Assembly: GCF_025717675.1 (NCBI RefSeq)
Contig: NZ_JAJIRT010000006.1
Coordinates: forward strand, 248,001-312,000
DNA: 64,000 nucleotides
Origin: Paucibacter sp. DJ2R-2
GTDB lineage: Bacteria > Pseudomonadota > Gammaproteobacteria > Burkholderiales > Burkholderiaceae_C
Reading direction: 5' to 3'
Shown one piece after another: positions 1 through 64,000 of the stretch (the stretch's first letter is position 1; every line of letters starts with the position of its first letter). The notes below the pieces were generated by a model. It saw only the letters and a program-made list of their open reading frames with translations, had not been told where the DNA came from and did no database searches. A program made the translations under genes and the position numbers.

Positions 1-1
1 A

Positions 2-1426
2 GGGCAACGCCAGGACACGCTGGCCGGCTTGCAGTTCGACTGCATCTCACCGCTCGACGGCAAAAGCTTGGGGCTGGTTTCGCGCGGACAGGCGGCCGAC
101 ATCGACGCCGCCGTGGCTTCGGCTCGGGCGGCCTTTGAGGACGGCCGCTGGTCGCGCCGCGCACCTGCGGCACGCAAGCGCGTGCTACAGGCCTTTGCAG
201 AGAAGATCCTTGCCGCCAAGGAAGAACTGGCCCTGCTCGAGACCCTGGATATGGGCAAACCCATCCAGTACGCGCTGGCGGTGGACGTGCCCTCGACGGC
301 GCGTTGCATCGCCTGGTATGCCGAGGCCGTGGACAAGATCTACGATGAGATCGCTCCCACCGGCCCCAATGCTCTGGCCCTGATCCAGCGTGAACCCATG
401 GGTGTGATCGGTGCCATCGTGCCCTGGAACTACCCCATGATCATGGCCGCCTGGAAGCTGGGGCCGGCCCTGGCCGCGGGCAACTCGGTGGTGCTCAAGC
501 CCAGCGAAAAATCGCCGCTGACGGCACTACGCCTGGCCGAACTGGCGCTGGAAGCCGGCCTTCCCGCGGGCGTCTTCAATGTCGTTCCCGGCTACGGCCA
601 TGAGGCCGGCGAGGCCCTGGCCTTGCACATGGACGTGGACGCCATCGGCTTCACCGGCTCCACCCGAGTCGGCCGCAAGATGCTGGAGTACGCGGGCCGC
701 AGCAACCTCAAGCGGGTCTACAACGAGCTGGGCGGCAAATCAGCCTTCCTGGTCTTTCCCGATTTCGACGACCTGCCTCGCGCGGCCAAGACCGTGGCCA
801 GCAGCATGTTCTTCAACCAGGGCGAGAGCTGCAATGCGCCTTCACGCGTGTTGGTGCATGACAGCATCGCCGACGAGTTCCTGGCCCTCTTGGCCGCAGA
901 AGCCCCCAAATACCAGGCCGGCGACCCGCTGGACCCGAAGACCGTGATGGGCGCCCTGGTGGACGCCGGGCAGCTCGGCACGGTGATGGGCTATATCGAA
1001 TCGGGTCGCAGCGAGGGCGCGCGTGCTGTCGTCGGCGGCGAACAGCAACGCGTCGAAACCGGCGGTTACTTCGTCGCCCCCACCATCTTTGACGGCGTGA
1101 GCCCGAGCATGAAGATCGCCCGCGAAGAGATCTTCGGCCCGGTGATGAGCGTGCTGCGCTTCAAGGATGAAGCCGAGGCCGTTCGTCTCGCCAATGACAG
1201 CCCTTACGGCCTGCAGGCCAGTGTCTGGAGCAGCCATATCGACCGCGCCCACCGCGTCGCCCGCGCCCTGCGCGCCGGCACCGTGCACGTCAACCAGTAC
1301 GACGAGGACGACCTGACCGTGCCCTTCGGCGGCTACAAGCAAAGCGGCAATGGGCGGGACAAGTCACTGCATGCGTTTGACAAGTACACGGAGTTGAAGA
1401 CCACCTGGCTCCGCATCAACGCCTGA
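2..1426 (+). CDS. aldehyde dehydrogenase (5' end outside window)
   Basis: NAD(P)-dependent aldehyde dehydrogenase oxidising an aldehyde to its acid. The frame is open to the left window edge and the fold lacks its first few dozen residues, so I treat it as 5'-partial; a TTG at 29 is only the first possible start in view. The PWNYP motif, the general-base glutamate in ELGGK (about residue 233 counted from the TTG) and the nucleophile in GESC (about residue 268) are intact, as is the C-terminal PFGGYKQSG motif. It resembles the gamma-glutamyl-gamma-aminobutyraldehyde (PuuC-like) branch, but the substrate cannot be read from sequence. It converges on the decarboxylase gene with only 9 bp between the stops. 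A link to EPS production is not evident. Confidence 0.9.
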   Translation, partial: GQRQDTLAGLQFDCISPLDGKSLGLVSRGQAADIDAAVASARAAFEDGRWSRRAPAARKRVLQAFAEKILAAKEELALLETLDMGKPIQYALAVDVPSTARCIAWYAEAVDKIYDEIAPTGPNALALIQREPMGVIGAIVPWNYPMIMAAWKLGPALAAGNSVVLKPSEKSPLTALRLAELALEAGLPAGVFNVVPGYGHEAGEALALHMDVDAIGFTGSTRVGRKMLEYAGRSNLKRVYNELGGKSAFLVFPDFDDLPRAAKTVASSMFFNQGESCNAPSRVLVHDSIADEFLALLAAEAPKYQAGDPLDPKTVMGALVDAGQLGTVMGYIESGRSEGARAVVGGEQQRVETGGYFVAPTIFDGVSPSMKIAREEIFGPVMSVLRFKDEAEAVRLANDSPYGLQASVWSSHIDRAHRVARALRAGTVHVNQYDEDDLTVPFGGYKQSGNGRDKSLHAFDKYTELKTTWLRINA

Positions 1427-1435
1427 ACACCGAGA

Positions 1436-2701
1436 TCAGACCAGCACTTCCACGCAGCGCGGGTGGCCGAGGAAATGCTCGGGACTGGCACTGGCACCGT
1501 AGGCGCCCGACTGGAACACCACGGCCAGATCGCCGATCTCGGCCACGGGCAGGTCCATGCGATCGGCCAGCAGGTCCAGCGGTGTGCACAGCGGCCCGAC
1601 CACCGAGGCGGTCTCGCGCTCGCTGACCGGCGAGCCGCCGAGTTGGCGCACGATGGTGACCGGGTAGTTCTTACGGATCACCTGGCCGAAATTGCCCGAG
1701 GCCGACAAATGGTGGTTCAAGCCGCCATCGGTGACCAGATAGGTCTGGCCGCGCGAGACCTTGCGGTCGACGATGCGGGTCACATAGACGCCAGCCTCGC
1801 CGACCAGATAGCGGCCCAACTCAATGACCAGATGCGCTTGCGGCATCTCGACGGCCGCACGCTCGACGAGCTGCTGCAGATTGGCGCCAATCGGGGCCAG
1901 GTCCAGCACTTGTTCACCTGGGAAGTAGGTGATGCCGAAGCCTCCACCCAGATTCAGGAATTTGACCGGCGAAGGGGCCAGAGCCGCCAGGCGCAGGGCC
2001 AGCTCGTATGACTTCTGCTGCGCTTCGCAAATCGACTCAGGCTTCAGATTCTGCGAACCGGCAAACAAATGGAAGCCTTCGAAAGCCAGGCCCAGACGGC
2101 CGATCTCGGCCAGCAACTCGGGCATCTGCTCGGTGTCGATGCCGAACTGCTTGGGACCGCCACCCATCTTCATACCCGAACCCTTGAGCTCGAAGTCGGG
2201 GTTGACGCGCACGGCCACGCGGGCCGGCAGGCCATAACGCTTGGACGCAGCGGCAAGCACAGGAAGCTCACGGGCTGACTCCACATTGACAAGCACGCCC
2301 GCGGCCACGGCCTGATGGAGCTCGATGTCACGCTTGCCCGGGCCGGCAAAGCTGATTTCGACCGGATCAGCGCCGGCATTGAGTGCCACCTGCAGCTCAC
2401 CGGCCGAAGCCACATCGATGCCATCGACAAGACCGGCCATCCAGCCCACCACGGCAGGCAGAGGATTGGCCTTCATGGCGTAGTGCAGCTTGACCTGCTT
2501 GGGCAGGGCCGCGCGCAGCTGGGCCACGCGCTCGCGCAACAGGCCGCGGTCGTAAGCATAGAACGGCGTCTGGCCCACGCGCTCGGCCAGCAGGCTGAGG
2601 CTCTGACCGCCGATCTGCAGCGAACCATCGGCCGCTTGCGGGAACTGGGTCATGGGGGCGTGCAGCGGGGCGCGCTTGGGGGTGGGCGTGGCGTCAGACA
2701 T
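1436..2701 (-). CDS. PLP-dependent decarboxylase, exosortase A-associated
   Basis: Fold-type III (alanine-racemase-like barrel) PLP decarboxylase of the diaminopimelate/ornithine decarboxylase superfamily, 421 residues. The PLP lysine is in YAMKANP (K77) and the partner-subunit active-site cysteine in GPLCTPLD (C372); a GAYGAS segment follows near the C-terminus. Gene order (AMP-forming ligase directly upstream on the same strand, ACP and two hydrolases divergently beside it) matches the decarboxylase set known from exosortase A genomes. The product is probably an amine or decarboxylated amino acid that is activated or transferred during polysaccharide decoration; this is inference and the real substrate is unknown. 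It lies 49 bp downstream of the ligase gene and is probably co-transcribed with it. Confidence 0.88.
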   Translation of the reverse strand: MSDATPTPKRAPLHAPMTQFPQAADGSLQIGGQSLSLLAERVGQTPFYAYDRGLLRERVAQLRAALPKQVKLHYAMKANPLPAVVGWMAGLVDGIDVASAGELQVALNAGADPVEISFAGPGKRDIELHQAVAAGVLVNVESARELPVLAAASKRYGLPARVAVRVNPDFELKGSGMKMGGGPKQFGIDTEQMPELLAEIGRLGLAFEGFHLFAGSQNLKPESICEAQQKSYELALRLAALAPSPVKFLNLGGGFGITYFPGEQVLDLAPIGANLQQLVERAAVEMPQAHLVIELGRYLVGEAGVYVTRIVDRKVSRGQTYLVTDGGLNHHLSASGNFGQVIRKNYPVTIVRQLGGSPVSERETASVVGPLCTPLDLLADRMDLPVAEIGDLAVVFQSGAYGASASPEHFLGHPRCVEVLV

Positions 2702-2750
2702 GGTGGGTTCGGGAACGTCTTCTTTGAATGGGTGGCGACTCAGCGATCAA

Positions 2751-4388
2751 TCAGGCCAAAGTCTGCTGGCGCTCGACCCAGGCGGTGGACAACAGCTTGC
2801 GGTCTATCTTGCCATTGGGGTTGCGCGGCAGTGGGCCGGGCTGGGCTTCGATGCCAGCCGGCACCATATAGGCTGGCATGTGCAGGCGGCACTGCGTTTG
2901 CAGCGCGGCCAGGTCCAGCGTTTCCGCGCCCGCCGGCGGCGTGGCAATGACTTGGATGGCCTGGCCCAAGGTCGGATGGTCCACGCCGAAGGCCACGCAC
3001 TCACCGACCAGCTTGGTGGCGTAGAGGATTTCCTCGACCTCGGTCGGACTGACCCTGTAGCCCGAGGTCTTCATCATCTCGTCACGGCGGCCAATGAAGT
3101 AGAGGAAACCTTCGGCATCACGGCGCACGTTGTCGCCCGAAAACACGGCGTACTCGGGCAGTTGCAGGCCGCCTTCGCGCCCAGCCACGCCAACCGGCAG
3201 CAGCTTGTAGCGTTCGGCCGTCTTCTCGGCGTCGTTCCAATAGCCCAGGCCCACCAGGGCGCCGCGGTGCACCAGCTCGCCTGGCTCCTCGGGCGCGCAT
3301 TCGCTGCCGTCCTCGCGGAGCACCAGGATCTCAGCATTGGGGATGGCTTTGCCGATGGAATCCGGCCGGCGGTCCACCTCTTCGGGCGGCAGATAGGTCG
3401 AGCGGAAGGCCTCGGTCAGGCCGTACATCAGGAAAGGCTTGGCGGCCGGCACGCGCTGGCGCAACAGGTCTAGGGTTTCGCGCGGCATGCGGCCGCCGGT
3501 GTTGGCGAAGTAACGCAGGTTCTCGTTGATCGCGGCGGGCCACTCGAGCTGCGAGAGCTGAATGTAGAGCGGCGGCACAGCGGTCAGGCCGGTGACCTTC
3601 TCGCGCTCCATGGCCTTGAGCACATCACGCGGCATCAGGTAGTTGAGCAGCACCACGCGCGCGCCAGCATGGAAGGCCGTGGTCAACTGGCTGAAGCCGG
3701 CATCGAATGACAGCGGCAGCGCAGCCAACAAGGTGTCCTGCGCCCGGTTTTCCAGATAGCTGGCCACGCTCTTGGCGCCGGCCACCATATTGCGGTGCGA
3801 GAGCACCACGCCTTTGGGGCGACCTGTGGAGCCCGAGGTGTAGAGGATGGCGACGATATCGGTGTCGATGACGCGGTGGCCGGGGCAGGCCGGGGCGGCC
3901 ATGAACTCGGCCCAGCTGTGCAGGCGCACACCCTTGGGTGGCGGCGGCAGCGTGGCGGCCGCGCCTTCGGTCAGCACGATGTGCTTGAGGCTGCTGCCTT
4001 GCGCGAGTGTGGGTTGCAGCAAGGCGTAGCGCTCGGGCGAGGTCAGCAGCACGCTGACGGCGCAGTCGGCCATGATGAAACCGACCTGCTCGGGCTTGAG
4101 CAAAGGGTTCATGGGCACGAACACCATGCCAGCAGCCGGCGCGCCAAAACTGCCAACCACGGTCTCGATGCGCTTGTCCAGATAGATACCCACGCGGCTG
4201 GCACGCGCCAGGCCCGTGGCCATCAGGCCGGCGCTAAAGGCAATCACCTGATCAGCCAGTTCCGCATAGCGCAAATGGCTTGAGCCAGCCGTCACGGCCA
4301 GGGCATCGGGCGTGCGCGCGGCGCTCACCAGAATCAACTCATGCAGCAAATGGGCTTCCCGAACAGACGCGGAACAAGATTCAGTCAT
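2751..4388 (-). CDS. acyl-CoA ligase (AMP-forming), exosortase A-associated
   Basis: ANL-superfamily adenylate-forming enzyme of 545 residues. The P-loop-like AMP motif LYTSGSTGRPKG spans residues 182-193, a YGLTE motif is in the middle, and the catalytic lysine of the C-terminal domain is in NGKIDRK (K527). It should activate a carboxylic acid as acyl-AMP and pass it to CoA or to the phosphopantetheine arm of the ACP encoded divergently 286 bp away. The trio ligase, PLP decarboxylase and ACP is the recognised exosortase A-associated set. Start is the ATG at 4388; the neighbouring intergenic region carries a perfect dyad that may control both directions. The acyl group is unknown. Confidence 0.88.
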   Translation of the reverse strand: MTESCSASVREAHLLHELILVSAARTPDALAVTAGSSHLRYAELADQVIAFSAGLMATGLARASRVGIYLDKRIETVVGSFGAPAAGMVFVPMNPLLKPEQVGFIMADCAVSVLLTSPERYALLQPTLAQGSSLKHIVLTEGAAATLPPPPKGVRLHSWAEFMAAPACPGHRVIDTDIVAILYTSGSTGRPKGVVLSHRNMVAGAKSVASYLENRAQDTLLAALPLSFDAGFSQLTTAFHAGARVVLLNYLMPRDVLKAMEREKVTGLTAVPPLYIQLSQLEWPAAINENLRYFANTGGRMPRETLDLLRQRVPAAKPFLMYGLTEAFRSTYLPPEEVDRRPDSIGKAIPNAEILVLREDGSECAPEEPGELVHRGALVGLGYWNDAEKTAERYKLLPVGVAGREGGLQLPEYAVFSGDNVRRDAEGFLYFIGRRDEMMKTSGYRVSPTEVEEILYATKLVGECVAFGVDHPTLGQAIQVIATPPAGAETLDLAALQTQCRLHMPAYMVPAGIEAQPGPLPRNPNGKIDRKLLSTAWVERQQTLA

Positions 4389-4517
4389 GCTTCACCAAGC
4401 AAAAAGGCAGGCCAGAAAACAGGAGCTCAAAATGTAGCGCATGGCCTGGAGCCAAAGTCTGTTTCACCCATGCGTCACAAGCGAGCAGGCGGGAGTGTGC
4501 ACGCGAATGGGCGCCCC

Positions 4518-4540
4518 GTTTTCACGCCGCGCGTGAAAAC
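4518..4540. promoter_or_regulatory. perfect dyad in divergent ligase/ACP intergenic region
   Basis: The arms GTTTTCACGC (4518-4527) and GCGTGAAAAC (4531-4540) are exact reverse complements around a 3-base centre. They sit inside the 286-bp gap (4389-4674) between the divergently transcribed ligase and ACP genes. That symmetry and location suit a dimeric regulator binding both promoters, although an RNA hairpin cannot be excluded. A second inverted repeat, GCCCCCC/GGGGGGC with a 7-base loop, lies at 4548-4568. I see no convincing promoter hexamers in the rest of this gap. Confidence 0.5.
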
Positions 4541-4674
4541 TACCTCCGCCCCCCAAGAGCAGGGGGGCCGACACAGGGAAATGGTGCCATTTCGGCCTGA
4601 TAAGATCGCGCGCCGCAACGCCGCTGGCGATGCCCGCAGGCGCAATCCCCGCGCCCTACAACCGAAGCAGCCGA

Positions 4675-4926
4675 ATGAGCACAGAAAAGCATGTCCTGAG
4701 GATTCTGGACGAGGTCCTGAGTCTGGATGGCCGCAGCGCCACCTTCACCCGCGATACCCCCCTGCTGGGCGCAGTGCCGGAGCTGGATTCGATGGCCGTG
4801 GTCAGCCTCATCACTGGACTGGAAGAACAATTGGGCATCGTCACCGACGACGATGAAATTGACGGCGCGACCTTCGCCACCGTTGGCTCGCTGGTGGACT
4901 TTGTCGACGCCAAGCTGGCCGGCTGA
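4675..4926 (+). CDS. acyl carrier protein
   Basis: Small acidic carrier protein of 83 residues with four predicted helices. The phosphopantetheine-attachment serine is S39 in the ELDSMAVV motif, the classic DS(L/M) site. I chose the ATG at 4675 rather than the in-frame ATG at 4630, because the extra 15 residues are basic/proline-rich and unlike any ACP. It starts the plus-strand operon and ends 11 bp before the first hydrolase-like gene. It is not the fatty-acid AcpP: the neighbours (adenylate-forming ligase, PLP decarboxylase, hydrolases) suggest a dedicated carrier that holds the acyl group used to decorate the exopolysaccharide or a related glycolipid. Confidence 0.88.
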   Translation: MSTEKHVLRILDEVLSLDGRSATFTRDTPLLGAVPELDSMAVVSLITGLEEQLGIVTDDDEIDGATFATVGSLVDFVDAKLAG

Positions 4927-4937
4927 ACCACGCCTGC

Positions 4938-5762
4938 ATGAGCGCGCCGCACGCCGTATTCCTGGATGCCCCTCATAGCGCTGACCAGCGCTATGCCCTG
5001 CTTCACCGGCCTGTGGGTCCGCTTCGCGGTCGCGTGCTTTACCTGCCGCCTTTCGCCGAGGAAATGAACAAAAGCCGGCGCATGGCAGCCCTGCAAGCGC
5101 GGGCGCTGGCCGTAGCCGGCTATGCCGTGCTGCAACTGGATCTGCAAGGCTGCGGCGACAGCGACGGCGACTTTGCCGATGCGTCCTGGCAGGGCTGGAT
5201 CCAGGACTGCCTGCTCGGCCTCGACTACCTGAATGCCCAGGTCGGCTCTGATGCGCCCCTGACCCTCTGGGGCCTGCGCGCCGGCTGCCTTCTCGCCCCT
5301 GCGGTGGCCGAAGCACTGAGTGAACCTTGCCATTACTTGTTCTGGCAACCCAGCACCCAGGGCAAGCTGGTGCTTCAGCAGTTCATTCGCTTGAAAACCG
5401 CTGCCGCCATGATGGACGGTCAGCAAAAAGGCATGGCCGAGCAAGTGCGCCAAGCCTTGGCTCACGGTGAATGCGTAGAAATCGCCGGTTATCGCTTGCC
5501 TCCCGCACTGGCCCAGGGCCTGGAGGCCGCCAGCCTCAAACCGCCGCAGCGCAAAGGCAATGACGAAGCGCATCTGGCCTGGATCGAAATCTCACGTACG
5601 GCGCCAGAGTTGAGCCCCGCTTCGCAAACCATGAGCCAGCAATGGGCGAACGCGGGCTACCGCCTGCAAAGCGCTGTGGTGGCAGGCCCCGCGTTCTGGC
5701 AGACGACGGAAATCGAAGACGCGCCGGATCTGCCGCCCATCACGCTGGAGCTGATGGCATGA
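4938..5762 (+). CDS. alpha/beta hydrolase-like protein, exosortase A-associated (type 2)
   Basis: 274-residue protein with alpha/beta hydrolase features (an oxyanion-region LPPFAEEMNKSRR segment near residue 37 and the LDLQGCGDSDG turn near 68-77). At the nucleophile elbow, where G-x-S-x-G is expected, it reads WGLRAG, so position 114 is arginine and the catalytic serine is missing. This matches the known 'hydrolase 2' of exosortase A clusters, always found next to an unrelated 'hydrolase 1'. A structural or acyl-binding role, or an unconventional active site, is more likely than ordinary esterase activity. The last codons overlap the next gene by ATGA, implying translational coupling. Confidence 0.85.
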   Translation: MSAPHAVFLDAPHSADQRYALLHRPVGPLRGRVLYLPPFAEEMNKSRRMAALQARALAVAGYAVLQLDLQGCGDSDGDFADASWQGWIQDCLLGLDYLNAQVGSDAPLTLWGLRAGCLLAPAVAEALSEPCHYLFWQPSTQGKLVLQQFIRLKTAAAMMDGQQKGMAEQVRQALAHGECVEIAGYRLPPALAQGLEAASLKPPQRKGNDEAHLAWIEISRTAPELSPASQTMSQQWANAGYRLQSAVVAGPAFWQTTEIEDAPDLPPITLELMA

Positions 5763-6673
5763 ATGCGGTGACGACTAGCGCTTACCGCCAGCAGTCCTTG
5801 AACTTTAGTTGCGAGGGTCAGACCCTCCAGGCCGTGCTGACGCTGCCGAGCGCCCCCGCAACATCGCCGGGCGATCTGGGTGTGCTGGTGGTGGTGGGTG
5901 GCCCGCAGTACCGCGCCGGCAGCCACCGCCAGTTCACCTTGCTGGCTCGTGAGTTGGCGCGCCAGGGCTTTCCGGTGCTGCGTTTTGACCACCGTGGCAT
6001 GGGCGACAGCAGCGGACCCTTGCACGATTTCAAGCAGATCACACCCGACATCGGCACCGCCATTGAAGCCTTCCAAAGCGCCCACCCCGGCCTCCGCCGC
6101 GTGGTCATCTGGGGCTTGTGCGATGCGGCTTCAGCGGCGCTGATGTTCTGGCAGCGCAGCCGCGACCCACGCATCGCGGGCCTGTGCCTGCTCAACCCCT
6201 GGGTTCGTTCCGAAGCCAGTCTCGCCAAGGCCACCGTCAAGCATTACTACCTGGACCGCCTCAAGCAGCCGGAGTTCTGGAAAAAGCTGCTCAGCGGACG
6301 GGTTGCCGGCGCAGCGCTGCGCGACCTGATGGGCAATTTGCGCCGCGCTCGCGGGGCTGGCGCCGGCACACGCGCCGCAGCTGCGATGAACTTCCAGCAA
6401 GAAATGGCGCTCGCCTGGGCGCAACTGAAGGCCCCGCTGCTGCTGATCTTGAGCGGACGGGACCTGACCGCCAAGGAATTTCTGGAGCATGCGCAGGCCG
6501 ACGCGGCTTGGCAGGCCTTGCTGCAGGCCCCACATGTGACGCGAACCGACTTCCCGGATGCCGACCACACGTTTTCGAACGCGCAGGCGCGCGATCAAGT
6601 GGCCCAAGCGACCGCCGCCTGGCTGCGTCAGCACCTCAGCTCGCCAGCGCCGCGGGATACGGCTCCGTCATGA
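5759..6673 (+). CDS. alpha/beta hydrolase, exosortase A-associated (type 1)
   Basis: 304-residue alpha/beta hydrolase. The start is the ATG at 5759, overlapping the previous stop as ATGA. The reading frame is open further upstream (an ATG at 5642), but that stretch lies inside the preceding gene. The FDHRGMGDS turn is at residues 77-84. The nucleophile elbow reads WGLCDA, placing a cysteine (C121) where serine is usual, as in dienelactone-hydrolase-type enzymes. A candidate acid is in SGRDLTAKE and a candidate catalytic histidine in DADHTF near the C-terminus, so a Cys-His-Asp triad is plausible. It probably acts on the ACP- or CoA-bound acyl group, for example as thioesterase or transacylase. 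Overlaps the next gene by 4 bp. Confidence 0.86.
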   Translation: MNAVTTSAYRQQSLNFSCEGQTLQAVLTLPSAPATSPGDLGVLVVVGGPQYRAGSHRQFTLLARELARQGFPVLRFDHRGMGDSSGPLHDFKQITPDIGTAIEAFQSAHPGLRRVVIWGLCDAASAALMFWQRSRDPRIAGLCLLNPWVRSEASLAKATVKHYYLDRLKQPEFWKKLLSGRVAGAALRDLMGNLRRARGAGAGTRAAAAMNFQQEMALAWAQLKAPLLLILSGRDLTAKEFLEHAQADAAWQALLQAPHVTRTDFPDADHTFSNAQARDQVAQATAAWLRQHLSSPAPRDTAPS

Positions 6674-7902
6674 GCCGCGCGCCCGTGCCTGGCTTGCGTC
6701 GTTTGCGCTTCGACGCCAGCCCTTGCAATTTCCCGCGTGCGGCCGTGCCTATGCTGGCGCCGGTTGATCGCCGCCAACTCAGCCTCCTGCGCCGAGATGG
6801 TGTGACGCTGGATACCACGCGCACACAGGTCTTTCTGCGCGGCCGCTACGGGCTGCATGAAGCGTTTCGCCGCGCAGGGCTCGGGCCCGGCAAACGGCTG
6901 TTTGTTCCGAGCTATCACTGCCCCACCATGGCAGACCCAGGCTTGCGGCTCGGTGCGGACATCGTTCTCTATCCGCTGAAGGATGATTTGACCGTCGATG
7001 TGCAGGCACTGCAGCGGCTTCTCCAGGCCGAGCCGCAAAGCGGCGATTGCCTGCTGCTGACCCACTTCTTCGGCATTGCGCAGCCTGTGGCGATCATCAA
7101 GGAGCTTCAGGCCCTGTGCGCAGCGCACCAGCTCCGTCTGATCGAAGACTGCTCGCACTGCCTGGCGCTCGGGCTGAGCAGCTTGCCCGAGGGCATTGGC
7201 TCGCATGGCGACTTTGCCGTGTCCAGCCCTTACAAATTCATTCCCGTGCCTGAGATGGGTTTGCTCTGGTCCAAGCACGGTGGGACGCTGGACGCTTCCG
7301 ACACCCCGCCTGCCACAGGGCGCCAAGGCTGGCGCCAGGCTGCAACCCTGATGCGAGGATGGGCGGCTCAACCGGGCCAAGCGCCCGCCTGGAAAGCGCC
7401 AAACACCAAGTCCGCAACCAGCGCCGCCCCCGCGCGCGAGTGGGAGGAGGACTGCGTGGGCATTTCCTCGCATTACCTGCCCAGCGAAGAGGGTCGCTAT
7501 CGTCTGCCCATTTCGAATTTCATCCTCGAGCGCACGCCGCTGAAGCTCGTCACCGAACGCCGACGCGAGAACTTCCAGCGCTGGCTGTCACTGTGCAAGG
7601 GTCTGCCTCAACTGCAGCCCCTGCACGCAACACTGCCAGATGCCTGTGTGCCCTATATGTTCCCCGTGCTGCTGGACGCTCCCAGCACGCACTTCGCGGT
7701 ACTGAAGGATGCCGGTCTGCCGATCTGGCGCTGGGACGATGAGCTGGCCTCTCCATGCGACACCGCCAGCCGCTACCGTCTGGGGCTGCTGCACCTGCCC
7801 TGCCATCAAGGCTTGAGTGAGAGTCAATGGCAATGGATGGAGCGGACACTGCACGCCTGCTTGAACGGCGCAGGACTGAGCCACGCGGGAGCCGTCGCGT
7901 GA
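6670..7902 (+). CDS. DegT/DnrJ/EryC1-type PLP aminotransferase-like protein
   Basis: 410 residues, started at the ATG at 6670, which overlaps the preceding stop (ATGA). The frame continues upstream into the hydrolase gene and should not be used. The fold-type I aminotransferase pattern is visible: PSYHCPTM (79-87) for cofactor binding, an aspartate in LIEDCSH (D160) that would contact the PLP nitrogen, and the Schiff-base lysine in SSPYKF (K189). The sequence is divergent from nucleotide-sugar aminotransferases, with a long insert of low similarity around residues 210-260. It may transfer an amino group onto a sugar or acyl intermediate of this pathway; the substrate is unknown. It overlaps the next gene by 4 bp. 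Confidence 0.75.
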   Translation: MSRAPVPGLRRLRFDASPCNFPRAAVPMLAPVDRRQLSLLRRDGVTLDTTRTQVFLRGRYGLHEAFRRAGLGPGKRLFVPSYHCPTMADPGLRLGADIVLYPLKDDLTVDVQALQRLLQAEPQSGDCLLLTHFFGIAQPVAIIKELQALCAAHQLRLIEDCSHCLALGLSSLPEGIGSHGDFAVSSPYKFIPVPEMGLLWSKHGGTLDASDTPPATGRQGWRQAATLMRGWAAQPGQAPAWKAPNTKSATSAAPAREWEEDCVGISSHYLPSEEGRYRLPISNFILERTPLKLVTERRRENFQRWLSLCKGLPQLQPLHATLPDACVPYMFPVLLDAPSTHFAVLKDAGLPIWRWDDELASPCDTASRYRLGLLHLPCHQGLSESQWQWMERTLHACLNGAGLSHAGAVA

Positions 7903-10106
7903 GCGGCGTTTGGAGCTGCCATGCACTGCAACGTGGCCTCGGCGAGTTCAGTGCGGAATGGGATGAGCTGAACAGTCGCAGCTTCCGCGCACATCCCATG
8001 CTCTGGAGTGGATTCGTCAATCAACTGCTGCGCCATTTCGCCAACGGCAGCGAGTTGCTCTGCGTGCGCCGCCTTGAGGGCAAGGCCGACGCCATGCTGG
8101 TGCTGCGGAGACGCGATTTCGGCACCTGGGCCACCTTCCTGCCGAGCCAGGCGCAAATCGCCCCGGCCCTGCTGCCTGACCTGGCCGCCGCTCAAGACCT
8201 GTTGCGCCATCTGCCCTCGCCGGCCTGGGCGCTGGATCTGATGTGCATCGACACGGGTTTCACGCAAACTGGTGGACTCGAGGCCACGCCGCGGGCGGCC
8301 AGCCGCACGCTGGAGCATGCACGAACCATTGCCATTCCCATGACAGGCAGCTTTGAGAGCTACTGGGCCAGCCGGCACAAAAAACTGACCAGCAATATGC
8401 GGCGTTATGAACGCCGCATGCAGGAAGAAGGGCTGCAGCCCGAGTTCCGGGTCGTGGACCAGGCACTCGAGATTGATGCAGCCGTGCTTCGCTATGCCGC
8501 ATTGGAATCGCGCGGCTGGAAAGGCAGCACTGGAACGGCCTTGACTGCCGACAACGAGCAGGGACACTTCTACCGGGACATCATGCGCGAATTCGCCCAG
8601 CTGGGCAAAGCGCTGGTGTTCGAGATGTGGCTGGGGGCCGAGATGGTCGCCTCCCGCCTGGTGATTCTGCGCAACGAATCGGTGGTTTTTCTCAAAACCA
8701 CCTATGCAGAGGCTTATGCCAAACTGGCACCGGGAAGGATACTGCTGATGTTTGTCATTAGGAACCTGCACCAACGCTACCCGGGCCGACGCATTGAGTT
8801 CTACACCAATGCCGACCAGGACCTATTGTCCTGGGGCAGCGAGACTCGTCTGATCCTGCATTTCAGCCTGTATCGCCACGCCTTGATGGCTCGAACCTTC
8901 AGCGCCGCACGCCGAGCCCGGCGTTTCTTCACACCCGCCTTGCTCGACCCGACCATGCCTCAAGCAGATGACGCCTTGGAGCTCTACAAACAGCCGGGCG
9001 AGTTTCCCGAAGACGTCAAAGCCTTGATGGCCCAAGCCGAGCGGAGATCAGCACAGTTCAGCTCGGACTGGTACCAAGTCCTGCTTGACACGGTCATGAC
9101 CGCCGACGACCACCCCGGCTTTTACGTGCTGCGGCGCCAAGGCAAGCCCCTGATCGTGCTGCCGGTTCGCATGGAGATGGACCGCGCGCCCCACCATGGG
9201 CGCCTGGTAGCGCTGGGCAACTACTACACCGCGCTGTACGCTCCGGCCCTGGCCCCAGAGACCCAGGTTGCCGATATCACGCAGATGTTTCGGCTGATCC
9301 TGGCCCAGCGCCCCGAGACCTATGCCCTCTACTTTGCGCCGCTGGATCATGATTCCGACGCCTACCGCATGCTGGGCGAAGGCATGCGCCAGGCCGGCCT
9401 GAAGACCCACCCCTACTTCTGCTTCGGCAACTGGTTTCAGACCATCACCATTGGTGGCGAGGCCTTTGTCGACCAGCTGAGCACCAGCTTGCGCGGCACG
9501 GTCCGCCGTATGCGTAAAAAGCTGCTGCAAGAACAGGGTCGGCTGGAAGTGATCTGCGACCCGGCCGATCTGGAGCGCGGTCTTGAGGCCTTTGCTTCCG
9601 TTTACGCGCGCAGCTGGAAAAAGCCCGAACCCTACCCCGACTTCATCCCCAACCTGATGCGCAAATGCGCGCAACGTGGCTGGCTGCGCTTGGGCCTGGC
9701 CTGGCATGGCGACACACCCATCGCCGCCCAACTCTGGCTCTCGTCACATGGCCGGGCCGACATCTACAAGGTGGCCTACGACGAAGAGTACAAACGCTTC
9801 GCCCCCGGCAGCGTCCTGACGGCCGAAGTGATGAAGCATGTGATCGACATCGATCAAGTGAAGGAAGTGGACTACCTGATCGGCGACGATCCCTACAAAA
9901 AGCGCTGGCTCAGCCAACGCCGCGAACGCTGGGGCTGGGTGGCTTACAACCCCAGGACCTTGCCCGGCCTGCGCCTCCATGTGCGAGATCGACTGGCCGA
10001 GATCTTCAGACCGGCGGCAGCGCGCCTGAGCCAAGCCTTGCAAAGACTGCGCAAATCACCGGAAAGCGGTGAAGCACAAGCCCCGAACGTCGCGGACAAT
10101 GCCTGA
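7899..10106 (+). CDS. tandem GNAT/FemAB-like acyltransferase (two domains)
   Basis: 735 residues from a GTG at 7899 that overlaps the previous stop as GTGA; an in-frame ATG at 7827 lies inside the upstream gene. The protein holds two copies of the BioF2/CelD-type GNAT domain. Copy 1 has the 'NMRRYERRMQEEG' segment, an ESRGWKG segment and a KLAPGRILL turn. Copy 2 has RGTVRRMRKK, YARSWKKPEPYP, FAPGSVLTAE and the typical C-terminal DYLIGDDPYKKRW. Single-domain relatives transfer aminoacyl or acyl groups in cell-envelope or EPS biosynthesis. With an ACP and an adenylating ligase upstream, it is a good candidate for the enzyme that moves the ACP-bound acyl group onto the polysaccharide; this is inference. 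Confidence 0.8.
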   Translation: MSGVWSCHALQRGLGEFSAEWDELNSRSFRAHPMLWSGFVNQLLRHFANGSELLCVRRLEGKADAMLVLRRRDFGTWATFLPSQAQIAPALLPDLAAAQDLLRHLPSPAWALDLMCIDTGFTQTGGLEATPRAASRTLEHARTIAIPMTGSFESYWASRHKKLTSNMRRYERRMQEEGLQPEFRVVDQALEIDAAVLRYAALESRGWKGSTGTALTADNEQGHFYRDIMREFAQLGKALVFEMWLGAEMVASRLVILRNESVVFLKTTYAEAYAKLAPGRILLMFVIRNLHQRYPGRRIEFYTNADQDLLSWGSETRLILHFSLYRHALMARTFSAARRARRFFTPALLDPTMPQADDALELYKQPGEFPEDVKALMAQAERRSAQFSSDWYQVLLDTVMTADDHPGFYVLRRQGKPLIVLPVRMEMDRAPHHGRLVALGNYYTALYAPALAPETQVADITQMFRLILAQRPETYALYFAPLDHDSDAYRMLGEGMRQAGLKTHPYFCFGNWFQTITIGGEAFVDQLSTSLRGTVRRMRKKLLQEQGRLEVICDPADLERGLEAFASVYARSWKKPEPYPDFIPNLMRKCAQRGWLRLGLAWHGDTPIAAQLWLSSHGRADIYKVAYDEEYKRFAPGSVLTAEVMKHVIDIDQVKEVDYLIGDDPYKKRWLSQRRERWGWVAYNPRTLPGLRLHVRDRLAEIFRPAAARLSQALQRLRKSPESGEAQAPNVADNA

Positions 10107-10869
10107 CATGCAAGACATACTTTCCGCCAGTGCCGCCGCCCCTCGCTCATTTCTGCTCCACCGCGCCCTGCTGGTGGTGGCCGCCTTGTGTCTGGCTCTG
10201 GTCGGCCCCGCGCGCGGGGCCGAGCAAGGGAACTTCACCGCCGGGGAAATCTCCCTGCTGCCAGACTTCTGCCAGGATCGCCTGAACTACCCGGTCTACT
10301 CCTTTTCTCACCCCAAATGGGCGTACTGGGGCGCTCGCATGGGCGAGACCTTCAAGCATGTTCACCACTACTGCTGGGCCCTGGTCAGCCTGCGACGCGC
10401 CAGCATGGCGCCCAACAAGGAGAAGCGCAGACACTTGGTGACCACGGCCATCAATGACTTGGAGTACGTGATCAACAACGCCTCGGCCGATTTCCGACTG
10501 AAGCCGGAGGTCTACGCCCGCATCGGCGACGCCGCCTTGCAGCTGGAAGACTTCAGCAAAGCCTTTGATGCCTACGACAACGCCCGCCAGATCAAGCCTG
10601 GCTACGCGCCGGCCTACACCGGCTGGGCCGACGTACTCTTCAAGGCTGGGCAGCGAGACGCCGCCCGGGAATTGATTGAAGAGGGTTTGCGCCATGCTCC
10701 CGACTCCCCCGAACTGCGCAGCGCCTTCCGGCGTTTCGGAGGCGATCCGTCTAAGGTGGTTCCGTATACACCGCCCGCATCGACCTCGGCAAACGCTGAG
10801 ACGAATGCCCTGGCGGCCGGTGCCTCTGCACCCAGTGCGCCGGCCAGCGCCGCCGTCAACAGCCGCTAA
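10099..10869 (+). CDS. secreted TPR-repeat protein
   Basis: Small periplasmic or exported protein. The ATG at 10099 (MPDMQ) overlaps the previous gene by 8 bp; the ATG at 10108 is an alternative, and the one at 10069 is less likely. A hydrophobic signal peptide ends at a GPARGA-like cleavage region about 40 residues in. The middle contains TPR-like helices (YARIGDAALQLEDFSKAFDAY followed by YAPAYTGWADVLFKAG and a third helix pair). The C-terminus is a low-complexity Ala/Ser/Pro tail. Two FCQD/HHYCW cysteines could form a disulfide. No enzymatic motif is seen; it probably scaffolds or chaperones polysaccharide-assembly proteins of this operon. Confidence 0.72.
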   Translation: MPDMQDILSASAAAPRSFLLHRALLVVAALCLALVGPARGAEQGNFTAGEISLLPDFCQDRLNYPVYSFSHPKWAYWGARMGETFKHVHHYCWALVSLRRASMAPNKEKRRHLVTTAINDLEYVINNASADFRLKPEVYARIGDAALQLEDFSKAFDAYDNARQIKPGYAPAYTGWADVLFKAGQRDAARELIEEGLRHAPDSPELRSAFRRFGGDPSKVVPYTPPASTSANAETNALAAGASAPSAPASAAVNSR

Positions 10870-10923
10870 ACCCGGCCCCACCCGCCCCTTGACCTTGTTT
10901 GCGTCCGAGATGCCCCCGTCCTC

Positions 10924-12387
10924 ATGACCACTGTCCGCCGTTCCCTGGCCTATTCCCTGGCCGACAACTATCTGGGCGTGGTGCTGCAACTGCTGAGTAC
11001 CCTGGTCATTTCCCGACTGCTGAACCCGACCGAGATCGGCATCTTTGCCGTGGCGGCCGTGCTATCCAGCCTCGCTTCAACCTTCCGGGATTTTGGGGTC
11101 GCCGAGTATCTGATCCAGGAAAAGGAACTGACCGACGACAAGATCCGGGCCTCGCTAGCGGCCAATATCGGCGTGTCCTGGATGATGGCGGCCCTGCTCT
11201 TCTTCGGCAGCAGCTGGATCGGTGAGTTCTACCGCCAGGACGGTGTGACGAATGTGCTGCGTGTGCTGTCACTGAACTTCCTGCTCGTGCCCTTCGGCGC
11301 GGTCACCATGGCCTGCTTCCGGCGGGATATGAACTACCGGCCGATCTTTCTGGTCAACATCAGCGCCAACATCGTCGGCTTTGTGGTTGTGATGGCCTGC
11401 GCCTTGGGCGGGTTGGGCTATATGAGCATGGCCTGGTCTTCCCTGGCTTCCATCGTCTGGACCGTTGTCTTGGCCAACTTCATGCGTCCGGCCAGCATGC
11501 CGCGCTGGCCAGGACTCAAAGGCATCGGCGAGGTCATCCGTTTCGGCAAGCAGGCCACCGGCATCTACCTGTTTTCGCAGGCCGGACGCAGCGCGCCCGA
11601 GGCCGTGATCGGTCGTGTGCTGGACATGGCCGCCGTGGCTTTTTACAGCCGGGCCAATGGCTTGATGGAGATTTTCAACCGGACAGTGTTGCGCGCCGTC
11701 ATGCCGATCTGCCTGCCTTATTTCGCACGTGCTGCACGGGCCGGGGAAGATGCCAAGACCGGCTACATCAAGGCCCTGGCCCTGTTGACCGGCATCGGCT
11801 GGCCCTTCTTCCTGTTCATCGGTCTGCTTGCCTACTCGGCGATCCGCATCCTCTACGGCTCGCAGTGGCTGGACAGCGTGCCCTTGGCCCAGATCCTCTG
11901 CTTGGTTGCAGCAGCCGAATTGCCCTACTACCTGGCCGGCGAAATGCTGATCGCGCAAGGCCGCATCGATCTGGCGACCAAGCTGCAGTTCGCCACGCAG
12001 TGCTTCCGCCTGCTGGCCTTGGCCTTGGTCATTCCTTTCGGCCTGGTGGGTGCTTGCTGGGGCCTCTTGCTGGCGGCCCTGGGCACGGGAGCCCTGTCCC
12101 ACGCCTTGCTGCACAAGGTGGTGGACTTCCGCCTGCAGCATTTGTTCGCTGCCTGCCGCAGCAGCGGGGTGGTTGCGGTGCTGAGCTTCATTCCCGCCTG
12201 GCTGCTGCTGCAGTTCGTGCCGCTCAATGCGGACAATTTCGTGCGCATGTTGATGGCAGCCGCGGCCCTGTCCATCCCGGTCTGGCTGCTGGCCATCAAG
12301 GCGCTCCAACACCCCTTGTGGCTGGAGTTCAGTTCGCTGGGCTCGGCGCTGGTTCAAAAAATCAAACAGCGAAAGCGTACGGCATGA
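10924..12387 (+). CDS. polysaccharide/lipopolysaccharide flippase (Wzx-like, MOP superfamily)
   Basis: 487-residue integral membrane protein with about 12-14 hydrophobic segments and no soluble domain. The N-terminus (residues 7-60) carries the Wzx/RfbX pattern: SLADNYLGVVLQLLSTLVI, then SRLLNPTEIGIF, with a further FRDFGVAEYLIQ element. It should translocate undecaprenyl-linked repeat units across the inner membrane for polymerisation by the ligase/polymerase encoded at 19.7 kb. It starts 54 bp after the TPR gene and ends in an ATGA overlap with the acyltransferase gene, so transport and modification are co-translated. Confidence 0.88.
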   Translation: MTTVRRSLAYSLADNYLGVVLQLLSTLVISRLLNPTEIGIFAVAAVLSSLASTFRDFGVAEYLIQEKELTDDKIRASLAANIGVSWMMAALLFFGSSWIGEFYRQDGVTNVLRVLSLNFLLVPFGAVTMACFRRDMNYRPIFLVNISANIVGFVVVMACALGGLGYMSMAWSSLASIVWTVVLANFMRPASMPRWPGLKGIGEVIRFGKQATGIYLFSQAGRSAPEAVIGRVLDMAAVAFYSRANGLMEIFNRTVLRAVMPICLPYFARAARAGEDAKTGYIKALALLTGIGWPFFLFIGLLAYSAIRILYGSQWLDSVPLAQILCLVAAAELPYYLAGEMLIAQGRIDLATKLQFATQCFRLLALALVIPFGLVGACWGLLLAALGTGALSHALLHKVVDFRLQHLFAACRSSGVVAVLSFIPAWLLLQFVPLNADNFVRMLMAAAALSIPVWLLAIKALQHPLWLEFSSLGSALVQKIKQRKRTA

Positions 12388-13469
12388 GTTCCACGCCTTC
12401 TGCTCCGGCACCCAGCGCTGCGATGCGCCTGGATCAGGTCGATGCCCTGCGGGGCTTGGCAGCCTTGGCCGTCGTTCTTTTTCACTACACCACCCAGCAC
12501 CAGAAACTGTTCGCGCCAGCCAGCAGCGCAAGTTTCGCCGTACCCTGGGGTCATCTGGGTGTGAACCTTTTTTTCATCATCAGCGGCTTCGTGATCTTCA
12601 TGACGCTGGACCGTTGCCGGCAGCCCATGGATTTCGTGGTCTCGCGCTTCAGCCGGCTGTTCCCGTCCTACTGGCTGGCGATTGCCCTGACCTTCACGGT
12701 GGTCAGCATCTTCGGCTTGCCGGGCAAGGAAGTCAGCGCGTGGCAGGCTGCGGCCAATCTGCTGATGCTCCACGGCTTTGCGCACATTCCGCATGTGGAC
12801 GGTGTCTACTGGACGCTGGAAGTGGAGATGTTGTTCTACATCGCCATGTTCACGCTGTACCGGGTCGGGTGCCTGTCGGCCGTGCACCGCGCCATCGCAG
12901 CGCTGCTGTCGATCAAGCTGATTTATCTCGCCTGCGCGCAGTTCCTGGGCGTGGACCTGCCCTGGATCTTGCACCGAACCTTGTTCTTGAGCACGGCGCC
13001 TTGGTTCGCACTGGGCATTTGTGTCCGCCAACTCACCCAGCTTTCGGCTGATCCCCAGGCATCCACATCCGCCCTGCGACGCCGCATCATCGGCTCGGTG
13101 CTGCTGGCTTTGGTCACCATTGGCTGGGGCGAGGGTTGGTCAATGACGCTGCTGGCAGCAGCCCTTGCGACCGTGGTGTATGCCGCCGCCATGGGCCGAT
13201 TGCCACCGCTGCGGCTCAAGCTGCTGGGCTGGCTGGGGGCCATTTCCTACCCGCTGTATTTGCTGCACGAGAACATCGGCTGGGTCTTGATGAACCAACT
13301 GCAGGCGCGTGGCCTGTCCACTGATCTGAGCATCGCGGTGGCCCTAGTTTTCAGTCTTACTCTGGCCCACCTTGTGACACAGATCGTCGAACGCCCGGCC
13401 ATGGCGGCCATACGGCGCATCTGGGCGCAACGGCAAGGCTTGCAGCGCAAGCCCCTCCATTCCGCTTGA
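12384..13469 (+). CDS. acyltransferase family 3 (O-acetyltransferase)
   Basis: 361-residue multi-spanning membrane acyltransferase of the OafA/NodX type. The correct start is the ATG at 12384 (MSSTPSAP), overlapping the flippase stop as ATGA; the frame stays open far upstream but that is a shadow of the flippase gene. The family's N-terminal signature LDQVDALRGLAALAVVLFHY (residues 17-36) contains the conserved R and H, followed by GVNLFFIISGF and the SRLFPSYW motif. These enzymes O-acetylate sugars on the periplasmic side. Its partner downstream resembles an O-acetylesterase, so acetylation of the EPS may be tuned by the pair. Confidence 0.9.
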   Translation: MSSTPSAPAPSAAMRLDQVDALRGLAALAVVLFHYTTQHQKLFAPASSASFAVPWGHLGVNLFFIISGFVIFMTLDRCRQPMDFVVSRFSRLFPSYWLAIALTFTVVSIFGLPGKEVSAWQAAANLLMLHGFAHIPHVDGVYWTLEVEMLFYIAMFTLYRVGCLSAVHRAIAALLSIKLIYLACAQFLGVDLPWILHRTLFLSTAPWFALGICVRQLTQLSADPQASTSALRRRIIGSVLLALVTIGWGEGWSMTLLAAALATVVYAAAMGRLPPLRLKLLGWLGAISYPLYLLHENIGWVLMNQLQARGLSTDLSIAVALVFSLTLAHLVTQIVERPAMAAIRRIWAQRQGLQRKPLHSA

Positions 13470-14437
13470 ATGCGCCGGTGAACAAGTTGGCGGACCGCAG
13501 CAGTGAGGCGCCCCGCGGGCGCCGTACCAAGCACTGGGTGGCCCTGTTCTTGCTGGCCACCCTGCTGAGCGCCCTCGCCGTCTTGCAAGGCCTGCAACTG
13601 CGCCAACAGTTTCGGCGCGATGCCTGGCTGCGGCTAGAGCTGGCACAACGGGTTCAGCCCGCCCCGACCAACGCCCGCTGCAGCCCCGAGCGAGCAACGG
13701 GCGAGCCGCTCAGGCTCCTGATCCTGGGCCAATCCAACGCAGGCAATCACGGCCCACGTTATCCCGACGCCGACGCAGGGCCACCACTGCAGATGCAAAT
13801 GGGCGACCAGTGCATTCTTGCCCACGACCCCTTGCCTGGCGCCAGCGGAGAAGGCGGCAGCATCTGGAGTCGTTTGCCAGCAAGGCTGACCGAAGCGCAG
13901 GGGGGATCCGGCTCGCAGCGCTCACCACAGATTGCCCTGCTGGCCGTGCAATCGACCACCTTGGACGACTGGAGCCGCCCCAGCAGTCCCTTGAACCAGG
14001 CACTGCAGCAAAAACTGAGGTCGCTGCGCGCCGCGACCTGGGTGCCGGATCTGGTGCTGTGGCAGCAAGGTGAGGCCGATGCCCTGACCGGCACGTCAGC
14101 CGACGATTACATCCGCGGCTGGACACGGTTGCTCGGGCAGTTGCAGGCCGCGGGCGTGCAAGCCCCGGTGCTGTTGGCTCGCTCGACCCACTGCCAGCGC
14201 GATGCAGCCCATGGCGACACCACAAAGCGGCTGACAGCGCAAGCCGGGGTGATTCGTGAGGCAATACAGGCCCTGACACAGCAGCAGCCCCAGTTGCGCC
14301 TGGGCCCGGACACCGACACCTTGGTGGAACCAACGCAGCGCCGCGACGGCTGCCATTTCTCAGGCCAAGGCCTGGACGCAGCCGCCCGGCTCTGGAGTGA
14401 GTCCATCGCCGCCACGCTCCAGCCGGCGCACCCCTGA
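13466..14437 (+). CDS. SGNH/sialate O-acetylesterase-like protein, membrane-anchored
   Basis: 323 residues. The only start that fits the overlap pattern is the TTG at 13466, which overlaps the preceding stop as TTGA; a GTG at 13478 is possible. One N-terminal membrane segment (about residues 24-42) anchors the protein, with the rest probably periplasmic. The LILGQSNAGNHG block (nucleophile S90) and a C-terminal DGCHFSGQG block (Asp and His of the triad) are the marks of the carbohydrate esterase 6/sialate O-acetylesterase group of SGNH hydrolases. Together with the acyltransferase before it, it likely removes or transfers O-acetyl groups on the polysaccharide. No close functional match is recognised. 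Confidence 0.75.
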   Translation: MNAPVNKLADRSSEAPRGRRTKHWVALFLLATLLSALAVLQGLQLRQQFRRDAWLRLELAQRVQPAPTNARCSPERATGEPLRLLILGQSNAGNHGPRYPDADAGPPLQMQMGDQCILAHDPLPGASGEGGSIWSRLPARLTEAQGGSGSQRSPQIALLAVQSTTLDDWSRPSSPLNQALQQKLRSLRAATWVPDLVLWQQGEADALTGTSADDYIRGWTRLLGQLQAAGVQAPVLLARSTHCQRDAAHGDTTKRLTAQAGVIREAIQALTQQQPQLRLGPDTDTLVEPTQRRDGCHFSGQGLDAAARLWSESIAATLQPAHP

Positions 14438-14487
14438 ATGGCAGCGCCTGGCAGCACAGGCCTTACGCACGTTTGAAAGAGACACCG

Positions 14488-15888
14488 ATGCAAACCCGTC
14501 TGCCGCGCCGAAGCTTTCTCCAATCCATGGTTGGTGTGGGTGGTGTCTCCGCTTTGGCCGCCTGCGGAGGCGGAGGCGGGGTGGATCCGGCACCGAGCCC
14601 TGCCCCTGCACCCTCACCTGCGCCGCCACCGCCACCACCAGCGCCCGCCCTCAAACTGCAGGGCCAGGTCTGGACCCCCAACCGGGACGCGAGCGGACAG
14701 GTGCTGAACAGCGATTGGTCCCAGCTGCCAACCATGCGCTGGCTCTTTGTGGCCGATCTGGTGATGGACAGCGTCATCGAACGGCCGCGCTACCCCAAAC
14801 CCAAAGCCAGCACCGGTGACGGCAGTCCCAACATCATTGCCGCCTGGGGCGGTGCAGCCTGGGATCACCAAAATCAGGTGATGTACATCAGCGGCGGCGG
14901 GCACGGCGACGCACATGAATGCGAAACCGGCATCTATGCCCTCAACGCGGCGCAGCTGCAGTTCAAGCGGGTGGTGGATCGCGCCCCGTTGGACATGGTG
15001 CAAAGCTGGGACTATGCCCAGGGCAAGATCGTGCCCCAATCCATGGCCAACTCTAGCAATATGCCTTTGCGTCATGGCGTTCCGGCATCGATCCATACCT
15101 ATGATGGACTGGTCTGGATTCCTCCTGGCCTGCCGGGCGCTGGGTCTGTCGCTGGCGGCTTGTTCTACCCGGGCAATGCCCGCTCCATCGTCAACCTCGA
15201 CCGGGCGCAATACGCCACCGCCCATTGGTTCAACCCGCTCAAGGACAGCGCCAACTGGTCCTACTGCACCGCATTTCTGGATGGCAGCGCCATCTACGGG
15301 CCGCACGACAGCTTCGCGCATTTCAAGTTCGACCTGAATGCCACGGAGGCCACCGACTGGAGCCCGCAGAGCCTCGGTCAACTCAAGTTCAACGCCTTCA
15401 GCTCCAGCACGGCCTTGCCCTATGCCAACCGCGCCTGGACCCTGCTGCGAGAACGCCGCGAACAAGTCTCCCTGTTCGGCAACGCCACCGGCATCCGCGT
15501 GCGCCATGGTCAAGCCCTGGATGCCAAGGCCAACAACTGGACGAGCTACCACGACCGCCTGAGCCTGAGTTCAAGCGACGGCGCCCACCTGGACTTCAAC
15601 CCCACATCCCTGGCCGATGACGGCGTGCTGGCCAACGCGGGCATGCACTACGACCCTGCGCGCAGCTGTTTGTGGGTGCAAAGCAATGCCGAGAATGGCC
15701 CGCTCTACCGCATTGACGGTCTGGATGGCAACAACTGGCGGGTGAGCAAACAGCTCGGGCCCGCCGCCCTGCTGGGTCACCCGCATGGCACCTGGGGGCG
15801 TTTCCGATTGGCGCGCTTGGGTGGCGCCGACGTGGCCTTGCGCCTGAGCAGCACCACCGATCCCGTGCAGGTGCTTCGGCTGGCTTGA
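14488..15888 (+). CDS. Tat-exported lipoprotein of unknown function
   Basis: 466 residues from the ATG at 14488, preceded by AAAGAGA 7 bases upstream; a TTG at 14473 is less likely. The N-terminus has a twin-arginine motif (RRSFLQS) and a lipobox (ALAAC) followed by a glycine run, then a proline/alanine-rich linker (residues about 38-58). The mature part is rich in Trp, Gly and His, with segments such as AWGGAAWDHQNQVMYISGGG that suggest a beta-propeller of kelch-like type. I see no catalytic motif that I can name. It is the last gene of the plus-strand run and faces the lyase-like lipoprotein gene tail to tail; both are Tat lipoproteins with the same linker style. Possibly a surface-exposed polysaccharide-binding protein. 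Confidence 0.65.
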   Translation: MQTRLPRRSFLQSMVGVGGVSALAACGGGGGVDPAPSPAPAPSPAPPPPPPAPALKLQGQVWTPNRDASGQVLNSDWSQLPTMRWLFVADLVMDSVIERPRYPKPKASTGDGSPNIIAAWGGAAWDHQNQVMYISGGGHGDAHECETGIYALNAAQLQFKRVVDRAPLDMVQSWDYAQGKIVPQSMANSSNMPLRHGVPASIHTYDGLVWIPPGLPGAGSVAGGLFYPGNARSIVNLDRAQYATAHWFNPLKDSANWSYCTAFLDGSAIYGPHDSFAHFKFDLNATEATDWSPQSLGQLKFNAFSSSTALPYANRAWTLLRERREQVSLFGNATGIRVRHGQALDAKANNWTSYHDRLSLSSSDGAHLDFNPTSLADDGVLANAGMHYDPARSCLWVQSNAENGPLYRIDGLDGNNWRVSKQLGPAALLGHPHGTWGRFRLARLGGADVALRLSSTTDPVQVLRLA

Positions 15889-15943
15889 GCTGGCGAGGCA
15901 ATATCGATCGCTGCGCCAGCCTAAGAGCCGGCGCCGCTGAGCA

Positions 15944-17770
15944 TCAGGCGCTGCGCGGGCCGATGTACTCGCGCGCGATCACAACCGAATTCATGCGGAA
16001 GTGCATGTCGGCAGCCGCAGCCTCAGTTCCACCGTGGTACCAGTCCAGCCAGAAGCCCTGGATGCCCATCTCAGGGTGACGCCGCCAGCGCAGATCCTTG
16101 CGCTCCCAGGCCAGCACGCCGTCGACCCAGACGCGATACTCGCCGTCGCGATTGGCCACCCCGTTGCCGAACGCATCAAAGGGACCGCTGATGGTGTTCA
16201 TGACGATCTCGTGCTCGATCGAGAACCAGCGCTCCTTGCTGAGCACCACACCGGGCCAATAGCAATCCTCGCCAAAGGCTGAGGCTTGATCGAGGTGGTA
16301 CATGTAGTTGGCCATGGTGAACAAGCCGTCGTAGGGGTTGCCATCCTTGCTGGCCATGCCCCCGAGGCCGCGCATGGAGCAGCCTTCATAGGTCCAGCCG
16401 CCGGTGCTCGAATTTGCCACCTTGCGGCCCGTTCCAGGTGAGCCCCCATTGCCTGTGGTGGACTGCCAATAGCCGGACCCGGTGGTATTCCACCAACCAA
16501 AGCGACCATCCCAACCCGGCATCTTGTTGGCCTGCAGCGTGGACCCCCAGTCTTGCTCCAGGTAGACCATGTAGCGAGCGAACAGGCGCGTTTCCACCAC
16601 GTTCGGCACGCCCTTCGCGCCCCCAATCACAACATTGCGCTGCAAATCGCCGCCCTTGAGCATGCCCTTGGCAATCACGCCGCGCACATAGGTGCCCGTG
16701 GTGCGCGACTCCTGCACCTGGCTGAACCCGGGGGACATGTCGCCCGCCTGCCAGCGCGTGCGATCGATGACCGAAAAGTCGCTGGCGAACAGAACCGAGG
16801 TGTGCTTTTCGATGCCTTGGTCACCCGGGTACTTGCCGGCGATGCCCGCCTGAGCGGTACCGTTGCCACCGCCGATGCGAAAGGTCGGCGGATTCAACTC
16901 AAAAGCGTAAATGCTGCCGGGATATTTCAGTTCCAAGCAATGCATTTTGAGCGTGGCCTTGCTGACCTGGCCCTTCACCGAACTCAAATCAAACTGAACC
17001 GCGGCAAACCAATTGGTCTTGGATACCTCGAACTTGCTGCGAGTGTTCTTGCTCGCTGTGGACGAAGGGCTCCAGGCAGCATTGCAAACACAGGGCAAGA
17101 CGAAGGTGCCGGTATCGGTGACAACCTCGAGCACAGGTTTCAAACTGGCGTCTGAATAATCTCGCCCCGCAAAATAAAAAGACCAATCCTGGTTGGTGCG
17201 CAAATAGAAGCCGCGATTCACACCCTGAGAAACCCAGCGCTTGACCAAGGCCGCCACATCCAGGTTCACCCAACCGACCGCCACGCTCGCCGTGGCATAG
17301 GGCTCGGCGCCCTGCGCCACTTGCTTGGCATCGAGCCAGTCGCCCACCCGGAAATTCAGCCACCCCAGCTTGAGCCGCTCGCTCCAGTAGCTGTTGTTGG
17401 GGCCGCTTCCACCATCGTAGGAGAGGAACTGTGGCAACTCACCCGGTGCGGGCGCCGGTGTTGGCGCCGGTGTCGGCGCAGGAGTTGGGGCAGGAGACGG
17501 TGCAGGCGTCGGCGCGGGTGCGGGGTTCGGAGACGGCGCCGGGCTTGGCGCAGGGATGGGCGCCGGAGCCGGAGCGGGTGCGGGCTTGGGGACCACGTCC
17601 GTCCCGCCGCCTTCGCCCCCACCACCACCGCCGCAAGCCGTCAAGGAAATGCCGCCCAAAGCTGCCAGCGAAGAACGGAGAAACACACGGCGCTCTTCCC
17701 AGGCGCGCTCAGACTCAGAACCGGACGCGGCCCCGTCCTCGTTCTTCACAACTTCATTCTCTGGCTTCAA
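15944..17770 (-). CDS. Tat lipoprotein with lyase-like (PL14-type) C-terminal domain
   Basis: 608 residues. The N-terminus has an RRVFLRS motif and lipobox (LTAC) followed by glycines, then an unusually long alternating Pro/Ala linker at residues about 61-109. Residues about 120-290 resemble a DNRLRE-type beta-sandwich (WVNLDVAALVKRWV and FDLSSVKGQVSKATLKMHC), seen in cell-surface glycan-associated proteins. The C-terminal half (MVYLEQDWG, WFSIEHEIVMNT, WVDGVLAWERKDL) resembles a jelly-roll polysaccharide lyase 14-like domain. The protein 20992-22611 is a paralog with the same architecture but a different N-terminus; both share KY-GDQGI-H-DVLF and the VVIAR-YIGP ending. Likely cuts or binds the EPS outside the cell; substrate and activity are inferred. 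Confidence 0.7.
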   Translation of the reverse strand: MKPENEVVKNEDGAASGSESERAWEERRVFLRSSLAALGGISLTACGGGGGGEGGGTDVVPKPAPAPAPAPIPAPSPAPSPNPAPAPTPAPSPAPTPAPTPAPTPAPAPGELPQFLSYDGGSGPNNSYWSERLKLGWLNFRVGDWLDAKQVAQGAEPYATASVAVGWVNLDVAALVKRWVSQGVNRGFYLRTNQDWSFYFAGRDYSDASLKPVLEVVTDTGTFVLPCVCNAAWSPSSTASKNTRSKFEVSKTNWFAAVQFDLSSVKGQVSKATLKMHCLELKYPGSIYAFELNPPTFRIGGGNGTAQAGIAGKYPGDQGIEKHTSVLFASDFSVIDRTRWQAGDMSPGFSQVQESRTTGTYVRGVIAKGMLKGGDLQRNVVIGGAKGVPNVVETRLFARYMVYLEQDWGSTLQANKMPGWDGRFGWWNTTGSGYWQSTTGNGGSPGTGRKVANSSTGGWTYEGCSMRGLGGMASKDGNPYDGLFTMANYMYHLDQASAFGEDCYWPGVVLSKERWFSIEHEIVMNTISGPFDAFGNGVANRDGEYRVWVDGVLAWERKDLRWRRHPEMGIQGFWLDWYHGGTEAAAADMHFRMNSVVIAREYIGPRSA

Positions 17771-17831
17771 AACGATGCTTTCTATTGACTGTGCAGACGC
17801 ACATTTTTCCCGGGACGCCCTGATTGAAGGG

Positions 17832-17859
17832 TTGAGGATCCAATCTCGCCCACTATAGT
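17832..17859 (+). promoter_or_regulatory. candidate sigma-70 promoter for the amidotransferase-like gene
   Basis: TTGAGG at 17832-17837 and TATAGT at 17854-17859 are separated by 16 bases and lie about 50 bases before the ATG at 17910. The site is in the 139-bp gap between the divergent lyase-like and amidotransferase-like genes. It is the best hexamer pair seen by eye; no transcription data exist. Confidence 0.4.
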
Positions 17860-17909
17860 CACGCCTTTCGGCTGGGATCCGGCCGCACCCACCCTCTTTT
17901 TTGTCAGCA

Positions 17910-19598
17910 ATGGAAACAACTGCCCTATCGCTTCAAGCCATTGTGCTCGGCCAGCCTCGTTTCAAGAATCCAGGGACTCAGTCGATCCTAGCGTCGGCAG
18001 GCCTGACTCAGGCATGGTTGGAAGCCCTGAAGCAAGGACCAGCGGCGGCGGCACAAAGCGCGGAAGGTGACTTCGCCATCGCCGTCAGCACCGAACAGGG
18101 CCAAGTGTTCATGGCGCAGGACCGCTTTGCAACCTACAGCCTATGCTACCGCGTGGTTGATGGGGAAATGCGCTTTGCAGAACGAGCCGACGCGCTGGCC
18201 GACGAAGCCACCGAACTCGATCCGCAGGCTCTGTTTGACTACCTGTATTTTCACTGCATCCCCTCCCCGCGCACCATTTACAAAGGCATTTTCCGCTTGC
18301 CACCTGGGCATTACGCCTGGTTCAACCAAGGCAAATTGGAAATTAAACCCTTCTGGCAACCCGAGTTTCGCGAGAACAAATCGCTGAGTTTCGAAGCAGG
18401 CAAGCAGGAGTTTTTGCGACTGATGCAGCAATCCGTGCAACGCCAGTTTGACGGCAGCAAGGCCGCCTGTTTCCTGAGCGGCGGTACCGACAGTTCAACG
18501 GTTGCCGGCATGCTGATGCGTGCCAGCCCTTCAGGCGCAGCCAGCTACTCCATTGGCTTCGATGCCGAAGGTTACGACGAGATGGAATACGCCCGCCTAG
18601 CGGCCCGCCATTTCGGCACCGAGCACCACGAATACTACGTGACCCCGGATGATCTGGTTCGCAGCATCCCCACCATGGCGGCTCATCTCGATCAGCCCTT
18701 TGGCAACTCGTCGGTGCTGCCGGCTTTCTACTGCGCCAAGATGGCCAAGGATGACGGCGTCAGCCGTCTGTTGGCAGGCGACGGCGGCGACGAGCTGTAC
18801 GGTGGTAATTCGCGTTATGCCACCCAGCGCTTGTTCGGCTTCTACGACCAGGTGCCGGGCATTCTGCGCACTGGTTTGATCGAGCCCATCGTCGGCAATG
18901 CCGCGTTGAGCCGCATTCCTCTGGTCCGCAAGGCAGGCAGCTATGTTCGCCAAGCCAAGCAGCCTATGCCGGACCGATTGCAGAATTACAACTTGGTCAC
19001 ACGCGTCGGTCCTGAACAGGTGCTGAGCCCCGCGCTGCTGCAGCAGATCGACCTGAACGGCCCCCTGGAACATCAGCGCCAAGTCTGGCGCTCGACCCCG
19101 CAGCCTTGCAGCGAACTCAACCGAGAGTTGGCTTATGACTGGCGCTACACCCTGGGCGAGAGCGATCTGCCCAAAGTGCGGGCCGCCACCAGCTTGGCCG
19201 GTGTCTCGGTGGGCTTCCCGATGCTGGACCAGGGCCTGCTGGACTTCTCACTCCAACTGCCCAGCAACTTCAAGCTGCGTGGCCAAAAACTGCGTTGGTT
19301 CTTCAAGGAGTCGCTGCGAGGTTTCCTGCCTGACGAGATCATCACCAAGCGCAAGCAGGGCTTTGGTCTGCCCTTTGGGGTCTGGACGGTCAAGAATTCG
19401 GGCCTTCAAAAACTGGCGCGACGCTCGCTGGACTCGCTGGTCGAACGCGGCTTGGTGCGCGCCGATTACGTCCAGACCCTGCTCAACGAACAGTTGCCGG
19501 CCTATCCAGGCTATTTCGGTGAAATGGTCTGGATTCTGATGATGCTGGAGCAGTGGCTGGAGCGCCACAAGCCAAACTACCGCATCCTGGCGCACTGA
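17910..19598 (+). CDS. asparagine-synthase-like amidotransferase lacking the N-terminal cysteine
   Basis: 562 residues. The ATG at 17910 (METTAL) is preferred over a TTG at 17901. The C-terminal ATP-pyrophosphatase domain is intact, with the PP-loop SGGTDSS at residues 190-196 and a GDGGDELYGG motif. The N-terminal region keeps parts of the class II glutaminase fold (QDRFATYSL, FRLPPGHY) but does not begin with Met-Cys and has no usable N-terminal cysteine, so glutamine hydrolysis is unlikely. It may use free ammonia or another amine donor, or form an amide or beta-lactam-type bond with a different nucleophile. It sits 60 bp before the O-ligase gene. A third family member besides two normal ones at 28.6 and 37.2 kb. 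Confidence 0.82.
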   Translation: METTALSLQAIVLGQPRFKNPGTQSILASAGLTQAWLEALKQGPAAAAQSAEGDFAIAVSTEQGQVFMAQDRFATYSLCYRVVDGEMRFAERADALADEATELDPQALFDYLYFHCIPSPRTIYKGIFRLPPGHYAWFNQGKLEIKPFWQPEFRENKSLSFEAGKQEFLRLMQQSVQRQFDGSKAACFLSGGTDSSTVAGMLMRASPSGAASYSIGFDAEGYDEMEYARLAARHFGTEHHEYYVTPDDLVRSIPTMAAHLDQPFGNSSVLPAFYCAKMAKDDGVSRLLAGDGGDELYGGNSRYATQRLFGFYDQVPGILRTGLIEPIVGNAALSRIPLVRKAGSYVRQAKQPMPDRLQNYNLVTRVGPEQVLSPALLQQIDLNGPLEHQRQVWRSTPQPCSELNRELAYDWRYTLGESDLPKVRAATSLAGVSVGFPMLDQGLLDFSLQLPSNFKLRGQKLRWFFKESLRGFLPDEIITKRKQGFGLPFGVWTVKNSGLQKLARRSLDSLVERGLVRADYVQTLLNEQLPAYPGYFGEMVWILMMLEQWLERHKPNYRILAH

Positions 19599-19658
19599 TC
19601 CCATCGGCCCACTTCCGACCTTGAATCCTGCACGCGCGCGACGCGCCTGGCCACAGCC

Positions 19659-20981
19659 ATGAGAGACATCCTCATCACCATGATCATCCTGGGCCTGCTG
19701 CCCATGGTGATCAAACGCCCCTGGACCGGCACCGTGGTCTGGGTCTGGCTGGCCATGATGATTCCCTACCGCCTGGCCTATGGCTTCGCTCGTGGTCTGC
19801 CCTTCGCCATGATCGTGGCGATCTGCACTCTGATAGGCATCGTCGCCATGCGGCCCAAGATGGCCTGGCCCAAGAGCAGTGTGAAAAGCGTCTACCTGAT
19901 GTTCATTGGGTGGATGTTTGTCACATCGATCTTTGCCTTGAACAGTTCCGACAAGGTCATCGAGCAACTGGTCACAGTGCTCAAAATCCACTTCATGGTG
20001 ATGCTGGCGATCGCCCTCATCCACGAGCGCAAGCAGCTGGAAGTGCTGGTCTGGACCTTGGTGGGATCTTTGGCTTTTTACGGAGTCAAGGGAGGCATCT
20101 TCACCATCACCAGCGGCGGCAGCGGCCGGGTCTGGGGGCCCTCAGGCGGCATCATCGAGGGCAATAACGAGATCGGCGTGGCCTTGGTCATCATCTTGCC
20201 CCTGCTCTACTACCTCTACCAGATCACCGAACGCCGCTGGCTGCGCCGTGGCTTGATGTTCTCGGGTTTGATCAGCATGTTGTGCGTGCTGGGCACTCAG
20301 TCACGCGGAGCCCTCTTGGCCATCGTGACCATGGCATGCATGCTCGGCTTGAAGAGCAGGCGGCCGTTCCTGACGCTGCTTGGCATTGCTGTGGTTCTGA
20401 GCATTGCCATTGTGTTCATGCCCGACAGCTGGAGCAGTCGCATGAACACCATCCAGGATTTCCAAGCCGATGGTTCGGCCATGTCGCGGCTCTACACCTG
20501 GACCACCTTGTGGAACTGCGCCGTGGACCGCCCCTTTGTGGGCGCCGGATTCCGTACTGACAACCCCATCGTGTTCCGACTCTACGGTCCCGCCGTGGAA
20601 GTGGGCGGATATGACTTCGCGGGGGGGCAGGTGCTGGTGGCGCACAGCATCTACTTCCAAGCCCTGGGTGAACATGGCTTCCCTGGGCTCATCCTCTTCT
20701 TGCTTCTCGGCATCGTGACCTGGATGCGTGCTAGCGCCGTGTCCAACGCAGCGTCCAAGATTCCGGAACTGCAGTCCTGGTTGCCGCTCTTGATGCGCAT
20801 GTCCCAGACCAGCCTGCTCGGCTTCGCCGTTGGGGGCGCCTTCCTGACCCTGGTGCATTTCGACTTACCGTATTACCTGTGCGCCATCGTGATGATCGCC
20901 GATCACATCGTGAAAAAGGCTCAAGCGCAAACACCGCTTCAACCCGCCTCAACGGCTGCAGGGGCCTTGCCGGGGCGCTGA
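19659..20981 (+). CDS. O-antigen/O-glycosylation ligase-like polymerase, exosortase A-associated
   Basis: 440-residue integral membrane protein with about 10-12 hydrophobic segments of the Wzy_C (O-antigen ligase/polymerase) family. The large periplasmic loop, with TQSRGALLAI and WTTLWNCAVDRPFVGAGFRT followed by VAHSIYFQALGEHGFPGL, has the conserved Arg, Gly and His that mark these enzymes. It fits the 'putative O-glycosylation ligase, exosortase A-associated' family. It would polymerise flipped repeat units or attach glycan to protein; which one cannot be told. The gene ends in a convergent arrangement with the lyase-like gene, with 10 bp between stops. Confidence 0.88.
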   Translation: MRDILITMIILGLLPMVIKRPWTGTVVWVWLAMMIPYRLAYGFARGLPFAMIVAICTLIGIVAMRPKMAWPKSSVKSVYLMFIGWMFVTSIFALNSSDKVIEQLVTVLKIHFMVMLAIALIHERKQLEVLVWTLVGSLAFYGVKGGIFTITSGGSGRVWGPSGGIIEGNNEIGVALVIILPLLYYLYQITERRWLRRGLMFSGLISMLCVLGTQSRGALLAIVTMACMLGLKSRRPFLTLLGIAVVLSIAIVFMPDSWSSRMNTIQDFQADGSAMSRLYTWTTLWNCAVDRPFVGAGFRTDNPIVFRLYGPAVEVGGYDFAGGQVLVAHSIYFQALGEHGFPGLILFLLLGIVTWMRASAVSNAASKIPELQSWLPLLMRMSQTSLLGFAVGGAFLTLVHFDLPYYLCAIVMIADHIVKKAQAQTPLQPASTAAGALPGR

Positions 20982-21003
20982 GCTCGCGCCCTCAGGGGCG
21001 AGC
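20982..21003. terminator. hairpin between convergent genes, possible bidirectional terminator
   Basis: The segment GCTCGCGCC-CTCA-GGGGCGAGC folds into a 9-bp stem with one mismatch and a 4-base loop. It lies across the gap between the tail-to-tail ligase and lyase-like genes. There is no T-run on either side, so it is a weak candidate. Confidence 0.35.
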
Positions 21004-22611
21004 AGGCGAGCCGGCACGCATCGGACCGATATAGCTGCGGGCGATCACCACGTTGTCAATGTAGAGGTGCATGTCTTGCGGCGCTGGCGACACACCGCCA
21101 TGGTAGACATCAAACCAGACTTCCTCGATGGCCAATCGCTTGGTGTCGCGCAGGCGCACACCGCTGCGCTTCATGACCTGCTGGCCATCGATCCAGGCCT
21201 CTATGAGCCCATCCGACTTGCCCGGCTGGTTGAGCTTGACATGCTGCTCGATGCAGTACCAGCGCTCATTGCGTACCAGCCCGGTGGGGCCCAGTGACCA
21301 GTCCCAAGGGTCGCCCGTCTCGTCCTTCATGTCGGCGTGATAGGCGTAAAAGTTCAAAGCATTGAGGTCGGCCACCGAGCGGTCGCCCGCCGGGCGCCGA
21401 GCGAAGCCACCGCGCACCGACCAGCCATTGCTGCCATCGGCCTTGCGCCGGCCCCAGCCGGCCTTCCCGTAGGTGCCCGCGATGCCGGGCAGCTTGCCGC
21501 CGTCCAGCAGGGGCTGCCAGTCGCGGCCCAGGCGCAGGTAGTAACGGAAATAGACCTCCTCCGGCTCCGCCTGCCCACGTGCGCTGAACTTGTAGCGCAG
21601 ATCCAGGCCCAGGTTCTCGCCCTTGGCGATGCGCACCTTGAGCGCCCGGCCCGAAAGGGCTTGAAACCCAGGGGTGGCGTCTTGCGGCCCGATCACGCCG
21701 CCATCGCCGCGCAGCACCCAGCCGCCAAACTGACGCAGCCAGTCCGAAGCTTCGAAATCGGCACTGAACAAGACGTCAGGGTGGGACGCAATGCCTTGGT
21801 CGCCCGAGTACTTGGCCGCCAGGCCTTCCTGCACCTGCGCGGGCCGGGCATAGCTGGGATAGAGCGCAAAGCTGCCGATGTCGATGAAGGCACTGCCGTA
21901 TTGCTGGTCAGACGTCAGCATGAGCACGGCTTTCTTGACCTTGGCCGTCTCGGGAATGTCAAAGCGCAGCAGCACATGCCGGCCGCCGCCCAGCTTGAGC
22001 TCCGGGCGCTGGCCGAGGCTGCTCAGGCTGCTGCAATCGGTGAAGGTGTCGGCCGCCGGGCTCAGTCGCAAACGGCTGCCGTCCTCCAACTCCAGCTTGA
22101 GCATGGGACGGGCGGCTCGGTCGGGTGACTCCTTGCTGTGGAAGTCGACGATGTCGCCGGCCCCGGCCGCACCCAGGGCGCGCAGCAGGACCACGCGAGG
22201 CAGGCTGGGCGTCGCCTGCCAGCGCTGCACCAGGCTGCTGAGGTCCATCTCCACAAAAGGTCGGCCCATGCCGCGCTGCAGCTTGATCTGCGAGAAGGCA
22301 CGATCGCCCTGCGGCTTGCCTTGGGCATCGATCCAGTCGCCGCCCGGATGCTGCCAGCGGATCTCGCCCATGCCGGTGAGAAAAGCGCAACTCGGGCCCG
22401 CCTCGCCATCACCGATCACCAAGCCAGGCCCGGCGTTGGCGGGCAACTGCGCCGCGGCCTGATTCGGCCAAACCAATGTCTGCAGCAGCACGGCAGCACA
22501 CAAGCCCGGGCGCGCCCAGAGGCGCCAGAACGATGCGCGATCACGAGGCGCAAACGCGGCAAGAGCGGAAAGCGCCGCGTTAGAAAGCTGGCTGCGGCGC
22601 AAGGCAATCAT
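20992..22611 (-). CDS. secreted lyase-like protein (PL14-type), paralog of 15944-17770
   Basis: 539 residues with a Sec-type signal region (LCAAVLLQTLVWPNQAAAQ) instead of the Tat lipobox of its paralog. The DNRLRE-like beta-sandwich (MDLSSLVQRWQ, LLRFDIPETAKVKKAVLMLT) is followed by the shared YSGDQGI, DVLFSADF and ERWYCIEQHVKL motifs. The C-terminus (DMHLYIDNVVIARSYIGP) matches the paralog closely. The ATG at 22611 has a GAGGA site 4 bases upstream, and the gene starts 7 bp after the deacetylase gene ends, so it is the last gene of the minus-strand operon. Probably an EPS-cleaving or -trimming enzyme in the periplasm; activity is inferred from fold resemblance only. Confidence 0.7.
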   Translation of the reverse strand: MIALRRSQLSNAALSALAAFAPRDRASFWRLWARPGLCAAVLLQTLVWPNQAAAQLPANAGPGLVIGDGEAGPSCAFLTGMGEIRWQHPGGDWIDAQGKPQGDRAFSQIKLQRGMGRPFVEMDLSSLVQRWQATPSLPRVVLLRALGAAGAGDIVDFHSKESPDRAARPMLKLELEDGSRLRLSPAADTFTDCSSLSSLGQRPELKLGGGRHVLLRFDIPETAKVKKAVLMLTSDQQYGSAFIDIGSFALYPSYARPAQVQEGLAAKYSGDQGIASHPDVLFSADFEASDWLRQFGGWVLRGDGGVIGPQDATPGFQALSGRALKVRIAKGENLGLDLRYKFSARGQAEPEEVYFRYYLRLGRDWQPLLDGGKLPGIAGTYGKAGWGRRKADGSNGWSVRGGFARRPAGDRSVADLNALNFYAYHADMKDETGDPWDWSLGPTGLVRNERWYCIEQHVKLNQPGKSDGLIEAWIDGQQVMKRSGVRLRDTKRLAIEEVWFDVYHGGVSPAPQDMHLYIDNVVIARSYIGPMRAGSPARP

Positions 22612-22618
22612 GTAGTCC

Positions 22619-23575
22619 TCAGTGGCGGATCAGGTTTTCGACGATGCGGCTGCGGTAGCGGAATCGGTTCGTGTCCCAGGGTGTGAAACGGGGCAGCTCG
22701 AACATCGAGTCGCCCTGGCGCGCCGCGCCCCAAACCGTGCTGACCGCGGCCAGAAAGCCCAGATCCTTGACCTGAGCCACGCTGTCGGCGTTGTAGTCCT
22801 GGCCCGGCTTGCCATTGGGATAGGCAAACAGGCGCACCGGCTCACGCAGCACCGCTTCGAGATAGTCCTTGCTGTCACCGATCTCGCGCCGCATACCGGC
22901 CGCATCGAGCGTGGCCAGGATGGGGTGGTTGACCGTGTGCGCGCCGATCTGCATGCCGGCGGCCCGCAGCTGGTGGATGCCGGCATCGCCCATCATCAAG
23001 GCCTGGTCGTGGGCACCGCCGCACAGGGTCTCGATCGCGGCGACGCACTGCACACGCTCATCCGGCACGCGGTACTTGATCACGCCGAGCAGCGCATCAA
23101 TGGCCTGACGTCGGCTGCTGGCATCGCCGATCTGAAAGCGGGAACGCTCATCGCTGGTGACCGTACTCAGGTCCAAGGCGCCCGCCGGCGCATGCCGGAT
23201 CGCCTCGATGATGCGGTCGTTCCACATGCGCCCCTGGCCGAGAAAGCCGGTGGCGATGAAGAAGGTGGCCGGCATGCGGAACTCTTGCAAGATGGGCAGG
23301 GCCACCGAGACATTGTCCTCGTAGCCATCGTCAAACGTCAGCACGCAGGCTCGCGCCGGCAAGCTGCCACGGGCCAGGCGTTCGGCCGCCTCGTCCAGCG
23401 GCATGACATGGGCCCAGTCCTTCAGCCAGCCCAGGATCTCGCGGAAGCGCGCAGCGTCCACCTCGCCCGGGAAAATGTCGTCCGCCTGCGGCAGCACGCG
23501 GTGCAAGGTCAGGATGGTCAACCGCCCGCGGGCGCCGGCAGGCGAGAGCAGGCTGTAAGCCAGTTTCGTGAGCAT
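22619..23575 (-). CDS. polysaccharide deacetylase (CE4, NodB-like)
   Basis: 318-residue carbohydrate esterase family 4 protein. The first NodB motif, LTFDDGYEDN (residues 79-88), supplies the catalytic base and metal-binding Asp, and GAHTVNH supplies the metal-binding histidine pair. There is no signal peptide of the usual kind at the N-terminus, so it could act in the cytoplasm or be membrane-associated. It removes N-acetyl groups from amino sugars of the polysaccharide. It sits 45 bp downstream of the CapK-like gene. A second, XrtA-type deacetylase is at 41.5 kb and is only distantly related. Confidence 0.88.
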   Translation of the reverse strand: MLTKLAYSLLSPAGARGRLTILTLHRVLPQADDIFPGEVDAARFREILGWLKDWAHVMPLDEAAERLARGSLPARACVLTFDDGYEDNVSVALPILQEFRMPATFFIATGFLGQGRMWNDRIIEAIRHAPAGALDLSTVTSDERSRFQIGDASSRRQAIDALLGVIKYRVPDERVQCVAAIETLCGGAHDQALMMGDAGIHQLRAAGMQIGAHTVNHPILATLDAAGMRREIGDSKDYLEAVLREPVRLFAYPNGKPGQDYNADSVAQVKDLGFLAAVSTVWGAARQGDSMFELPRFTPWDTNRFRYRSRIVENLIRH

Positions 23576-23620
23576 GTCAGTGTGGTTCCAATGGCCTGGG
23601 ACTTTGTGGTCGTCCCGGGC

Positions 23621-24979
23621 TCAAGATGCAAAAGCCTTGACGCGGCTGATCACGTAGCGGAATTTTCCGGAAGCTTCGGCCGGGATGTCGTCCACCAGCA
23701 GCACTTCGACGCGCACCGCCGCACCCAGCCGGCGCCGGAAGTCGTCCTCGATGCGTTGCACGCCAGCCGGATCAAATTCAGCGTTACGCACCACCTGCAC
23801 CTGGGTGTGATCCAGGCTCAGCTGTTCGATGCGGAACTTCTCGACGCCGGGCAGATCGCGCACCGTGTAGATCAAGGCCAGGCCATGCATGATGGTGCCG
23901 TTCTGCGCCACCACGAAATCGGTGCTGCGGCCATGCACCTCTTTCAACACCGGCAAGCCGCGGCCGCAGCTGCAAGCCTGGCTGCCCAGCACGCCCATAT
24001 CGCCGGTGCGGTAGCGGATGAAGGGGAAATCGCGCGTGGCCATGTGGGTGACGACGATCTCGCCAATCTCGCCCTCGGCCACCGGCTGACCCTGAGGATC
24101 CAAGGTCTCGACAATCATGTCCTCAGCGCTGATGTGCAGGCTGCCGGCCGGGCATTGGTGGGCGATGAAACCGGCGTCGCGTGCGCCATAGCCATTGGCC
24201 ACCGGGCAGGCGAAGGCCTCCGAGATCAGGCGGCGCTGCTCTTCGTAGAGCCGCTCCGAGGTGACAAAGGCCACGCGGATGCCGAGATCGCGCATGCTCA
24301 CGCCGCGCTTCATGGCATGGGCCGCGATCAGGGACAGGCTGGACGGGTAGCCAAACAGCATGGCCGGACGGATGCGGCGGATGTCGGCGACAAAGGCGTC
24401 CAGCTTGGCCTCGCTCATCTCGAAAGCGGGCAGCAGATGGCTGCGCATCAGCCCGTCACGCAGGCGGCGCACACGGTCCTGAGCGCCCAGCTCGATCGGG
24501 CTGCCCCAGACCACGATCTCGGGGTCGCCGATGTCCACATTCCACCAGCGCGTGGCCCGCCATTTGGCCGCCACATCATGGCTTTTGCGAGCTTTTCCCA
24601 TGTAGAAGATCAGAGGCTCGCCCGAGGAGCCACCGGTGTTGTAGCGGCTCAGCACGCCATGGTCTTCGGCCTTGAGCGTGTCCTGATGGGCGCGAATCAA
24701 GGGCTTGTCCAGGCGCGGCAGCTTTTCCAGATCGGCCAAGCTTTGCAGGGCTGCCGGGTCGAAGCCGAGCTCCTTGAAAAGCTGGCGGTAGTAAGGCACA
24801 TGGCGCCCCACATCGCCCAGGAAATCGCGCAAGCGAGCCAGTTGCAGGGCCTGCAACTCGGCCGGTGCCAACCACTGGCTGCGCTCCAGCAGGCGCAGCC
24901 GGGCCACGCTGTCATGGCCTTTCAAGGCCTCGTGCAGCGGAAACAAAAGCTGGGCGCAAAGATCGGTGTAGAGATTCAC
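23621..24979 (-). CDS. CapK/phenylacetate-CoA ligase-like adenylate-forming protein
   Basis: 452 residues of the CapK/phenylacetate-CoA ligase family, common in capsule and EPS loci. The nucleotide-binding motif reads YNTGGSSGEP near residue 113. A CGRGLPVLKEVHGRSTDFV segment near residues 335-353 marks the end of the large domain. It should activate an acid as an acyl-adenylate for decoration or transfer; the acid is unknown. Its stop is 12 bp before the start of the downstream deacetylase segment's intergenic stretch, and it follows the transglutaminase-glycosyltransferase gene by 12 bp, indicating co-transcription. Confidence 0.82.
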   Translation of the reverse strand: MNLYTDLCAQLLFPLHEALKGHDSVARLRLLERSQWLAPAELQALQLARLRDFLGDVGRHVPYYRQLFKELGFDPAALQSLADLEKLPRLDKPLIRAHQDTLKAEDHGVLSRYNTGGSSGEPLIFYMGKARKSHDVAAKWRATRWWNVDIGDPEIVVWGSPIELGAQDRVRRLRDGLMRSHLLPAFEMSEAKLDAFVADIRRIRPAMLFGYPSSLSLIAAHAMKRGVSMRDLGIRVAFVTSERLYEEQRRLISEAFACPVANGYGARDAGFIAHQCPAGSLHISAEDMIVETLDPQGQPVAEGEIGEIVVTHMATRDFPFIRYRTGDMGVLGSQACSCGRGLPVLKEVHGRSTDFVVAQNGTIMHGLALIYTVRDLPGVEKFRIEQLSLDHTQVQVVRNAEFDPAGVQRIEDDFRRRLGAAVRVEVLLVDDIPAEASGKFRYVISRVKAFAS

Positions 24980-24991
24980 GATTCAAAGATC

Positions 24992-27145
24992 TCAAACAGT
25001 GGCAGACGGCACCGGCGCCGCAGATACCGAAGATGCCGCAAAGGGTTGGCCCGCCTTGGCATACGCCGTCAGCCACAAAGGCTTGACCGCCGCCCAGGCA
25101 TAGCGCTGGGCTTCGACCTGCCCGGCCGCGCTGAACCGCTGGGCCAAGGGCAGATCGTTCAGCACCGTCAGGGCCCCGGCCGCCATCGCCTCGGCATCAC
25201 CGATGGGCACCAGCAAACCGGTGCGGCCCGACTCCAGCAAATCGGGAATACCACCGGCATCGGTGCTCACCACCGGCACCCCGCTGGCGAAGGCCTCCAA
25301 GATGGAGATGGGCATGTTGTCCACGGTGCTGGCATTGAGGGCCAAGTCGGCGCGCTGGTAGAGCGCAGGCATGTCGGCATTGTTGACACGACCGGCAAAT
25401 TCGACCGCAGAGGCGATCTGCAGCTGTTCGCACAGCTGCTGCAAGGCGGCGCGCTCCGGCCCTTCCCCGGCCACGATCAGCCGCGCCGCCGGGAACTGTT
25501 CACGCACGCGAGCAAAGGCGCGGACCGCCGTGGCGTTGTCGTAGATCGGCTCCAGATTGCGGGCCACCAGCAACACCGGTGCGCTAGCAGCCACCGCAGG
25601 CGTCTTGGCCTTGAAGCGCGAGAGGTCGATGATGTTGGGAATGATCTCGGCGCTCAGGCCATGCTTGGCAAACACACGCTGCAAAAAGGCCGAGGGCGTG
25701 ACGCGCAAATCAGCGCGGGACAGCAGGCGCCGCACATGGGCCGGCCCCTGGCTGAGGAACTCATCAGCCAGGCCACCCCGGTAGTTGATGATTAAGGGCA
25801 CGCCACGGGCCAGCGCCAGGCGCGCGACCGGCAGCACGAACAAATGCCAGGCCCAGCCCGAGTTGGCCATGATGTGGACCACGCGCGCACCGCGAATCTC
25901 GCGACGAGCCGCCAGCACATAGGCCAGCAAACGAACAACCGCACGGAGCACGGGCACACGGCCCGTCCAGGCCGGCCGATACGGTGGGTTGTTGCGCAGC
26001 AGGCGAACCTGCACACCCTCGGCCTTGAGCAGGCGCAGGAGTTGTTCGCACTGGTTGGCCATGCCGCCGGCGGGCGGCGGCAGCGGCCCGACCAGCAGCA
26101 CATGGCCGTGTTCGCGTGACCAAGCCTGCAAGGCCGGGCGCAGGCGGCGCAAGCGCAAGGCGCTGAGGAGCAGCAGGACCAGGCCCGCAAGCAGGCTCAG
26201 GCCCAGCATGGGCAAGGCCGTCTTCAGCCGACGCAGATGCGCATGGGCCGCCTGGCTCTCGGCCATGGGCCAGATCGCCATGCCGGGATAAACGCCCGTG
26301 GCGATGGCGGCAAATTGCTCCAGGCTGCGCGAAAGTGAGCCGGTGATGCGCACGGCCGGTTCGCGGTCGTAGCTCTCGAGGTTGTCGCCCAGCCACTGGA
26401 ACCACTGGGTCTCGCCGCGGTGGTAGTACTCCCAGGCCTTGGCCTCCTCGACATAACCCGGGCGAGCCTCAGGCGCGATGGGCAGCATGCGCAGCTCGGC
26501 ATCGCGGGCCAGCAAGGCGGCGCGCACCTCGTGCGCCGACAACGGCCCCTGGCCCCGGCTGAAATAGACGTTATTGAACACATCCAGCAACTGCCACCGA
26601 GCCAGCGGCTCGTTCCAAATCTCCACCCAGATGTGACCGTGGCCGCCGAAGCCGTCAAAGGCAAAGCCCCAGCTGCGCGTGGGGATCTTTGCTGCATGAG
26701 CCAGGGCCATGAAGCTGCGTACGAAATCGCCGCAATAGCCTTCGCCGTCCTGGACGATGCGCTGGTAGGTGCGCTGCAGATCGCTCTGGATCGGGCCGCC
26801 GGTGAGGACCGGCGCCGAGCTCAGCAAATGGGAGGCAATCGCCAGCGAGCGCTCCCAAGGACCGGGCAGCTCGGCCAGGCCAAGTTTGCGCACCTGCTCC
26901 ACAAAGACGAGCGAGGCCGGCGCCTGCTCACGCTTGAAGCTGGGCGGCGGCGCACTCGCGGGCCAGTCGATGGCCGGATTGACCGACTCATCCAGAACCA
27001 GCGCGTTGCGCAGGCGAACCCGATCGGTGCTGCCCAGCACCTGCGGCAGCAGGATCAGCAGCGGCAGCAAGACCAGCAGCCAGCCAAGGCGCTGGCCCCA
27101 GCGCCACCGGCCTTCACTCAACCAGGGCGACGCGCCTGAATTCAC
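24992..27145 (-). CDS. transglutaminase-like/glycosyltransferase family 4 fusion protein
   Basis: About 717 residues; I use the GTG at 27145, overlapping the upstream stop (GTGA), though a GTG at 27151 is also in frame. A membrane segment (about 20-38) precedes a transglutaminase-like domain with the triad in DGEGYCGDF (C138), HIWVEIW (H171) and QLLDVFNN (D188). A second membrane segment lies near 305-328. From about 345 a complete GT4 glycosyltransferase follows (GPLPPPAGGMANQ, EAFASGVPVVSTDAGG). The two membrane spans would place the transglutaminase-like part in the periplasm and the glycosyltransferase in the cytoplasm. I know no such combination with certainty; the domain pair may couple peptide or amine chemistry to sugar addition. 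Confidence 0.8.
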   Translation of the reverse strand: MNSGASPWLSEGRWRWGQRLGWLLVLLPLLILLPQVLGSTDRVRLRNALVLDESVNPAIDWPASAPPPSFKREQAPASLVFVEQVRKLGLAELPGPWERSLAIASHLLSSAPVLTGGPIQSDLQRTYQRIVQDGEGYCGDFVRSFMALAHAAKIPTRSWGFAFDGFGGHGHIWVEIWNEPLARWQLLDVFNNVYFSRGQGPLSAHEVRAALLARDAELRMLPIAPEARPGYVEEAKAWEYYHRGETQWFQWLGDNLESYDREPAVRITGSLSRSLEQFAAIATGVYPGMAIWPMAESQAAHAHLRRLKTALPMLGLSLLAGLVLLLLSALRLRRLRPALQAWSREHGHVLLVGPLPPPAGGMANQCEQLLRLLKAEGVQVRLLRNNPPYRPAWTGRVPVLRAVVRLLAYVLAARREIRGARVVHIMANSGWAWHLFVLPVARLALARGVPLIINYRGGLADEFLSQGPAHVRRLLSRADLRVTPSAFLQRVFAKHGLSAEIIPNIIDLSRFKAKTPAVAASAPVLLVARNLEPIYDNATAVRAFARVREQFPAARLIVAGEGPERAALQQLCEQLQIASAVEFAGRVNNADMPALYQRADLALNASTVDNMPISILEAFASGVPVVSTDAGGIPDLLESGRTGLLVPIGDAEAMAAGALTVLNDLPLAQRFSAAGQVEAQRYAWAAVKPLWLTAYAKAGQPFAASSVSAAPVPSATV

Positions 27146-28458
27146 CAGCACAGCCCCTGCACCCGAGCCTTGAAGTCCGCCTTGTTGGGCAGGTTCACCA
27201 GGTCCAGCAGGTCCTGGTCCGCACGAGCCAGCCCGGCCACCTGCGCCGCGATCTCCGCGCCCGACAGGCCCATCACCAGCACCTCGCTGTCCTGCACCAC
27301 CTCGGCCAGATCGCCCTTGAGCATCTCGCCGATGTGCGGCAGGTGCTTCTGCACAAAGCTGCGGTTCGCGCCCAGCAGGCTGGCCAGATGCACCTCGGGG
27401 TCATAAATCGACAGCTGCATGCCCTTGCCGATCAACTGCTCGGCCAAGGTCACCAGCGGGCTTTCGCGCAGATCGTCCGTGCCGGTCTTGAAGGACAGGC
27501 CGATGAAGCCAATCTTGCGCTTGCCCAGGGCCAGCAGCTTGTCCAGCGCTTGGTCCAGGTGCTGGCGGTTGGAGGCCAGGATGCCCGAGAGCATGGGCAG
27601 TTCCAGATCGTGCGTCTTGGCCAGATAGGTCGTCGCGCGCAAATCCTTGGGCAGGCAGGAGCCGCCGAAGGCGAAGCCCGGCTTCAGATAGGCCTTGGAG
27701 ATGTTGAGCTGCGTGTCCTGGCAGACCAGGTCCATCACTTCGAAGGCGTCCACACCCAAAGCGCCGCACAGACGCGCGGTTTCGTTGGCGAAGGTGATCT
27801 TGAGCGCGTGGAAGTTGTTGCAGCAGTACTTCATCATCTCGGCCGCGCGCACCGAGGTTTTCAGGAACTTGCAGGGCAGATGGCCGAACAGGGCTTGCAG
27901 CCGCTCGGCCGCGTAATCGTGGTTGGCGCCCACGATGGTGAAGGGCGGCTTGTCGTAGTCGCGGATGGAGCTGCCTTCGCGCAGGAACTCGGGCTGGAAG
28001 CACAGGTGGAAGTCCACGCCGTCGCGCTTGCCCGAGGCGCGCTCGATGATGGGGCGCAGCACGTCTTCCACCGTGCCCGGCACCAGGGTAGAGCGGAACA
28101 CCACCACATGCGGCTCGCTCTTTTGCTTGAGCGCTTCACCGATCTGTTCGGCCAGGCGCAGCACCGCGCCCTGGTCCTGGCTGCCGTTGGCCGCCGAGGG
28201 CGTGCCCACGCAGACCAGCGAGATCTCAGTGCTCAGCACCGCTTGCACCGCGTCCGTCGTCACGCTGACATGGCCGCTGGCCGCGACTTGCGCCATCAGC
28301 TCCACCATGCCCTCCTCGACCACCGGCGTCTTGCCGTTCTTGATCAGGTCCAGCTTGGCCGGCTCGATGTCCACGCCCACCACATCATGGCCGTCTCGCG
28401 ACAAACAGGCCAGCGACACCGCGCCCACATAGCCCAATCCAAAAATGCTGATCTTCAT
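27142..28458 (-). CDS. UDP-glucose/GDP-mannose-type 6-dehydrogenase, copy 1
   Basis: 438-residue nucleotide-sugar dehydrogenase, oxidising C6 of a UDP- or GDP-hexose to the uronate with two NAD+. The N-terminal Rossmann motif is FGLGYVG (6-12), a Lys in EMMKYCCN (K210) and the nucleophile in GGSCLPKD (C268) are present. The PEFLREGSSIRDYD segment is typical of the Ugd/AlgD group. Its protein is identical to the copy at 34634-35950, and the DNA differs at only three positions I can find. It supplies a uronic acid precursor for the EPS. The stop overlaps the fusion gene downstream by 4 bp. Upstream is a 99-bp gap with a GC-rich hairpin, after the amidotransferase gene. Confidence 0.93.
   Translation of the reverse strand: MKISIFGLGYVGAVSLACLSRDGHDVVGVDIEPAKLDLIKNGKTPVVEEGMVELMAQVAASGHVSVTTDAVQAVLSTEISLVCVGTPSAANGSQDQGAVLRLAEQIGEALKQKSEPHVVVFRSTLVPGTVEDVLRPIIERASGKRDGVDFHLCFQPEFLREGSSIRDYDKPPFTIVGANHDYAAERLQALFGHLPCKFLKTSVRAAEMMKYCCNNFHALKITFANETARLCGALGVDAFEVMDLVCQDTQLNISKAYLKPGFAFGGSCLPKDLRATTYLAKTHDLELPMLSGILASNRQHLDQALDKLLALGKRKIGFIGLSFKTGTDDLRESPLVTLAEQLIGKGMQLSIYDPEVHLASLLGANRSFVQKHLPHIGEMLKGDLAEVVQDSEVLVMGLSGAEIAAQVAGLARADQDLLDLVNLPNKADFKARVQGLCW
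27143..28458. repeat. 1316-bp direct repeat, copy 1
   Basis: The same sequence recurs at 34635-35950, in the same orientation, 7492 bp away. The differences I see are at 27435 (A here, G there), 28441 (A/G) and 28444 (A/T), all silent. The repeat starts at the stop codon region and ends at the start codon, so it spans one gene and nothing more. Neither flank shows inverted repeats or a transposase. Confidence 0.92.
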
Positions 28459-28487
28459 TGCTCAAAGTCTCCGAAATCTTGATGCAG

Positions 28488-28511
28488 TTCCGGGGCGCGA
28501 ACGCCCCGGAA
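28488..28511. other. strong hairpin between amidotransferase and dehydrogenase genes
   Basis: TTCCGGGGCG (28488-28497), tetraloop CGAA, then CGCCCCGGAA (28502-28511) form a perfect 10-bp stem. It lies in the 99-bp gap between genes transcribed right to left. There is no U-run after it, so it looks like an mRNA-processing or stabilising hairpin, or a weak pause site, rather than a standard terminator. Confidence 0.6.
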
Positions 28512-28557
28512 TCCACGTGCGCCCGCCATCGGCCAAAGCCGGGCGGGCTGGCCTCAC

Positions 28558-30495
28558 TCAGGCGGGAACGCCGTCCCGGCTGTGCACGGCCAAGGGCAAT
28601 TCTTCATCCACCACCTGGCGCAGGAAGGCCTCGAACATCAGTAGCGTCCACAGCGGCGCGCTGTAGTCGCGGGCGCCGCTCTGATGAGCTTCGACCAGGT
28701 GTTGCAGGTACTCGCGGTTGAACCAACCGGTGGCGGCCAGGCGGGGGCCGAGCACGGCGTCCTGCACCCGTTGTTTGAGCGGGCCGCGGAACCAGCGCGC
28801 CAGCGGCACGGCGAAGCCCATCTTGGGCCGGTACAGCACCTCGTCGGGCAGCAAGGGCTCCATGGACTTCTTCAGCAGGTACTTGCCCTCCTGGCCGCGA
28901 ATCTTGAGATCGGACGGCAGGCTGGCCACCCACTCGACCAGTTCATGGTCCATCAGCGGCTCACGCACTTCCAGCGAATGCGCCATGCTGGCGCGGTCCA
29001 CCTTGGTGTTGATGTCGCCGACCAGATAGGTCTTGGTGTCCAGGTACTGGATCAGGGCCAGCGGGTCGTCGGTCTGGGCCTTGGCGGCATGGCGGTCGAA
29101 CACCTCCTGGGCCTCGTAACCGCTGAGCTGGGCTTTGAACTGCGGGCTGAAGAGTTGCTCGCGCATGGGGCCGCGCAGGATGGACACCGAGTGGAAGTAG
29201 GCCTCGACGGCATTGCGCGACAGGCCTTCGAACGTGGTCTTGGCGCGGAACACGCGCGGCGCCCAGTCCGCCTTAGGATACAGACGCCCCAGCGTTCCGA
29301 ACAGCGGCTTGCGCAGGCCGGCCGGCATCATGGAGCGCATGCGCTCTTCCATCAAATGCATGCGGTAGCGGCGGTAGCCGCCGAAGGTCTCGTCACCGCC
29401 ATCGCCCGACAGGGCCACGGTCACATGCTTGCGCGCCAGCTGGCAGACCCGGTAGGTCGGGATGGCCGAGCTGTCGGCATAGGGCTCGTCGTAGAGCCGG
29501 GCCAGGGTGTCGAGCAGGTCGAAGTCGTCGGATTTGACGGTCTCGACCTTGTGCTCGGTGCGGTAGCGGTCGGCCACCAGCTTGGCGAATTCCGATTCGT
29601 TGAACGCCGGGTCGTCGAAGGCGATCGAACAGGTGTTGACCGCGTCCGAGCTGATACCAGCCATGGTGGCCACCACGGCGCTGGAGTCCACACCACCCGA
29701 CAGGAAGGCGCCCAGCGGCACCTCGGCAATCATGCGCAGGCGCACGGATTGCTTGAGACGTTCTTGCAGTTCCAGGCAGGCTTCCTCAACGCCGATCTGA
29801 CGGTCGAGCGTGAAGCGCACATCCCAGAACTGCTTGGGCTCGGGGATCGGCTGGCCGCGACGGATGCACAGGCTGTAGCCCGGCTCCAGCTTGCGCGCCT
29901 GCTTGAAGATGCAGCGCGGCTCGGCCACATAGCCGAGCGCGAAATACTCTTCGACCGCCAGCGGGTCGATGTCGCGGCGCATCTGGCCATGGGCCAGCAA
30001 GGATTTCAGCTCCGAGCCGAACAGCAGCTGGCCATCGTCCAGCACGCTGTAGAACAAGGGCTTCACGCCCATGCGGTCGCGGGCCATGAAGAAGGTCTGC
30101 TTGTTACGGTCCCAGAGCGCAAAGGCAAACATGCCGCGGAAGCGTTGAACGCAGTCCTCACCCCAGGCTTCCCAGGCATGGACGATGCACTCGGTGTCGC
30201 TCTTGGTGTGAAACACATGCCCCAGCGCCTGCAGCTCGGGAATCAGCGACTGGTAGTTGTAGATCTCGCCATTGAAGACCACGACCACCGAACCATCCTC
30301 GTTGAACAGCGGCTGCTGGCCAGTGGAGATGTCGATGATGGACAGGCGGCGGTGCCCCATGCCCAGACCGGGCTCGGTGTGCAGGCTGCCTTCATCGGGG
30401 CCCCGGTGGTACTGCGATTCGTTCATCCGATGCAGGCGCGCCGCATCGACTTCGCGATCCGCGCGCGTGTCGAAGATTCCAGTGATTCCGCACAT
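28558..30495 (-). CDS. XrtA-associated amidotransferase (asparagine-synthase type)
   Basis: 645 residues. The N-terminus MCGITGIFDTR gives the catalytic Cys2 of the class II glutaminase, followed by RGPDEG, the NGEIYNY motif and the PP-loop SGGVDSS at 266-272. This is the 'exosortase A system-associated amidotransferase 1' type found next to exosortase A genes. It would transfer ammonia from glutamine to a carboxylate, for example amidating a uronic acid of the EPS made by the neighbouring dehydrogenase. The gene lies 8 bp downstream of the glycosyltransferase stop and 99 bp ahead of the dehydrogenase gene. Confidence 0.9.
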   Translation of the reverse strand: MCGITGIFDTRADREVDAARLHRMNESQYHRGPDEGSLHTEPGLGMGHRRLSIIDISTGQQPLFNEDGSVVVVFNGEIYNYQSLIPELQALGHVFHTKSDTECIVHAWEAWGEDCVQRFRGMFAFALWDRNKQTFFMARDRMGVKPLFYSVLDDGQLLFGSELKSLLAHGQMRRDIDPLAVEEYFALGYVAEPRCIFKQARKLEPGYSLCIRRGQPIPEPKQFWDVRFTLDRQIGVEEACLELQERLKQSVRLRMIAEVPLGAFLSGGVDSSAVVATMAGISSDAVNTCSIAFDDPAFNESEFAKLVADRYRTEHKVETVKSDDFDLLDTLARLYDEPYADSSAIPTYRVCQLARKHVTVALSGDGGDETFGGYRRYRMHLMEERMRSMMPAGLRKPLFGTLGRLYPKADWAPRVFRAKTTFEGLSRNAVEAYFHSVSILRGPMREQLFSPQFKAQLSGYEAQEVFDRHAAKAQTDDPLALIQYLDTKTYLVGDINTKVDRASMAHSLEVREPLMDHELVEWVASLPSDLKIRGQEGKYLLKKSMEPLLPDEVLYRPKMGFAVPLARWFRGPLKQRVQDAVLGPRLAATGWFNREYLQHLVEAHQSGARDYSAPLWTLLMFEAFLRQVVDEELPLAVHSRDGVPA

Positions 30496-30503
30496 ATCTT
30501 GTT

Positions 30504-31685
30504 CTACTTTGTGGTCCGCAGACCGTGTTCGAGATCGAGCGTGGGCCGCCCCAGAGCTTGGCTGTACAGGGCATCATATGCTGCCACCATGGCGCGCAAG
30601 CTGAAGCAGTGCTCCACCCGCTGGCGACCGGCTTGGCCGAAGGCGGCGCGCAATTCCGGGCCCTGAGCCAGACGGATCAAGGCCCCAGCCATGGCTGACA
30701 CATCGGCAGAAGGCACCAGCAGCCCGGTGCGCTCTGCCTCCACCAACTCCGCATTGCCGCCAACCCGGGTCGCCAGCACCGGCAGGCCGCTGGCCATGGC
30801 CTCCAGTATGGTGTTGGACACCCCTTCCGCCAGCGAAGGCAGGGCGAACACATCGAGACCGCGCATGAGCTCCGCCACATCGCGGCGCTCACCGGGCAAG
30901 AAGGCCAGTTCACTCATGCCTGCTTCCGCCATGACCTGGGCTACCTGGGTGCGCAGCGGGCCATCGCCCGCCATGATCAAGCGAAGGCGCTCACGCAAGA
31001 TGGGTTGCTGCTGCAGGGCCAGGACGAAGGCCCGAGCCAGGGTCAGCTGATCCTTGACCGACTGCATCCGCCCCACCGTGCCGACCAGCACATGAGGTCC
31101 AGATTGGAAGGGACAGCCTTCAATCGAAGCCCCAGCCGCGCCGCGCGGATGGAACTTGTCCGTGTCCACCCCGTTGTAGATTTGGCTGATGCGGCGCGGC
31201 ACGATACCGACGGCATTCTCAAGATAGCCACCCAGATCGCGCGACAGCGCCACATAGCGCTGCACATATGGGCTGTAGAAACGCCGGGTCAGGCGGTTGC
31301 GCCGGTTGAGGCCGTCCACATCGTCCATGTCCCGGCCATGCTCACCGTGAATGCGCGCCGGTACACGGGCCAACCACGCCGGCAGCTGGCCTTCGAGCGC
31401 CGCCAGATTGCGGCTGTGAACGATGTCGGGCCGCAGCTCACGGCACATGCGGTACAGCGCGCCCCACTGCAAAATGCCCGGCCCCGGCGGCTTGTTCAAC
31501 GCCAGGAACTGCACATCGTCACGCTGAATGCGGCGCCGGAACTCGGTGACCTCGGTCATGGCCACCACCGCATGGCGCCAGCGGCTGGCATCCATGTGGT
31601 TGATCAGATTCACCACGCCGTTCTCCAGCCCTCCGGTGTCGAAGCGGAACAGCAGGTGGACAACCAGGGGCCGGCGCTCTTTCAT
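30504..31685 (-). CDS. XrtA/PEP-CTERM-associated glycosyltransferase (stp2 type)
   Basis: 393-residue GT4 family glycosyltransferase. I choose the ATG at 31685 (MKERRPLVV) because the longer frame to 31763 overlaps the upstream gene and lacks homology-like sequence. The N-terminal VVHLLFRFDTGGLENGVVNL pattern is diagnostic of the PEP-CTERM/XrtA glycosyltransferase group; the C-terminal donor domain has EGVSNTILEAMASGLPVLAT, with the E-x7-E motif. It adds a sugar to the lipid-linked repeat unit. Gap of 28 bp to the TviB-like gene upstream. Confidence 0.9.
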   Translation of the reverse strand: MKERRPLVVHLLFRFDTGGLENGVVNLINHMDASRWRHAVVAMTEVTEFRRRIQRDDVQFLALNKPPGPGILQWGALYRMCRELRPDIVHSRNLAALEGQLPAWLARVPARIHGEHGRDMDDVDGLNRRNRLTRRFYSPYVQRYVALSRDLGGYLENAVGIVPRRISQIYNGVDTDKFHPRGAAGASIEGCPFQSGPHVLVGTVGRMQSVKDQLTLARAFVLALQQQPILRERLRLIMAGDGPLRTQVAQVMAEAGMSELAFLPGERRDVAELMRGLDVFALPSLAEGVSNTILEAMASGLPVLATRVGGNAELVEAERTGLLVPSADVSAMAGALIRLAQGPELRAAFGQAGRQRVEHCFSLRAMVAAYDALYSQALGRPTLDLEHGLRTTK

Positions 31686-31713
31686 GCGTTCAGGGGGCAA
31701 GCGAAGCACTCGA

Positions 31714-32994
31714 TCAGAGGCGCCAGACGCGGAAGCCAGCGGCCTCCAGACCGCCTTGATCAAACGCAGCCTTCACATCGATGAACGCCCCGCCCTTGAC
31801 CATCTTCTTGCCCAGGTCTTCGACGCTGAGCTTTGCGTATTCCTTGTGGGCCACAGCGGCCACCACAGCGTCGGCACGCGGCAGTTCGTCGAAGGGCAGC
31901 AGGCGCACGCCGTACTCGTGCATGGCTTCCTCGGCCTCGGCCTGGGCATCAGTCACGAATACCTCCACGCCGTAGGTGCGCAGCTCATTGATGATGTCGA
32001 TCACCTTGGAGTTGCGCAAATCGCCGCAGTCTTCCTTGAAGGTCAGGCCCAACACGTTGACGCGGGCGCCCTTGATGTAGGAGCCCGAAGCGATCATGTG
32101 CTTGATGGTCTGCTCGGCAATGAACTTGCCCATGCTGTCGTTGATGCGACGGCCAGCCAGGATGACTTGCGGGTGGTAGCCCAGCATGTCGGCCTTGTGG
32201 GTCAGGTAGTAGGGGTCCACGCCGATGCAATGGCCGCCAACCAGGCCCGGCTTGAACTTCAGGAAATTCCACTTGGTGCCAGCCGCGGCCAGCACTTCGG
32301 AAGTGTCAATGCCGATCTTGTCGAAGATGATCGCCAGCTCGTTCATCAGCGCTATGTTCAGGTCACGCTGGGTGTTCTCGATCACCTTGGCGGCTTCAGC
32401 GGCCTTGATGCTGGAGGCGCGGTGCACGCCAGGGATGATGATTTTTTCGTAGAGCTCGGCCACCTTGTTGAGCGTCTCCGGCGTGTCGCCGGAGACGATC
32501 TTCAGGATCTTGGTCAGCGTGTGTTCCTTGTCGCCCGGGTTGATGCGCTCAGGGCTGTAGCCGATGAAGAAATCCTGCTTCCACTTCAGGCCCGACTCAC
32601 GCTCCAGCACGGGGATGCACACCTCTTCGGTCGCACCGGGGTAGACCGTGCTCTCGTACACGACGATGGCGCCCTTCTTCATGTGGCGGCCGACGCTGGT
32701 GCTGGAGCCAATCAGGGGCTTGAAGTCGGGGATGTGAGCCTCGTCCACCGGCGTGGGCACGGCGACGATGATGATGTCGGCCTCGGCCAGCATCTCGGGC
32801 TTGTCGGTGTAGACCGCATGGGTGGCGGCTTGCACCTGCTCGTCGCTCAGCTCGCGCGAGGGGTCGACGCCGCGCTGGCAGGACTCAACTTTGGCGGTCG
32901 AGATGTCAAAACCGATGGTCCGGATCTGCTTGCCGAACTCCACCACCAATGGCAGGCCCACATAGCCCAGGCCGATCACCGCTAAGGTCGTCAT
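31714..32994 (-). CDS. UDP-N-acetyl-hexosamine dehydrogenase (TviB/VipA-like)
   Basis: 426-residue nucleotide-sugar dehydrogenase of the TviB/WbpA group. The motifs are VIGLGYVGLPL (6-16, NAD), EST at residues 114-116, PERINPGD, and the catalytic cysteine in GGHCIGVDP (C256); GTKWNFLKFKPG precedes it. The family oxidises UDP-GlcNAc or UDP-GalNAc to the uronic acid, as in Vi antigen. With copy 2 of the Ugd-like dehydrogenase nearby, the EPS probably contains more than one kind of uronic acid. Product identity is inferred from motif similarity. Located 38 bp after the exosortase gene in the same direction. Confidence 0.9.
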   Translation of the reverse strand: MTTLAVIGLGYVGLPLVVEFGKQIRTIGFDISTAKVESCQRGVDPSRELSDEQVQAATHAVYTDKPEMLAEADIIIVAVPTPVDEAHIPDFKPLIGSSTSVGRHMKKGAIVVYESTVYPGATEEVCIPVLERESGLKWKQDFFIGYSPERINPGDKEHTLTKILKIVSGDTPETLNKVAELYEKIIIPGVHRASSIKAAEAAKVIENTQRDLNIALMNELAIIFDKIGIDTSEVLAAAGTKWNFLKFKPGLVGGHCIGVDPYYLTHKADMLGYHPQVILAGRRINDSMGKFIAEQTIKHMIASGSYIKGARVNVLGLTFKEDCGDLRNSKVIDIINELRTYGVEVFVTDAQAEAEEAMHEYGVRLLPFDELPRADAVVAAVAHKEYAKLSVEDLGKKMVKGGAFIDVKAAFDQGGLEAAGFRVWRL

Positions 32995-33032
32995 CTTGTT
33001 TCCCTTGTCAGTTCAAATTTCAAAACAGCTGT

Positions 33033-34634
33033 TCACGGAGACGCAGCAGGCACGGCGCCCTGGCCGTCCCGGGTCTTGCGCAGGGCGGCATCCAAGGCAG
33101 CCCAGTTTTCTTGCACAAATTCACGCAGTGCGGCTTCACCCGAACCGTTGTCACCGCGGTCCGTGTAAAGAGTCAAGGCAGCCGCATCGTCGCCCTGCCC
33201 CATCAAGCGATGCCAGAGGCCGAACAGCTTGGCCCGTGAGTCACTGCTGGTGGTCTGGCCATTGATCCAGTAGACCTGCCAGACGTCCAGGCGCTGCGGC
33301 CATGGGCTGTCTGTGCCCTGCACATTGCGAAGTTCGGTACGGCGCAGGCGAATGGCCGGTTCCTGTAAAACCACGGCTCCTTGCGACACAGCGGACCACC
33401 GGCGATCCTCGCTGGTAACCAAGGTGTTGACCGAGCTGATCAGCTTGCTGCTGTAGCTTTGCTGGCGGTAATAGGCGAGATGCAAACCCAGTTGCCGGTC
33501 GCCCTTGCGGTAGACCGCATCGGTCTGCCCAGCTGGCGCCTGGAACACAGGTTTCAACATGACTGGACTGCCTGGTGCCACTTGCCAACTGCCGACCTTG
33601 CCGGCTGGCAGACTCAGCACCAGATCCGGCTTCGGGGACTGCAGGGACAAGCGCTGCGACCATGTAAAAGGCAGCAATACCAATGCCAGAGCCGACACCA
33701 GCGTGACCACAGCAGAAGCACTCAGGCGGCGAGGCAAACCGGGCATGCTCGACCCCGGATTGGCCTCGGGTGCTGGCGCATCGGGCTCGGCCCAGCGGGC
33801 CCCGACCATGAACATGGCCAGCATGATGATGCCGAAGAACACCCAACCGTAAAGCAGATGGTCGGCACCTGTGGCCAGCTTATTGCCGGACACATGGCCG
33901 AGCAGCACGGTCAGATAGGCTCGCACCCAGTTGGCCACCACGGGCAGCAAGATGGCGAAGATCACGAAGATCACACGCCGCTTGACTGAGCGGTAGTTGA
34001 GATAAGCGAACAGGGCCCCCACCATGACCGAAGCCATCAAATAGCGAATACCGCTGCAGGCCTCGACCACCGACCAATTGCCGCTCGGAATCACGAACTG
34101 CAGGCCTTCGCGATAGACCGGAATGCCGCTCAAACGCAGGGCGCTGACCGTGAAATCTGCTGTCCAGTCCATGAACAGCGGCATCAGGAATTCGCCGATG
34201 GGCACGGCAAAGAAAAAGAAGGCAAGCGGGAAAGCAATCACACGGGCTGCTGCCGACCCTAGACACAAAGGCACGGCAAAGACCAGCATGCCCACCAAGG
34301 CCAGTTGTGTCGCGGCATTGACGGCCGCCAGATCCCCCAGCAACCACAAGCTGCCACAGGCCGCCAACGGCAGCAGAAACCACGGCGAAGGCCGCGGTTC
34401 GACCAGGGCCAAGGCCGCGCGCTGGCGCCAGATCAGCCACAGCGCGATCGGCGGCACTGTGAAGGCATGGGCAAAGGTCTCCGAGCGGTTCCAGATTTGC
34501 ACCATGGCCCAGGCTGTCTGGTGGTACAGGCCCAACACCAAGAGCAAGACCGCCGCGAGCCCGAGCAGGGCACGCGGCCAAGCGAGACCGAATGGAGTGC
34601 CCCCTTGCGCGGGACTGTGGTTGGCCGGATTCAT
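33033..34634 (-). CDS. xrtA: exosortase A with fused EpsI domain
   Basis: 533 residues from the ATG at 34634, overlapping the upstream stop as TGATG; a GTG at 34643 also opens the frame. The N-terminal 290 residues have about eight membrane spans with the exosortase catalytic residues: Cys193 in EACSGIRYL, Arg238 in NWVRAY and His259 in GADHLLYGW. After a linker and one more span (about 310-330), residues about 340-530 form the EpsI (DUF3485) domain, as in known exosortase A/EpsI fusions. The enzyme cleaves the PEP-CTERM tail of exported proteins; the substrates here are encoded at 50.9-52.9 kb. Its presence defines the whole locus. Confidence 0.93.
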   Translation of the reverse strand: MNPANHSPAQGGTPFGLAWPRALLGLAAVLLLVLGLYHQTAWAMVQIWNRSETFAHAFTVPPIALWLIWRQRAALALVEPRPSPWFLLPLAACGSLWLLGDLAAVNAATQLALVGMLVFAVPLCLGSAAARVIAFPLAFFFFAVPIGEFLMPLFMDWTADFTVSALRLSGIPVYREGLQFVIPSGNWSVVEACSGIRYLMASVMVGALFAYLNYRSVKRRVIFVIFAILLPVVANWVRAYLTVLLGHVSGNKLATGADHLLYGWVFFGIIMLAMFMVGARWAEPDAPAPEANPGSSMPGLPRRLSASAVVTLVSALALVLLPFTWSQRLSLQSPKPDLVLSLPAGKVGSWQVAPGSPVMLKPVFQAPAGQTDAVYRKGDRQLGLHLAYYRQQSYSSKLISSVNTLVTSEDRRWSAVSQGAVVLQEPAIRLRRTELRNVQGTDSPWPQRLDVWQVYWINGQTTSSDSRAKLFGLWHRLMGQGDDAAALTLYTDRGDNGSGEAALREFVQENWAALDAALRKTRDGQGAVPAASP

Positions 34635-35950
34635 CACCAGCACAGCCCCTGCACCCGAGCCTTGAAGTCCGCCTTGTTGGGCAGGTTCACCAGGTCCAGC
34701 AGGTCCTGGTCCGCACGAGCCAGCCCGGCCACCTGCGCCGCGATCTCCGCGCCCGACAGGCCCATCACCAGCACCTCGCTGTCCTGCACCACCTCGGCCA
34801 GATCGCCCTTGAGCATCTCGCCGATGTGCGGCAGGTGCTTCTGCACAAAGCTGCGGTTCGCGCCCAGCAGGCTGGCCAGATGCACCTCGGGGTCATAAAT
34901 CGACAGCTGCATGCCCTTGCCGATCAGCTGCTCGGCCAAGGTCACCAGCGGGCTTTCGCGCAGATCGTCCGTGCCGGTCTTGAAGGACAGGCCGATGAAG
35001 CCAATCTTGCGCTTGCCCAGGGCCAGCAGCTTGTCCAGCGCTTGGTCCAGGTGCTGGCGGTTGGAGGCCAGGATGCCCGAGAGCATGGGCAGTTCCAGAT
35101 CGTGCGTCTTGGCCAGATAGGTCGTCGCGCGCAAATCCTTGGGCAGGCAGGAGCCGCCGAAGGCGAAGCCCGGCTTCAGATAGGCCTTGGAGATGTTGAG
35201 CTGCGTGTCCTGGCAGACCAGGTCCATCACTTCGAAGGCGTCCACACCCAAAGCGCCGCACAGACGCGCGGTTTCGTTGGCGAAGGTGATCTTGAGCGCG
35301 TGGAAGTTGTTGCAGCAGTACTTCATCATCTCGGCCGCGCGCACCGAGGTTTTCAGGAACTTGCAGGGCAGATGGCCGAACAGGGCTTGCAGCCGCTCGG
35401 CCGCGTAATCGTGGTTGGCGCCCACGATGGTGAAGGGCGGCTTGTCGTAGTCGCGGATGGAGCTGCCTTCGCGCAGGAACTCGGGCTGGAAGCACAGGTG
35501 GAAGTCCACGCCGTCGCGCTTGCCCGAGGCGCGCTCGATGATGGGGCGCAGCACGTCTTCCACCGTGCCCGGCACCAGGGTAGAGCGGAACACCACCACA
35601 TGCGGCTCGCTCTTTTGCTTGAGCGCTTCACCGATCTGTTCGGCCAGGCGCAGCACCGCGCCCTGGTCCTGGCTGCCGTTGGCCGCCGAGGGCGTGCCCA
35701 CGCAGACCAGCGAGATCTCAGTGCTCAGCACCGCTTGCACCGCGTCCGTCGTCACGCTGACATGGCCGCTGGCCGCGACTTGCGCCATCAGCTCCACCAT
35801 GCCCTCCTCGACCACCGGCGTCTTGCCGTTCTTGATCAGGTCCAGCTTGGCCGGCTCGATGTCCACGCCCACCACATCATGGCCGTCTCGCGACAAACAG
35901 GCCAGCGACACCGCGCCCACATAGCCCAATCCGAATATGCTGATCTTCAT
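34634..35950 (-). CDS. UDP-glucose/GDP-mannose-type 6-dehydrogenase, copy 2
   Basis: Encodes the same 438-residue protein as the gene at 27142-28458. The start is the ATG at 35950, overlapping the stop of the glycosyltransferase gene (ATGA), and its own stop overlaps the exosortase start. The frame is open further upstream, but that stretch belongs to the glycosyltransferase gene. The copy sits in a more integrated position (overlap on both sides) than copy 1, which has a long gap upstream. Copy 2 therefore looks like the original. Both copies remain fully coding. Confidence 0.93.
   Translation of the reverse strand: MKISIFGLGYVGAVSLACLSRDGHDVVGVDIEPAKLDLIKNGKTPVVEEGMVELMAQVAASGHVSVTTDAVQAVLSTEISLVCVGTPSAANGSQDQGAVLRLAEQIGEALKQKSEPHVVVFRSTLVPGTVEDVLRPIIERASGKRDGVDFHLCFQPEFLREGSSIRDYDKPPFTIVGANHDYAAERLQALFGHLPCKFLKTSVRAAEMMKYCCNNFHALKITFANETARLCGALGVDAFEVMDLVCQDTQLNISKAYLKPGFAFGGSCLPKDLRATTYLAKTHDLELPMLSGILASNRQHLDQALDKLLALGKRKIGFIGLSFKTGTDDLRESPLVTLAEQLIGKGMQLSIYDPEVHLASLLGANRSFVQKHLPHIGEMLKGDLAEVVQDSEVLVMGLSGAEIAAQVAGLARADQDLLDLVNLPNKADFKARVQGLCW
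34635..35950. repeat. 1316-bp direct repeat, copy 2
   Basis: Second copy of the gene-length repeat found at 27143-28458. The two copies leave the 6.2 kb between them (amidotransferase, glycosyltransferase, TviB-like and exosortase genes) open to loss or amplification by homologous recombination. Confidence 0.92.
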
Positions 35951-37170
35951 GACTTCACTGCCTGCTTCTTTGATGATGTGGATGCCGAGGCCAGAACCTG
36001 GGCAATGATCTTGTCCAGGCGCTCCATGGAGCGCGGCCAGGCATGGTGGCTGAGCATGCGCGCCCGGCCGGCGCTGGACAGCCGCTCCCGCTCGGCGGGG
36101 TTCTCGACGATACGCAGCACCGCATCGGCACATTGCTGCGGCGTGTCGGCGACCAACAAATGGGTCTCGGCCTCCGCGTCGACGCCGCCTGCGGCAATGC
36201 TGCTGGTCACCACCGGCACGCCCATGGCCATGGCTTCGAGAATCTTGTTCTGCGTGCCGCGAGCAATCGCCAGCGGGGCCACCATCAAGGCCGATTTGCG
36301 CACATAGGGCTGCACATGCGGCACCGAGCCAGTCACGGTAACGCCGTCGATCTCACCGAGCTTGCGCATGGCGGGAGAGGGATCGGCGCCGACGATGGTC
36401 AGCTTCATCTGCGGGCGACGCGCCTTGATCAAGGGCCAGGTTTCCGCACAGAAACGCGACATGCATTCCTGGTTGGGGTAGTAGTCCATGCGGCCGATGA
36501 AGCTGATGGTGTCGAGGTCGTAGTCCGTGCCATCGGGGCTGAAGTAATTGGCATCAACACCGTTGGGGAACCAGTCGGTCGCCGCGCCCGTGCCGTAGTC
36601 GTTGAGCGTTTGCCACTCAGCGCGTGTGGTGGCGGTGCAGAGGTCAAAGCGGCGGGCCAGGCGCTTTTCGGCCGCCAGCATCTTGTAGCCCTCAAGCCGA
36701 TAACCCAGCGACAAAGGAAAAGGCTTGGCGTCCGCGTATTCCAGCCACTTCTGCGAGTCCATATCGCCGAAGTCCAGGATCTTGGGAATGCCCTGCACAT
36801 GCTCAACGTACTGCGCGACCGAGGAGCAGTGGACAAAGATCAGATCGAACTTCTGCGTGGCCAGCAGGTGGTCAATCTTGTGGCGAAGTTCGGCGGAGTA
36901 GAAAAAGCCCATCGACGAGGGCGTGGTCAAGGGCAGACGCGCCACCATGCGCAAGGCCTGCACGGGATTGTGCACGCGCGCCATGTGGAAGGCCTTGCAA
37001 TGCGGCGCAATGCCCTGCCCTTCCACGCCTTCGTCTTCGGCTCGCACCAGCGAGCAGACGGTGACCTCATGCCCTGCCGCCGTCAGGTGGCGGATCATAT
37101 TGAAGGGCCTGATCTTGCCTCCACGCTTGGGCGGGAAGGGAAAGCGATGGCAGACGTAGAGGATGTTCAT
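35947..37170 (-). CDS. XrtA/PEP-CTERM-associated glycosyltransferase (stp1 type)
   Basis: 407-residue GT4 glycosyltransferase of the 'PEP-CTERM/XrtA system, stp1' type. It opens with MNILYVCHRFPFPPKRGGK, a hallmark of that group, and its donor-binding half has GRMDYYPNQ and NKILEAMAMGVPVV. It likely acts before or with the stp2 and stp3 enzymes in building the repeat unit. The start is the ATG at 37170, 25 bp after the amidotransferase gene; the stop overlaps the dehydrogenase copy 2 start by 4 bp. Confidence 0.9.
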   Translation of the reverse strand: MNILYVCHRFPFPPKRGGKIRPFNMIRHLTAAGHEVTVCSLVRAEDEGVEGQGIAPHCKAFHMARVHNPVQALRMVARLPLTTPSSMGFFYSAELRHKIDHLLATQKFDLIFVHCSSVAQYVEHVQGIPKILDFGDMDSQKWLEYADAKPFPLSLGYRLEGYKMLAAEKRLARRFDLCTATTRAEWQTLNDYGTGAATDWFPNGVDANYFSPDGTDYDLDTISFIGRMDYYPNQECMSRFCAETWPLIKARRPQMKLTIVGADPSPAMRKLGEIDGVTVTGSVPHVQPYVRKSALMVAPLAIARGTQNKILEAMAMGVPVVTSSIAAGGVDAEAETHLLVADTPQQCADAVLRIVENPAERERLSSAGRARMLSHHAWPRSMERLDKIIAQVLASASTSSKKQAVKS

Positions 37171-37195
37171 GCGGGCAGATGGAGGAGCGGGGGCG

Positions 37196-39124
37196 TCAAG
37201 CGCGGGGCAGGTAGGACTTCAGCTCCAGCGCCACATCGGCGGGGCTGCGACCGTCCAGATAGACCCGGCTCCAGATTTCAAGGTTCATCAAAGACAGCAG
37301 CGCATCGGTGCCGTCCATGCGGTTGGCTTCATGGTCGGCGATCAGGCCTGACACGACGGCCGGAACGAACAGGCCCCGTGCCTTCACCACCTCAGGCGCC
37401 AGCAGGCGGCGCAAAAGCGGCGCCAGCTCCTTCTTGAGCCAGGCACCCATGGGCGTGCCGAAGCCGCGCTTCTTGCGGTTCAAGATGTCGTCGGGCAGCA
37501 CATCGGCCAGGGCCGACTTCAGCACATGCTTGAGGCGGCCACCACGAATCTTGATGTCCGAAGGCATGGACGCCGCCAGCTCCAGCAACTCGTGATCGAG
37601 CAGGGGCACACGGCACTCGAGCGACACGGCCATGCTCATCTTGTCGGTCAGCAGCAACAGATCGTCAGGCAGCTGGGTTTCGGCGTCCACGGCCAGCATG
37701 CGGTTGAGCTCGTCCTCATGGCCGGCGCCGGCAAAGGCAGCGGCCAGCGGATCTTGCCCGCCCGCGCCGTCCACCAGCAAACGGCCGACCAGATCCTGGC
37801 CGAGCACTTGCAGATAGCTCTGGTAGCGCGCATCGGCGCCCATGCCGGCGCTGGCCACAAAACCCTTGGCCAAGCGCAAAGTATTGAGCAGACCCGAGTG
37901 ACGATCGGCGGGCAGGCGGCCCGCCGCAAAGCCGATGGCCGATTGCAGCCAGCTCGGCAGCGCCTGGAAACGGCGTGCGTAATGGCCGCCCAGATAACGG
38001 CGGTAGCCGCCGAAGAGCTCGTCGCCACCGACACCCGAAAGGATCACCTTCACGTCCTGGCGCGCGAACTGCGAGACCAGGTAGGTGGTGATGAAGGCCG
38101 TGTCGGCCAGCGGCTCGTCCATATGCCAAAGCAGCTGCGGCAAGAGGCCCACCACATCGGGCTTGACGACGATTTCCTTGTGCTGGGTCTTGAACAGCTC
38201 GGAGACTTGCCGCGCATACGGCAGTTCGTTGTAAAGGGCTTCCGCCTCACCACCTTCGAAACCGATGGCATAGGTTCGGATCGGCTCGTTCGACTCACGG
38301 GCCATATAGGCCACGACCGCGCTGGAGTCGACGCCGCCAGAGAGGAAAGCACCGATCGGCACATCACTGACCATCTGCATGCGCACGGCCCGCTGCAGGC
38401 TTTCGCGCGAGCGCTCGATCCACTCGGCTTCACTCCAGTCTCGGCGGATCTGCGGCGAGATGCGCCAGTAACGCCACTCCTTGACCTGACCGCCCTCCAC
38501 CGCCAACAACGTCGCCGGTGGCAGCTTGCGAATGCCCTTGAACATGCTGCCCGGCGCGGCCACATAGCCCAGCTGCAGGTAGCTGGAGAGCACGCGGGTG
38601 TCCAGCTCTGCCCGGGCGCCCGGCAGAGCCAGCAAGGCCTTGGCTTCCGTGGCAAAAGCCAGGCGCTGGCCGTCCTGCATCACATACAGCGGCTTGACGC
38701 CGATGCGGTCACGGCCGATCAACAGGCGGCGGCGGCGCGCATCCCAGAGCGCGAAGTCGAACATGCCGTTGAGGCGGTGGACGAAGTCGTCACCCTCGGC
38801 GTCGTACAGATGCAGCAGCACCTCGCTGTCCGAGCCGGTCTTGAATTGAAAACCCTTGGCTTGCAGCTCAGCACGCAGCTCGCGGTAGTTGTAGATCTCG
38901 CCATTGCAGACCAGCCAGAGGCTGCCGTCCTGGTTGGACAGGGGCTGGTGGCCGCCGGCCAGGTCGATGATGGACAGTCGCCGCATGGCGATGCCGCAAG
39001 CACCGTCGATGTGCTGGCCTTCATCGTCGGGGCCGCGATGCTGGGTGATGTCGCCCATCAAGCTCAGATGGGCCGATTCGACCGGGGCGCCGTCAAGACG
39101 CAGGATGCCGTGGATGCCGCACAT
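37196..39124 (-). CDS. asparagine-synthase-family amidotransferase (second copy)
   Basis: 642 residues from the ATG at 39124 (MCGIHG); the frame extends to 39277, but the N-terminal Met-Cys decides the start. Cys2 is the glutaminase nucleophile, RGPDDEG and NGEIYNY are present, and the PP-loop SGGVDSS is at 262-268. It is about the same length as the XrtA amidotransferase at 28.6 kb but differs in sequence, so it probably aminates another substrate. It is the first gene after the stp3 glycosyltransferase, with 14 bp between them. Confidence 0.88.
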   Translation of the reverse strand: MCGIHGILRLDGAPVESAHLSLMGDITQHRGPDDEGQHIDGACGIAMRRLSIIDLAGGHQPLSNQDGSLWLVCNGEIYNYRELRAELQAKGFQFKTGSDSEVLLHLYDAEGDDFVHRLNGMFDFALWDARRRRLLIGRDRIGVKPLYVMQDGQRLAFATEAKALLALPGARAELDTRVLSSYLQLGYVAAPGSMFKGIRKLPPATLLAVEGGQVKEWRYWRISPQIRRDWSEAEWIERSRESLQRAVRMQMVSDVPIGAFLSGGVDSSAVVAYMARESNEPIRTYAIGFEGGEAEALYNELPYARQVSELFKTQHKEIVVKPDVVGLLPQLLWHMDEPLADTAFITTYLVSQFARQDVKVILSGVGGDELFGGYRRYLGGHYARRFQALPSWLQSAIGFAAGRLPADRHSGLLNTLRLAKGFVASAGMGADARYQSYLQVLGQDLVGRLLVDGAGGQDPLAAAFAGAGHEDELNRMLAVDAETQLPDDLLLLTDKMSMAVSLECRVPLLDHELLELAASMPSDIKIRGGRLKHVLKSALADVLPDDILNRKKRGFGTPMGAWLKKELAPLLRRLLAPEVVKARGLFVPAVVSGLIADHEANRMDGTDALLSLMNLEIWSRVYLDGRSPADVALELKSYLPRA

Positions 39125-39138
39125 AGCTGGGTCGGGCC

Positions 39139-40359
39139 TCAGGAAGAAACAACAGGGAAGGTACGGCCGTAGCGGCCCAAGGCGCGCCGGTAGACCTCTT
39201 CGTAGCGGGCCACGCTGCGGGCCCAGGTGCGCTCGGCTTCCACGAAATGGCGGGCCTGCGCGGCGATGCGCGGCCATTGCTCGCGCTGAGCCAGCAGCTG
39301 TTCGATGGCAGCGGCCAGAGCGCCCACATCGCCGGCCTTGAAGAGATGGCCGGTCTCGCCGTGGCGCACCAGCTCATGGTGGCCGCCGACATCGGAGGCC
39401 ACAAACATGCGCCCTTGGGCCATGGCTTCCAGGGGCTTGAGCGGAGTGACCAGCTCGGTCAAGCGAATCGGCAGGCGCGGATAGGCCAGCACATCGATCA
39501 GCTCGTAGTAACGCTGCACCTCAGCGTGCGGCACCCGCCCGGTGAAAATCACCTGCTGCTGCAGACCCAGGCGTTCCACCTGCGCCTTGAGCGCCGCCTC
39601 CTGCGGGCCACCGCCGACCAGCAGCACGCGAAGCTGCGGCAGCGAGGGCAAGAGGCGGGCCGCGGCATCCAGCAGCAGGTGCAGGCCTTCGTAGCCGTAG
39701 AAGGAACCGGCAAAGCCGAGCACGACGGCGCCGTCCAGGCCCAGCTTGGTGCGCAGCACCGGGTCCGGACTGACGCCGAACTGGAAGGCCTGGGCATCGA
39801 CCGCATTCGGGATCACGGTGATGCGATCCGCCGGCACACCACGCGACATGATGTCGCCACGCAGGCCTTCGCAAATGGTGGTGATCTGATCGGCGCGCTT
39901 GAGCGCAAAGCTTTCCAGCGCCCGCGAGACGCGATAGCGCAAGCTACCTTCGGTGGTGGTGCCGTGGTCCACGGCCGCATCCTCCCAAGACGCGCGCATC
40001 TCGTAGACCACCGGCAAACGCAGCTGACGCCCGACCCAGAGGCTGGGCAAGGCATTGAGCACCGGCGAATGGGCGTGGATGATGTCAGGGCGCTCGATGG
40101 CGACGACTTCGCGGATGCGCGCGGCCGTCAGCTGCATTTGGCGGATCAGGCCATCGGCCGCGGTGCTGGGCGTGCGATGGAACTGCCAGCCCGAGGCTTC
40201 CTCAATCAGGCCCTCGCCCGGGCCCTGCTTGGGGCTGGTCAGGTGGGACGTGATCCAACCGCGCGCGCGCTGCTCGCGCAGGATGGAGGCGGTGCGAAAG
40301 CTGTAGCCGCTGTGCAGCGGCAAGGAGTGGTCGAGGATGTGGAGAACGCGCAAGCTCAT
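39139..40359 (-). CDS. exosortase A-associated glycosyltransferase (stp3, Daro_2409 type)
   Basis: 406 residues from the ATG at 40359 (MSLRVLHILD); the frame opens at 40452, but the added 31 residues look non-homologous and overlap the gap. Typical of the exosortase A-associated GT4 group: HILDHSLPLHSGYSFRT at the N-terminus, YEMRASWEDAAVDHG in the middle and LTELVTPLKPLEAMAQGRM in the donor site. It lies 89 bp downstream of the FemAB-like gene. Three glycosyltransferases (stp1, stp2, stp3) plus the fusion GT give at least four sugar-transfer steps in the locus. Confidence 0.9.
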   Translation of the reverse strand: MSLRVLHILDHSLPLHSGYSFRTASILREQRARGWITSHLTSPKQGPGEGLIEEASGWQFHRTPSTAADGLIRQMQLTAARIREVVAIERPDIIHAHSPVLNALPSLWVGRQLRLPVVYEMRASWEDAAVDHGTTTEGSLRYRVSRALESFALKRADQITTICEGLRGDIMSRGVPADRITVIPNAVDAQAFQFGVSPDPVLRTKLGLDGAVVLGFAGSFYGYEGLHLLLDAAARLLPSLPQLRVLLVGGGPQEAALKAQVERLGLQQQVIFTGRVPHAEVQRYYELIDVLAYPRLPIRLTELVTPLKPLEAMAQGRMFVASDVGGHHELVRHGETGHLFKAGDVGALAAAIEQLLAQREQWPRIAAQARHFVEAERTWARSVARYEEVYRRALGRYGRTFPVVSS

Positions 40360-40448
40360 AGCGGCTGGACGCGCAGGCACGCGCGAGAGATCAAAGTCAG
40401 TAGGCGGCTTCGTGAGACAACAAAGCGTAGGTTCGCGACAGCCATAGC

Positions 40449-41492
40449 TCAACCCAGATTACGCACGATGAAGGGCCCCAGCCAGTTAACAAGGCCCAGG
40501 GGCAAACGCCGCCAAGTCTTGATCAGGAGCTGGTACTTCGCATTGCTCGGATTGTTCTGCGGCACGGCATCGCGCTTGTAGAGGCAGTACTCGTAATGCA
40601 GCGGTGTCGGCTCGAAGCCCCAGTTTTTCTTGAAGGCGTAGGAACCGGTGCCCTGCTTGCTGCGGCCGTAGTCGAAGACCTTGAGGCCACGCCCGCAGGC
40701 ACGACGCATCAGCTCCCAGTACTTGAAGTCGTTGCCCGCCAGATCGCGCGCAGCCTCGTCGTCGCCGGCGTAGTAGGGCAAGACCTCGTCGCGGAAATAG
40801 AAACTCAGCACCGAGCTGAGCGGCTTGCCCTGGGCATCGGTCACGGTCAGCACCTCGGCATCGGCACCGAATTCGTCCAGCAAGGCCGCGAAGTAGCGCT
40901 TGGGCATGGCCGGCGTGCCATGGCGATGGGTGTTGTCGGCGTAGAGCGCGAAGAAGCGGTCGACATTCGGGTCGATATGCGAGACCAGATTGTTCTTGAT
41001 GCCTTTGCGAACGCTGGCCCGCGCCTTGCGCGGGATGGCCAGCATATTGGCCTCTTCTTCGGGCAGGATCTCCTTGCGGAAGGTCACATACAAATCCTGC
41101 TTGGGCCAGTCGGCGTGACGAGGCTCGATATTGCGGAACTCGAGATGCTCGACACCCAGGCGCTGTGCGATGGCTTGCGCCTCCTGCTCCAGGGCGGCGG
41201 CAGCCTCTTCGTTCAACACCGCCACGCCGCCATAAACGACGAAAGGCAAGGCCACCAGCGAGTGGCCGAACAGCATGCTCTTGACCTGAGCCAGGGGCAG
41301 CACGCCCTCGATCTGGCCATCACGCTCGGCGTAGAGAAAGAAACCCTGGTGCTTGAACACCTGCTCGACCATGCGCAGCCAGCCGGCGCGGTGGAAGAAG
41401 GTCGCTTGCGGGCAGGCCAGGACGAATTCGTCCCAACGGCGGGCAAGCGCGGCGTCTTGCGCCGTCAGGCGCTTGATCTGGAACGCAGCCAT
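40449..41492 (-). CDS. FemAB-family XrtA/PEP-CTERM-associated protein
   Basis: 347-residue GNAT/FemAB-like acyltransferase-type protein. Segments typical of this XrtA-associated group are FHRAGWLRMVEQVFKHQGF near the N-terminus, PRKARASVRKGIKNN in the middle and a C-terminal FDYGRSKQGTGSYAFKKNWG. Related enzymes transfer aminoacyl groups from tRNA; here a transfer to the polysaccharide is plausible. The start is 3 bp after the stop of the deacetylase gene region, so they are one transcript. The paralog-like tandem protein at 7.9-10.1 kb has two similar domains. Confidence 0.88.
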   Translation of the reverse strand: MAAFQIKRLTAQDAALARRWDEFVLACPQATFFHRAGWLRMVEQVFKHQGFFLYAERDGQIEGVLPLAQVKSMLFGHSLVALPFVVYGGVAVLNEEAAAALEQEAQAIAQRLGVEHLEFRNIEPRHADWPKQDLYVTFRKEILPEEEANMLAIPRKARASVRKGIKNNLVSHIDPNVDRFFALYADNTHRHGTPAMPKRYFAALLDEFGADAEVLTVTDAQGKPLSSVLSFYFRDEVLPYYAGDDEAARDLAGNDFKYWELMRRACGRGLKVFDYGRSKQGTGSYAFKKNWGFEPTPLHYEYCLYKRDAVPQNNPSNAKYQLLIKTWRRLPLGLVNWLGPFIVRNLG

Positions 41493-41495
41493 GGC

Positions 41496-42374
41496 TCAGG
41501 CGGCGACCGCGCTGGTGGCCAGCGCCGCGGTACGTCGACCCAGGAAAATCTCATCCATGCGGCCCCAGGCAAAGTCCTGCAGCAGGCGGCCAATGCGGTC
41601 GTGGGTGCGCGCAATATTGACGTAGTGGCGGAAGCGCGACTTGCTGTCGATGCCGGCGACACGCGGCTGATCGACATCGATCTCCCAGGGGTGGAAATAG
41701 AACACGGCCGACTGTTGATCCTGGGCATTGACCTGGCGAATCAACCAACGCGACACCGGATAGGGCAGCAGGCGGAAGTAGCCGCCGCCGCTGGAGGGCA
41801 GATTCTTGTTCATCACCCGCAGGGTCGTGACCGGCACTTCCAGCAGACCCTCGCGCACCGGGTAGGCGAAGCGCGGTGAATCGGGCATGCCGTAATGGTC
41901 GTGCTGGATCGGGTAGACGCTGGAGCTGTATTGGTAGCCGGCCTCGCGCAAGGTGTCGAAGGCCCAGAGATTGCTCTTGCCGATCGAGAAACTCGGCGCC
42001 CGGTAGCCAATCACCTCATGGCCGCCCAAATCTTCCAGCAGCTTCTTGGCGCGGACGATGTCTTGCATGAAAGCCTGCGGGCTCAAATCGCTGGCGCGCT
42101 CGTGGCCATAACCATGGCTGGCGAGTTCGTGACCCGCCGCCACGATATCGCGCACCACCTGCGGATAGCGCTCGGCGATCCAACCCAGGGTGAAGAACGT
42201 GGCCTTGGTTTGATGCTGGGCAAACAGGGCCAGGATGCGCTCAATATTGCGCTCCACCCGGCACTCGCAGCCTTCCCAATCGCCACGCGCAATATAGGGC
42301 GCGAAGGCCGAGACCTGGAAGTAATCTTCCACATCCACGGTCATCGCATTCCGTATGGCTTTTTGTTCAGACAT
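41496..42374 (-). CDS. XrtA-system polysaccharide deacetylase (with DUF3473 tail)
   Basis: 292 residues from the ATG at 42374 (MSEQKA); a GTG at 42392 is possible. The N-terminal AMTVDVEDYFQVSAF motif carries the catalytic Asp and is diagnostic of the PEP-CTERM deacetylase group; ELASHGYGHERASDL holds the metal-binding His residues. The C-terminal FYFHPWEIDVDQP and RIGRLLQDF segments belong to DUF3473. It deacetylates amino sugars in the EPS. The 137 bp between it and the ATPase gene (42375-42511) hold no gene that I can see. Confidence 0.92.
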   Translation of the reverse strand: MSEQKAIRNAMTVDVEDYFQVSAFAPYIARGDWEGCECRVERNIERILALFAQHQTKATFFTLGWIAERYPQVVRDIVAAGHELASHGYGHERASDLSPQAFMQDIVRAKKLLEDLGGHEVIGYRAPSFSIGKSNLWAFDTLREAGYQYSSSVYPIQHDHYGMPDSPRFAYPVREGLLEVPVTTLRVMNKNLPSSGGGYFRLLPYPVSRWLIRQVNAQDQQSAVFYFHPWEIDVDQPRVAGIDSKSRFRHYVNIARTHDRIGRLLQDFAWGRMDEIFLGRRTAALATSAVAA

Positions 42375-42511
42375 GAGACTATGCGCACCCACTCTTGTTG
42401 GCTTTTAAAAATCTTCGGACACTGCACACCGATATCGGCCGAGAACCCCGGGTTCTGCCCTGCCCGTGCGACGCCCCTGTGACAGAGTGCGCAAACCGGG
42501 CAAAACCAAGC

Positions 42512-43585
42512 TCAATGGGTCCGGACCGCTTCCACCAGCTTCTGCAGCAAGCTCAGGGTTTGCAAATTGATGCGTTCCAGTCGCTGCAGGCCGTTTTCCA
42601 GGCGCTGCAAGCGCTCTGCAAAATGGCCCTGGCTGAGGTTCGACAGCTCTTCACTCAAACCGCTGACCTGGTCGGCATTCAGTTTGACGCGCGAGAAATC
42701 GATGGGCTGATCGGTATCCAGGAATTTACCCACACCTGTGTCCGATCCGCCACCCACCACCTGAGTGGGTGTTTGTGCTTCTTGCGCAATATCCTTGAGC
42801 ACATCATGGAGTTCATGCAGGGTCAAATTGACCTTGTTGCCCATGAAACCCAGCAGCAACAAACGATCGCACAGGGAATTGATACGGCGCGGAATGCCCT
42901 GGCTGGTTTTGTAAATCAGCGGAAATACATCGGCATCGAAGGTCGGCTTGCCGGTGCTGCCGGCGCATTTCAGGCGGTGCTCGATATAAGCCTTGGTTTC
43001 GTCTTCATCCAAGGGCCCGATATGGCAGGTAGCCGCCACACGCTGACGGAACTGCTCCATCTCGGGACGCTGCAGGATGCCGCGGAACTCGGGTTGACCG
43101 ACGAGAAAGGTCTGCAGCAAAGACTGGTTGCCGAACTGGAAATTCGACAGCATGCGCAGCTCTTCCACGGCCCGAGCCGAGAGGTTCTGCGCCTCGTCCA
43201 CGATCAGCAGGCAGCGCTTGCCCTGGGTGGTTTGGCTGACGAAAAACGCCTCCAGCGTCATCAAGACCTCGGACTTGGGCAAGTCCTTCAAACGCACGCC
43301 AAATGCCGAGCCAACCATGCGCAAGGTATCTTCCGCATCAAGCTGGGTAGTGACCAAATTGCCGATCACCACATTGCTGCGGTTCAGGCTGTCCAGCAAG
43401 CCGCGCAACAGTGTGGTTTTGCCGGCCCCGATTTCACCCGTGATGACGATGAAGCCGTCGTTGCGCAAGACTCCATAGTCCAGGTATGCCTTGGCGCGCC
43501 GATGCTGCTTGCTACCAAAGTAGAAATTGGGGTCAGGGCTGAGCTGGAACGGCTTGCTGCTCAATCCGTAGAAGGATTCGTACAT
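42512..43585 (-). CDS. XrtA-associated AAA ATPase (ExeA-like)
   Basis: 357 residues. The N-terminal YESFYGLSSKPFQLSPDPNF motif and ATPase core are typical of the exosortase-associated ATPase; Walker A is GEIGAGKT (50-57) and Walker B is CLLIVDEAQ (125-133). A sensor-type IPRRINSLCDRLLLLGF segment follows. The C-terminal third is predicted coiled coil (EELSNLSQGHFAERLQRLE). It likely powers assembly of the secretion complex; it lies 3 bp after the barrel protein gene and is co-transcribed with it. Confidence 0.9.
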   Translation of the reverse strand: MYESFYGLSSKPFQLSPDPNFYFGSKQHRRAKAYLDYGVLRNDGFIVITGEIGAGKTTLLRGLLDSLNRSNVVIGNLVTTQLDAEDTLRMVGSAFGVRLKDLPKSEVLMTLEAFFVSQTTQGKRCLLIVDEAQNLSARAVEELRMLSNFQFGNQSLLQTFLVGQPEFRGILQRPEMEQFRQRVAATCHIGPLDEDETKAYIEHRLKCAGSTGKPTFDADVFPLIYKTSQGIPRRINSLCDRLLLLGFMGNKVNLTLHELHDVLKDIAQEAQTPTQVVGGGSDTGVGKFLDTDQPIDFSRVKLNADQVSGLSEELSNLSQGHFAERLQRLENGLQRLERINLQTLSLLQKLVEAVRTH

Positions 43586-43588
43586 GGC

Positions 43589-45160
43589 TCAGAACTGCTG
43601 GACGAGGTTGGCGAACATGGCGTTTTCGCGGTACGAAATCAAACCACCCGAGTGCGCGGCACGCGCACCCAGAGTGAAATTGACCCGGGCGCCGAGGCGA
43701 CAGTTCCAGCTCGCTGAAATGGAACGCAGCGTCGTGGATTGAGCGGCTGAATCACCCTCGCTGTCCTGCTGAAGCACGCTCAGGACGGCGCTTGAAGTCG
43801 GCGTCAGGTTGTGAGCAACGTTCAAACTCAGGCTGCGTTGCAACACGCGACCATTGGCCGCGAAATCACCTGAACTCGAACTGGCCGAGGCCAAACGACG
43901 GTTGTTGCTCCGGCTGGCCGTGGTCGTCACGGTAGTCCGTACACCCTGCAGGGTGTACGACAGCAACTGCGTGCGGAGTACCGTCGGGCCTGTGTCCACT
44001 ACTGCACTGCCGGCCAGGGCATCCGCACTCAGGCCCTTGGCTTGAAGAAAGTTGCGAACGTAGACGTCGCGCTGTGCCGGATCCGGTATCAAAGACGCAA
44101 ACTGAAAGAAATACAGGTCGTAATTGCTGCGCGGCGCACCAGCGTTTTGGAAGTTGGCCGCGTTGACCGATTGAGAGTCCGAGAAGCGCAGTGCCGAGCG
44201 CGACCACCGGTGCTCCAGGTTGTAGCTGAAAGAGTCCCCGTACTCATGGGTCTGGAAGTCAGCGGACACCTTGGTTCGCAGCGAAGGCGTCCAACTGAGG
44301 TTGGCGCCATAGGTCGAACTGTTACGCAGCACAAAATCCTTCAAATCGCTGCGCTCTCGCCCCGCCAAGATGCCCATCTGCCAGTCGATGTCGGGCTTGT
44401 AGCTGAGACTGCCAGTCAAACTGCTGACACGGTTCTGCGCACCGGTCTTGAAGCTGGACTTCTGGGTCGAGGCATCGACCGACCAAGTCAGCGCCGCACG
44501 CCCCGCCCGGCTGACCCGAAGGCTTGCTCCGTTGGCATGGCTGTCGCCAATCACTGCATCCGACACATTGGTCGCCGAAGTGTTGGCGCGCAACTCAAAA
44601 TTGGCCAAGCTACCGATGTGCCCCTGCAAACGTGGCGCCACGCTCACGGTAGCCGTCTCGCGGCGATTGGCATTGGCCAGGGACGGGTCCACCGACTGCA
44701 CACCAAACGCCGATGCCGCCTGCTGCGAAATCGAAGCGCTGGCGTCTACAAAAAACATTCTCTCGATGAGCTCCGCAACGCCTTTGGCCGACAGGCTGTG
44801 CTGGATACGGGCCTTCTCGTCGCTCTTTGTGTAGACAATGCCGTTCAGTGAGTAGTCCAGAGCGCCGCGGACTGCACCACGCGTCGTACTGATGGAGACA
44901 CCCGGAGTCAAGGTCGTCAAAAGAGCAGCGTCCTTGCCCGTTCGGGTCAAACGGTTGTTATCGGTCCAAGTCTGCATGATGCCGAAGCGCGGCTCAACCA
45001 GCACAGACGGACGGCCCGTGGAAGTAGGCCCGGCGCCGCCGGCTTGCGCCGACCCGTCCTGAGCCCAGGCTGCACTTGCACACAACAAACAGGCCGCCGC
45101 CATCGCAATCGCACGAGGCTGCAGCGCCAAGCTGCTCTGATGAGAATATCGGCTGGGCAT
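43589..45160 (-). CDS. PEP-CTERM system outer-membrane beta-barrel protein
   Basis: 523 residues. I start at the ATG at 45160 (MPSRYS), since the 23 upstream codons overlap the tyrosine-kinase gene. A Sec signal with cleavage near AAWAQ is visible, then amphipathic beta-strand periodicity with many aromatic and Ser/Thr/Asn residues (e.g. WSVDASTQKSSF, SYKPDIDWQMGIL), and a C-terminal phenylalanine as outer-membrane barrels have. It fits the 'PEP-CTERM system-associated outer membrane protein' family and probably acts in EPS passage or anchoring. The stop is 3 bp before the ATPase start. Confidence 0.86.
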   Translation of the reverse strand: MPSRYSHQSSLALQPRAIAMAAACLLCASAAWAQDGSAQAGGAGPTSTGRPSVLVEPRFGIMQTWTDNNRLTRTGKDAALLTTLTPGVSISTTRGAVRGALDYSLNGIVYTKSDEKARIQHSLSAKGVAELIERMFFVDASASISQQAASAFGVQSVDPSLANANRRETATVSVAPRLQGHIGSLANFELRANTSATNVSDAVIGDSHANGASLRVSRAGRAALTWSVDASTQKSSFKTGAQNRVSSLTGSLSYKPDIDWQMGILAGRERSDLKDFVLRNSSTYGANLSWTPSLRTKVSADFQTHEYGDSFSYNLEHRWSRSALRFSDSQSVNAANFQNAGAPRSNYDLYFFQFASLIPDPAQRDVYVRNFLQAKGLSADALAGSAVVDTGPTVLRTQLLSYTLQGVRTTVTTTASRSNNRRLASASSSSGDFAANGRVLQRSLSLNVAHNLTPTSSAVLSVLQQDSEGDSAAQSTTLRSISASWNCRLGARVNFTLGARAAHSGGLISYRENAMFANLVQQF

Positions 45161-45164
45161 GAAT

Positions 45165-46106
45165 TCAGCTGGCCGTGTCTTCAGTGCCATAGCCGTAACC
45201 ATAGCCGTAACCGCCGCTGCCATAGCCACCCGAGGTGTTCGCGTTGGCCTGGTTCAACAGCAACATTTTCAAGGGACAAGTCTCGATCGTCGCCAAGGCT
45301 TGCTGAACCGCGCTCTGAGCCGTCTTTTCAGCATGAACCACCACCACGATTTGCCCCATATGCGACGCGAGAACGCGCGACTCGGTGGTCAAGAGCAAAG
45401 GCGGCGAATCGAAAATAATGATCCGGTCGGGATAGCGACGTGCCATATCGTCCAGCAAGTGACTCATGGCATCGCTGGCCAGCAACTCAGTGGCGCGAGC
45501 ATGTGGGGTACCGCTCGGCAACAAGGTGAGCTTGTCAACATTGGTGCGCAACAAGACGCTGGACATGTCAACAGACTCTTCCAGCACATCCAACAAACCC
45601 GGCCCCTGAGGCAAACCCAACATGCGCAGCACTGAAGGGCGCGCCACATCGGCATCGACCAGCATCACGGTGTTGTCCAACTCGGCGGCAATACTCAGGG
45701 CCAGGTTGAGGGAAGTGAAACTCTTGCCCTCACCCGCCAAAGCACTGGTCACCATAATCAGGTTGGAGTGATTGAGGCTGGCGACGCCTTTACCCATGGC
45801 GTTCTTGATCAAGGGGCGCTTGATGACCCGGTACTGATCCGCCATGTGTGAGCGCGCCGCGTTGGGCGTCAGGAAACCTTGGGCGGCCAGTGCTTCGAGG
45901 TCCAGGTCCACACGCTTGGATGCGGGATGAAGCTCCTCTGGCCTGCCGGCCTCGGGGGGTGCGAAGCTGCCAAATGTCTCCGAGTTCTCACCAGGAAAAC
46001 CAGGTACGTTCGACTGCGGCATGGGCTGCACATCATTGGGCAGGACCACTCCAGCCTGTCGCAGTTGCTCCAGCCGCTGGGCTGCTTGTTCAATCAGACT
46101 GCTCAT
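45165..46106 (-). CDS. XrtA-associated tyrosine autokinase (BY-kinase)
   Basis: 313 residues. Walker A SALAGEGKS (121-129) and Walker A' MLVDADVARP (148-157) of a bacterial tyrosine kinase, with Walker B IIIFDSPPLLL. The C-terminus is a Gly/Tyr-rich cluster (GGYGSGGYGYGYGYG, about 293-308) likely to be the autophosphorylation tail. The partner membrane chain-length protein is encoded separately right upstream (1 bp gap), as in the XrtA type where kinase and Wzz-like parts are two proteins. It regulates EPS chain length and export by cycling between phosphorylated and unphosphorylated forms. Confidence 0.92.
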   Translation of the reverse strand: MSSLIEQAAQRLEQLRQAGVVLPNDVQPMPQSNVPGFPGENSETFGSFAPPEAGRPEELHPASKRVDLDLEALAAQGFLTPNAARSHMADQYRVIKRPLIKNAMGKGVASLNHSNLIMVTSALAGEGKSFTSLNLALSIAAELDNTVMLVDADVARPSVLRMLGLPQGPGLLDVLEESVDMSSVLLRTNVDKLTLLPSGTPHARATELLASDAMSHLLDDMARRYPDRIIIFDSPPLLLTTESRVLASHMGQIVVVVHAEKTAQSAVQQALATIETCPLKMLLLNQANANTSGGYGSGGYGYGYGYGTEDTAS

Positions 46107-46107
46107 C

Positions 46108-47700
46108 TCAGACCACCTGCCTGCTCAACATGATCGCCAGTGCTGTCAGCCCCAGAACATAGAGGCCCACCAAACCTCCGGTCGCAGCACCGAAACGGAT
46201 CAAGTCGGAGCGCTGGTTGCGCTTGTCCGCCTCGGAGACTAGGCGCGTCACCACGCCAAGAATCGGCACATCCAGTCGCGCACGCATTTCCAGCGTGTCA
46301 TGGAACACCGGACGCAACTGGCTGACTGCAAAGCTGGCTAGCACGCCGGCGACCAAGGACACCAAGAGTGCGCCGAGTAGCAATAGCAGGCGATTTGGCG
46401 CCACCGGCTTCGGATTGGCCCGAGGCGGATCAATCAGGCGGAAGTCCGCCACACCAGACGCCACATCCAGCTCGCCGGTGATAGAGGCCGACTCGCGGCG
46501 TGAGACCAGATCTTCGTAGTTCTTCTTGTGAATCGCGTAGTCACGATTGAGCTGCGCAGCCTCGGACTCCAGCTGGGGAGCAGTCTTCACTGCCGACAAG
46601 GCCTGCGCATAACGCGAGGAATACTCATCCACCCGGGCCTTGAGGGCCGCGACCTGAACTTCGCTGGTTGCCAACAGCCGATTCATTTCCTGATATGCCA
46701 AGCTGCCGCTGTTACTCCCCACCGGCGAAGGTGCAGCGGCTGCCGCAGCGGCGACCTTGCGCAACTCGGCAACTTCCTTGGCCTTCTGCGACTCCAAATC
46801 CTTGATCAACTTGCGAGCGCCGATCACATCGGGGTGTTGATCGGTGTAGCGCTGCAACAAAGAATCCAAATTCCGCCGCTGGGCATCGATGCGCGAATCG
46901 ATCTCGGGCGTTGCCACCACCGCATCACCCTCTTGCAGCAGGGCCTTGACCGGGGAGTTGGTCGCCCCAGCTCGCTCTTGGGTCAGCTGAGCCTTGGCCG
47001 CGTCACGGGCATTGACGGCCTCACGGTACTCCAGCCGAGCACGTTCCAGTTGAGCACTCAACTCACCCAAGCGGCTGGCGGCGTCCTTGCCGTCACCCGA
47101 CATATTCTGGATATTGCGCAACCGAAACTCCTTCAGGCGGCTCTCTGCCTCCTCAAGTTTTGCCTCGTAGGACTTGATCTGCTCATTGATGAAGGAAGTG
47201 GCCGTGGCCGCGTCCTTACGGCTTGCCCCCAAACTGGACTCCACAAAGATAGACACCAGCGACTGCACCACACGCTTGGCCGTCTCAGGGTCGTTGTCAC
47301 GGTAGGCCAAGGTATAGAGGTTGTCGCGAGCCGTACTCTGGATTGACAAATTCTTGGTCACCGTCTCGATCGTGGCTTCTTGCTGAGCCTTGGACTGGTT
47401 CTTCAGGTCCAAGTCAGCCATCCGAACCAATTTCTCCACATTGGGCCGACTGATCAGGGTGCGGCTCAGCATGGTCACTTGCTGTTCGATATTCGGCTGA
47501 ACAGCAAGGCCCGACATCAAGGGTTTCAATATGGACTGCGTATCCACAAAGATCCGCGCATTCGCCTCATATCGATCCGGAAGAATCCAAACGATCACGG
47601 CGCAAATCAAGCCCACGATCCAGGCTGTCGCGACGCCGGTCCAACGATATTTCCACACCCGCCGAGCGATTGCCTGCAGCTGCGCAATGAGTAAGTCCAT
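46108..47700 (-). CDS. XrtA-type polysaccharide chain-length determinant (Wzz/EpsF-like)
   Basis: 530 residues. A first membrane span (about 22-40, GVATAWIVGLICAVIVWIL) is followed by a Wzz domain (RYEANARIFVDTQSILKPLM), a long periplasmic coiled coil (about 175-390) and a C-terminal span pair (about 430-455 and 505-526). The RLIDPPRANPKPVAPNR segment just before the C-terminal span is the usual proline-rich motif. It sets the length of EPS chains with the tyrosine kinase next door. Start is the ATG at 47700; a 116-bp gap without a gene separates it from the export lipoprotein gene. Confidence 0.92.
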   Translation of the reverse strand: MDLLIAQLQAIARRVWKYRWTGVATAWIVGLICAVIVWILPDRYEANARIFVDTQSILKPLMSGLAVQPNIEQQVTMLSRTLISRPNVEKLVRMADLDLKNQSKAQQEATIETVTKNLSIQSTARDNLYTLAYRDNDPETAKRVVQSLVSIFVESSLGASRKDAATATSFINEQIKSYEAKLEEAESRLKEFRLRNIQNMSGDGKDAASRLGELSAQLERARLEYREAVNARDAAKAQLTQERAGATNSPVKALLQEGDAVVATPEIDSRIDAQRRNLDSLLQRYTDQHPDVIGARKLIKDLESQKAKEVAELRKVAAAAAAAPSPVGSNSGSLAYQEMNRLLATSEVQVAALKARVDEYSSRYAQALSAVKTAPQLESEAAQLNRDYAIHKKNYEDLVSRRESASITGELDVASGVADFRLIDPPRANPKPVAPNRLLLLLGALLVSLVAGVLASFAVSQLRPVFHDTLEMRARLDVPILGVVTRLVSEADKRNQRSDLIRFGAATGGLVGLYVLGLTALAIMLSRQVV

Positions 47701-47816
47701 CGAGATAGGGTTCCAGAATTAGGACACAAGCACCGAGCCCAAACCGGGCCAAACCCGTGCTGGAAGCCTCGCCGAACCGGCCCTGACCTTTCGCACGAGG
47801 GGTCGAAAGACCGAGA

Positions 47817-48455
47817 TCAGAACAAACTCTGCGGGATGATCAGCACATCACCCGGTCGCATTTCGACATTGGCGGAAACATCGCCACGCTTGATCAAATC
47901 CTTCAAACGAACCGAGTACTGCTTGCCCGCGCCTTCAGAGGAGCGAAGGATGGTGGCCTCATTGCCGGCAGCGAAGTCCGTCAGGCCACCCACAGCGATC
48001 ATCACGTCCAGCACCGTCATCTTCTGCTTGAAGGGCAGCGCCTGCGGACGCGCGGCTTCCCCAATCACGCGGATTTGCTCGCTGTATGGCCCCACAAAAC
48101 TGGTCACGATCACGGTGACCACGGGATCGCGCACATACTTACCTAGCTGTGCCTCGATTTCGCGGGCAACCGCGACTGAGTTCTTGCCCTGAACCACCAT
48201 CTCATCAATCAAGGGCGCTGCAACCTTCCCGTCCGGACGGACGGGAACGACCATGGACAGTTCGGGATTGCGCCAGACCATGATGTTGAGGGAGTCGCCG
48301 GCACCGATGATGTAGCTGTAATCGCCGCTGGTCGCGCTTGCGGGCGCTGGAGGGAACTTGCCATCCACGCCGGCACAACCGGCAAACACCATCGATGCTG
48401 CAACACCGAAAACAAGGCCAACACGGCGCAAGGTCGAAGCAAGAATCTTGTTCAA
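47817..48455 (-). CDS. Wza-like polysaccharide export lipoprotein (XrtA type)
   Basis: About 212 residues. I prefer the TTG at 48455, which has an AGAGGA site 6 bases upstream; the ATG at 48476 has no such site. The signal ends in a lipobox (VFAGC). The Poly_export domain YIIGAGDSLNIMVWRNPELS and SLBB-type repeats (IRVIGEAARPQALPF; MRPGDVLIIP) are complete. It forms the outer-membrane export channel for the EPS with the chain-length protein. The 217 bp to the ThiF-like gene (48456-48672) hold no gene and probably contain the promoter of the export operon. Confidence 0.92.
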   Translation of the reverse strand: MNKILASTLRRVGLVFGVAASMVFAGCAGVDGKFPPAPASATSGDYSYIIGAGDSLNIMVWRNPELSMVVPVRPDGKVAAPLIDEMVVQGKNSVAVAREIEAQLGKYVRDPVVTVIVTSFVGPYSEQIRVIGEAARPQALPFKQKMTVLDVMIAVGGLTDFAAGNEATILRSSEGAGKQYSVRLKDLIKRGDVSANVEMRPGDVLIIPQSLF

Positions 48456-48672
48456 GGTATGTCCTCTCAAATTCATCGGCTGCGGCAAACACTGCCAGTG
48501 CTGCGACGGACGCCACGCAAAAAAGCAGCCTGAAAAACCTCCGGCATCATGCCACAGGGCAACCCCTGCTCAGACCCTGCAAACAGGCGTCTCCCACGCT
48601 TATAAACGGCAGTGGTACACGAATTTGAACAGATAGTCGACACACTTCGGACATACCCGGAGGCGAGAAGCA

Positions 48673-49557
48673 TCAAGAGCCAGGCCGTCCAGCCCCCTTC
48701 AGCAAGGGACGAATCAGCAACAAAAGCAAACGCTGCAAGGGGTTGGCATTGCCAAAAGGGCGCCAAGTGAAGCTGAGCTTCTGCTTGTACGCATCGAACT
48801 GCATCGCCCATGGCGCCGCTTTCAAAGCACCGCGATCAAGCAAAACTTTGAGCGCCGAAACACCCATCACACCAGCACACAAATCACAGGACATCATGGT
48901 GGACGGCCCACGCCGCTCGTGAAAATTCACGGCCTCAGGCGCCACCAAATAGCCGCGTTGCAACATGGCCGGAGACAGGCCCGCAATGAACCTTGCATAT
49001 TGCTCTTGCGGATTGCACCCTTCAACCTTGAAATAGTCCTCAAAACTCATGCCGCCAGGACGGAAGTAGAGTAAGGAAACACCCATTCCCAGTGGTGCAG
49101 CAGTCAAGGCCGGAATACCTCGCTCATAGCAAGCCTTGAACAGCATCCGGCGTGCTTCAATGGCAAAGAAATCTATTCCATCGACATACAAGTCGACGCC
49201 AGAAAGAAAGGCATCCAGGTTTTCTTTGGTCACGCCATCGCCAAAGCTCTCAACCTGGGCCTCAGGATTGATGTCGCGGGCCATTTCCGCCAGGACTTCC
49301 GCCTTGGGCCGACCCAAGGTCGACATTTGGGCCCCGACCTGGCGATTCATGTTGTGAACTTCAAATCGGTCGAAGTCAGAAATATGAAACGCCCCCACAC
49401 CCAATCGAGCCAAGGTCAACAAGTGCGCGCCACCGACACCGCCCAAACCGGCCACCGCCACTTTCGCGGCTCGCAGTCGCGCCTGTTCATCAAGAGTCAC
49501 CCAACCAATATTCCGGGAAAACGCCCGCGCATAGTCAAATTCAGGTCGAACTTCCAT
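48673..49557 (-). CDS. ThiF/MoeB/HesA-family E1-like adenylyltransferase
   Basis: 294 residues with a Rossmann nucleotide-binding motif GLGGVGGAH (37-45), the DFDRFEVHNMNRQVGA segment holding the catalytic Asp and Arg, and a single CxxC pair (SCDLC) near residue 225 rather than the usual two zinc pairs. Such proteins adenylate the C-terminus of a ubiquitin-like or peptide substrate. It faces the nitroreductase-like gene across a 122-bp divergent promoter region. Fused or paired ThiF and nitroreductase-like domains are known in other bacteria, so the two may act together; the substrate is unknown. Confidence 0.85.
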   Translation of the reverse strand: MEVRPEFDYARAFSRNIGWVTLDEQARLRAAKVAVAGLGGVGGAHLLTLARLGVGAFHISDFDRFEVHNMNRQVGAQMSTLGRPKAEVLAEMARDINPEAQVESFGDGVTKENLDAFLSGVDLYVDGIDFFAIEARRMLFKACYERGIPALTAAPLGMGVSLLYFRPGGMSFEDYFKVEGCNPQEQYARFIAGLSPAMLQRGYLVAPEAVNFHERRGPSTMMSCDLCAGVMGVSALKVLLDRGALKAAPWAMQFDAYKQKLSFTWRPFGNANPLQRLLLLLIRPLLKGAGRPGS

Positions 49558-49679
49558 GGCGGCACCTTGTGTTTGTGTAGCGTCTAGTCTTCATATCGCG
49601 GCATGATGCCCGAGGAAAACAAGACAATCCAGCCGCGGCAAGAAAACCAGCCCAAATGCCTGATTTCCGAGGAAAAACC

Positions 49680-50759
49680 ATGACCCCCGAATCACAGATT
49701 CGACGCATTCTTGACCTGACTCGCTGGGCACCCAGCGGCGACAACACACAACCTTGGCGCTTTGAGATCGTCAAGCCACAGCACGTCATCGTCCATGGTT
49801 TTGACACGCGCGACCACTGCGTCTACGACCTGGATGGCCACCCAAGCCAGGTCGCCTTGGGTGCCCTGATCGAAACCGCATCCATCGCCGCAAGCGAACA
49901 TGGCTGGCGCATGCAAGCCACCCATCGCACCGAGTCTCCTGAAGCGAAACCCGTCTTCGACCTGGTGTTTGATTCAGTGCCAGAACTGGCCCGAGACCCC
50001 CTGATTGACGTCATTGAGCATCGAAGCGTTCAACGGCGCCCCATGCGTACCCAGTCCCTCACGGCAGCTCAGAAGGCAAGCCTCGCACAAAGCACCCTGG
50101 ATGGACATCAGGTTCAATGGCTAGAGGGTTTTTCCATGCGGCTTCAAACCGCCAAGCTGATGTTCCGGTCGGCGAAGATTCGCCTGACTTCCCCCGAAGC
50201 CTACGAAGTCCACCGTGACATCATCGACTGGAAGCAGCAATTCAGCGCCACCAAGGTACCCGATCAGGCGCTTGGCACCGACCCTCTGACCACCCGGCTG
50301 ATGCAGTTTGTGATGGGCCGCTGGGAGCGGGTCGAGTTCTTCAATCGCTATATGGCGGGCACATGGACGCCGCGCATTCAACTCGATTTCCTGCCCAGCC
50401 TACTCTGCGGCGCCCACTTCGCCCTGCTTGCGCCTACGCCACCAAAAACCCTGAACGACTATGTGGCCGGTGGACGTGCCATGCAACGCTTCTGGCTCAC
50501 AGCCACTCAGCTGGGCCTGCAGTTGCAGCCCGAAATCACGCCCTTGGTTTTTTCTCGCTACGCCCGGGAAGGGCGGCCGTTTTCCCGCAAACCCGGCCTG
50601 CATGCACTGGCTGAGCAAGTGAAGTTTGAGTTGGAGCAACTCTTGGGGAGCGAGCCCGCCCATCGATCAGTCTTCATGGGGCGGCTAGGCTCCAGTGAGC
50701 CTGCCAGCTCCCGCTCACTGCGCAGGCCACTGGATGAGTTGCTGATCCACCCACACTGA
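49680..50759 (+). CDS. nitroreductase-family protein
   Basis: 359 residues from the ATG at 49680, with a GAGGA site 7 bases upstream; the ATG at 49656 is less likely. The TRWAPSGDNTQPW motif (residues 14-26) is the FMN-binding signature of the nitroreductase superfamily. A second, weaker half (RAMQRFWLTATQLGLQLQPE) could be the C-terminal FMN-facing helix. It is longer than a standard nitroreductase (about 200 residues). It diverges from the ThiF-like gene, so both may share a control region. An oxidoreductase role on the adenylated partner product is a guess. Confidence 0.8.
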   Translation: MTPESQIRRILDLTRWAPSGDNTQPWRFEIVKPQHVIVHGFDTRDHCVYDLDGHPSQVALGALIETASIAASEHGWRMQATHRTESPEAKPVFDLVFDSVPELARDPLIDVIEHRSVQRRPMRTQSLTAAQKASLAQSTLDGHQVQWLEGFSMRLQTAKLMFRSAKIRLTSPEAYEVHRDIIDWKQQFSATKVPDQALGTDPLTTRLMQFVMGRWERVEFFNRYMAGTWTPRIQLDFLPSLLCGAHFALLAPTPPKTLNDYVAGGRAMQRFWLTATQLGLQLQPEITPLVFSRYAREGRPFSRKPGLHALAEQVKFELEQLLGSEPAHRSVFMGRLGSSEPASSRSLRRPLDELLIHPH

Positions 50760-50792
50760 AGCAATGGCAACTCCAAGAACGACTTCAACCAT

Positions 50793-50824
50793 GCAAAAGA
50801 GGGCGCCGAAGCACCCTCTTTTGC
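50793..50824. terminator. intrinsic terminator between convergent genes (bidirectional)
   Basis: GCAAAAGAGGG (50793-50803), a 10-base loop and CCCTCTTTTGC (50814-50824) make a perfect 11-bp stem whose outer parts are A- and T-rich. It lies between the ends of the nitroreductase-like (+) and PEP-CTERM (-) genes and can serve both. Confidence 0.85.
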
Positions 50825-50878
50825 ACTGTGCCGCCGAGAACTTTCAGCCCAAGGGCGAAGCTCGCAGCATCCGCAACA

Positions 50879-51772
50879 TCAAGCCTGCTTGCGGCGGCGG
50901 GCCGTCAAACCCAGACCCAGCAGTGCGAAGCCTGTCAGAGCCAGGGAAGTCGGCTCAGGCACGCTGAAGAAGAAGGACTGGCTGGCATCCGCTTGGCCAA
51001 TGAAGTTCTTCTGGTTGCCGCCCGTGGCAGGCACGCCGTTACCGGCGCCGCCGCCGATGCCGCTGCCTTGCCAGCTGGTCGGCTGAACCCAGGTGCCGTT
51101 CGGGCCGTTGGCCGCGCCCTTGGGGCCGAAGGACAGGGTCGACGACACCGAGGTGCCCTCAAGATTCGGGGTGATGAAGGCATTGTTCGTCGCAGTCGTG
51201 CTGCCCTGGATGCTCGCCAAGGTGGTGCCCGTACCCGGATTGACAGCAGCCTGCTGGGTGAACACGGTCTGACCGCCGGTGAACACACCGCTCAGAATGT
51301 TCACGCCATCACCAAAACCGGACTGACTCACCAGATTGGCATCGGCGGATGTGTCCAGGTAGATATTCCAAGAGCCAGTCAGCGGAGTGATGGTCACAAA
51401 GCTGCAATCGGCAACGGCGCACGTCACCACTTCTTGAAAGTGAGCCTTGACCGTGATTTCATAACCAGCTGCGCCTGTACCCTTGATCAGGTTGGGCGTC
51501 GAGAACGTGCCGCCGTTGGCATCAAGAACCGCCGTTGCGAACGAGTTGTAGTACACGTCGATGACGTCTTGCTTGCCGGCAAAGTTGCCGAGCGCCAGTG
51601 CCGAACCGGCTTGAATGTCATAGCCCTTGACCAACACCGACGACGACGAGGTCCAGTCGAAGCCACCAAAGTTGTTCAAGACGCCATAAGGGGTCACAAA
51701 GGTCGCTGCTTGAGCCGAAGCCACGCCAACCACAAGGGCGGCCGCAGCCAGGAATTTTTTACTTGCTTTCAT
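50879..51772 (-). CDS. PEP-CTERM sorting-domain protein (PepA-like), copy A
   Basis: 297 residues from the ATG at 51772 (MKASKKF); a GGAG site is upstream, and the 20 earlier codons are not used. Sec signal (AAAALVVGVASAQA), then a beta-rich secreted body with a disulfide-capable CAVADCS pair. The C-terminus has VPEPTS, a hydrophobic span and RRRKQA: a full PEP-CTERM tail for exosortase A. The pattern resembles the flocculation-associated PEP-CTERM protein PepA of floc-forming bacteria, to which I assign it tentatively. It is about 80% identical by eye to the protein at 52059-52940. The terminator at 50793-50824 follows. Confidence 0.88.
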   Translation of the reverse strand: MKASKKFLAAAALVVGVASAQAATFVTPYGVLNNFGGFDWTSSSSVLVKGYDIQAGSALALGNFAGKQDVIDVYYNSFATAVLDANGGTFSTPNLIKGTGAAGYEITVKAHFQEVVTCAVADCSFVTITPLTGSWNIYLDTSADANLVSQSGFGDGVNILSGVFTGGQTVFTQQAAVNPGTGTTLASIQGSTTATNNAFITPNLEGTSVSSTLSFGPKGAANGPNGTWVQPTSWQGSGIGGGAGNGVPATGGNQKNFIGQADASQSFFFSVPEPTSLALTGFALLGLGLTARRRKQA

Positions 51773-51846
51773 CAGATGCTCCGAAAGATACAAAGAGAGA
51801 GACGTCTCATCTTCACCATTCATAAGCACCATTCATGCCGAAACAA

Positions 51847-51874
51847 AATTATCCTTAAATATCAATAACTTAGA
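51847..51874 (-). promoter_or_regulatory. conserved upstream element of PEP-CTERM gene A
   Basis: A 28-base AT-rich element 75 bases upstream of the ATG. It matches the element upstream of copy B (53009-53036) at 22 of 28 positions, including an unbroken run of 12 that reads TCTAAGTTATTG on the minus strand. The coding starts lie at about the same distance (75 and 69 bases). It stands out because the remaining upstream sequence is not conserved. Confidence 0.6.
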
Positions 51875-51980
51875 AATAATCACCAAACTCACCCCCAAGA
51901 ACTAGGGATGGCATTGACAACCCATCCGACACCCGCAACCAAGGGATGGACTTGCAATTTCGTGAAATCAGTCACAAACA

Positions 51981-52006
51981 AAAAAGGGTGCCGAAGCACC
52001 CTTTTT
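51981..52006 (-). terminator. intrinsic terminator after PEP-CTERM gene B
   Basis: AAAAAGGGTGC (51981-51991), CGAA loop and GCACCCTTTTT (51996-52006) form a perfect 11-bp stem. On the minus strand it ends in a run of T. It would stop transcription from the downstream end of the copy B gene, insulating copy A. Confidence 0.85.
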
Positions 52007-52058
52007 CACTGCCAGATCAACCGCGGCCACAAGGCCATGGTTGAACAGCTACCGTCTC

Positions 52059-52940
52059 TCAAGCTTGCTTGCGACGACGAGCCGACAGACCCAGACCCAG
52101 CAGCGCGAAGCCGGTCAGAGCCAAAGAAGTCGGCTCAGGAACGCTGAAGAAGAAGGACTGGCTGGCGTCAGCCTGACCCACGAAATCAGCCTGATTTCCA
52201 CCAATGGCAGGCACGCCATTGCCGCCGCCGCCGATGCCGCTACCTTGCCAGCTGGTCGGCTGAACCCAAGTGCCATTCGGGCCATTGGTTGCATTCTTAG
52301 GACCGAAGGACAAAGTCGACGACACGGTGGTGCCGTTCAGATTCGGATTGATGTAGGCATTGTTGGTGGAGCCAGTGTTGCCCTGAACGCTGGCCAGAGT
52401 CGTACCCGTACCCGGATTGACCGCTGCTTGATTGGTGGCCACAGTCTGACCACCGGTGAAGGTGCCGCTCAGAATGTTCACGCCATCACCAAAACCGCTT
52501 TGATTCAGCAGATTGGCATCGGCGGTCGTATCCAGGTAGATATCCCAAGTGCCAGTCAGCGGGGTGATGCTCACAAAGCTGCAATCCGCAACCAGGCAAG
52601 TCACCACTTCTTGGAAATGAGCCTTGACCGTGATTTCATAACCTGCACCGCCTGTACCCTTGACCAGACCCGCTGTCGTGAAGGTGCCGCCGTTGGCATC
52701 CAGAACAGCGTTTGCAAACGAGTTGTAGTACACGTCGATGATGTCTTGCTTGCCAGCAAAGTTGCCGGGCTGGCTTGCACGGATGTCATAGCCCTTGACC
52801 AGCACCGACGCGGACGAGGTCCAGTCGAAGCCACCAAAGTTGTTGAGAACACCGTCAGGGGTGTTGAATGTTGCAGCGTTGGCCGAACCCAGCAAAGCCA
52901 GCAGGCTCAAACCGGACAGAAACTTCTTCGTTGCTTTCAT
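52059..52940 (-). CDS. PEP-CTERM sorting-domain protein (PepA-like), copy B
   Basis: 293 residues from the ATG at 52940 (MKATKKF), with a GGAGAAATACC ribosome-binding stretch just ahead. Same architecture as copy A: Sec signal, beta-rich body (NNFGGFDWTSS and VKAHFQEVVTC), PEP-CTERM tail (VPEPTS, span, RRRKQA). The pair probably arose by tandem duplication and each gene has its own terminator and upstream element. Both are the obvious exported clients of the exosortase at 33 kb; they may be matrix proteins for flocs or biofilm. Confidence 0.88.
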   Translation of the reverse strand: MKATKKFLSGLSLLALLGSANAATFNTPDGVLNNFGGFDWTSSASVLVKGYDIRASQPGNFAGKQDIIDVYYNSFANAVLDANGGTFTTAGLVKGTGGAGYEITVKAHFQEVVTCLVADCSFVSITPLTGTWDIYLDTTADANLLNQSGFGDGVNILSGTFTGGQTVATNQAAVNPGTGTTLASVQGNTGSTNNAYINPNLNGTTVSSTLSFGPKNATNGPNGTWVQPTSWQGSGIGGGGNGVPAIGGNQADFVGQADASQSFFFSVPEPTSLALTGFALLGLGLSARRRKQA

Positions 52941-53008
52941 GGTATTTCTCCTGAGATTGGTGGGAATCGTTCCCTGGTTACTGAAATGCATGCATCATGC
53001 CAAGAAGA

Positions 53009-53036
53009 AAAATTCCTTTAAAAACAATAACTTAGA
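53009..53036 (-). promoter_or_regulatory. conserved upstream element of PEP-CTERM gene B
   Basis: 28-base partner of the element at 51847-51874, 69 bases before the ATG of copy B. A shared regulator or alternative sigma-factor site is likely. Confidence 0.6.
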
Positions 53037-53100
53037 CATCGAAGTCGCTCGGAAATCTACTGCGACGCCCAAGCCTGTAAAGAATCTCGACAAGGCATAT

Positions 53101-55878
53101 TCACAGTTTTGACTGAACAGCCTTGAACTCAGCCCTGCTCGCAAACGCCGGATCATCCGCGACCAACTTCTTCAGCTGCGTCTGCGCCTGGTCTTTCTGC
53201 CCTGCGGCAAGCAGGTGCCGGGCCAGATTCAACCGAAACTCTGAACTACCCGGCATCAATGCCACAACCTTCTGCTGGAGTTCCACAGCTTTTGAGTACT
53301 CACCAGCGGCGGCATAGACATCAGCGACGGTGTCCATGACGCCCGGACTATTGGGCTGCAATGCCAGGGCTTTTTCCGCATACTCTCTCGCCTTGCCATC
53401 CTTGCGCTTGAGCGCCAGCGTCGCGAGATTGTTCAAGGCCGCCACGTTTTCGGGTTGCAAGGTGAGCACCTGGGCATACCAGCGCTCTGCCTGCTCAGGG
53501 CGAGAGCGGGCCAGTTCCACATCCCCGAGATAGAACAGGAACAAGGCATCTGTGCCATACGCCTTGCTGCGCTCTTGAGCGAACTTGTCGGCCGCGTCCA
53601 ATTCTTTGCCGCTGAGCAAGGCCTTGTGGAGCTTCATCGCCACTTCACTGCGACGGAAGTCAACATTCAGGGCTTGCTTGTACCAACGCACCGCCGCTGG
53701 CCATGACTTTTGAAAGGCCGCTACATCCCCGGCCAGGGCGTAGCCGAAATAATTCTTGGGCTGCTCGCGCTGAATTTGCAAACAGAGTTTCTCAGCCTCG
53801 TCGCCACGCCCCGAACCCACCAAGACCGACGCCATGGCCGCCTGCGCCTCCTGGAATTGAGGCTGTATCTGCAAAGCCTTCTTCAGAACCGCAAGCGCTT
53901 GAGCAGGCTCACCCTTCCCCACATACAGTCGACCTAAGGCCATCAAGGGCGCGACTGAATTCGGCTGCAGAGCCGCCCACTTGCCATAACTGGCCTCCGC
54001 TTGATTGAAGTCGCGTCCGGCCATTTGAACAGTACCCAGAATTCGCAAAGCCTCCGGACGCCCCGGGAACTGCGTGACCGTGTCCTGAGCCAGAGTCAGC
54101 GCTTTCTTGACGTTGTTCTGCTCCAGGTAAATTCCAGACAAATGCTCGCGCGGAGAAATCTCTCCAGGAAGGGCTTTCACTGTTTCTTCGAGCAGGCCAG
54201 CCAATTCAGCTGGAGCAGCACCCCGCTGTGCCCGCAACCCGATGGCAGCCATACGCGCCTGCAGGTTCTTGGGGTTCTCCGTGGCCATGCGATCAAAACG
54301 GGCAATCGCCGCCTCAATCTTTCGCTCCTTCAGGTCGAGATCAGCCAAGCCACGCGCCGCAGGGAAGGACTGCGAATCGATCTTCAGCGCCGCCTCAAAT
54401 GCCAAGCGAGCCTTGTCCGCGCTGCCTTTTTGAACCTCGATTTGACCGCGCAGGTTTGCCGCGTCGGGACGCTGCGGCTCCTTCTTCTCCAGCACGGCAA
54501 CCGCCTCAAGTGCGCGCGCATAGTCTTTCTTGCCCATCAAGGAGCTGATCAGCGCTAAATCGGCGGTGACGGCCTTCTCTTTTTCCGAAATCGCACGCAA
54601 CTCCTGAATGCCCAATTCAACTTCGCCCTTTTTGAGCTTGTCGACCGCAAGGTAGGTGCGGGCGCGGGCATCCTTGGGATTCAATTGCATGACTTGTTTG
54701 AAGAGCGACTCAGCTCGGGCAAACTCACCCAACTTGAGGCTGGCTTCAGCACCAACGGCCACGATCTCCGGGTCGAGAGGCGGCCGCTCCAAAAAGGGCT
54801 TCACCAAGGTCCAGGCCTTTGTCGGATTGCCGATTCGAATCAGTACACGCGCCAAGAGTGCGCGCACGCCAGGCGAGGACTCACCCAAATCCGTGCTCAT
54901 GGCCTTACCGAGATAGGTTTCGGCCTGGGTCATTGCACCTTTTTGAAAGCTGATCGCACCGGCCAAGTAGAGGACCTTGCCGCTGTCCGCAGCTCGCTTG
55001 AGCAGAGGCTGAAGGCGATCTTCCGCCAGCTTCATATCGCCACGCTCAAAGGCAAGCAGCACCCCAAAGTAGGCCGTATTGAGGTTATTCGGGATCTTGG
55101 ACTGCATGGAGTCCCAGACCGTTTGTGCTGATTTGTAATCCTGTTGCTGGATAAGTGCTGCGATGGCGCGACTCTGGGCCACGTAGTTCATGGCGTCCAG
55201 GTCCACCGCCTTTCGGTAAGCGCTGACGGCCGCAGCAGCCTCCCCCTTGAATTCGAGGAACTCTCCCAGAAGCAGCGAAACATCACTGCGCTGGGGTTCT
55301 TCCTTGGCCAAGGCTTCCACTTGAGAAAAAGCTGTATCGAAGTGACCTTCGGCCGCCTTCAGCCGAGATTCCACCAAACGAGCGCGGACGTACTTTGGCA
55401 CGGCCACCAACGCTTGGTCCACAGCCTTTCGCGCCTCCGGCAAACGCCCTTGGGCGGAATACGCCACCGCCAGGGAGGTCTGCAAGTCGGCTTGAGCAAC
55501 CGGAGGCTTCAAAGTCACGGCCGCAAAGCGGCTCAACACGCGCTCCATATCCCCCTGAAGAATCAGCACCCTCGCCTCCAGCGGCTGAACCTCCTCGTCC
55601 GGGTAGCCCAATTGGCCCGCCTTGCTCAATTCGATCAATGCGCCGTCCTGGTCACCCATTTCCGACAAAGTCTTGGCCAGCAAGAACCGAGCTTCAGACA
55701 AATTGCCATTTTTCTGAATCGCCGTCTTCAACTGAATCAAAGCAGCCTTGCGATCATTCTTTTCAAGATAGGACTTGGCGGAGCCCACCAGTTTTTCGGG
55801 CGTTTCACTGGAGCATCCCGCCATCAACGCAGCCAACACCACGGAACCAATCACAGACTTTGCAAAGTTGTTTTTCAC
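53101..55878 (-). CDS. prsT: XrtA/PEP-CTERM TPR-repeat lipoprotein PrsT
   Basis: 925 residues from a GTG at 55878 (a TTG at 55884 is in frame, two codons earlier); AAGAGA lies upstream. Signal with lipobox (ALMAGC), then nearly the whole length is TPR repeats, with the typical W/G-x2-x-Y/A-x-G-x-A-x-A-x2 spacing throughout (KAALIQLKTAIQKNG, RPDAANLRGQIEVQKGSADKARLA). It belongs to the large TPR lipoprotein family found with exosortase A, known as PrsT. It is thought to act as the assembly platform for EPS and PEP-CTERM protein export. It is the left-hand neighbour of the mobile-looking region at 56 kb. Confidence 0.92.
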   Translation of the reverse strand: MKNNFAKSVIGSVVLAALMAGCSSETPEKLVGSAKSYLEKNDRKAALIQLKTAIQKNGNLSEARFLLAKTLSEMGDQDGALIELSKAGQLGYPDEEVQPLEARVLILQGDMERVLSRFAAVTLKPPVAQADLQTSLAVAYSAQGRLPEARKAVDQALVAVPKYVRARLVESRLKAAEGHFDTAFSQVEALAKEEPQRSDVSLLLGEFLEFKGEAAAAVSAYRKAVDLDAMNYVAQSRAIAALIQQQDYKSAQTVWDSMQSKIPNNLNTAYFGVLLAFERGDMKLAEDRLQPLLKRAADSGKVLYLAGAISFQKGAMTQAETYLGKAMSTDLGESSPGVRALLARVLIRIGNPTKAWTLVKPFLERPPLDPEIVAVGAEASLKLGEFARAESLFKQVMQLNPKDARARTYLAVDKLKKGEVELGIQELRAISEKEKAVTADLALISSLMGKKDYARALEAVAVLEKKEPQRPDAANLRGQIEVQKGSADKARLAFEAALKIDSQSFPAARGLADLDLKERKIEAAIARFDRMATENPKNLQARMAAIGLRAQRGAAPAELAGLLEETVKALPGEISPREHLSGIYLEQNNVKKALTLAQDTVTQFPGRPEALRILGTVQMAGRDFNQAEASYGKWAALQPNSVAPLMALGRLYVGKGEPAQALAVLKKALQIQPQFQEAQAAMASVLVGSGRGDEAEKLCLQIQREQPKNYFGYALAGDVAAFQKSWPAAVRWYKQALNVDFRRSEVAMKLHKALLSGKELDAADKFAQERSKAYGTDALFLFYLGDVELARSRPEQAERWYAQVLTLQPENVAALNNLATLALKRKDGKAREYAEKALALQPNSPGVMDTVADVYAAAGEYSKAVELQQKVVALMPGSSEFRLNLARHLLAAGQKDQAQTQLKKLVADDPAFASRAEFKAVQSKL

Positions 55879-56215
55879 AAGCAATCTCTTTTTCTATCCA
55901 GGAAACAGCACCAGCCACATTGGCGAAGGCGCAGCCGTCTCAGCTATACAGCCGAGCCCACGGGCCGCAAACGCATCAAAGCGCGACACGCTACCACAGG
56001 CATGAAGCGAAAAGGCTGAGGCAAACTCACGCCCCGCCATCATCTGATCGAGCGCTGCATTTGAACCCCAACAGGGCCCAAGCCCTGCCCCCTTGAACAG
56101 AGGGTGAAAAGTGCCATACCGGAGCAACATCCCTCCGAAACAAGCGGCGCCTCCCCGTCGAATCGATTCAGTCCAGCAAGTAGCCGAAAAGCACAAACGA
56201 CCATGCGCAAAAAGA

Positions 56216-56250
56216 AAAAGGCCCAAGTTGTCGCGCAACTTGGGCCTTTT
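56216..56250. terminator. strong intrinsic terminator
   Basis: AAAAGGCCCAAGTTG (56216-56230), 5-base loop and CAACTTGGGCCTTTT (56236-56250) form a perfect 15-bp stem with A- and T-rich flanks. Read right to left it follows the tRNA/tmRNA-like relic, as a terminator after a structural RNA gene would. Confidence 0.88.
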
Positions 56251-56281
56251 CGATGCTCGCGAAAATCAGCGAACTGGATAT

Positions 56282-56303
56282 TGGTGGGCCGGGGGGAATT
56301 GAA
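56282..56303 (-). other. tRNA/tmRNA 3'-end-like relic, possible attachment site
   Basis: On the minus strand, positions 56303 to 56282 read T-loop TTCAATT, a run of six C, GGCCCA and CCA, much like the 3' end of a tRNA or tmRNA. The upstream half of the T-stem does not pair (AAGTT where G-rich sequence is needed), and the acceptor side is one base short. This is what one expects if an element inserted at an RNA gene's 3' end and brought its own upstream sequence. The full RNA gene is not in view. Could be chance. Confidence 0.35.
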
Positions 56304-56599
56304 AACTTGGCGCTAGCCTGCATTGTTGCTCGACTTACGCTTCCGAAAGAAAGCGAGTTACTTCAAAAATCACTGCGTCGCCTTGTACCAACAGGTCTGA
56401 ATTGCCTCGCCGGGCCTGAAGCGATTCAGCTCTCTCATTCGACTCTGTTGAGAACTTGTTCGACTTGTTCATCGCTCCATCTTCCGAGGTGCAGTTCAGA
56501 CCTGGGGCGATTCACATCGACTCCGACGATCACGCACGCTAGGCGCAGCTGTGCGCCGTGGCAATGTGCTTCAGCTGGGGCGAACGCGAATGCAGCATG

Positions 56600-57922
56600 T
56601 CAGCGCGCCAAGCTTTTTGCGACCTCCAGGCCTCTAGCGAGGATAGTGTCTCGTCCCGCGAGCAAATCACTAACCGTAGGACTTGATGGAAAGTGCGGTT
56701 GGAACCCGACGCCAACGAATTCTTCACCCGTCACGGCCTTGTCCCACTTGATGAGCGCATACAGCGTCCCTCCGGCCGGCAATGCGACACGAGCCATTTC
56801 ACCTGTCGAACCGGCCGTCACTTCGCCAACCCGTTTTGCGCCGAGAGCCGAGGCAACGCTCACAAAGTCCTCGGCAGCGGACACAGTATCGTGATCCGTC
56901 AAGACCACGATGGGAATAGAGATTCGCTCCGACTCTGGCCTTGGCTTAATTTCGCCTTGCGGCAGCTGCACGAGCCGAATGGCGTCTGCCTCCGAACCGA
57001 CGTTGCTGGTGTTGCCTCCTTCTTCAGCGAGTCTGATCGAAGTTTTTCGAGTCACACCCTCTTTTACAGGCGAGGTTAGAAAGTGAGATAGGATTTCCAG
57101 GCCAATATTAGAATTTCCACCGGAATTCTTTCGCACATCAAATATTATTGCGCTACTGCTGCGAATTGCCGCTATGTTATTGAGGAAAGACAAATAGACA
57201 GAGCGATCGCGAAAATCTCTTACAGAGAAATAAGATACTTTCCCAGAGTCAAGCATCTGAAAATCCAGACGCTTCGACTCTATGTCCTGAAGAAATATTA
57301 GCTTCGTACCATCCGGCCATGCGTCGCCGCGCTCAAAAACCTTGATGCGTCGCTCTCCGGCCGGGGTGAGGTAGTCAATTTTTACAAGGCTTCCGCTTTG
57401 CCCCTCAAAAATTCGAGAGACGGAAATATCTTGGCGGCGATGCGCGGTAGAAGCTACAACTCGCGGCTCTCGCTCTTTGGCAATCTTAAAGGGCTCATCA
57501 CCATCGACTGCTTTGACAAGGCTGCCAAGCGGAATGTCTCTGGCCAAGTCATTCCGCACCCAAGTCACGACTGGCACACTTTCGATGAGCTCGACACCAA
57601 CGCTAGGCTTTGAGCGCTTGAGCGCAGCTCCAGGAGGTGCTAGCACAAAAGTGTGCCCGTCGTTTAATGTGGCTACGAGACGGTCCAGTGCGGCGTAGTA
57701 CTCCCCACTAGACTCAATCCCTTTGACTTCTTGGGTCGCTAGGTCGACAGCTGATTTGAACTCATTGATCCGATCGCGGATAGGGAATTGTCTATTAATT
57801 TGCTGCCAAATTATCGACACGCCTTCCACGCGTTGATTGGCCGTTAACGGCATTGGCTGCGCAGCGTCAACTTGAAGTGATGCAAACGATGTCATAACCA
57901 AAGCTAGCAAGACGTGTTTCAT
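56600..57922 (-). CDS. S41-family peptidase (C-terminal processing/tricorn-type)
   Basis: 440 residues from the ATG at 57922 (MKHVLL); a TTG at 57937 also opens the frame. Sec signal with cleavage near VDAAQ. LNDGHTF (86-92) and the nucleophile region DTVSAAED (S348, E351) mark the S41 active site (Ser plus the His and Glu of the tetrad); a PDZ-like middle region (about 108-200) precedes it. Likely acts in the periplasm. It is the last gene of the putative RiPP operon, starting 21 bp after the radical SAM gene. A role in leader or core processing, or in self-protection, is inference. Codon use is AT-richer than the EPS genes. Confidence 0.82.
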   Translation of the reverse strand: MKHVLLALVMTSFASLQVDAAQPMPLTANQRVEGVSIIWQQINRQFPIRDRINEFKSAVDLATQEVKGIESSGEYYAALDRLVATLNDGHTFVLAPPGAALKRSKPSVGVELIESVPVVTWVRNDLARDIPLGSLVKAVDGDEPFKIAKEREPRVVASTAHRRQDISVSRIFEGQSGSLVKIDYLTPAGERRIKVFERGDAWPDGTKLIFLQDIESKRLDFQMLDSGKVSYFSVRDFRDRSVYLSFLNNIAAIRSSSAIIFDVRKNSGGNSNIGLEILSHFLTSPVKEGVTRKTSIRLAEEGGNTSNVGSEADAIRLVQLPQGEIKPRPESERISIPIVVLTDHDTVSAAEDFVSVASALGAKRVGEVTAGSTGEMARVALPAGGTLYALIKWDKAVTGEEFVGVGFQPHFPSSPTVSDLLAGRDTILARGLEVAKSLAR

Positions 57923-57943
57923 GCGGCTGAATTCCAAATTCGA

Positions 57944-59062
57944 TTACAGCGCTTGGATAGGAATGTACTTCCGATTCTCCGGTACGGAGAGCGTACGGAC
58001 TCTATACAGCGGGCATCCTAGTTCCGAGGGCTTACCCGAATAGAAACCCACCATCCACATCTTCACGAGTTCAGGATCCAATTTAATCTCACCGGATTCC
58101 AAGATCTTGCCGATGTCATTCCGGGCATCATCTAAGGCAGTTGTGCACTTCACAATTCGTCCATCAGACCGAATTCCAAACGAGTTCGCAGCTGCTGCAT
58201 AGCAGACATCTGCTTCTCCTTCGGCAGCGGGGCCTGCGACGGCAATAGGATTAGCGCGTGCGGGAATTGGCTCATGTTGTGCTGTTGCGGATGGCGCGAT
58301 CTTCTTAGCTGCATTGAAACGGGTCAAGATGCGTTGACGCACAGCATCAGCAATCTGCCGAGTGGTGGTACGCATCTTGTTCGTCTCGAACGCGCCGCCA
58401 TAATTTCCGATCGATATCGGATGCAACTTGAAGCGTTCATCGCCACCGAAATCATTAATCAGTTGGGGAAGAAGATCATTCTCAACGGCCTCGATATTCT
58501 CGTGGTGTAAATGCAGGCGCAGTGTGATAGTAAAGTCCAGTTCCGTTGCAGCTGCCGCCAGCAGATTACCGTACACAACGCTAAACGTCCCGGCGCCGTC
58601 GGCACGTAGCCGCGTCTGATTGTGATGTTCCTCCGGCCCGTCAAGAGTAATCTGGTAGCTGGTGACGCCCCAGCCTACTAGCTTGCGCAGCATCGTCTCG
58701 TCAAGCAAATAGGCGTTGGTCGTGATCCCGCTCGCATGGGACTTCAACTCCGGATATAGGGCAACCAATTGGATGCGATGAGTCTCGATTTCCTCGATAA
58801 CTTCAAGTCCCATCAATGGTTCGCCGCCGAACCAAGAGATATAGAGAGACTCTAGGCCGGCTTTGGCGCGTGCCGTCATCAACGCCTTGATTCCATTGCG
58901 GACTTCATGAGACATGCGTCCTAGCTCAAAGTCCTCATAGCAGTAAGTGCAGCGAAAATTACACTTCTCGGTCGCAAAGAGGCGCAACTCCAAGTGCCTA
59001 GGATTAATTCCGCTCAAGAAGGCCTTATACACGGCCTCGCTCATGTGTGCTGTGTTTTCCAT
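57944..59062 (-). CDS. radical SAM peptide maturase (reduced SPASM)
   Basis: 372 residues. The radical SAM cluster motif is CNFRCTYC (C34, C38, C41), with FATEK before it and a GGEP motif at 79-82. The C-terminal part has C287, then a GRIVKC element (C306) and a GCPLYR (C350), a shortened SPASM/twitch-like site for one auxiliary Fe-S cluster. The gene follows the Cys-rich peptide gene by 72 bp, on the same strand, with a hairpin between. Enzymes of this kind make C-S or C-C cross-links in precursor peptides. It is not close to any named maturase I can recall; the product class (sactipeptide, ranthipeptide or cyclophane) is undecided. Confidence 0.85.
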   Translation of the reverse strand: MENTAHMSEAVYKAFLSGINPRHLELRLFATEKCNFRCTYCYEDFELGRMSHEVRNGIKALMTARAKAGLESLYISWFGGEPLMGLEVIEEIETHRIQLVALYPELKSHASGITTNAYLLDETMLRKLVGWGVTSYQITLDGPEEHHNQTRLRADGAGTFSVVYGNLLAAAATELDFTITLRLHLHHENIEAVENDLLPQLINDFGGDERFKLHPISIGNYGGAFETNKMRTTTRQIADAVRQRILTRFNAAKKIAPSATAQHEPIPARANPIAVAGPAAEGEADVCYAAAANSFGIRSDGRIVKCTTALDDARNDIGKILESGEIKLDPELVKMWMVGFYSGKPSELGCPLYRVRTLSVPENRKYIPIQAL

Positions 59063-59083
59063 GCGCTCCCCAGGTTAGATATA

Positions 59084-59111
59084 GCGCCTTCGCCGTTTTT
59101 GGCGAAGGCGC
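59084..59111 (-). other. hairpin between precursor and maturase genes
   Basis: GCGCCTTCGCC and GGCGAAGGCGC form a perfect 11-bp stem with a 6-base loop (59084-59111). On the transcribed strand it follows the precursor stop (59135) and precedes the maturase start (59062). No T-run follows, so it may be a partial terminator or RNA-processing site that keeps precursor levels above maturase levels, as is usual in such operons. Confidence 0.7.
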
Positions 59112-59134
59112 AGAGCAAATTAGCTACGAGTCAG

Positions 59135-59332
59135 TCAGAGGGTGCTGCCGTCACCTGAGCTCATGCACTTGCTGCCACAGTGATTGTTGTTCGACCCCTG
59201 GCAGCCGGTACCGCACTCGTTGTTGTCTGCGCCACCCACTTCGGACAGCATTTCGGCCGGGATCTCGATGCCGACTTGGGCGCCGAATTCATTGAAGGCG
59301 ATTTGAGACATGTCTACAGAAATAATACTCAC
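59135..59332 (-). CDS. RiPP precursor peptide with double-glycine leader
   Basis: 65 residues from a GTG at 59332 that has a strong AGGAGA site 5-6 bases upstream; an ATG at 59311 (MSQIAF) is an alternative. The leader runs to G34 in LSEVGGA, the double-glycine site cut by C39 peptidases. The 31-residue core holds four cysteines at 40, 44, 52 and 56, i.e. CX3C, seven residues, CX3C, with Gly, Asn and Ser between. The gene begins 9 bp after the transporter's stop and is followed by the radical SAM gene. I know no characterised peptide with this core; product, modification and activity are inferred. Confidence 0.85.
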   Translation of the reverse strand: MSIISVDMSQIAFNEFGAQVGIEIPAEMLSEVGGADNNECGTGCQGSNNNHCGSKCMSSGDGSTL

Positions 59333-59341
59333 AGTCTTCTC

Positions 59342-61498
59342 CTAAGTTTCCGCAACGGCTGCGGCGCCATGTGGAGTTGCCTTCTCAGTTGAGTTGGTCA
59401 CCCCAGCATTCCTCCCTTGGTGCACTTCAGACTTGCCGTGACCGGGTTTAATTAATTCAATTACTCGGCCTGCAGAAGCAATTGTTTCTCGCCGATGGGC
59501 GATGATTACTCGGGTACTCCCCATGCGCCTAATTGATTCATTTACACGGGACTCGCTCTGCATATCCAAGTGACTTGTTGCCTCATCGAGCACCAATAGC
59601 GAAGGCTTGCGATAGAGGGCTCTAGCCAGCAAAATGCGCTGCCTTTGACCACCGGATAAGCTTGAACCAACGTCGCCTACAAGGGTGTGATACTGCATGG
59701 GCATTTTAACGATATCGTCCGCTATATCAGCGAACGCAGCGGATTCTTCGATGCGAGCGATATCTACTCCACTGTCAAAAGAGGAGATATTATCGATCAA
59801 CGAACCCGTTAGCAAACTATCGTCTTGAAGCACTGCTGCCATCGCCGCGTAGAGCTCACTGCGAGAACATCCTTCTATGTTTCGACCATCAATTAGAACT
59901 TCACCCGAGGTCGGGCGAAGCAGGCCAAGTATTAGCTTTGCAACTGTACTCTTGCCGCACCCTGAAGGACCAACTAGCGCAACTGATTCACCAGCGTCAA
60001 TCTTGAATGAAACATCTCTGAGAATCCACGGATCAGTACTCGAGTACCTGAAGCTCACATTATAGAACTCTACCGCTTGTGGGCCCTTGGAGTTCGAAAT
60101 TTCAAGCGACTGAGATTGATTTTCAGCCTCGGTTTCAACGATATCTCGCAATCGGTCAAAGTCGACCGCAAGAAGGCGAAGTTCGACCAGCTTTTCTAGT
60201 ACTGCGCGTACCCGCGTCATCAGGATTGCTCTGTAGGCGAGATATGCCAGCAGCATTCCCACACTTAGCGCCCCTTGAATTGCCAAGTGGGCACCAAGCC
60301 AAACCACGGCAACCTGCTCAATGCTTAGGATTAAGTTTGTGCCAGCTACCGAGACGATCGACAATCGCTGCACTCTTACGTCGCCGTTTGTGGCGTCAAC
60401 ATATGCGTTGGACCACATTTCAATTCGCCTGCGCTCCAAACTCAGCAGCTTTACAACGATAGAAGTTCGGACAGTCTCAAGGAAAGTGCTTATTTCTCGT
60501 GCAGCCGCGACATTCTGAACCTCAGAGTGGCGACGCATCTTCGAGAGGACTGAGATGCGGAGTAGGACGCAAAGGGTCATCCCGGATAAGGAAATTGCGG
60601 CAAGGGGTGCGCTGTAATAGAACATTACCCCGATGAGAATCACCGATATCGCTGCATCGATGCCAGTTTCCATCCCGATGGAGCTAACAACGCGCTGCAC
60701 ATTGTCGATCGCGCGAAATCGAGATACCACATCACCCACATGCCGCTTCTGGAAGTACTCCGCGGGAAGGTGAACAAGGTGAGTGAATAGGCGCGTGGCC
60801 CATTGGTGATGCAGCCTGAATGACAAGTCAGACATAGCACTCGAACGTGCGAACGAAAGTGCAAACTGCAGAACGGCCAAGGACAGAAAAACCAATCCGA
60901 GTACCGTTACTAGGTCCTGATCCCCATTTGGAATGGATGAGTCAATAATGGTTTGTAAATACCCCGGCGCCAGAAGTGTGGCGATTTCTAGCACGGCCGA
61001 GAAGGCGAGCACAGTGGCTAGACTGGCTGCGAATCCGTCAAATACCCCAAGCCACCTCAAGAGGGATAATTTTGGTTCAACTTGAAGAGTTGACCTTTGG
61101 TCCGTCAATCCAGTCAACTCAAGGACCACCCCAGTAAAGCGCTGGCTCAGTTCTGCCGCCGTAACGTTGCGGCGCCCCAACTTTGGGTCGTGAATGGTGA
61201 ATTTCTCACCCTGAACGCGGTCCAGCACCACAAAGTGGTTCAGGTCCCAATGCAGAATTGACGGCGTCCGAATTTCGCGGAGGTTCTGGGGTTCAGTTCG
61301 CAGAGCTCGGCATTGAAACCCCAATGCGCGGGCAATACTGGTAATACCGCCAAGATTCACGCCTCGAAGGCTGGGACTAAATTGCGACCTCAGTTGAGGT
61401 AGGGTGTAAGTGGCCCCCCAGAAGGCACTCACCATCGCGAGGCAAGCAAGTCCGCACTCTGTCGCTTCACCCTGCAAGATGACAGGCAGTTTTTTCAT
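59342..61498 (-). CDS. ABC transporter with N-terminal C39 peptidase (PCAT)
   Basis: 718 residues. The peptidase domain has the catalytic cysteine in ATECGLACL (C15), His in DLNHFVV (H88) and Asp in IHDPKLG (D104). About six membrane spans follow (about 150-430), then the ATPase: Walker A GPSGCGKS (510-517), signature LSGGQRQR (614-621), Walker B LLVLDE (634-639) and the H-loop His668. It cleaves double-glycine leaders and exports the core. The start overlaps the HlyD stop as ATGA. It therefore matches the precursor at 59.2 kb in both site and operon. Confidence 0.93.
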   Translation of the reverse strand: MKKLPVILQGEATECGLACLAMVSAFWGATYTLPQLRSQFSPSLRGVNLGGITSIARALGFQCRALRTEPQNLREIRTPSILHWDLNHFVVLDRVQGEKFTIHDPKLGRRNVTAAELSQRFTGVVLELTGLTDQRSTLQVEPKLSLLRWLGVFDGFAASLATVLAFSAVLEIATLLAPGYLQTIIDSSIPNGDQDLVTVLGLVFLSLAVLQFALSFARSSAMSDLSFRLHHQWATRLFTHLVHLPAEYFQKRHVGDVVSRFRAIDNVQRVVSSIGMETGIDAAISVILIGVMFYYSAPLAAISLSGMTLCVLLRISVLSKMRRHSEVQNVAAAREISTFLETVRTSIVVKLLSLERRRIEMWSNAYVDATNGDVRVQRLSIVSVAGTNLILSIEQVAVVWLGAHLAIQGALSVGMLLAYLAYRAILMTRVRAVLEKLVELRLLAVDFDRLRDIVETEAENQSQSLEISNSKGPQAVEFYNVSFRYSSTDPWILRDVSFKIDAGESVALVGPSGCGKSTVAKLILGLLRPTSGEVLIDGRNIEGCSRSELYAAMAAVLQDDSLLTGSLIDNISSFDSGVDIARIEESAAFADIADDIVKMPMQYHTLVGDVGSSLSGGQRQRILLARALYRKPSLLVLDEATSHLDMQSESRVNESIRRMGSTRVIIAHRRETIASAGRVIELIKPGHGKSEVHQGRNAGVTNSTEKATPHGAAAVAET

Positions 61499-62856
61499 GG
61501 ATGTGCCTGCGAATGGGTCGGGGGCTGATAGATCGAGGTCTGAGGCGGTTCGCTCGGCTTGAACTGCGTTGTGTCTCGTTGACCTTTGAGCAGCCGAGCA
61601 GCCGGATCAACAAACCACCGAAGTACGCTTTGGGTTTCGGTCGGGATCAGTACGTCGGCCTCCATGCCAGCTCGCAGCTCACTGAGGCGGACCTTTAAAG
61701 TACTTGCCGCGACATTGATTCGCGCCTTGATCAAGAACTGCCGGTGCGCCCGCTTCACTGAGACTTGGTCTGCGGGTTGGATTTCGTCGTCATTCGTGGA
61801 AGCCTGTGACCAAGAGACCACCTGCGCTGACAAGTAGCCGTAGCGCTGACTGGGGAACGCGCTCAGTGAAGCTCTCACGGTGGTGCCATTCTGAAAATAG
61901 GGAGCAGCCGAGGAATCAACCCAAAAGTTGATTTCAAGTCCGTCAGAAGCCTCGGCCAGAAGCATTGCAGGCCTGGGGGTCGCGTAGTCACCTTCATGGA
62001 CGAAGACTGCGTAAACGATGGACCTCCGGTGCGCAACAACGGTCAGTCCTAGGTCTGCTTTAGCCTCGAGTAGGTCCTTGGTGACTTCCTCTATTTGGCG
62101 GTCAATTTCCGAAGTCCGCGCTCGAATCGTTCTGGAATTCGAGCGCAGGCTGAATTCCGCTTCACGCTGAGTTCGACGCAGCCGGACCCTGTCGCGCTCC
62201 AGTTCCACGGTCGCCCTTTCGGCGTCGAAGCGGTCAGTAATCTTTTGCTTAAGAGCTTCACTAGATATGAAGCCCTGATTGGCGAGCTCCTGGTGGCTCT
62301 TGTATTGTTCACCTGCGAATCTCGTCTTCGGGTCCTGAAGGCGCGCCAATTCGGCAACTTTGACCAGTTCCTCGTCGGCCGTTTGCTTCGATGTCCGAAG
62401 CTGTTCACCGATGTCCTGAAGCTCATCCGTCAGGACGGAGCGTTCGCTTCGAAGCAACGCAACGCGACGCTCTAGAGCAATGGCCTTCGATTCGTCGACA
62501 CGAGTTCCGCGACCGTCGAATAGCGTTCGGCTTTTGGTCACGACAAATAGGCATTCGCCGGCTTCGACTATCTGTCCAACTCCCTTGCAAACTCGAGCGA
62601 TGCGCGTGTCGAGTGGCGCATAGATTCGGTTTTGGCCATTAATGGGCAGAACAACGCCGGGCGCGCGAATCGTTCGGGTGTAGCTCGTGAATGCCGCGAG
62701 GCCTACCGCAGCGACAACCACCAGACAGACTACGAACCCGGAAAATCGCAACCAGCGCCACCCAGGAAGCAACGGACTTCCGATCCAGTCACCTTGCCGA
62801 GCGGCGGCAACTTCTGGACGAAATAACGGAACGCTCCCATTGAGCGGAGACGACAA
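61495..62856 (-). CDS. HlyD-family membrane fusion (periplasmic adaptor) protein
   Basis: 453 residues. The start is the TTG at 62856 with an AGGGGGG stretch about 7 bases upstream; no better start exists in frame. One membrane span (about 37-57, SGFVVCLVVVAAVGLAAF), then a lipoyl-like half-motif (GVVLPINGQNRIYAPLDTRI), a long coiled-coil hairpin (about 125-255) and the closing beta-barrel (about 260-430). It links the C39 transporter to an outer-membrane tunnel of TolC type, which must be encoded elsewhere. First gene of the operon. Confidence 0.92.
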   Translation of the reverse strand: MSSPLNGSVPLFRPEVAAARQGDWIGSPLLPGWRWLRFSGFVVCLVVVAAVGLAAFTSYTRTIRAPGVVLPINGQNRIYAPLDTRIARVCKGVGQIVEAGECLFVVTKSRTLFDGRGTRVDESKAIALERRVALLRSERSVLTDELQDIGEQLRTSKQTADEELVKVAELARLQDPKTRFAGEQYKSHQELANQGFISSEALKQKITDRFDAERATVELERDRVRLRRTQREAEFSLRSNSRTIRARTSEIDRQIEEVTKDLLEAKADLGLTVVAHRRSIVYAVFVHEGDYATPRPAMLLAEASDGLEINFWVDSSAAPYFQNGTTVRASLSAFPSQRYGYLSAQVVSWSQASTNDDEIQPADQVSVKRAHRQFLIKARINVAASTLKVRLSELRAGMEADVLIPTETQSVLRWFVDPAARLLKGQRDTTQFKPSEPPQTSIYQPPTHSQAHP

Positions 62857-63176
62857 GATCTGACCCCCCTGGCGCTATTTTTTTGCGCATCTTATTGCGT
62901 GACGATGCTCACGCTTGTATGGAGCATTATGGGAAGAATGCGCTGTCATCGCCCATCGGGTTAAACCCGGCAGCTCTTTTCAATCCGGCTGGTTTCGATG
63001 TTAGCCCAACTCGCCGCGAGAGGGAGGTGGGAGAGACGTTGCGGCAGAGCTATCTGCTGTTCGAACGACTCGTGCAGCGCCCCTACTGTGGAAGGGTCAG
63101 CGCAAATCTGCTCTTATGGCAAAGCAAGAATAGAAAGGTGGCAGCCTGTGATCAGGCAGCCCCCCCCCACCCCATC
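62857..63176. other. operon upstream region next to IS91-like remnant
   Basis: The region upstream of the HlyD gene must hold the promoter for the peptide operon. I see a weak CATAAT-like -10 near 62926-62931 (minus strand) and a palindrome CGGGTT-A-AACCCG at 62958-62970, but no convincing -35. The plus-strand frame here (from 62883) does not look like a real gene before 63177. No other feature is seen. Confidence 0.4.
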
Positions 63177-63935
63177 CCGCTCAACGCGACGATCACCAGG
63201 CTCAAGTTCTTCTTCGACATCACGCTGCTTCGCCCCGAGCTGATGCTCAAGATGCAGCACGTGCAGGTACGACACACGCTGCCCGTTGTACTCAGCCGCG
63301 AGGAGGTCTCCCTGCTGATCGCTGCGGCCTGGAACCTCAACCACCAGACGGCGCGGTCGCTGGCCTACGGCACCGGGCTGCGAGCCAGCGAAATGATCTC
63401 ACTGAAGGTCGACCACATCGACAACCAGCGCATGACGCTGAGCGTGGAGCAAGGCAAGGGCCGCAAGGATCGCTACGCAATGCTGCCGCCGATGCTGCTG
63501 GAGCGAATGCGCGCGTGGTAGTGCGTGGCCCACGCCCTGGACAAGATCCTGCGTGGCGACTGGCTGTTCCCGGGCTTGTTTCCGACGGATCCGCTGAGCA
63601 CTCGTCAGCTCAATCGCGCCATCCACGCCGCTGCCGCTGCGGCCAAAATCGACAAGCGCTTGTCCATACACACGCTGCGCCACTCATTTGCGACTCACCT
63701 GTCGGAGAAGCGGGTAGCCGTCCGCGTCATCCAGGTCTTGCTCGGTCTCGCCAGGCTGGAGACGACCAGCATCTATGCCCACGTCGCCACCGACTTGCTG
63801 CGCGAAGTGATCAACCCGCTGGAGAACCTGCCGCCGTCGCGAGGCCTACGTCGTAGGGTGGCCCGCACTTGGAGGTCGCCGAAATCTTCCGCACCCACGG
63901 TCCTGTCTGGCGAGCCGCCCGGCGTGGCCACCTGA
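63177..63935 (+). pseudogene. IS91-type tyrosine integrase pseudogene (truncated, amber stop)
   Basis: The open frame from 63177 translates into a tyrosine-recombinase catalytic domain: LPVVLSREEV, GTGLRASEMISLKVDHID, GKGRKDRYAMLPPMLLERMRAW, then TAG at 63519-63521, then the same frame goes on with KILRGDWLFPGLFP, LSIHTLRHSFATHL and a C-terminal LETTSIYAHVATDLLREV. The second part holds the H-x2-R and the active Tyr (IYAHVA). The core-binding N-terminal domain is missing. A single base change (TGG to TAG) explains the stop. This is the integrase-like partner of IS91-family elements, not a phage integrase of the neighbouring island. Confidence 0.75.
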
Positions 63936-64000
63936 GCCTGGGTCAGCTCAAGGTCATGTCAGCCATCGAGCAGTGCCGCAGCGCGGCACTGGGCGGACAC
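63869..64000 (+). CDS. IS91-family transposase, N-terminal part (cut by window edge)
   Basis: From the TTG at 63869 the frame reads LEVAEIFRTHGPVW and then a GHLSLGQLKVMSAIEQC segment, the N-terminus of an IS91-family (HUH) transposase. An in-frame stop (63854-63856) just upstream leaves no ATG or GTG; the family's usual M/V-A-R-P start would need one extra base, so the gene may carry a 1-base deletion near its start. The rest is outside the window. Confidence 0.7.
   Translation, partial: MEVAEIFRTHGPVWRAARRGHLSLGQLKVMSAIEQCRSAALGGH

Follow-up and report, generated by a model that had tools for sequence, protein, structure and literature searches.

The radical SAM enzyme NxxcB is reported to connect Cys23 of its peptide NxxcA with Asn20 at the beta carbon, N-x-x-C being the substrate motif (PMC8326336, PMC13361665), and is described as SPASM-containing (PMC9012708). 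PapB similarly connects a Cys sulphur to a beta carbon, and QhpD-like enzymes form non-alpha thioethers (PMC11002830). CteB is a further non-alpha thioether enzyme, and SkfB is a thioether-forming enzyme whose auxiliary cluster is held by three Cys and has an open site. Here we analyse an operon from Paucibacter sp. DJ2R-2 that lies in a window of 64,000 nucleotides (the whole stretch of DNA that was analysed) and whose parts are all of known kinds.

The operon and its precursor peptide

Five open reading frames, all of them intact, run along the minus strand from 62856 down to 56600. They encode, in order, an HlyD-type periplasmic adaptor of the exporter (61495..62856; 453 aa, TTG start), a C39 peptidase/ABC exporter (59342..61498; 718 aa), a precursor peptide (59135..59332; 65 aa, GTG start), a radical SAM maturase (57944..59062; 372 aa, with the motif CNFRCTYC) and an S41-family protein (56600..57937; starting at TTG 57937 or ATG 57919). 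The adaptor and exporter genes overlap by 4 bp, 9 bp separate exporter from precursor, and 72 bp separate precursor from maturase; the coordinates and order given in the first-pass annotation, which had described five genes on one strand with gaps of 9-72 bp or overlap, were thereby confirmed. Between precursor and maturase, on the same strand, lies a stem-loop not noted at first pass (59084..59111) with an 11-bp stem, a 6-nt loop and no U run; the fold of the surrounding region (59050-59140) has a z score of -3.03 and was equalled by 1 of 200 shuffles. This element may stabilise or attenuate the message, and so would supply precursor in excess of enzyme.

The precursor is preceded by a ribosome-binding site (AGGAG, 6 nt upstream of the GTG). 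Its leader, residues 1-34 (59231..59332), ends in MLSEVGG and reads IAFNEFG at a pattern, I-x-[FLI]-[DN]-x-x-G, that is shared with the precursors of relatives described below. The core of 31 residues (59138..59230), ADNNECGTGCQGSNNNHCGSKCMSSGDGSTL, consists of two N-x-x-C-x3-C units, which in precursor numbering are N37..C40..C44 and N49..C52..C56, so that two of its four Cys have Asn at position -3, as in the NxxC motif, and the other two do not. The double-glycine leader and the CX3C-X7-CX3C core that had been proposed were both correctly read, and comparison with Pfam and NCBIfam returned no family match for the peptide, a result in keeping with the novelty claimed for it, which a match to a known family would have removed. 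No second precursor was found in the same genome, where the sole other match (E 0.4) contains two stops. A small precursor with a double-glycine leader is thus encoded next to a C39-ABC exporter and an enzyme of a modifying type, the features by which RiPP systems are recognised, and the case for regarding the operon as a RiPP system is strong.

The maturase family and its putative substrates

The maturase matches PF04055 (E 2.7e-15), and no SPASM match appears in Pfam at E values up to 1. It contains exactly six Cys, of which C34, C38 and C41 belong to the radical SAM motif; the remaining three, C287, C306 and C350, to judge from the sequence make up one auxiliary cluster site after the core, as in twitch-type enzymes, and the reduced auxiliary site noted at first pass is therefore borne out. 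We take C350 to be an AuxI ligand. Only 33 residues precede C34, so that no leader-binding RRE domain can be fused to the enzyme; a PF05402 search of the rest of the genome for an RRE of the PqqD type gave none at E <= 0.001, a search that divergent RREs may escape.

The idea that the operon might be a lone oddity was rejected on the basis of plasmid and genome scans, in which the maturase emerged as one member of a broad family. A tblastn search of plasmids returned 72 records, 20 of which cover at least 80% of the query, and the six best matches (35.5-39.2% identity) come from Streptomyces, Deinococcus, Sinorhizobium and Acetobacter. The genome scan found at least 546 relatives and returned 80 loci. 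A motif rule assigned the three-Cys site of the window enzyme to 54 of these loci and a full SPASM domain to 25; one (L105) has neither and, although failing the rule, was counted with the first group to give 55 non-full loci. The record titles of these 55 name 13 phyla, one of them archaeal, with Pseudomonadota (30) and Cyanobacteriota (7) prominent. Many of the non-full loci come from MAGs, and misbinning may account for the archaeal ones. In an alignment of 83 members (A2, from which the near-copies L096, L097, L100, L102, L106 and L030 were left out) all 61 non-full rows have Cys in the columns of C287, C306 and C350; of the four additional columns in which full-SPASM rows have Cys (21 of 22 there), three are without any Cys among the non-full rows and one has a single Cys. 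MAFFT aligns C350 with the second Cys of the CxxC of full-SPASM kin, a placement that is probably wrong because the motif 'CPLYR' matches a later 'CPLYR' of the full-SPASM kin.

A maturase tree, built with the C-terminal part excluded, by a quick search, unrooted and with 34 of 80 inner branches open, requires one change for the full-SPASM group (22 rows, support 94). It groups the window enzyme with those of a Burkholderiales MAG (L031) and of Chromobacterium vaccinii (L032) with support 97; this trio falls weakly in the half of the tree that holds the full group, and the tree does not establish the reduced rows as one clade. Among the best 25 of 62 NCBIfam families no model reaches its cut-off for the window enzyme, nor does any of the models listed for nine of its relatives; this includes the curated cut-offs of TIGR04463, Clo7bot, PapB, CefB, geopeptide and other maturase models, and within this range the first-pass remark that the system matches no named peptide family holds. 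Among the models listed, TIGR04463 is the best for the nine relatives and the second best for the window; against its cut-off of 525 the window enzyme scores 103 bits, over residues 19-201 only, and the best of the nine relatives 219.6. The family is widespread and apparently unnamed. The description 'undescribed' fits the libraries searched, and the chemistry probably has precedent. Neither the models examined nor the open-licence papers searched give a name to this enzyme group, its RRE-less single-cluster build or its spread, and an earlier description may exist. The identity 'MovX' was considered and discarded, since that name is tied to MNIO enzymes, another class.

Small genes resembling the precursor recur beside these relatives. 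Directly upstream of the maturase in the plasmid loci of Streptomyces, Acetobacter, Bradyrhizobium and Sinorhizobium is a small ORF with the leader pattern given above, or close to it, and with Cys near its end; no such upstream ORF was found in the two Deinococcus plasmid loci, which belong to the full-SPASM kin. A fixed leader-plus-Cys rule was passed by 41 of the 381 ORFs that share the strand of a maturase and lie no more than 800 bp from it, compared with 56 of 2746 farther away, the corresponding figures on the other strand being 10/481 near and 63/3315 far; 35 of 60 loci contain at least one near same-strand ORF that passes. Some of the 41 are probably spurious, and at least two loci (L025, L046) are counted only through ORFs of this sort. 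Reading by hand identified a precursor ORF rich in Cys at 39 of the 55 non-full genome loci, and these, with five plasmid loci and the window, make up a list of 45, read by eye and picked by leader and Cys, in which one precursor was kept where there were two (L028, L070, L079). The 16 non-full loci without an entry comprise L065, omitted as a near-copy of L061, some at contig ends, and others in which none was seen. That precursor and maturase are paired again in relatives argues against chance. The first-pass annotation had named maturase homologues without any nearby small Cys-rich gene as the finding that would count against it; such genes are present beside many of them, and the proposal survived this test.

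The same annotation had asked whether the CX3C spacing returns in homologues. As a family signature this was dropped, for the gap from one Cys to the next can be anything from 0 to 15, peaking at 3, 5 and 7; the family signature is instead an Asn three residues before Cys. In the hand list 50 of 129 Cys have Asn at -3, compared with 16.1 expected from shuffling within cores (reached in 0 of 500 shuffles), and 32 of the 45 precursors have at least one N-x-x-C, compared with a mean of 13.4 (0 of 2000 shuffles). As a guard against our own picking, the count was repeated on 42 ORFs selected by a somewhat relaxed form of the rule, with those that look spurious left in, which gave 41/120 compared with a mean of 10.5 (0 of 2000 shuffles). 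The other near same-strand ORFs have Asn at -3 of 20 in 430 Cys. An excess is also seen in rule-passing ORFs far away on the same strand (23/165) and near on the opposite strand (4/26), which could be further precursor copies. Beside full-SPASM kin the rule picks two ORFs, with Asn at -3 of none of their eight Cys and no credible precursor among them. By eye, some Paenibacillus and Geobacillus ORFs next to full-SPASM kin end in N-x-N-C or similar.

Proposed cross-linking chemistry, export and origin

We judge it on balance probable that the operon is a RiPP operon in which a minimal enzyme makes Asn-Cys thioethers and the peptide is exported. The 65-residue precursor would be recognised through its leader by a maturase whose single auxiliary Fe-S cluster has three Cys ligands and one open site. 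The enzyme would abstract a hydrogen from the Asn at position -3 of a Cys and join the Cys sulphur there, most likely at the beta carbon, giving what are probably two four-residue thioether rings, N37-C40 and N49-C52, and leaving C44 and C56 for a disulphide or further cross-links. The proposal of two Asn-Cys beta-thioether rings draws together the NxxcA motif, the matches to models and structures, and the SkfB site. Because N-x-x-C is the motif of NxxcA, the chemistry may be known even though the enzyme group is unnamed. The pattern would thus predict which bonds the maturase makes, their type being deduced by analogy. Counting against this reading are the precursors that have no N-x-x-C, the two window Cys that have no Asn at -3, the SPASM domain described for NxxcB, the lack of a credible rule-picked precursor beside full-SPASM kin and the excess among far rule-passing ORFs.

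Some other radical chemistry on the Asn or a neighbour (epimerisation, a C-C or C-N bond, or oxidation), with the Cys going to disulphides or metal, seems unlikely. The radical SAM superfamily is versatile enough for it, and 13 of the 45 precursors are without any N-x-x-C, which points to some members using another acceptor or another reaction; JmjC_2 proteins, moreover, are encoded in the maturase loci L045, L079 and L083, making more than one tailoring step likely in relatives. Set against this is the fixed position of the Asn relative to the Cys, which suggests that both react together. Linkage of the Cys sulphur to alpha carbons, as performed by AlbA and SkfB, which would make the product a sactipeptide, we regard as rather unlikely. 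SkfB has a like three-Cys auxiliary site with an open position, and the RumMC sactisynthase model matches 68 of the 83 members of A2. The fixed Asn at -3, however, is the pattern of NxxcA, and the closest solved structure is 5wgg ('Radical SAM domain protein'; we take it to be CteB, a non-alpha enzyme), at 108 bits compared with 38 for SkfB. All 83 members are matched at E <= 1e-10 by the models for PapB ranthipeptide maturases and for QhpD, but six other maturase models do likewise, so that these matches do not separate the thioether readings.

After Asn-Cys cross-linking, the C39-ABC exporter, together with the HlyD adaptor and a presumed TolC encoded elsewhere, would cut after GG and export the 31-residue core. 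The exporter matches PF03412 (E 2.9e-33), PF00664 (7.8e-38) and PF00005 (5.5e-32) and carries the blocks QGEATECGLACL, ILHWDLNHFVVL and HDP, whose key positions are common to five aligned relatives and which presumably have roles in C39 peptidase function. With these blocks in place the exporter should cut a double-glycine leader, in line with the cutting predicted at first pass. The adaptor scores 24.9 bits with PF13437 (E 3.5e-5), over the cut-off of 22.2, and 69.4 bits with TIGR01843, under the cut-off of 208.65. A C39 domain was found within 26 of 55 non-full loci versus 0 of 25 full-SPASM loci, in a scan that extended no further than 8 kb on either side and used four query domains, from the window and three non-full loci, so that absence is weak evidence and non-full loci are favoured. 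The released peptide would most likely serve as a secreted, inter-bacterial agent.

The S41 protein would act on the peptide in the periplasm, by trimming, binding or self-protection. It contains a Peptidase_S41 domain (PF03572, E 3.9e-15) and, by eye, a Sec-like signal peptide, and it keeps the residues DGHT and SAAE, in which we take the Ser before AAE and the His of DGH to be catalytic. That its gene is a chance neighbour outside the system is quite unlikely, although S41 genes are missing from most relatives: a profile run on the ORFs of 88 loci gave five strong matches and one weak (L035), and, as L032, L045, L083 and L087 had gone into the profile, L059 is the one independent strong match. 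Against chance, tblastn finds S41 relatives in L045, L083 and L087 (E 1e-26 to 3e-30), accompanied there by maturase and/or exporter genes, an S41 gene lies directly behind the maturase in L032 as in the window (Pfam, E 3.8e-7), and in L059 one precedes the HlyD gene and the maturase. Among 369 genomes of the class, moreover, the maturase has a match at E <= 1e-40 in three (the window's own, G435 and G717), and S41 matches at E <= 1e-15 occur only in two of these carriers, its own and G435; in G435 both genes are at contig ends, which hides any linkage. Within 300 genomes of the order, S41 relatives occur in ten, its own included; the nine others are distant, and stretches of about 4 kb around them contain no match to exporter, adaptor or maturase. 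The motif DGH reads DGM in L045, L083 and L087, the last two of which also have another residue in place of the Ser before AAE, and the L032 protein reads DSH and SAC; the DGM and the loss of Ser suggest that in some members the protein may bind rather than cut. Of the secreted S41 peptidase ascribed to the system, then, the domain, the signal peptide by eye and the recurrence stand; the peptidase part is weakened, since the putative nucleophile is lost in two relatives, and the window protein, which keeps both residues, is a candidate peptidase.

The G+C content of kilobases 57-62 is 49.5-56.1%, compared with 55.8-63.9% for kilobases 40-56 and 63.8% for kilobase 63; both ends of the operon therefore overlap the range of its flanks, and the earlier description of AT-richer DNA is right for the operon on the whole and less clear-cut at its ends. 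An integrase frame broken by a stop adjoins the operon, as does, by eye, a piece of an IS91-like transposase, in agreement with the mobile-element remnant noted before. A similarity search in 119 genomes, among them 17 others of the same genus, found some match in 71, its own included, the best outside its own genome having E 4.1e-10 and 28% identity over residues 30-224; the 17 same-genus genomes contain no strong match (best E 2.2e-7). This pattern suggests that the operon was acquired by transfer. That it is a decayed remnant beside the mobile element, making nothing, is very improbable, for although the neighbouring integrase is interrupted and strong matches are missing from the 17 same-genus genomes, the five frames are open, the precursor has its ribosome-binding site, leader, GG and repeat, and the C39 and S41 blocks are kept.

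Comparison with described systems

The core of the window maturase matches the freyrasin/PapB model NF047865 at 84.5 bits, under the PapB cut-off of 340; unlike the N-x-x-C cores considered here, the freyrasin system has Asp as acceptor, not Asn. SkfB, a twitch-domain sactisynthase, resembles the window enzyme in its single auxiliary cluster site with three Cys and an open position, and differs in carrying an RRE and in making an alpha-carbon thioether, the sequence similarity being weak, as the bit score above indicates.

More tentatively, we suggest that there may be an N-x-x-C class, extending over many bacterial phyla and possibly archaea, in which Asn is cross-linked by an RRE-less single-cluster enzyme whose free site grips the Cys to be joined. 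If true, these would be among the simplest natural thioether peptide maturases, and the second cluster and the RRE would be dispensable. A review calls the role of the second auxiliary cluster of SPASM enzymes unclear (PMC9012708), and a natural enzyme group without that cluster or a fused leader-binding domain would offer a direct test of it. Under the N-x-x-C rule, moreover, dozens of small ORFs that carry no annotation, from several phyla, would become substrates that can be tested and whose rings are predicted. A small maturase of this kind would also be an attractive means of producing cyclic peptides.

The comparison with the NxxcA/NxxcB ranthipeptide pair of Streptococcus orisratti is one of descriptions, and NxxC family membership is not claimed: the motif is present, and the SPASM domain reported for NxxcB is absent from the window maturase, with its three auxiliary Cys and no Pfam match to that domain. 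The two systems are alike in an Asn three residues before a core Cys, in a radical SAM maturase and in what would be a 4-residue ring. They differ in that NxxcB is of SPASM type and belongs to a streptococcal quorum-sensing setting, whereas the window combines three auxiliary Cys with a double-glycine leader and C39/HlyD export.

Putative oxidative genes beside relatives of the maturase

Proteins of the JmjC_2 family (PF08007) are encoded at three loci around relatives of the maturase, namely L045 (9084-11222), where a second JmjC_2 protein is present, L079 (9145-10308) and L083 (562-2544), which also holds a 2OG-Fe(II) oxygenase; these genes suggest that maturation in some family members includes a further oxidation. 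On two Deinococcus plasmids the maturase relative lies behind an oxidoreductase gene, annotated as an alkane 1-monooxygenase at L024, where the relative carries a complete SPASM site, and as an MsnO8-type LLM protein at L029. The latter locus additionally contains genes for lantibiotic dehydratases, as well as a small ORF whose leader is similar, and the Deinococcus arrangement is possibly a hybrid RiPP system.

Unusual precursors and their hosts

Precursors at three loci (L026:7646-7882, L047:7615-7866 and L092:9175-9429) begin, as judged by eye, with a Sec-like signal peptide, the first having adaptor, ABC and TolC genes upstream, and perhaps represent the same peptide family served by another export route. 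In the precursor at L132:10833-11550 a leader-like block, NVIIKNPDF, is repeated behind the Cys core, and in that of L075 such a block occurs twice ahead of the core, suggesting that recognition can take place from either side. Maturase and Cys-bearing precursor ORFs also occur together in three loci labelled as archaeal MAGs (L070, L080 and L085), which may be either true archaeal members or misbinned contigs.

Paucibacter genome and operon surroundings

Besides the window maturase, the Paucibacter genome encodes another radical SAM enzyme that is more distantly related (G000:C1:1312591-1313448; loci L125 and L133), matching the profile of maturase relatives (A2) with an E-value of 6e-45 and sharing 31% identity with the window maturase over residues 25-191. 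MacB-kind ABC genes, recognised by eye, lie approximately 2 kb further along, and a small-ORF rule found no precursor beside this enzyme. A third, weaker match to the window maturase lies at C47:53666.

Within the window, the operon is directly adjoined by a tyrosine-recombinase frame that a stop interrupts, after which comes part of an IS91-like transposase (62883-64000, also L121:8883-10372; both assigned by eye). Also adjoining the operon, and on its strand, is a gene for a 927-residue tetratricopeptide-repeat protein (53101-55884), which we take to resemble PrsT of PEP-CTERM systems.
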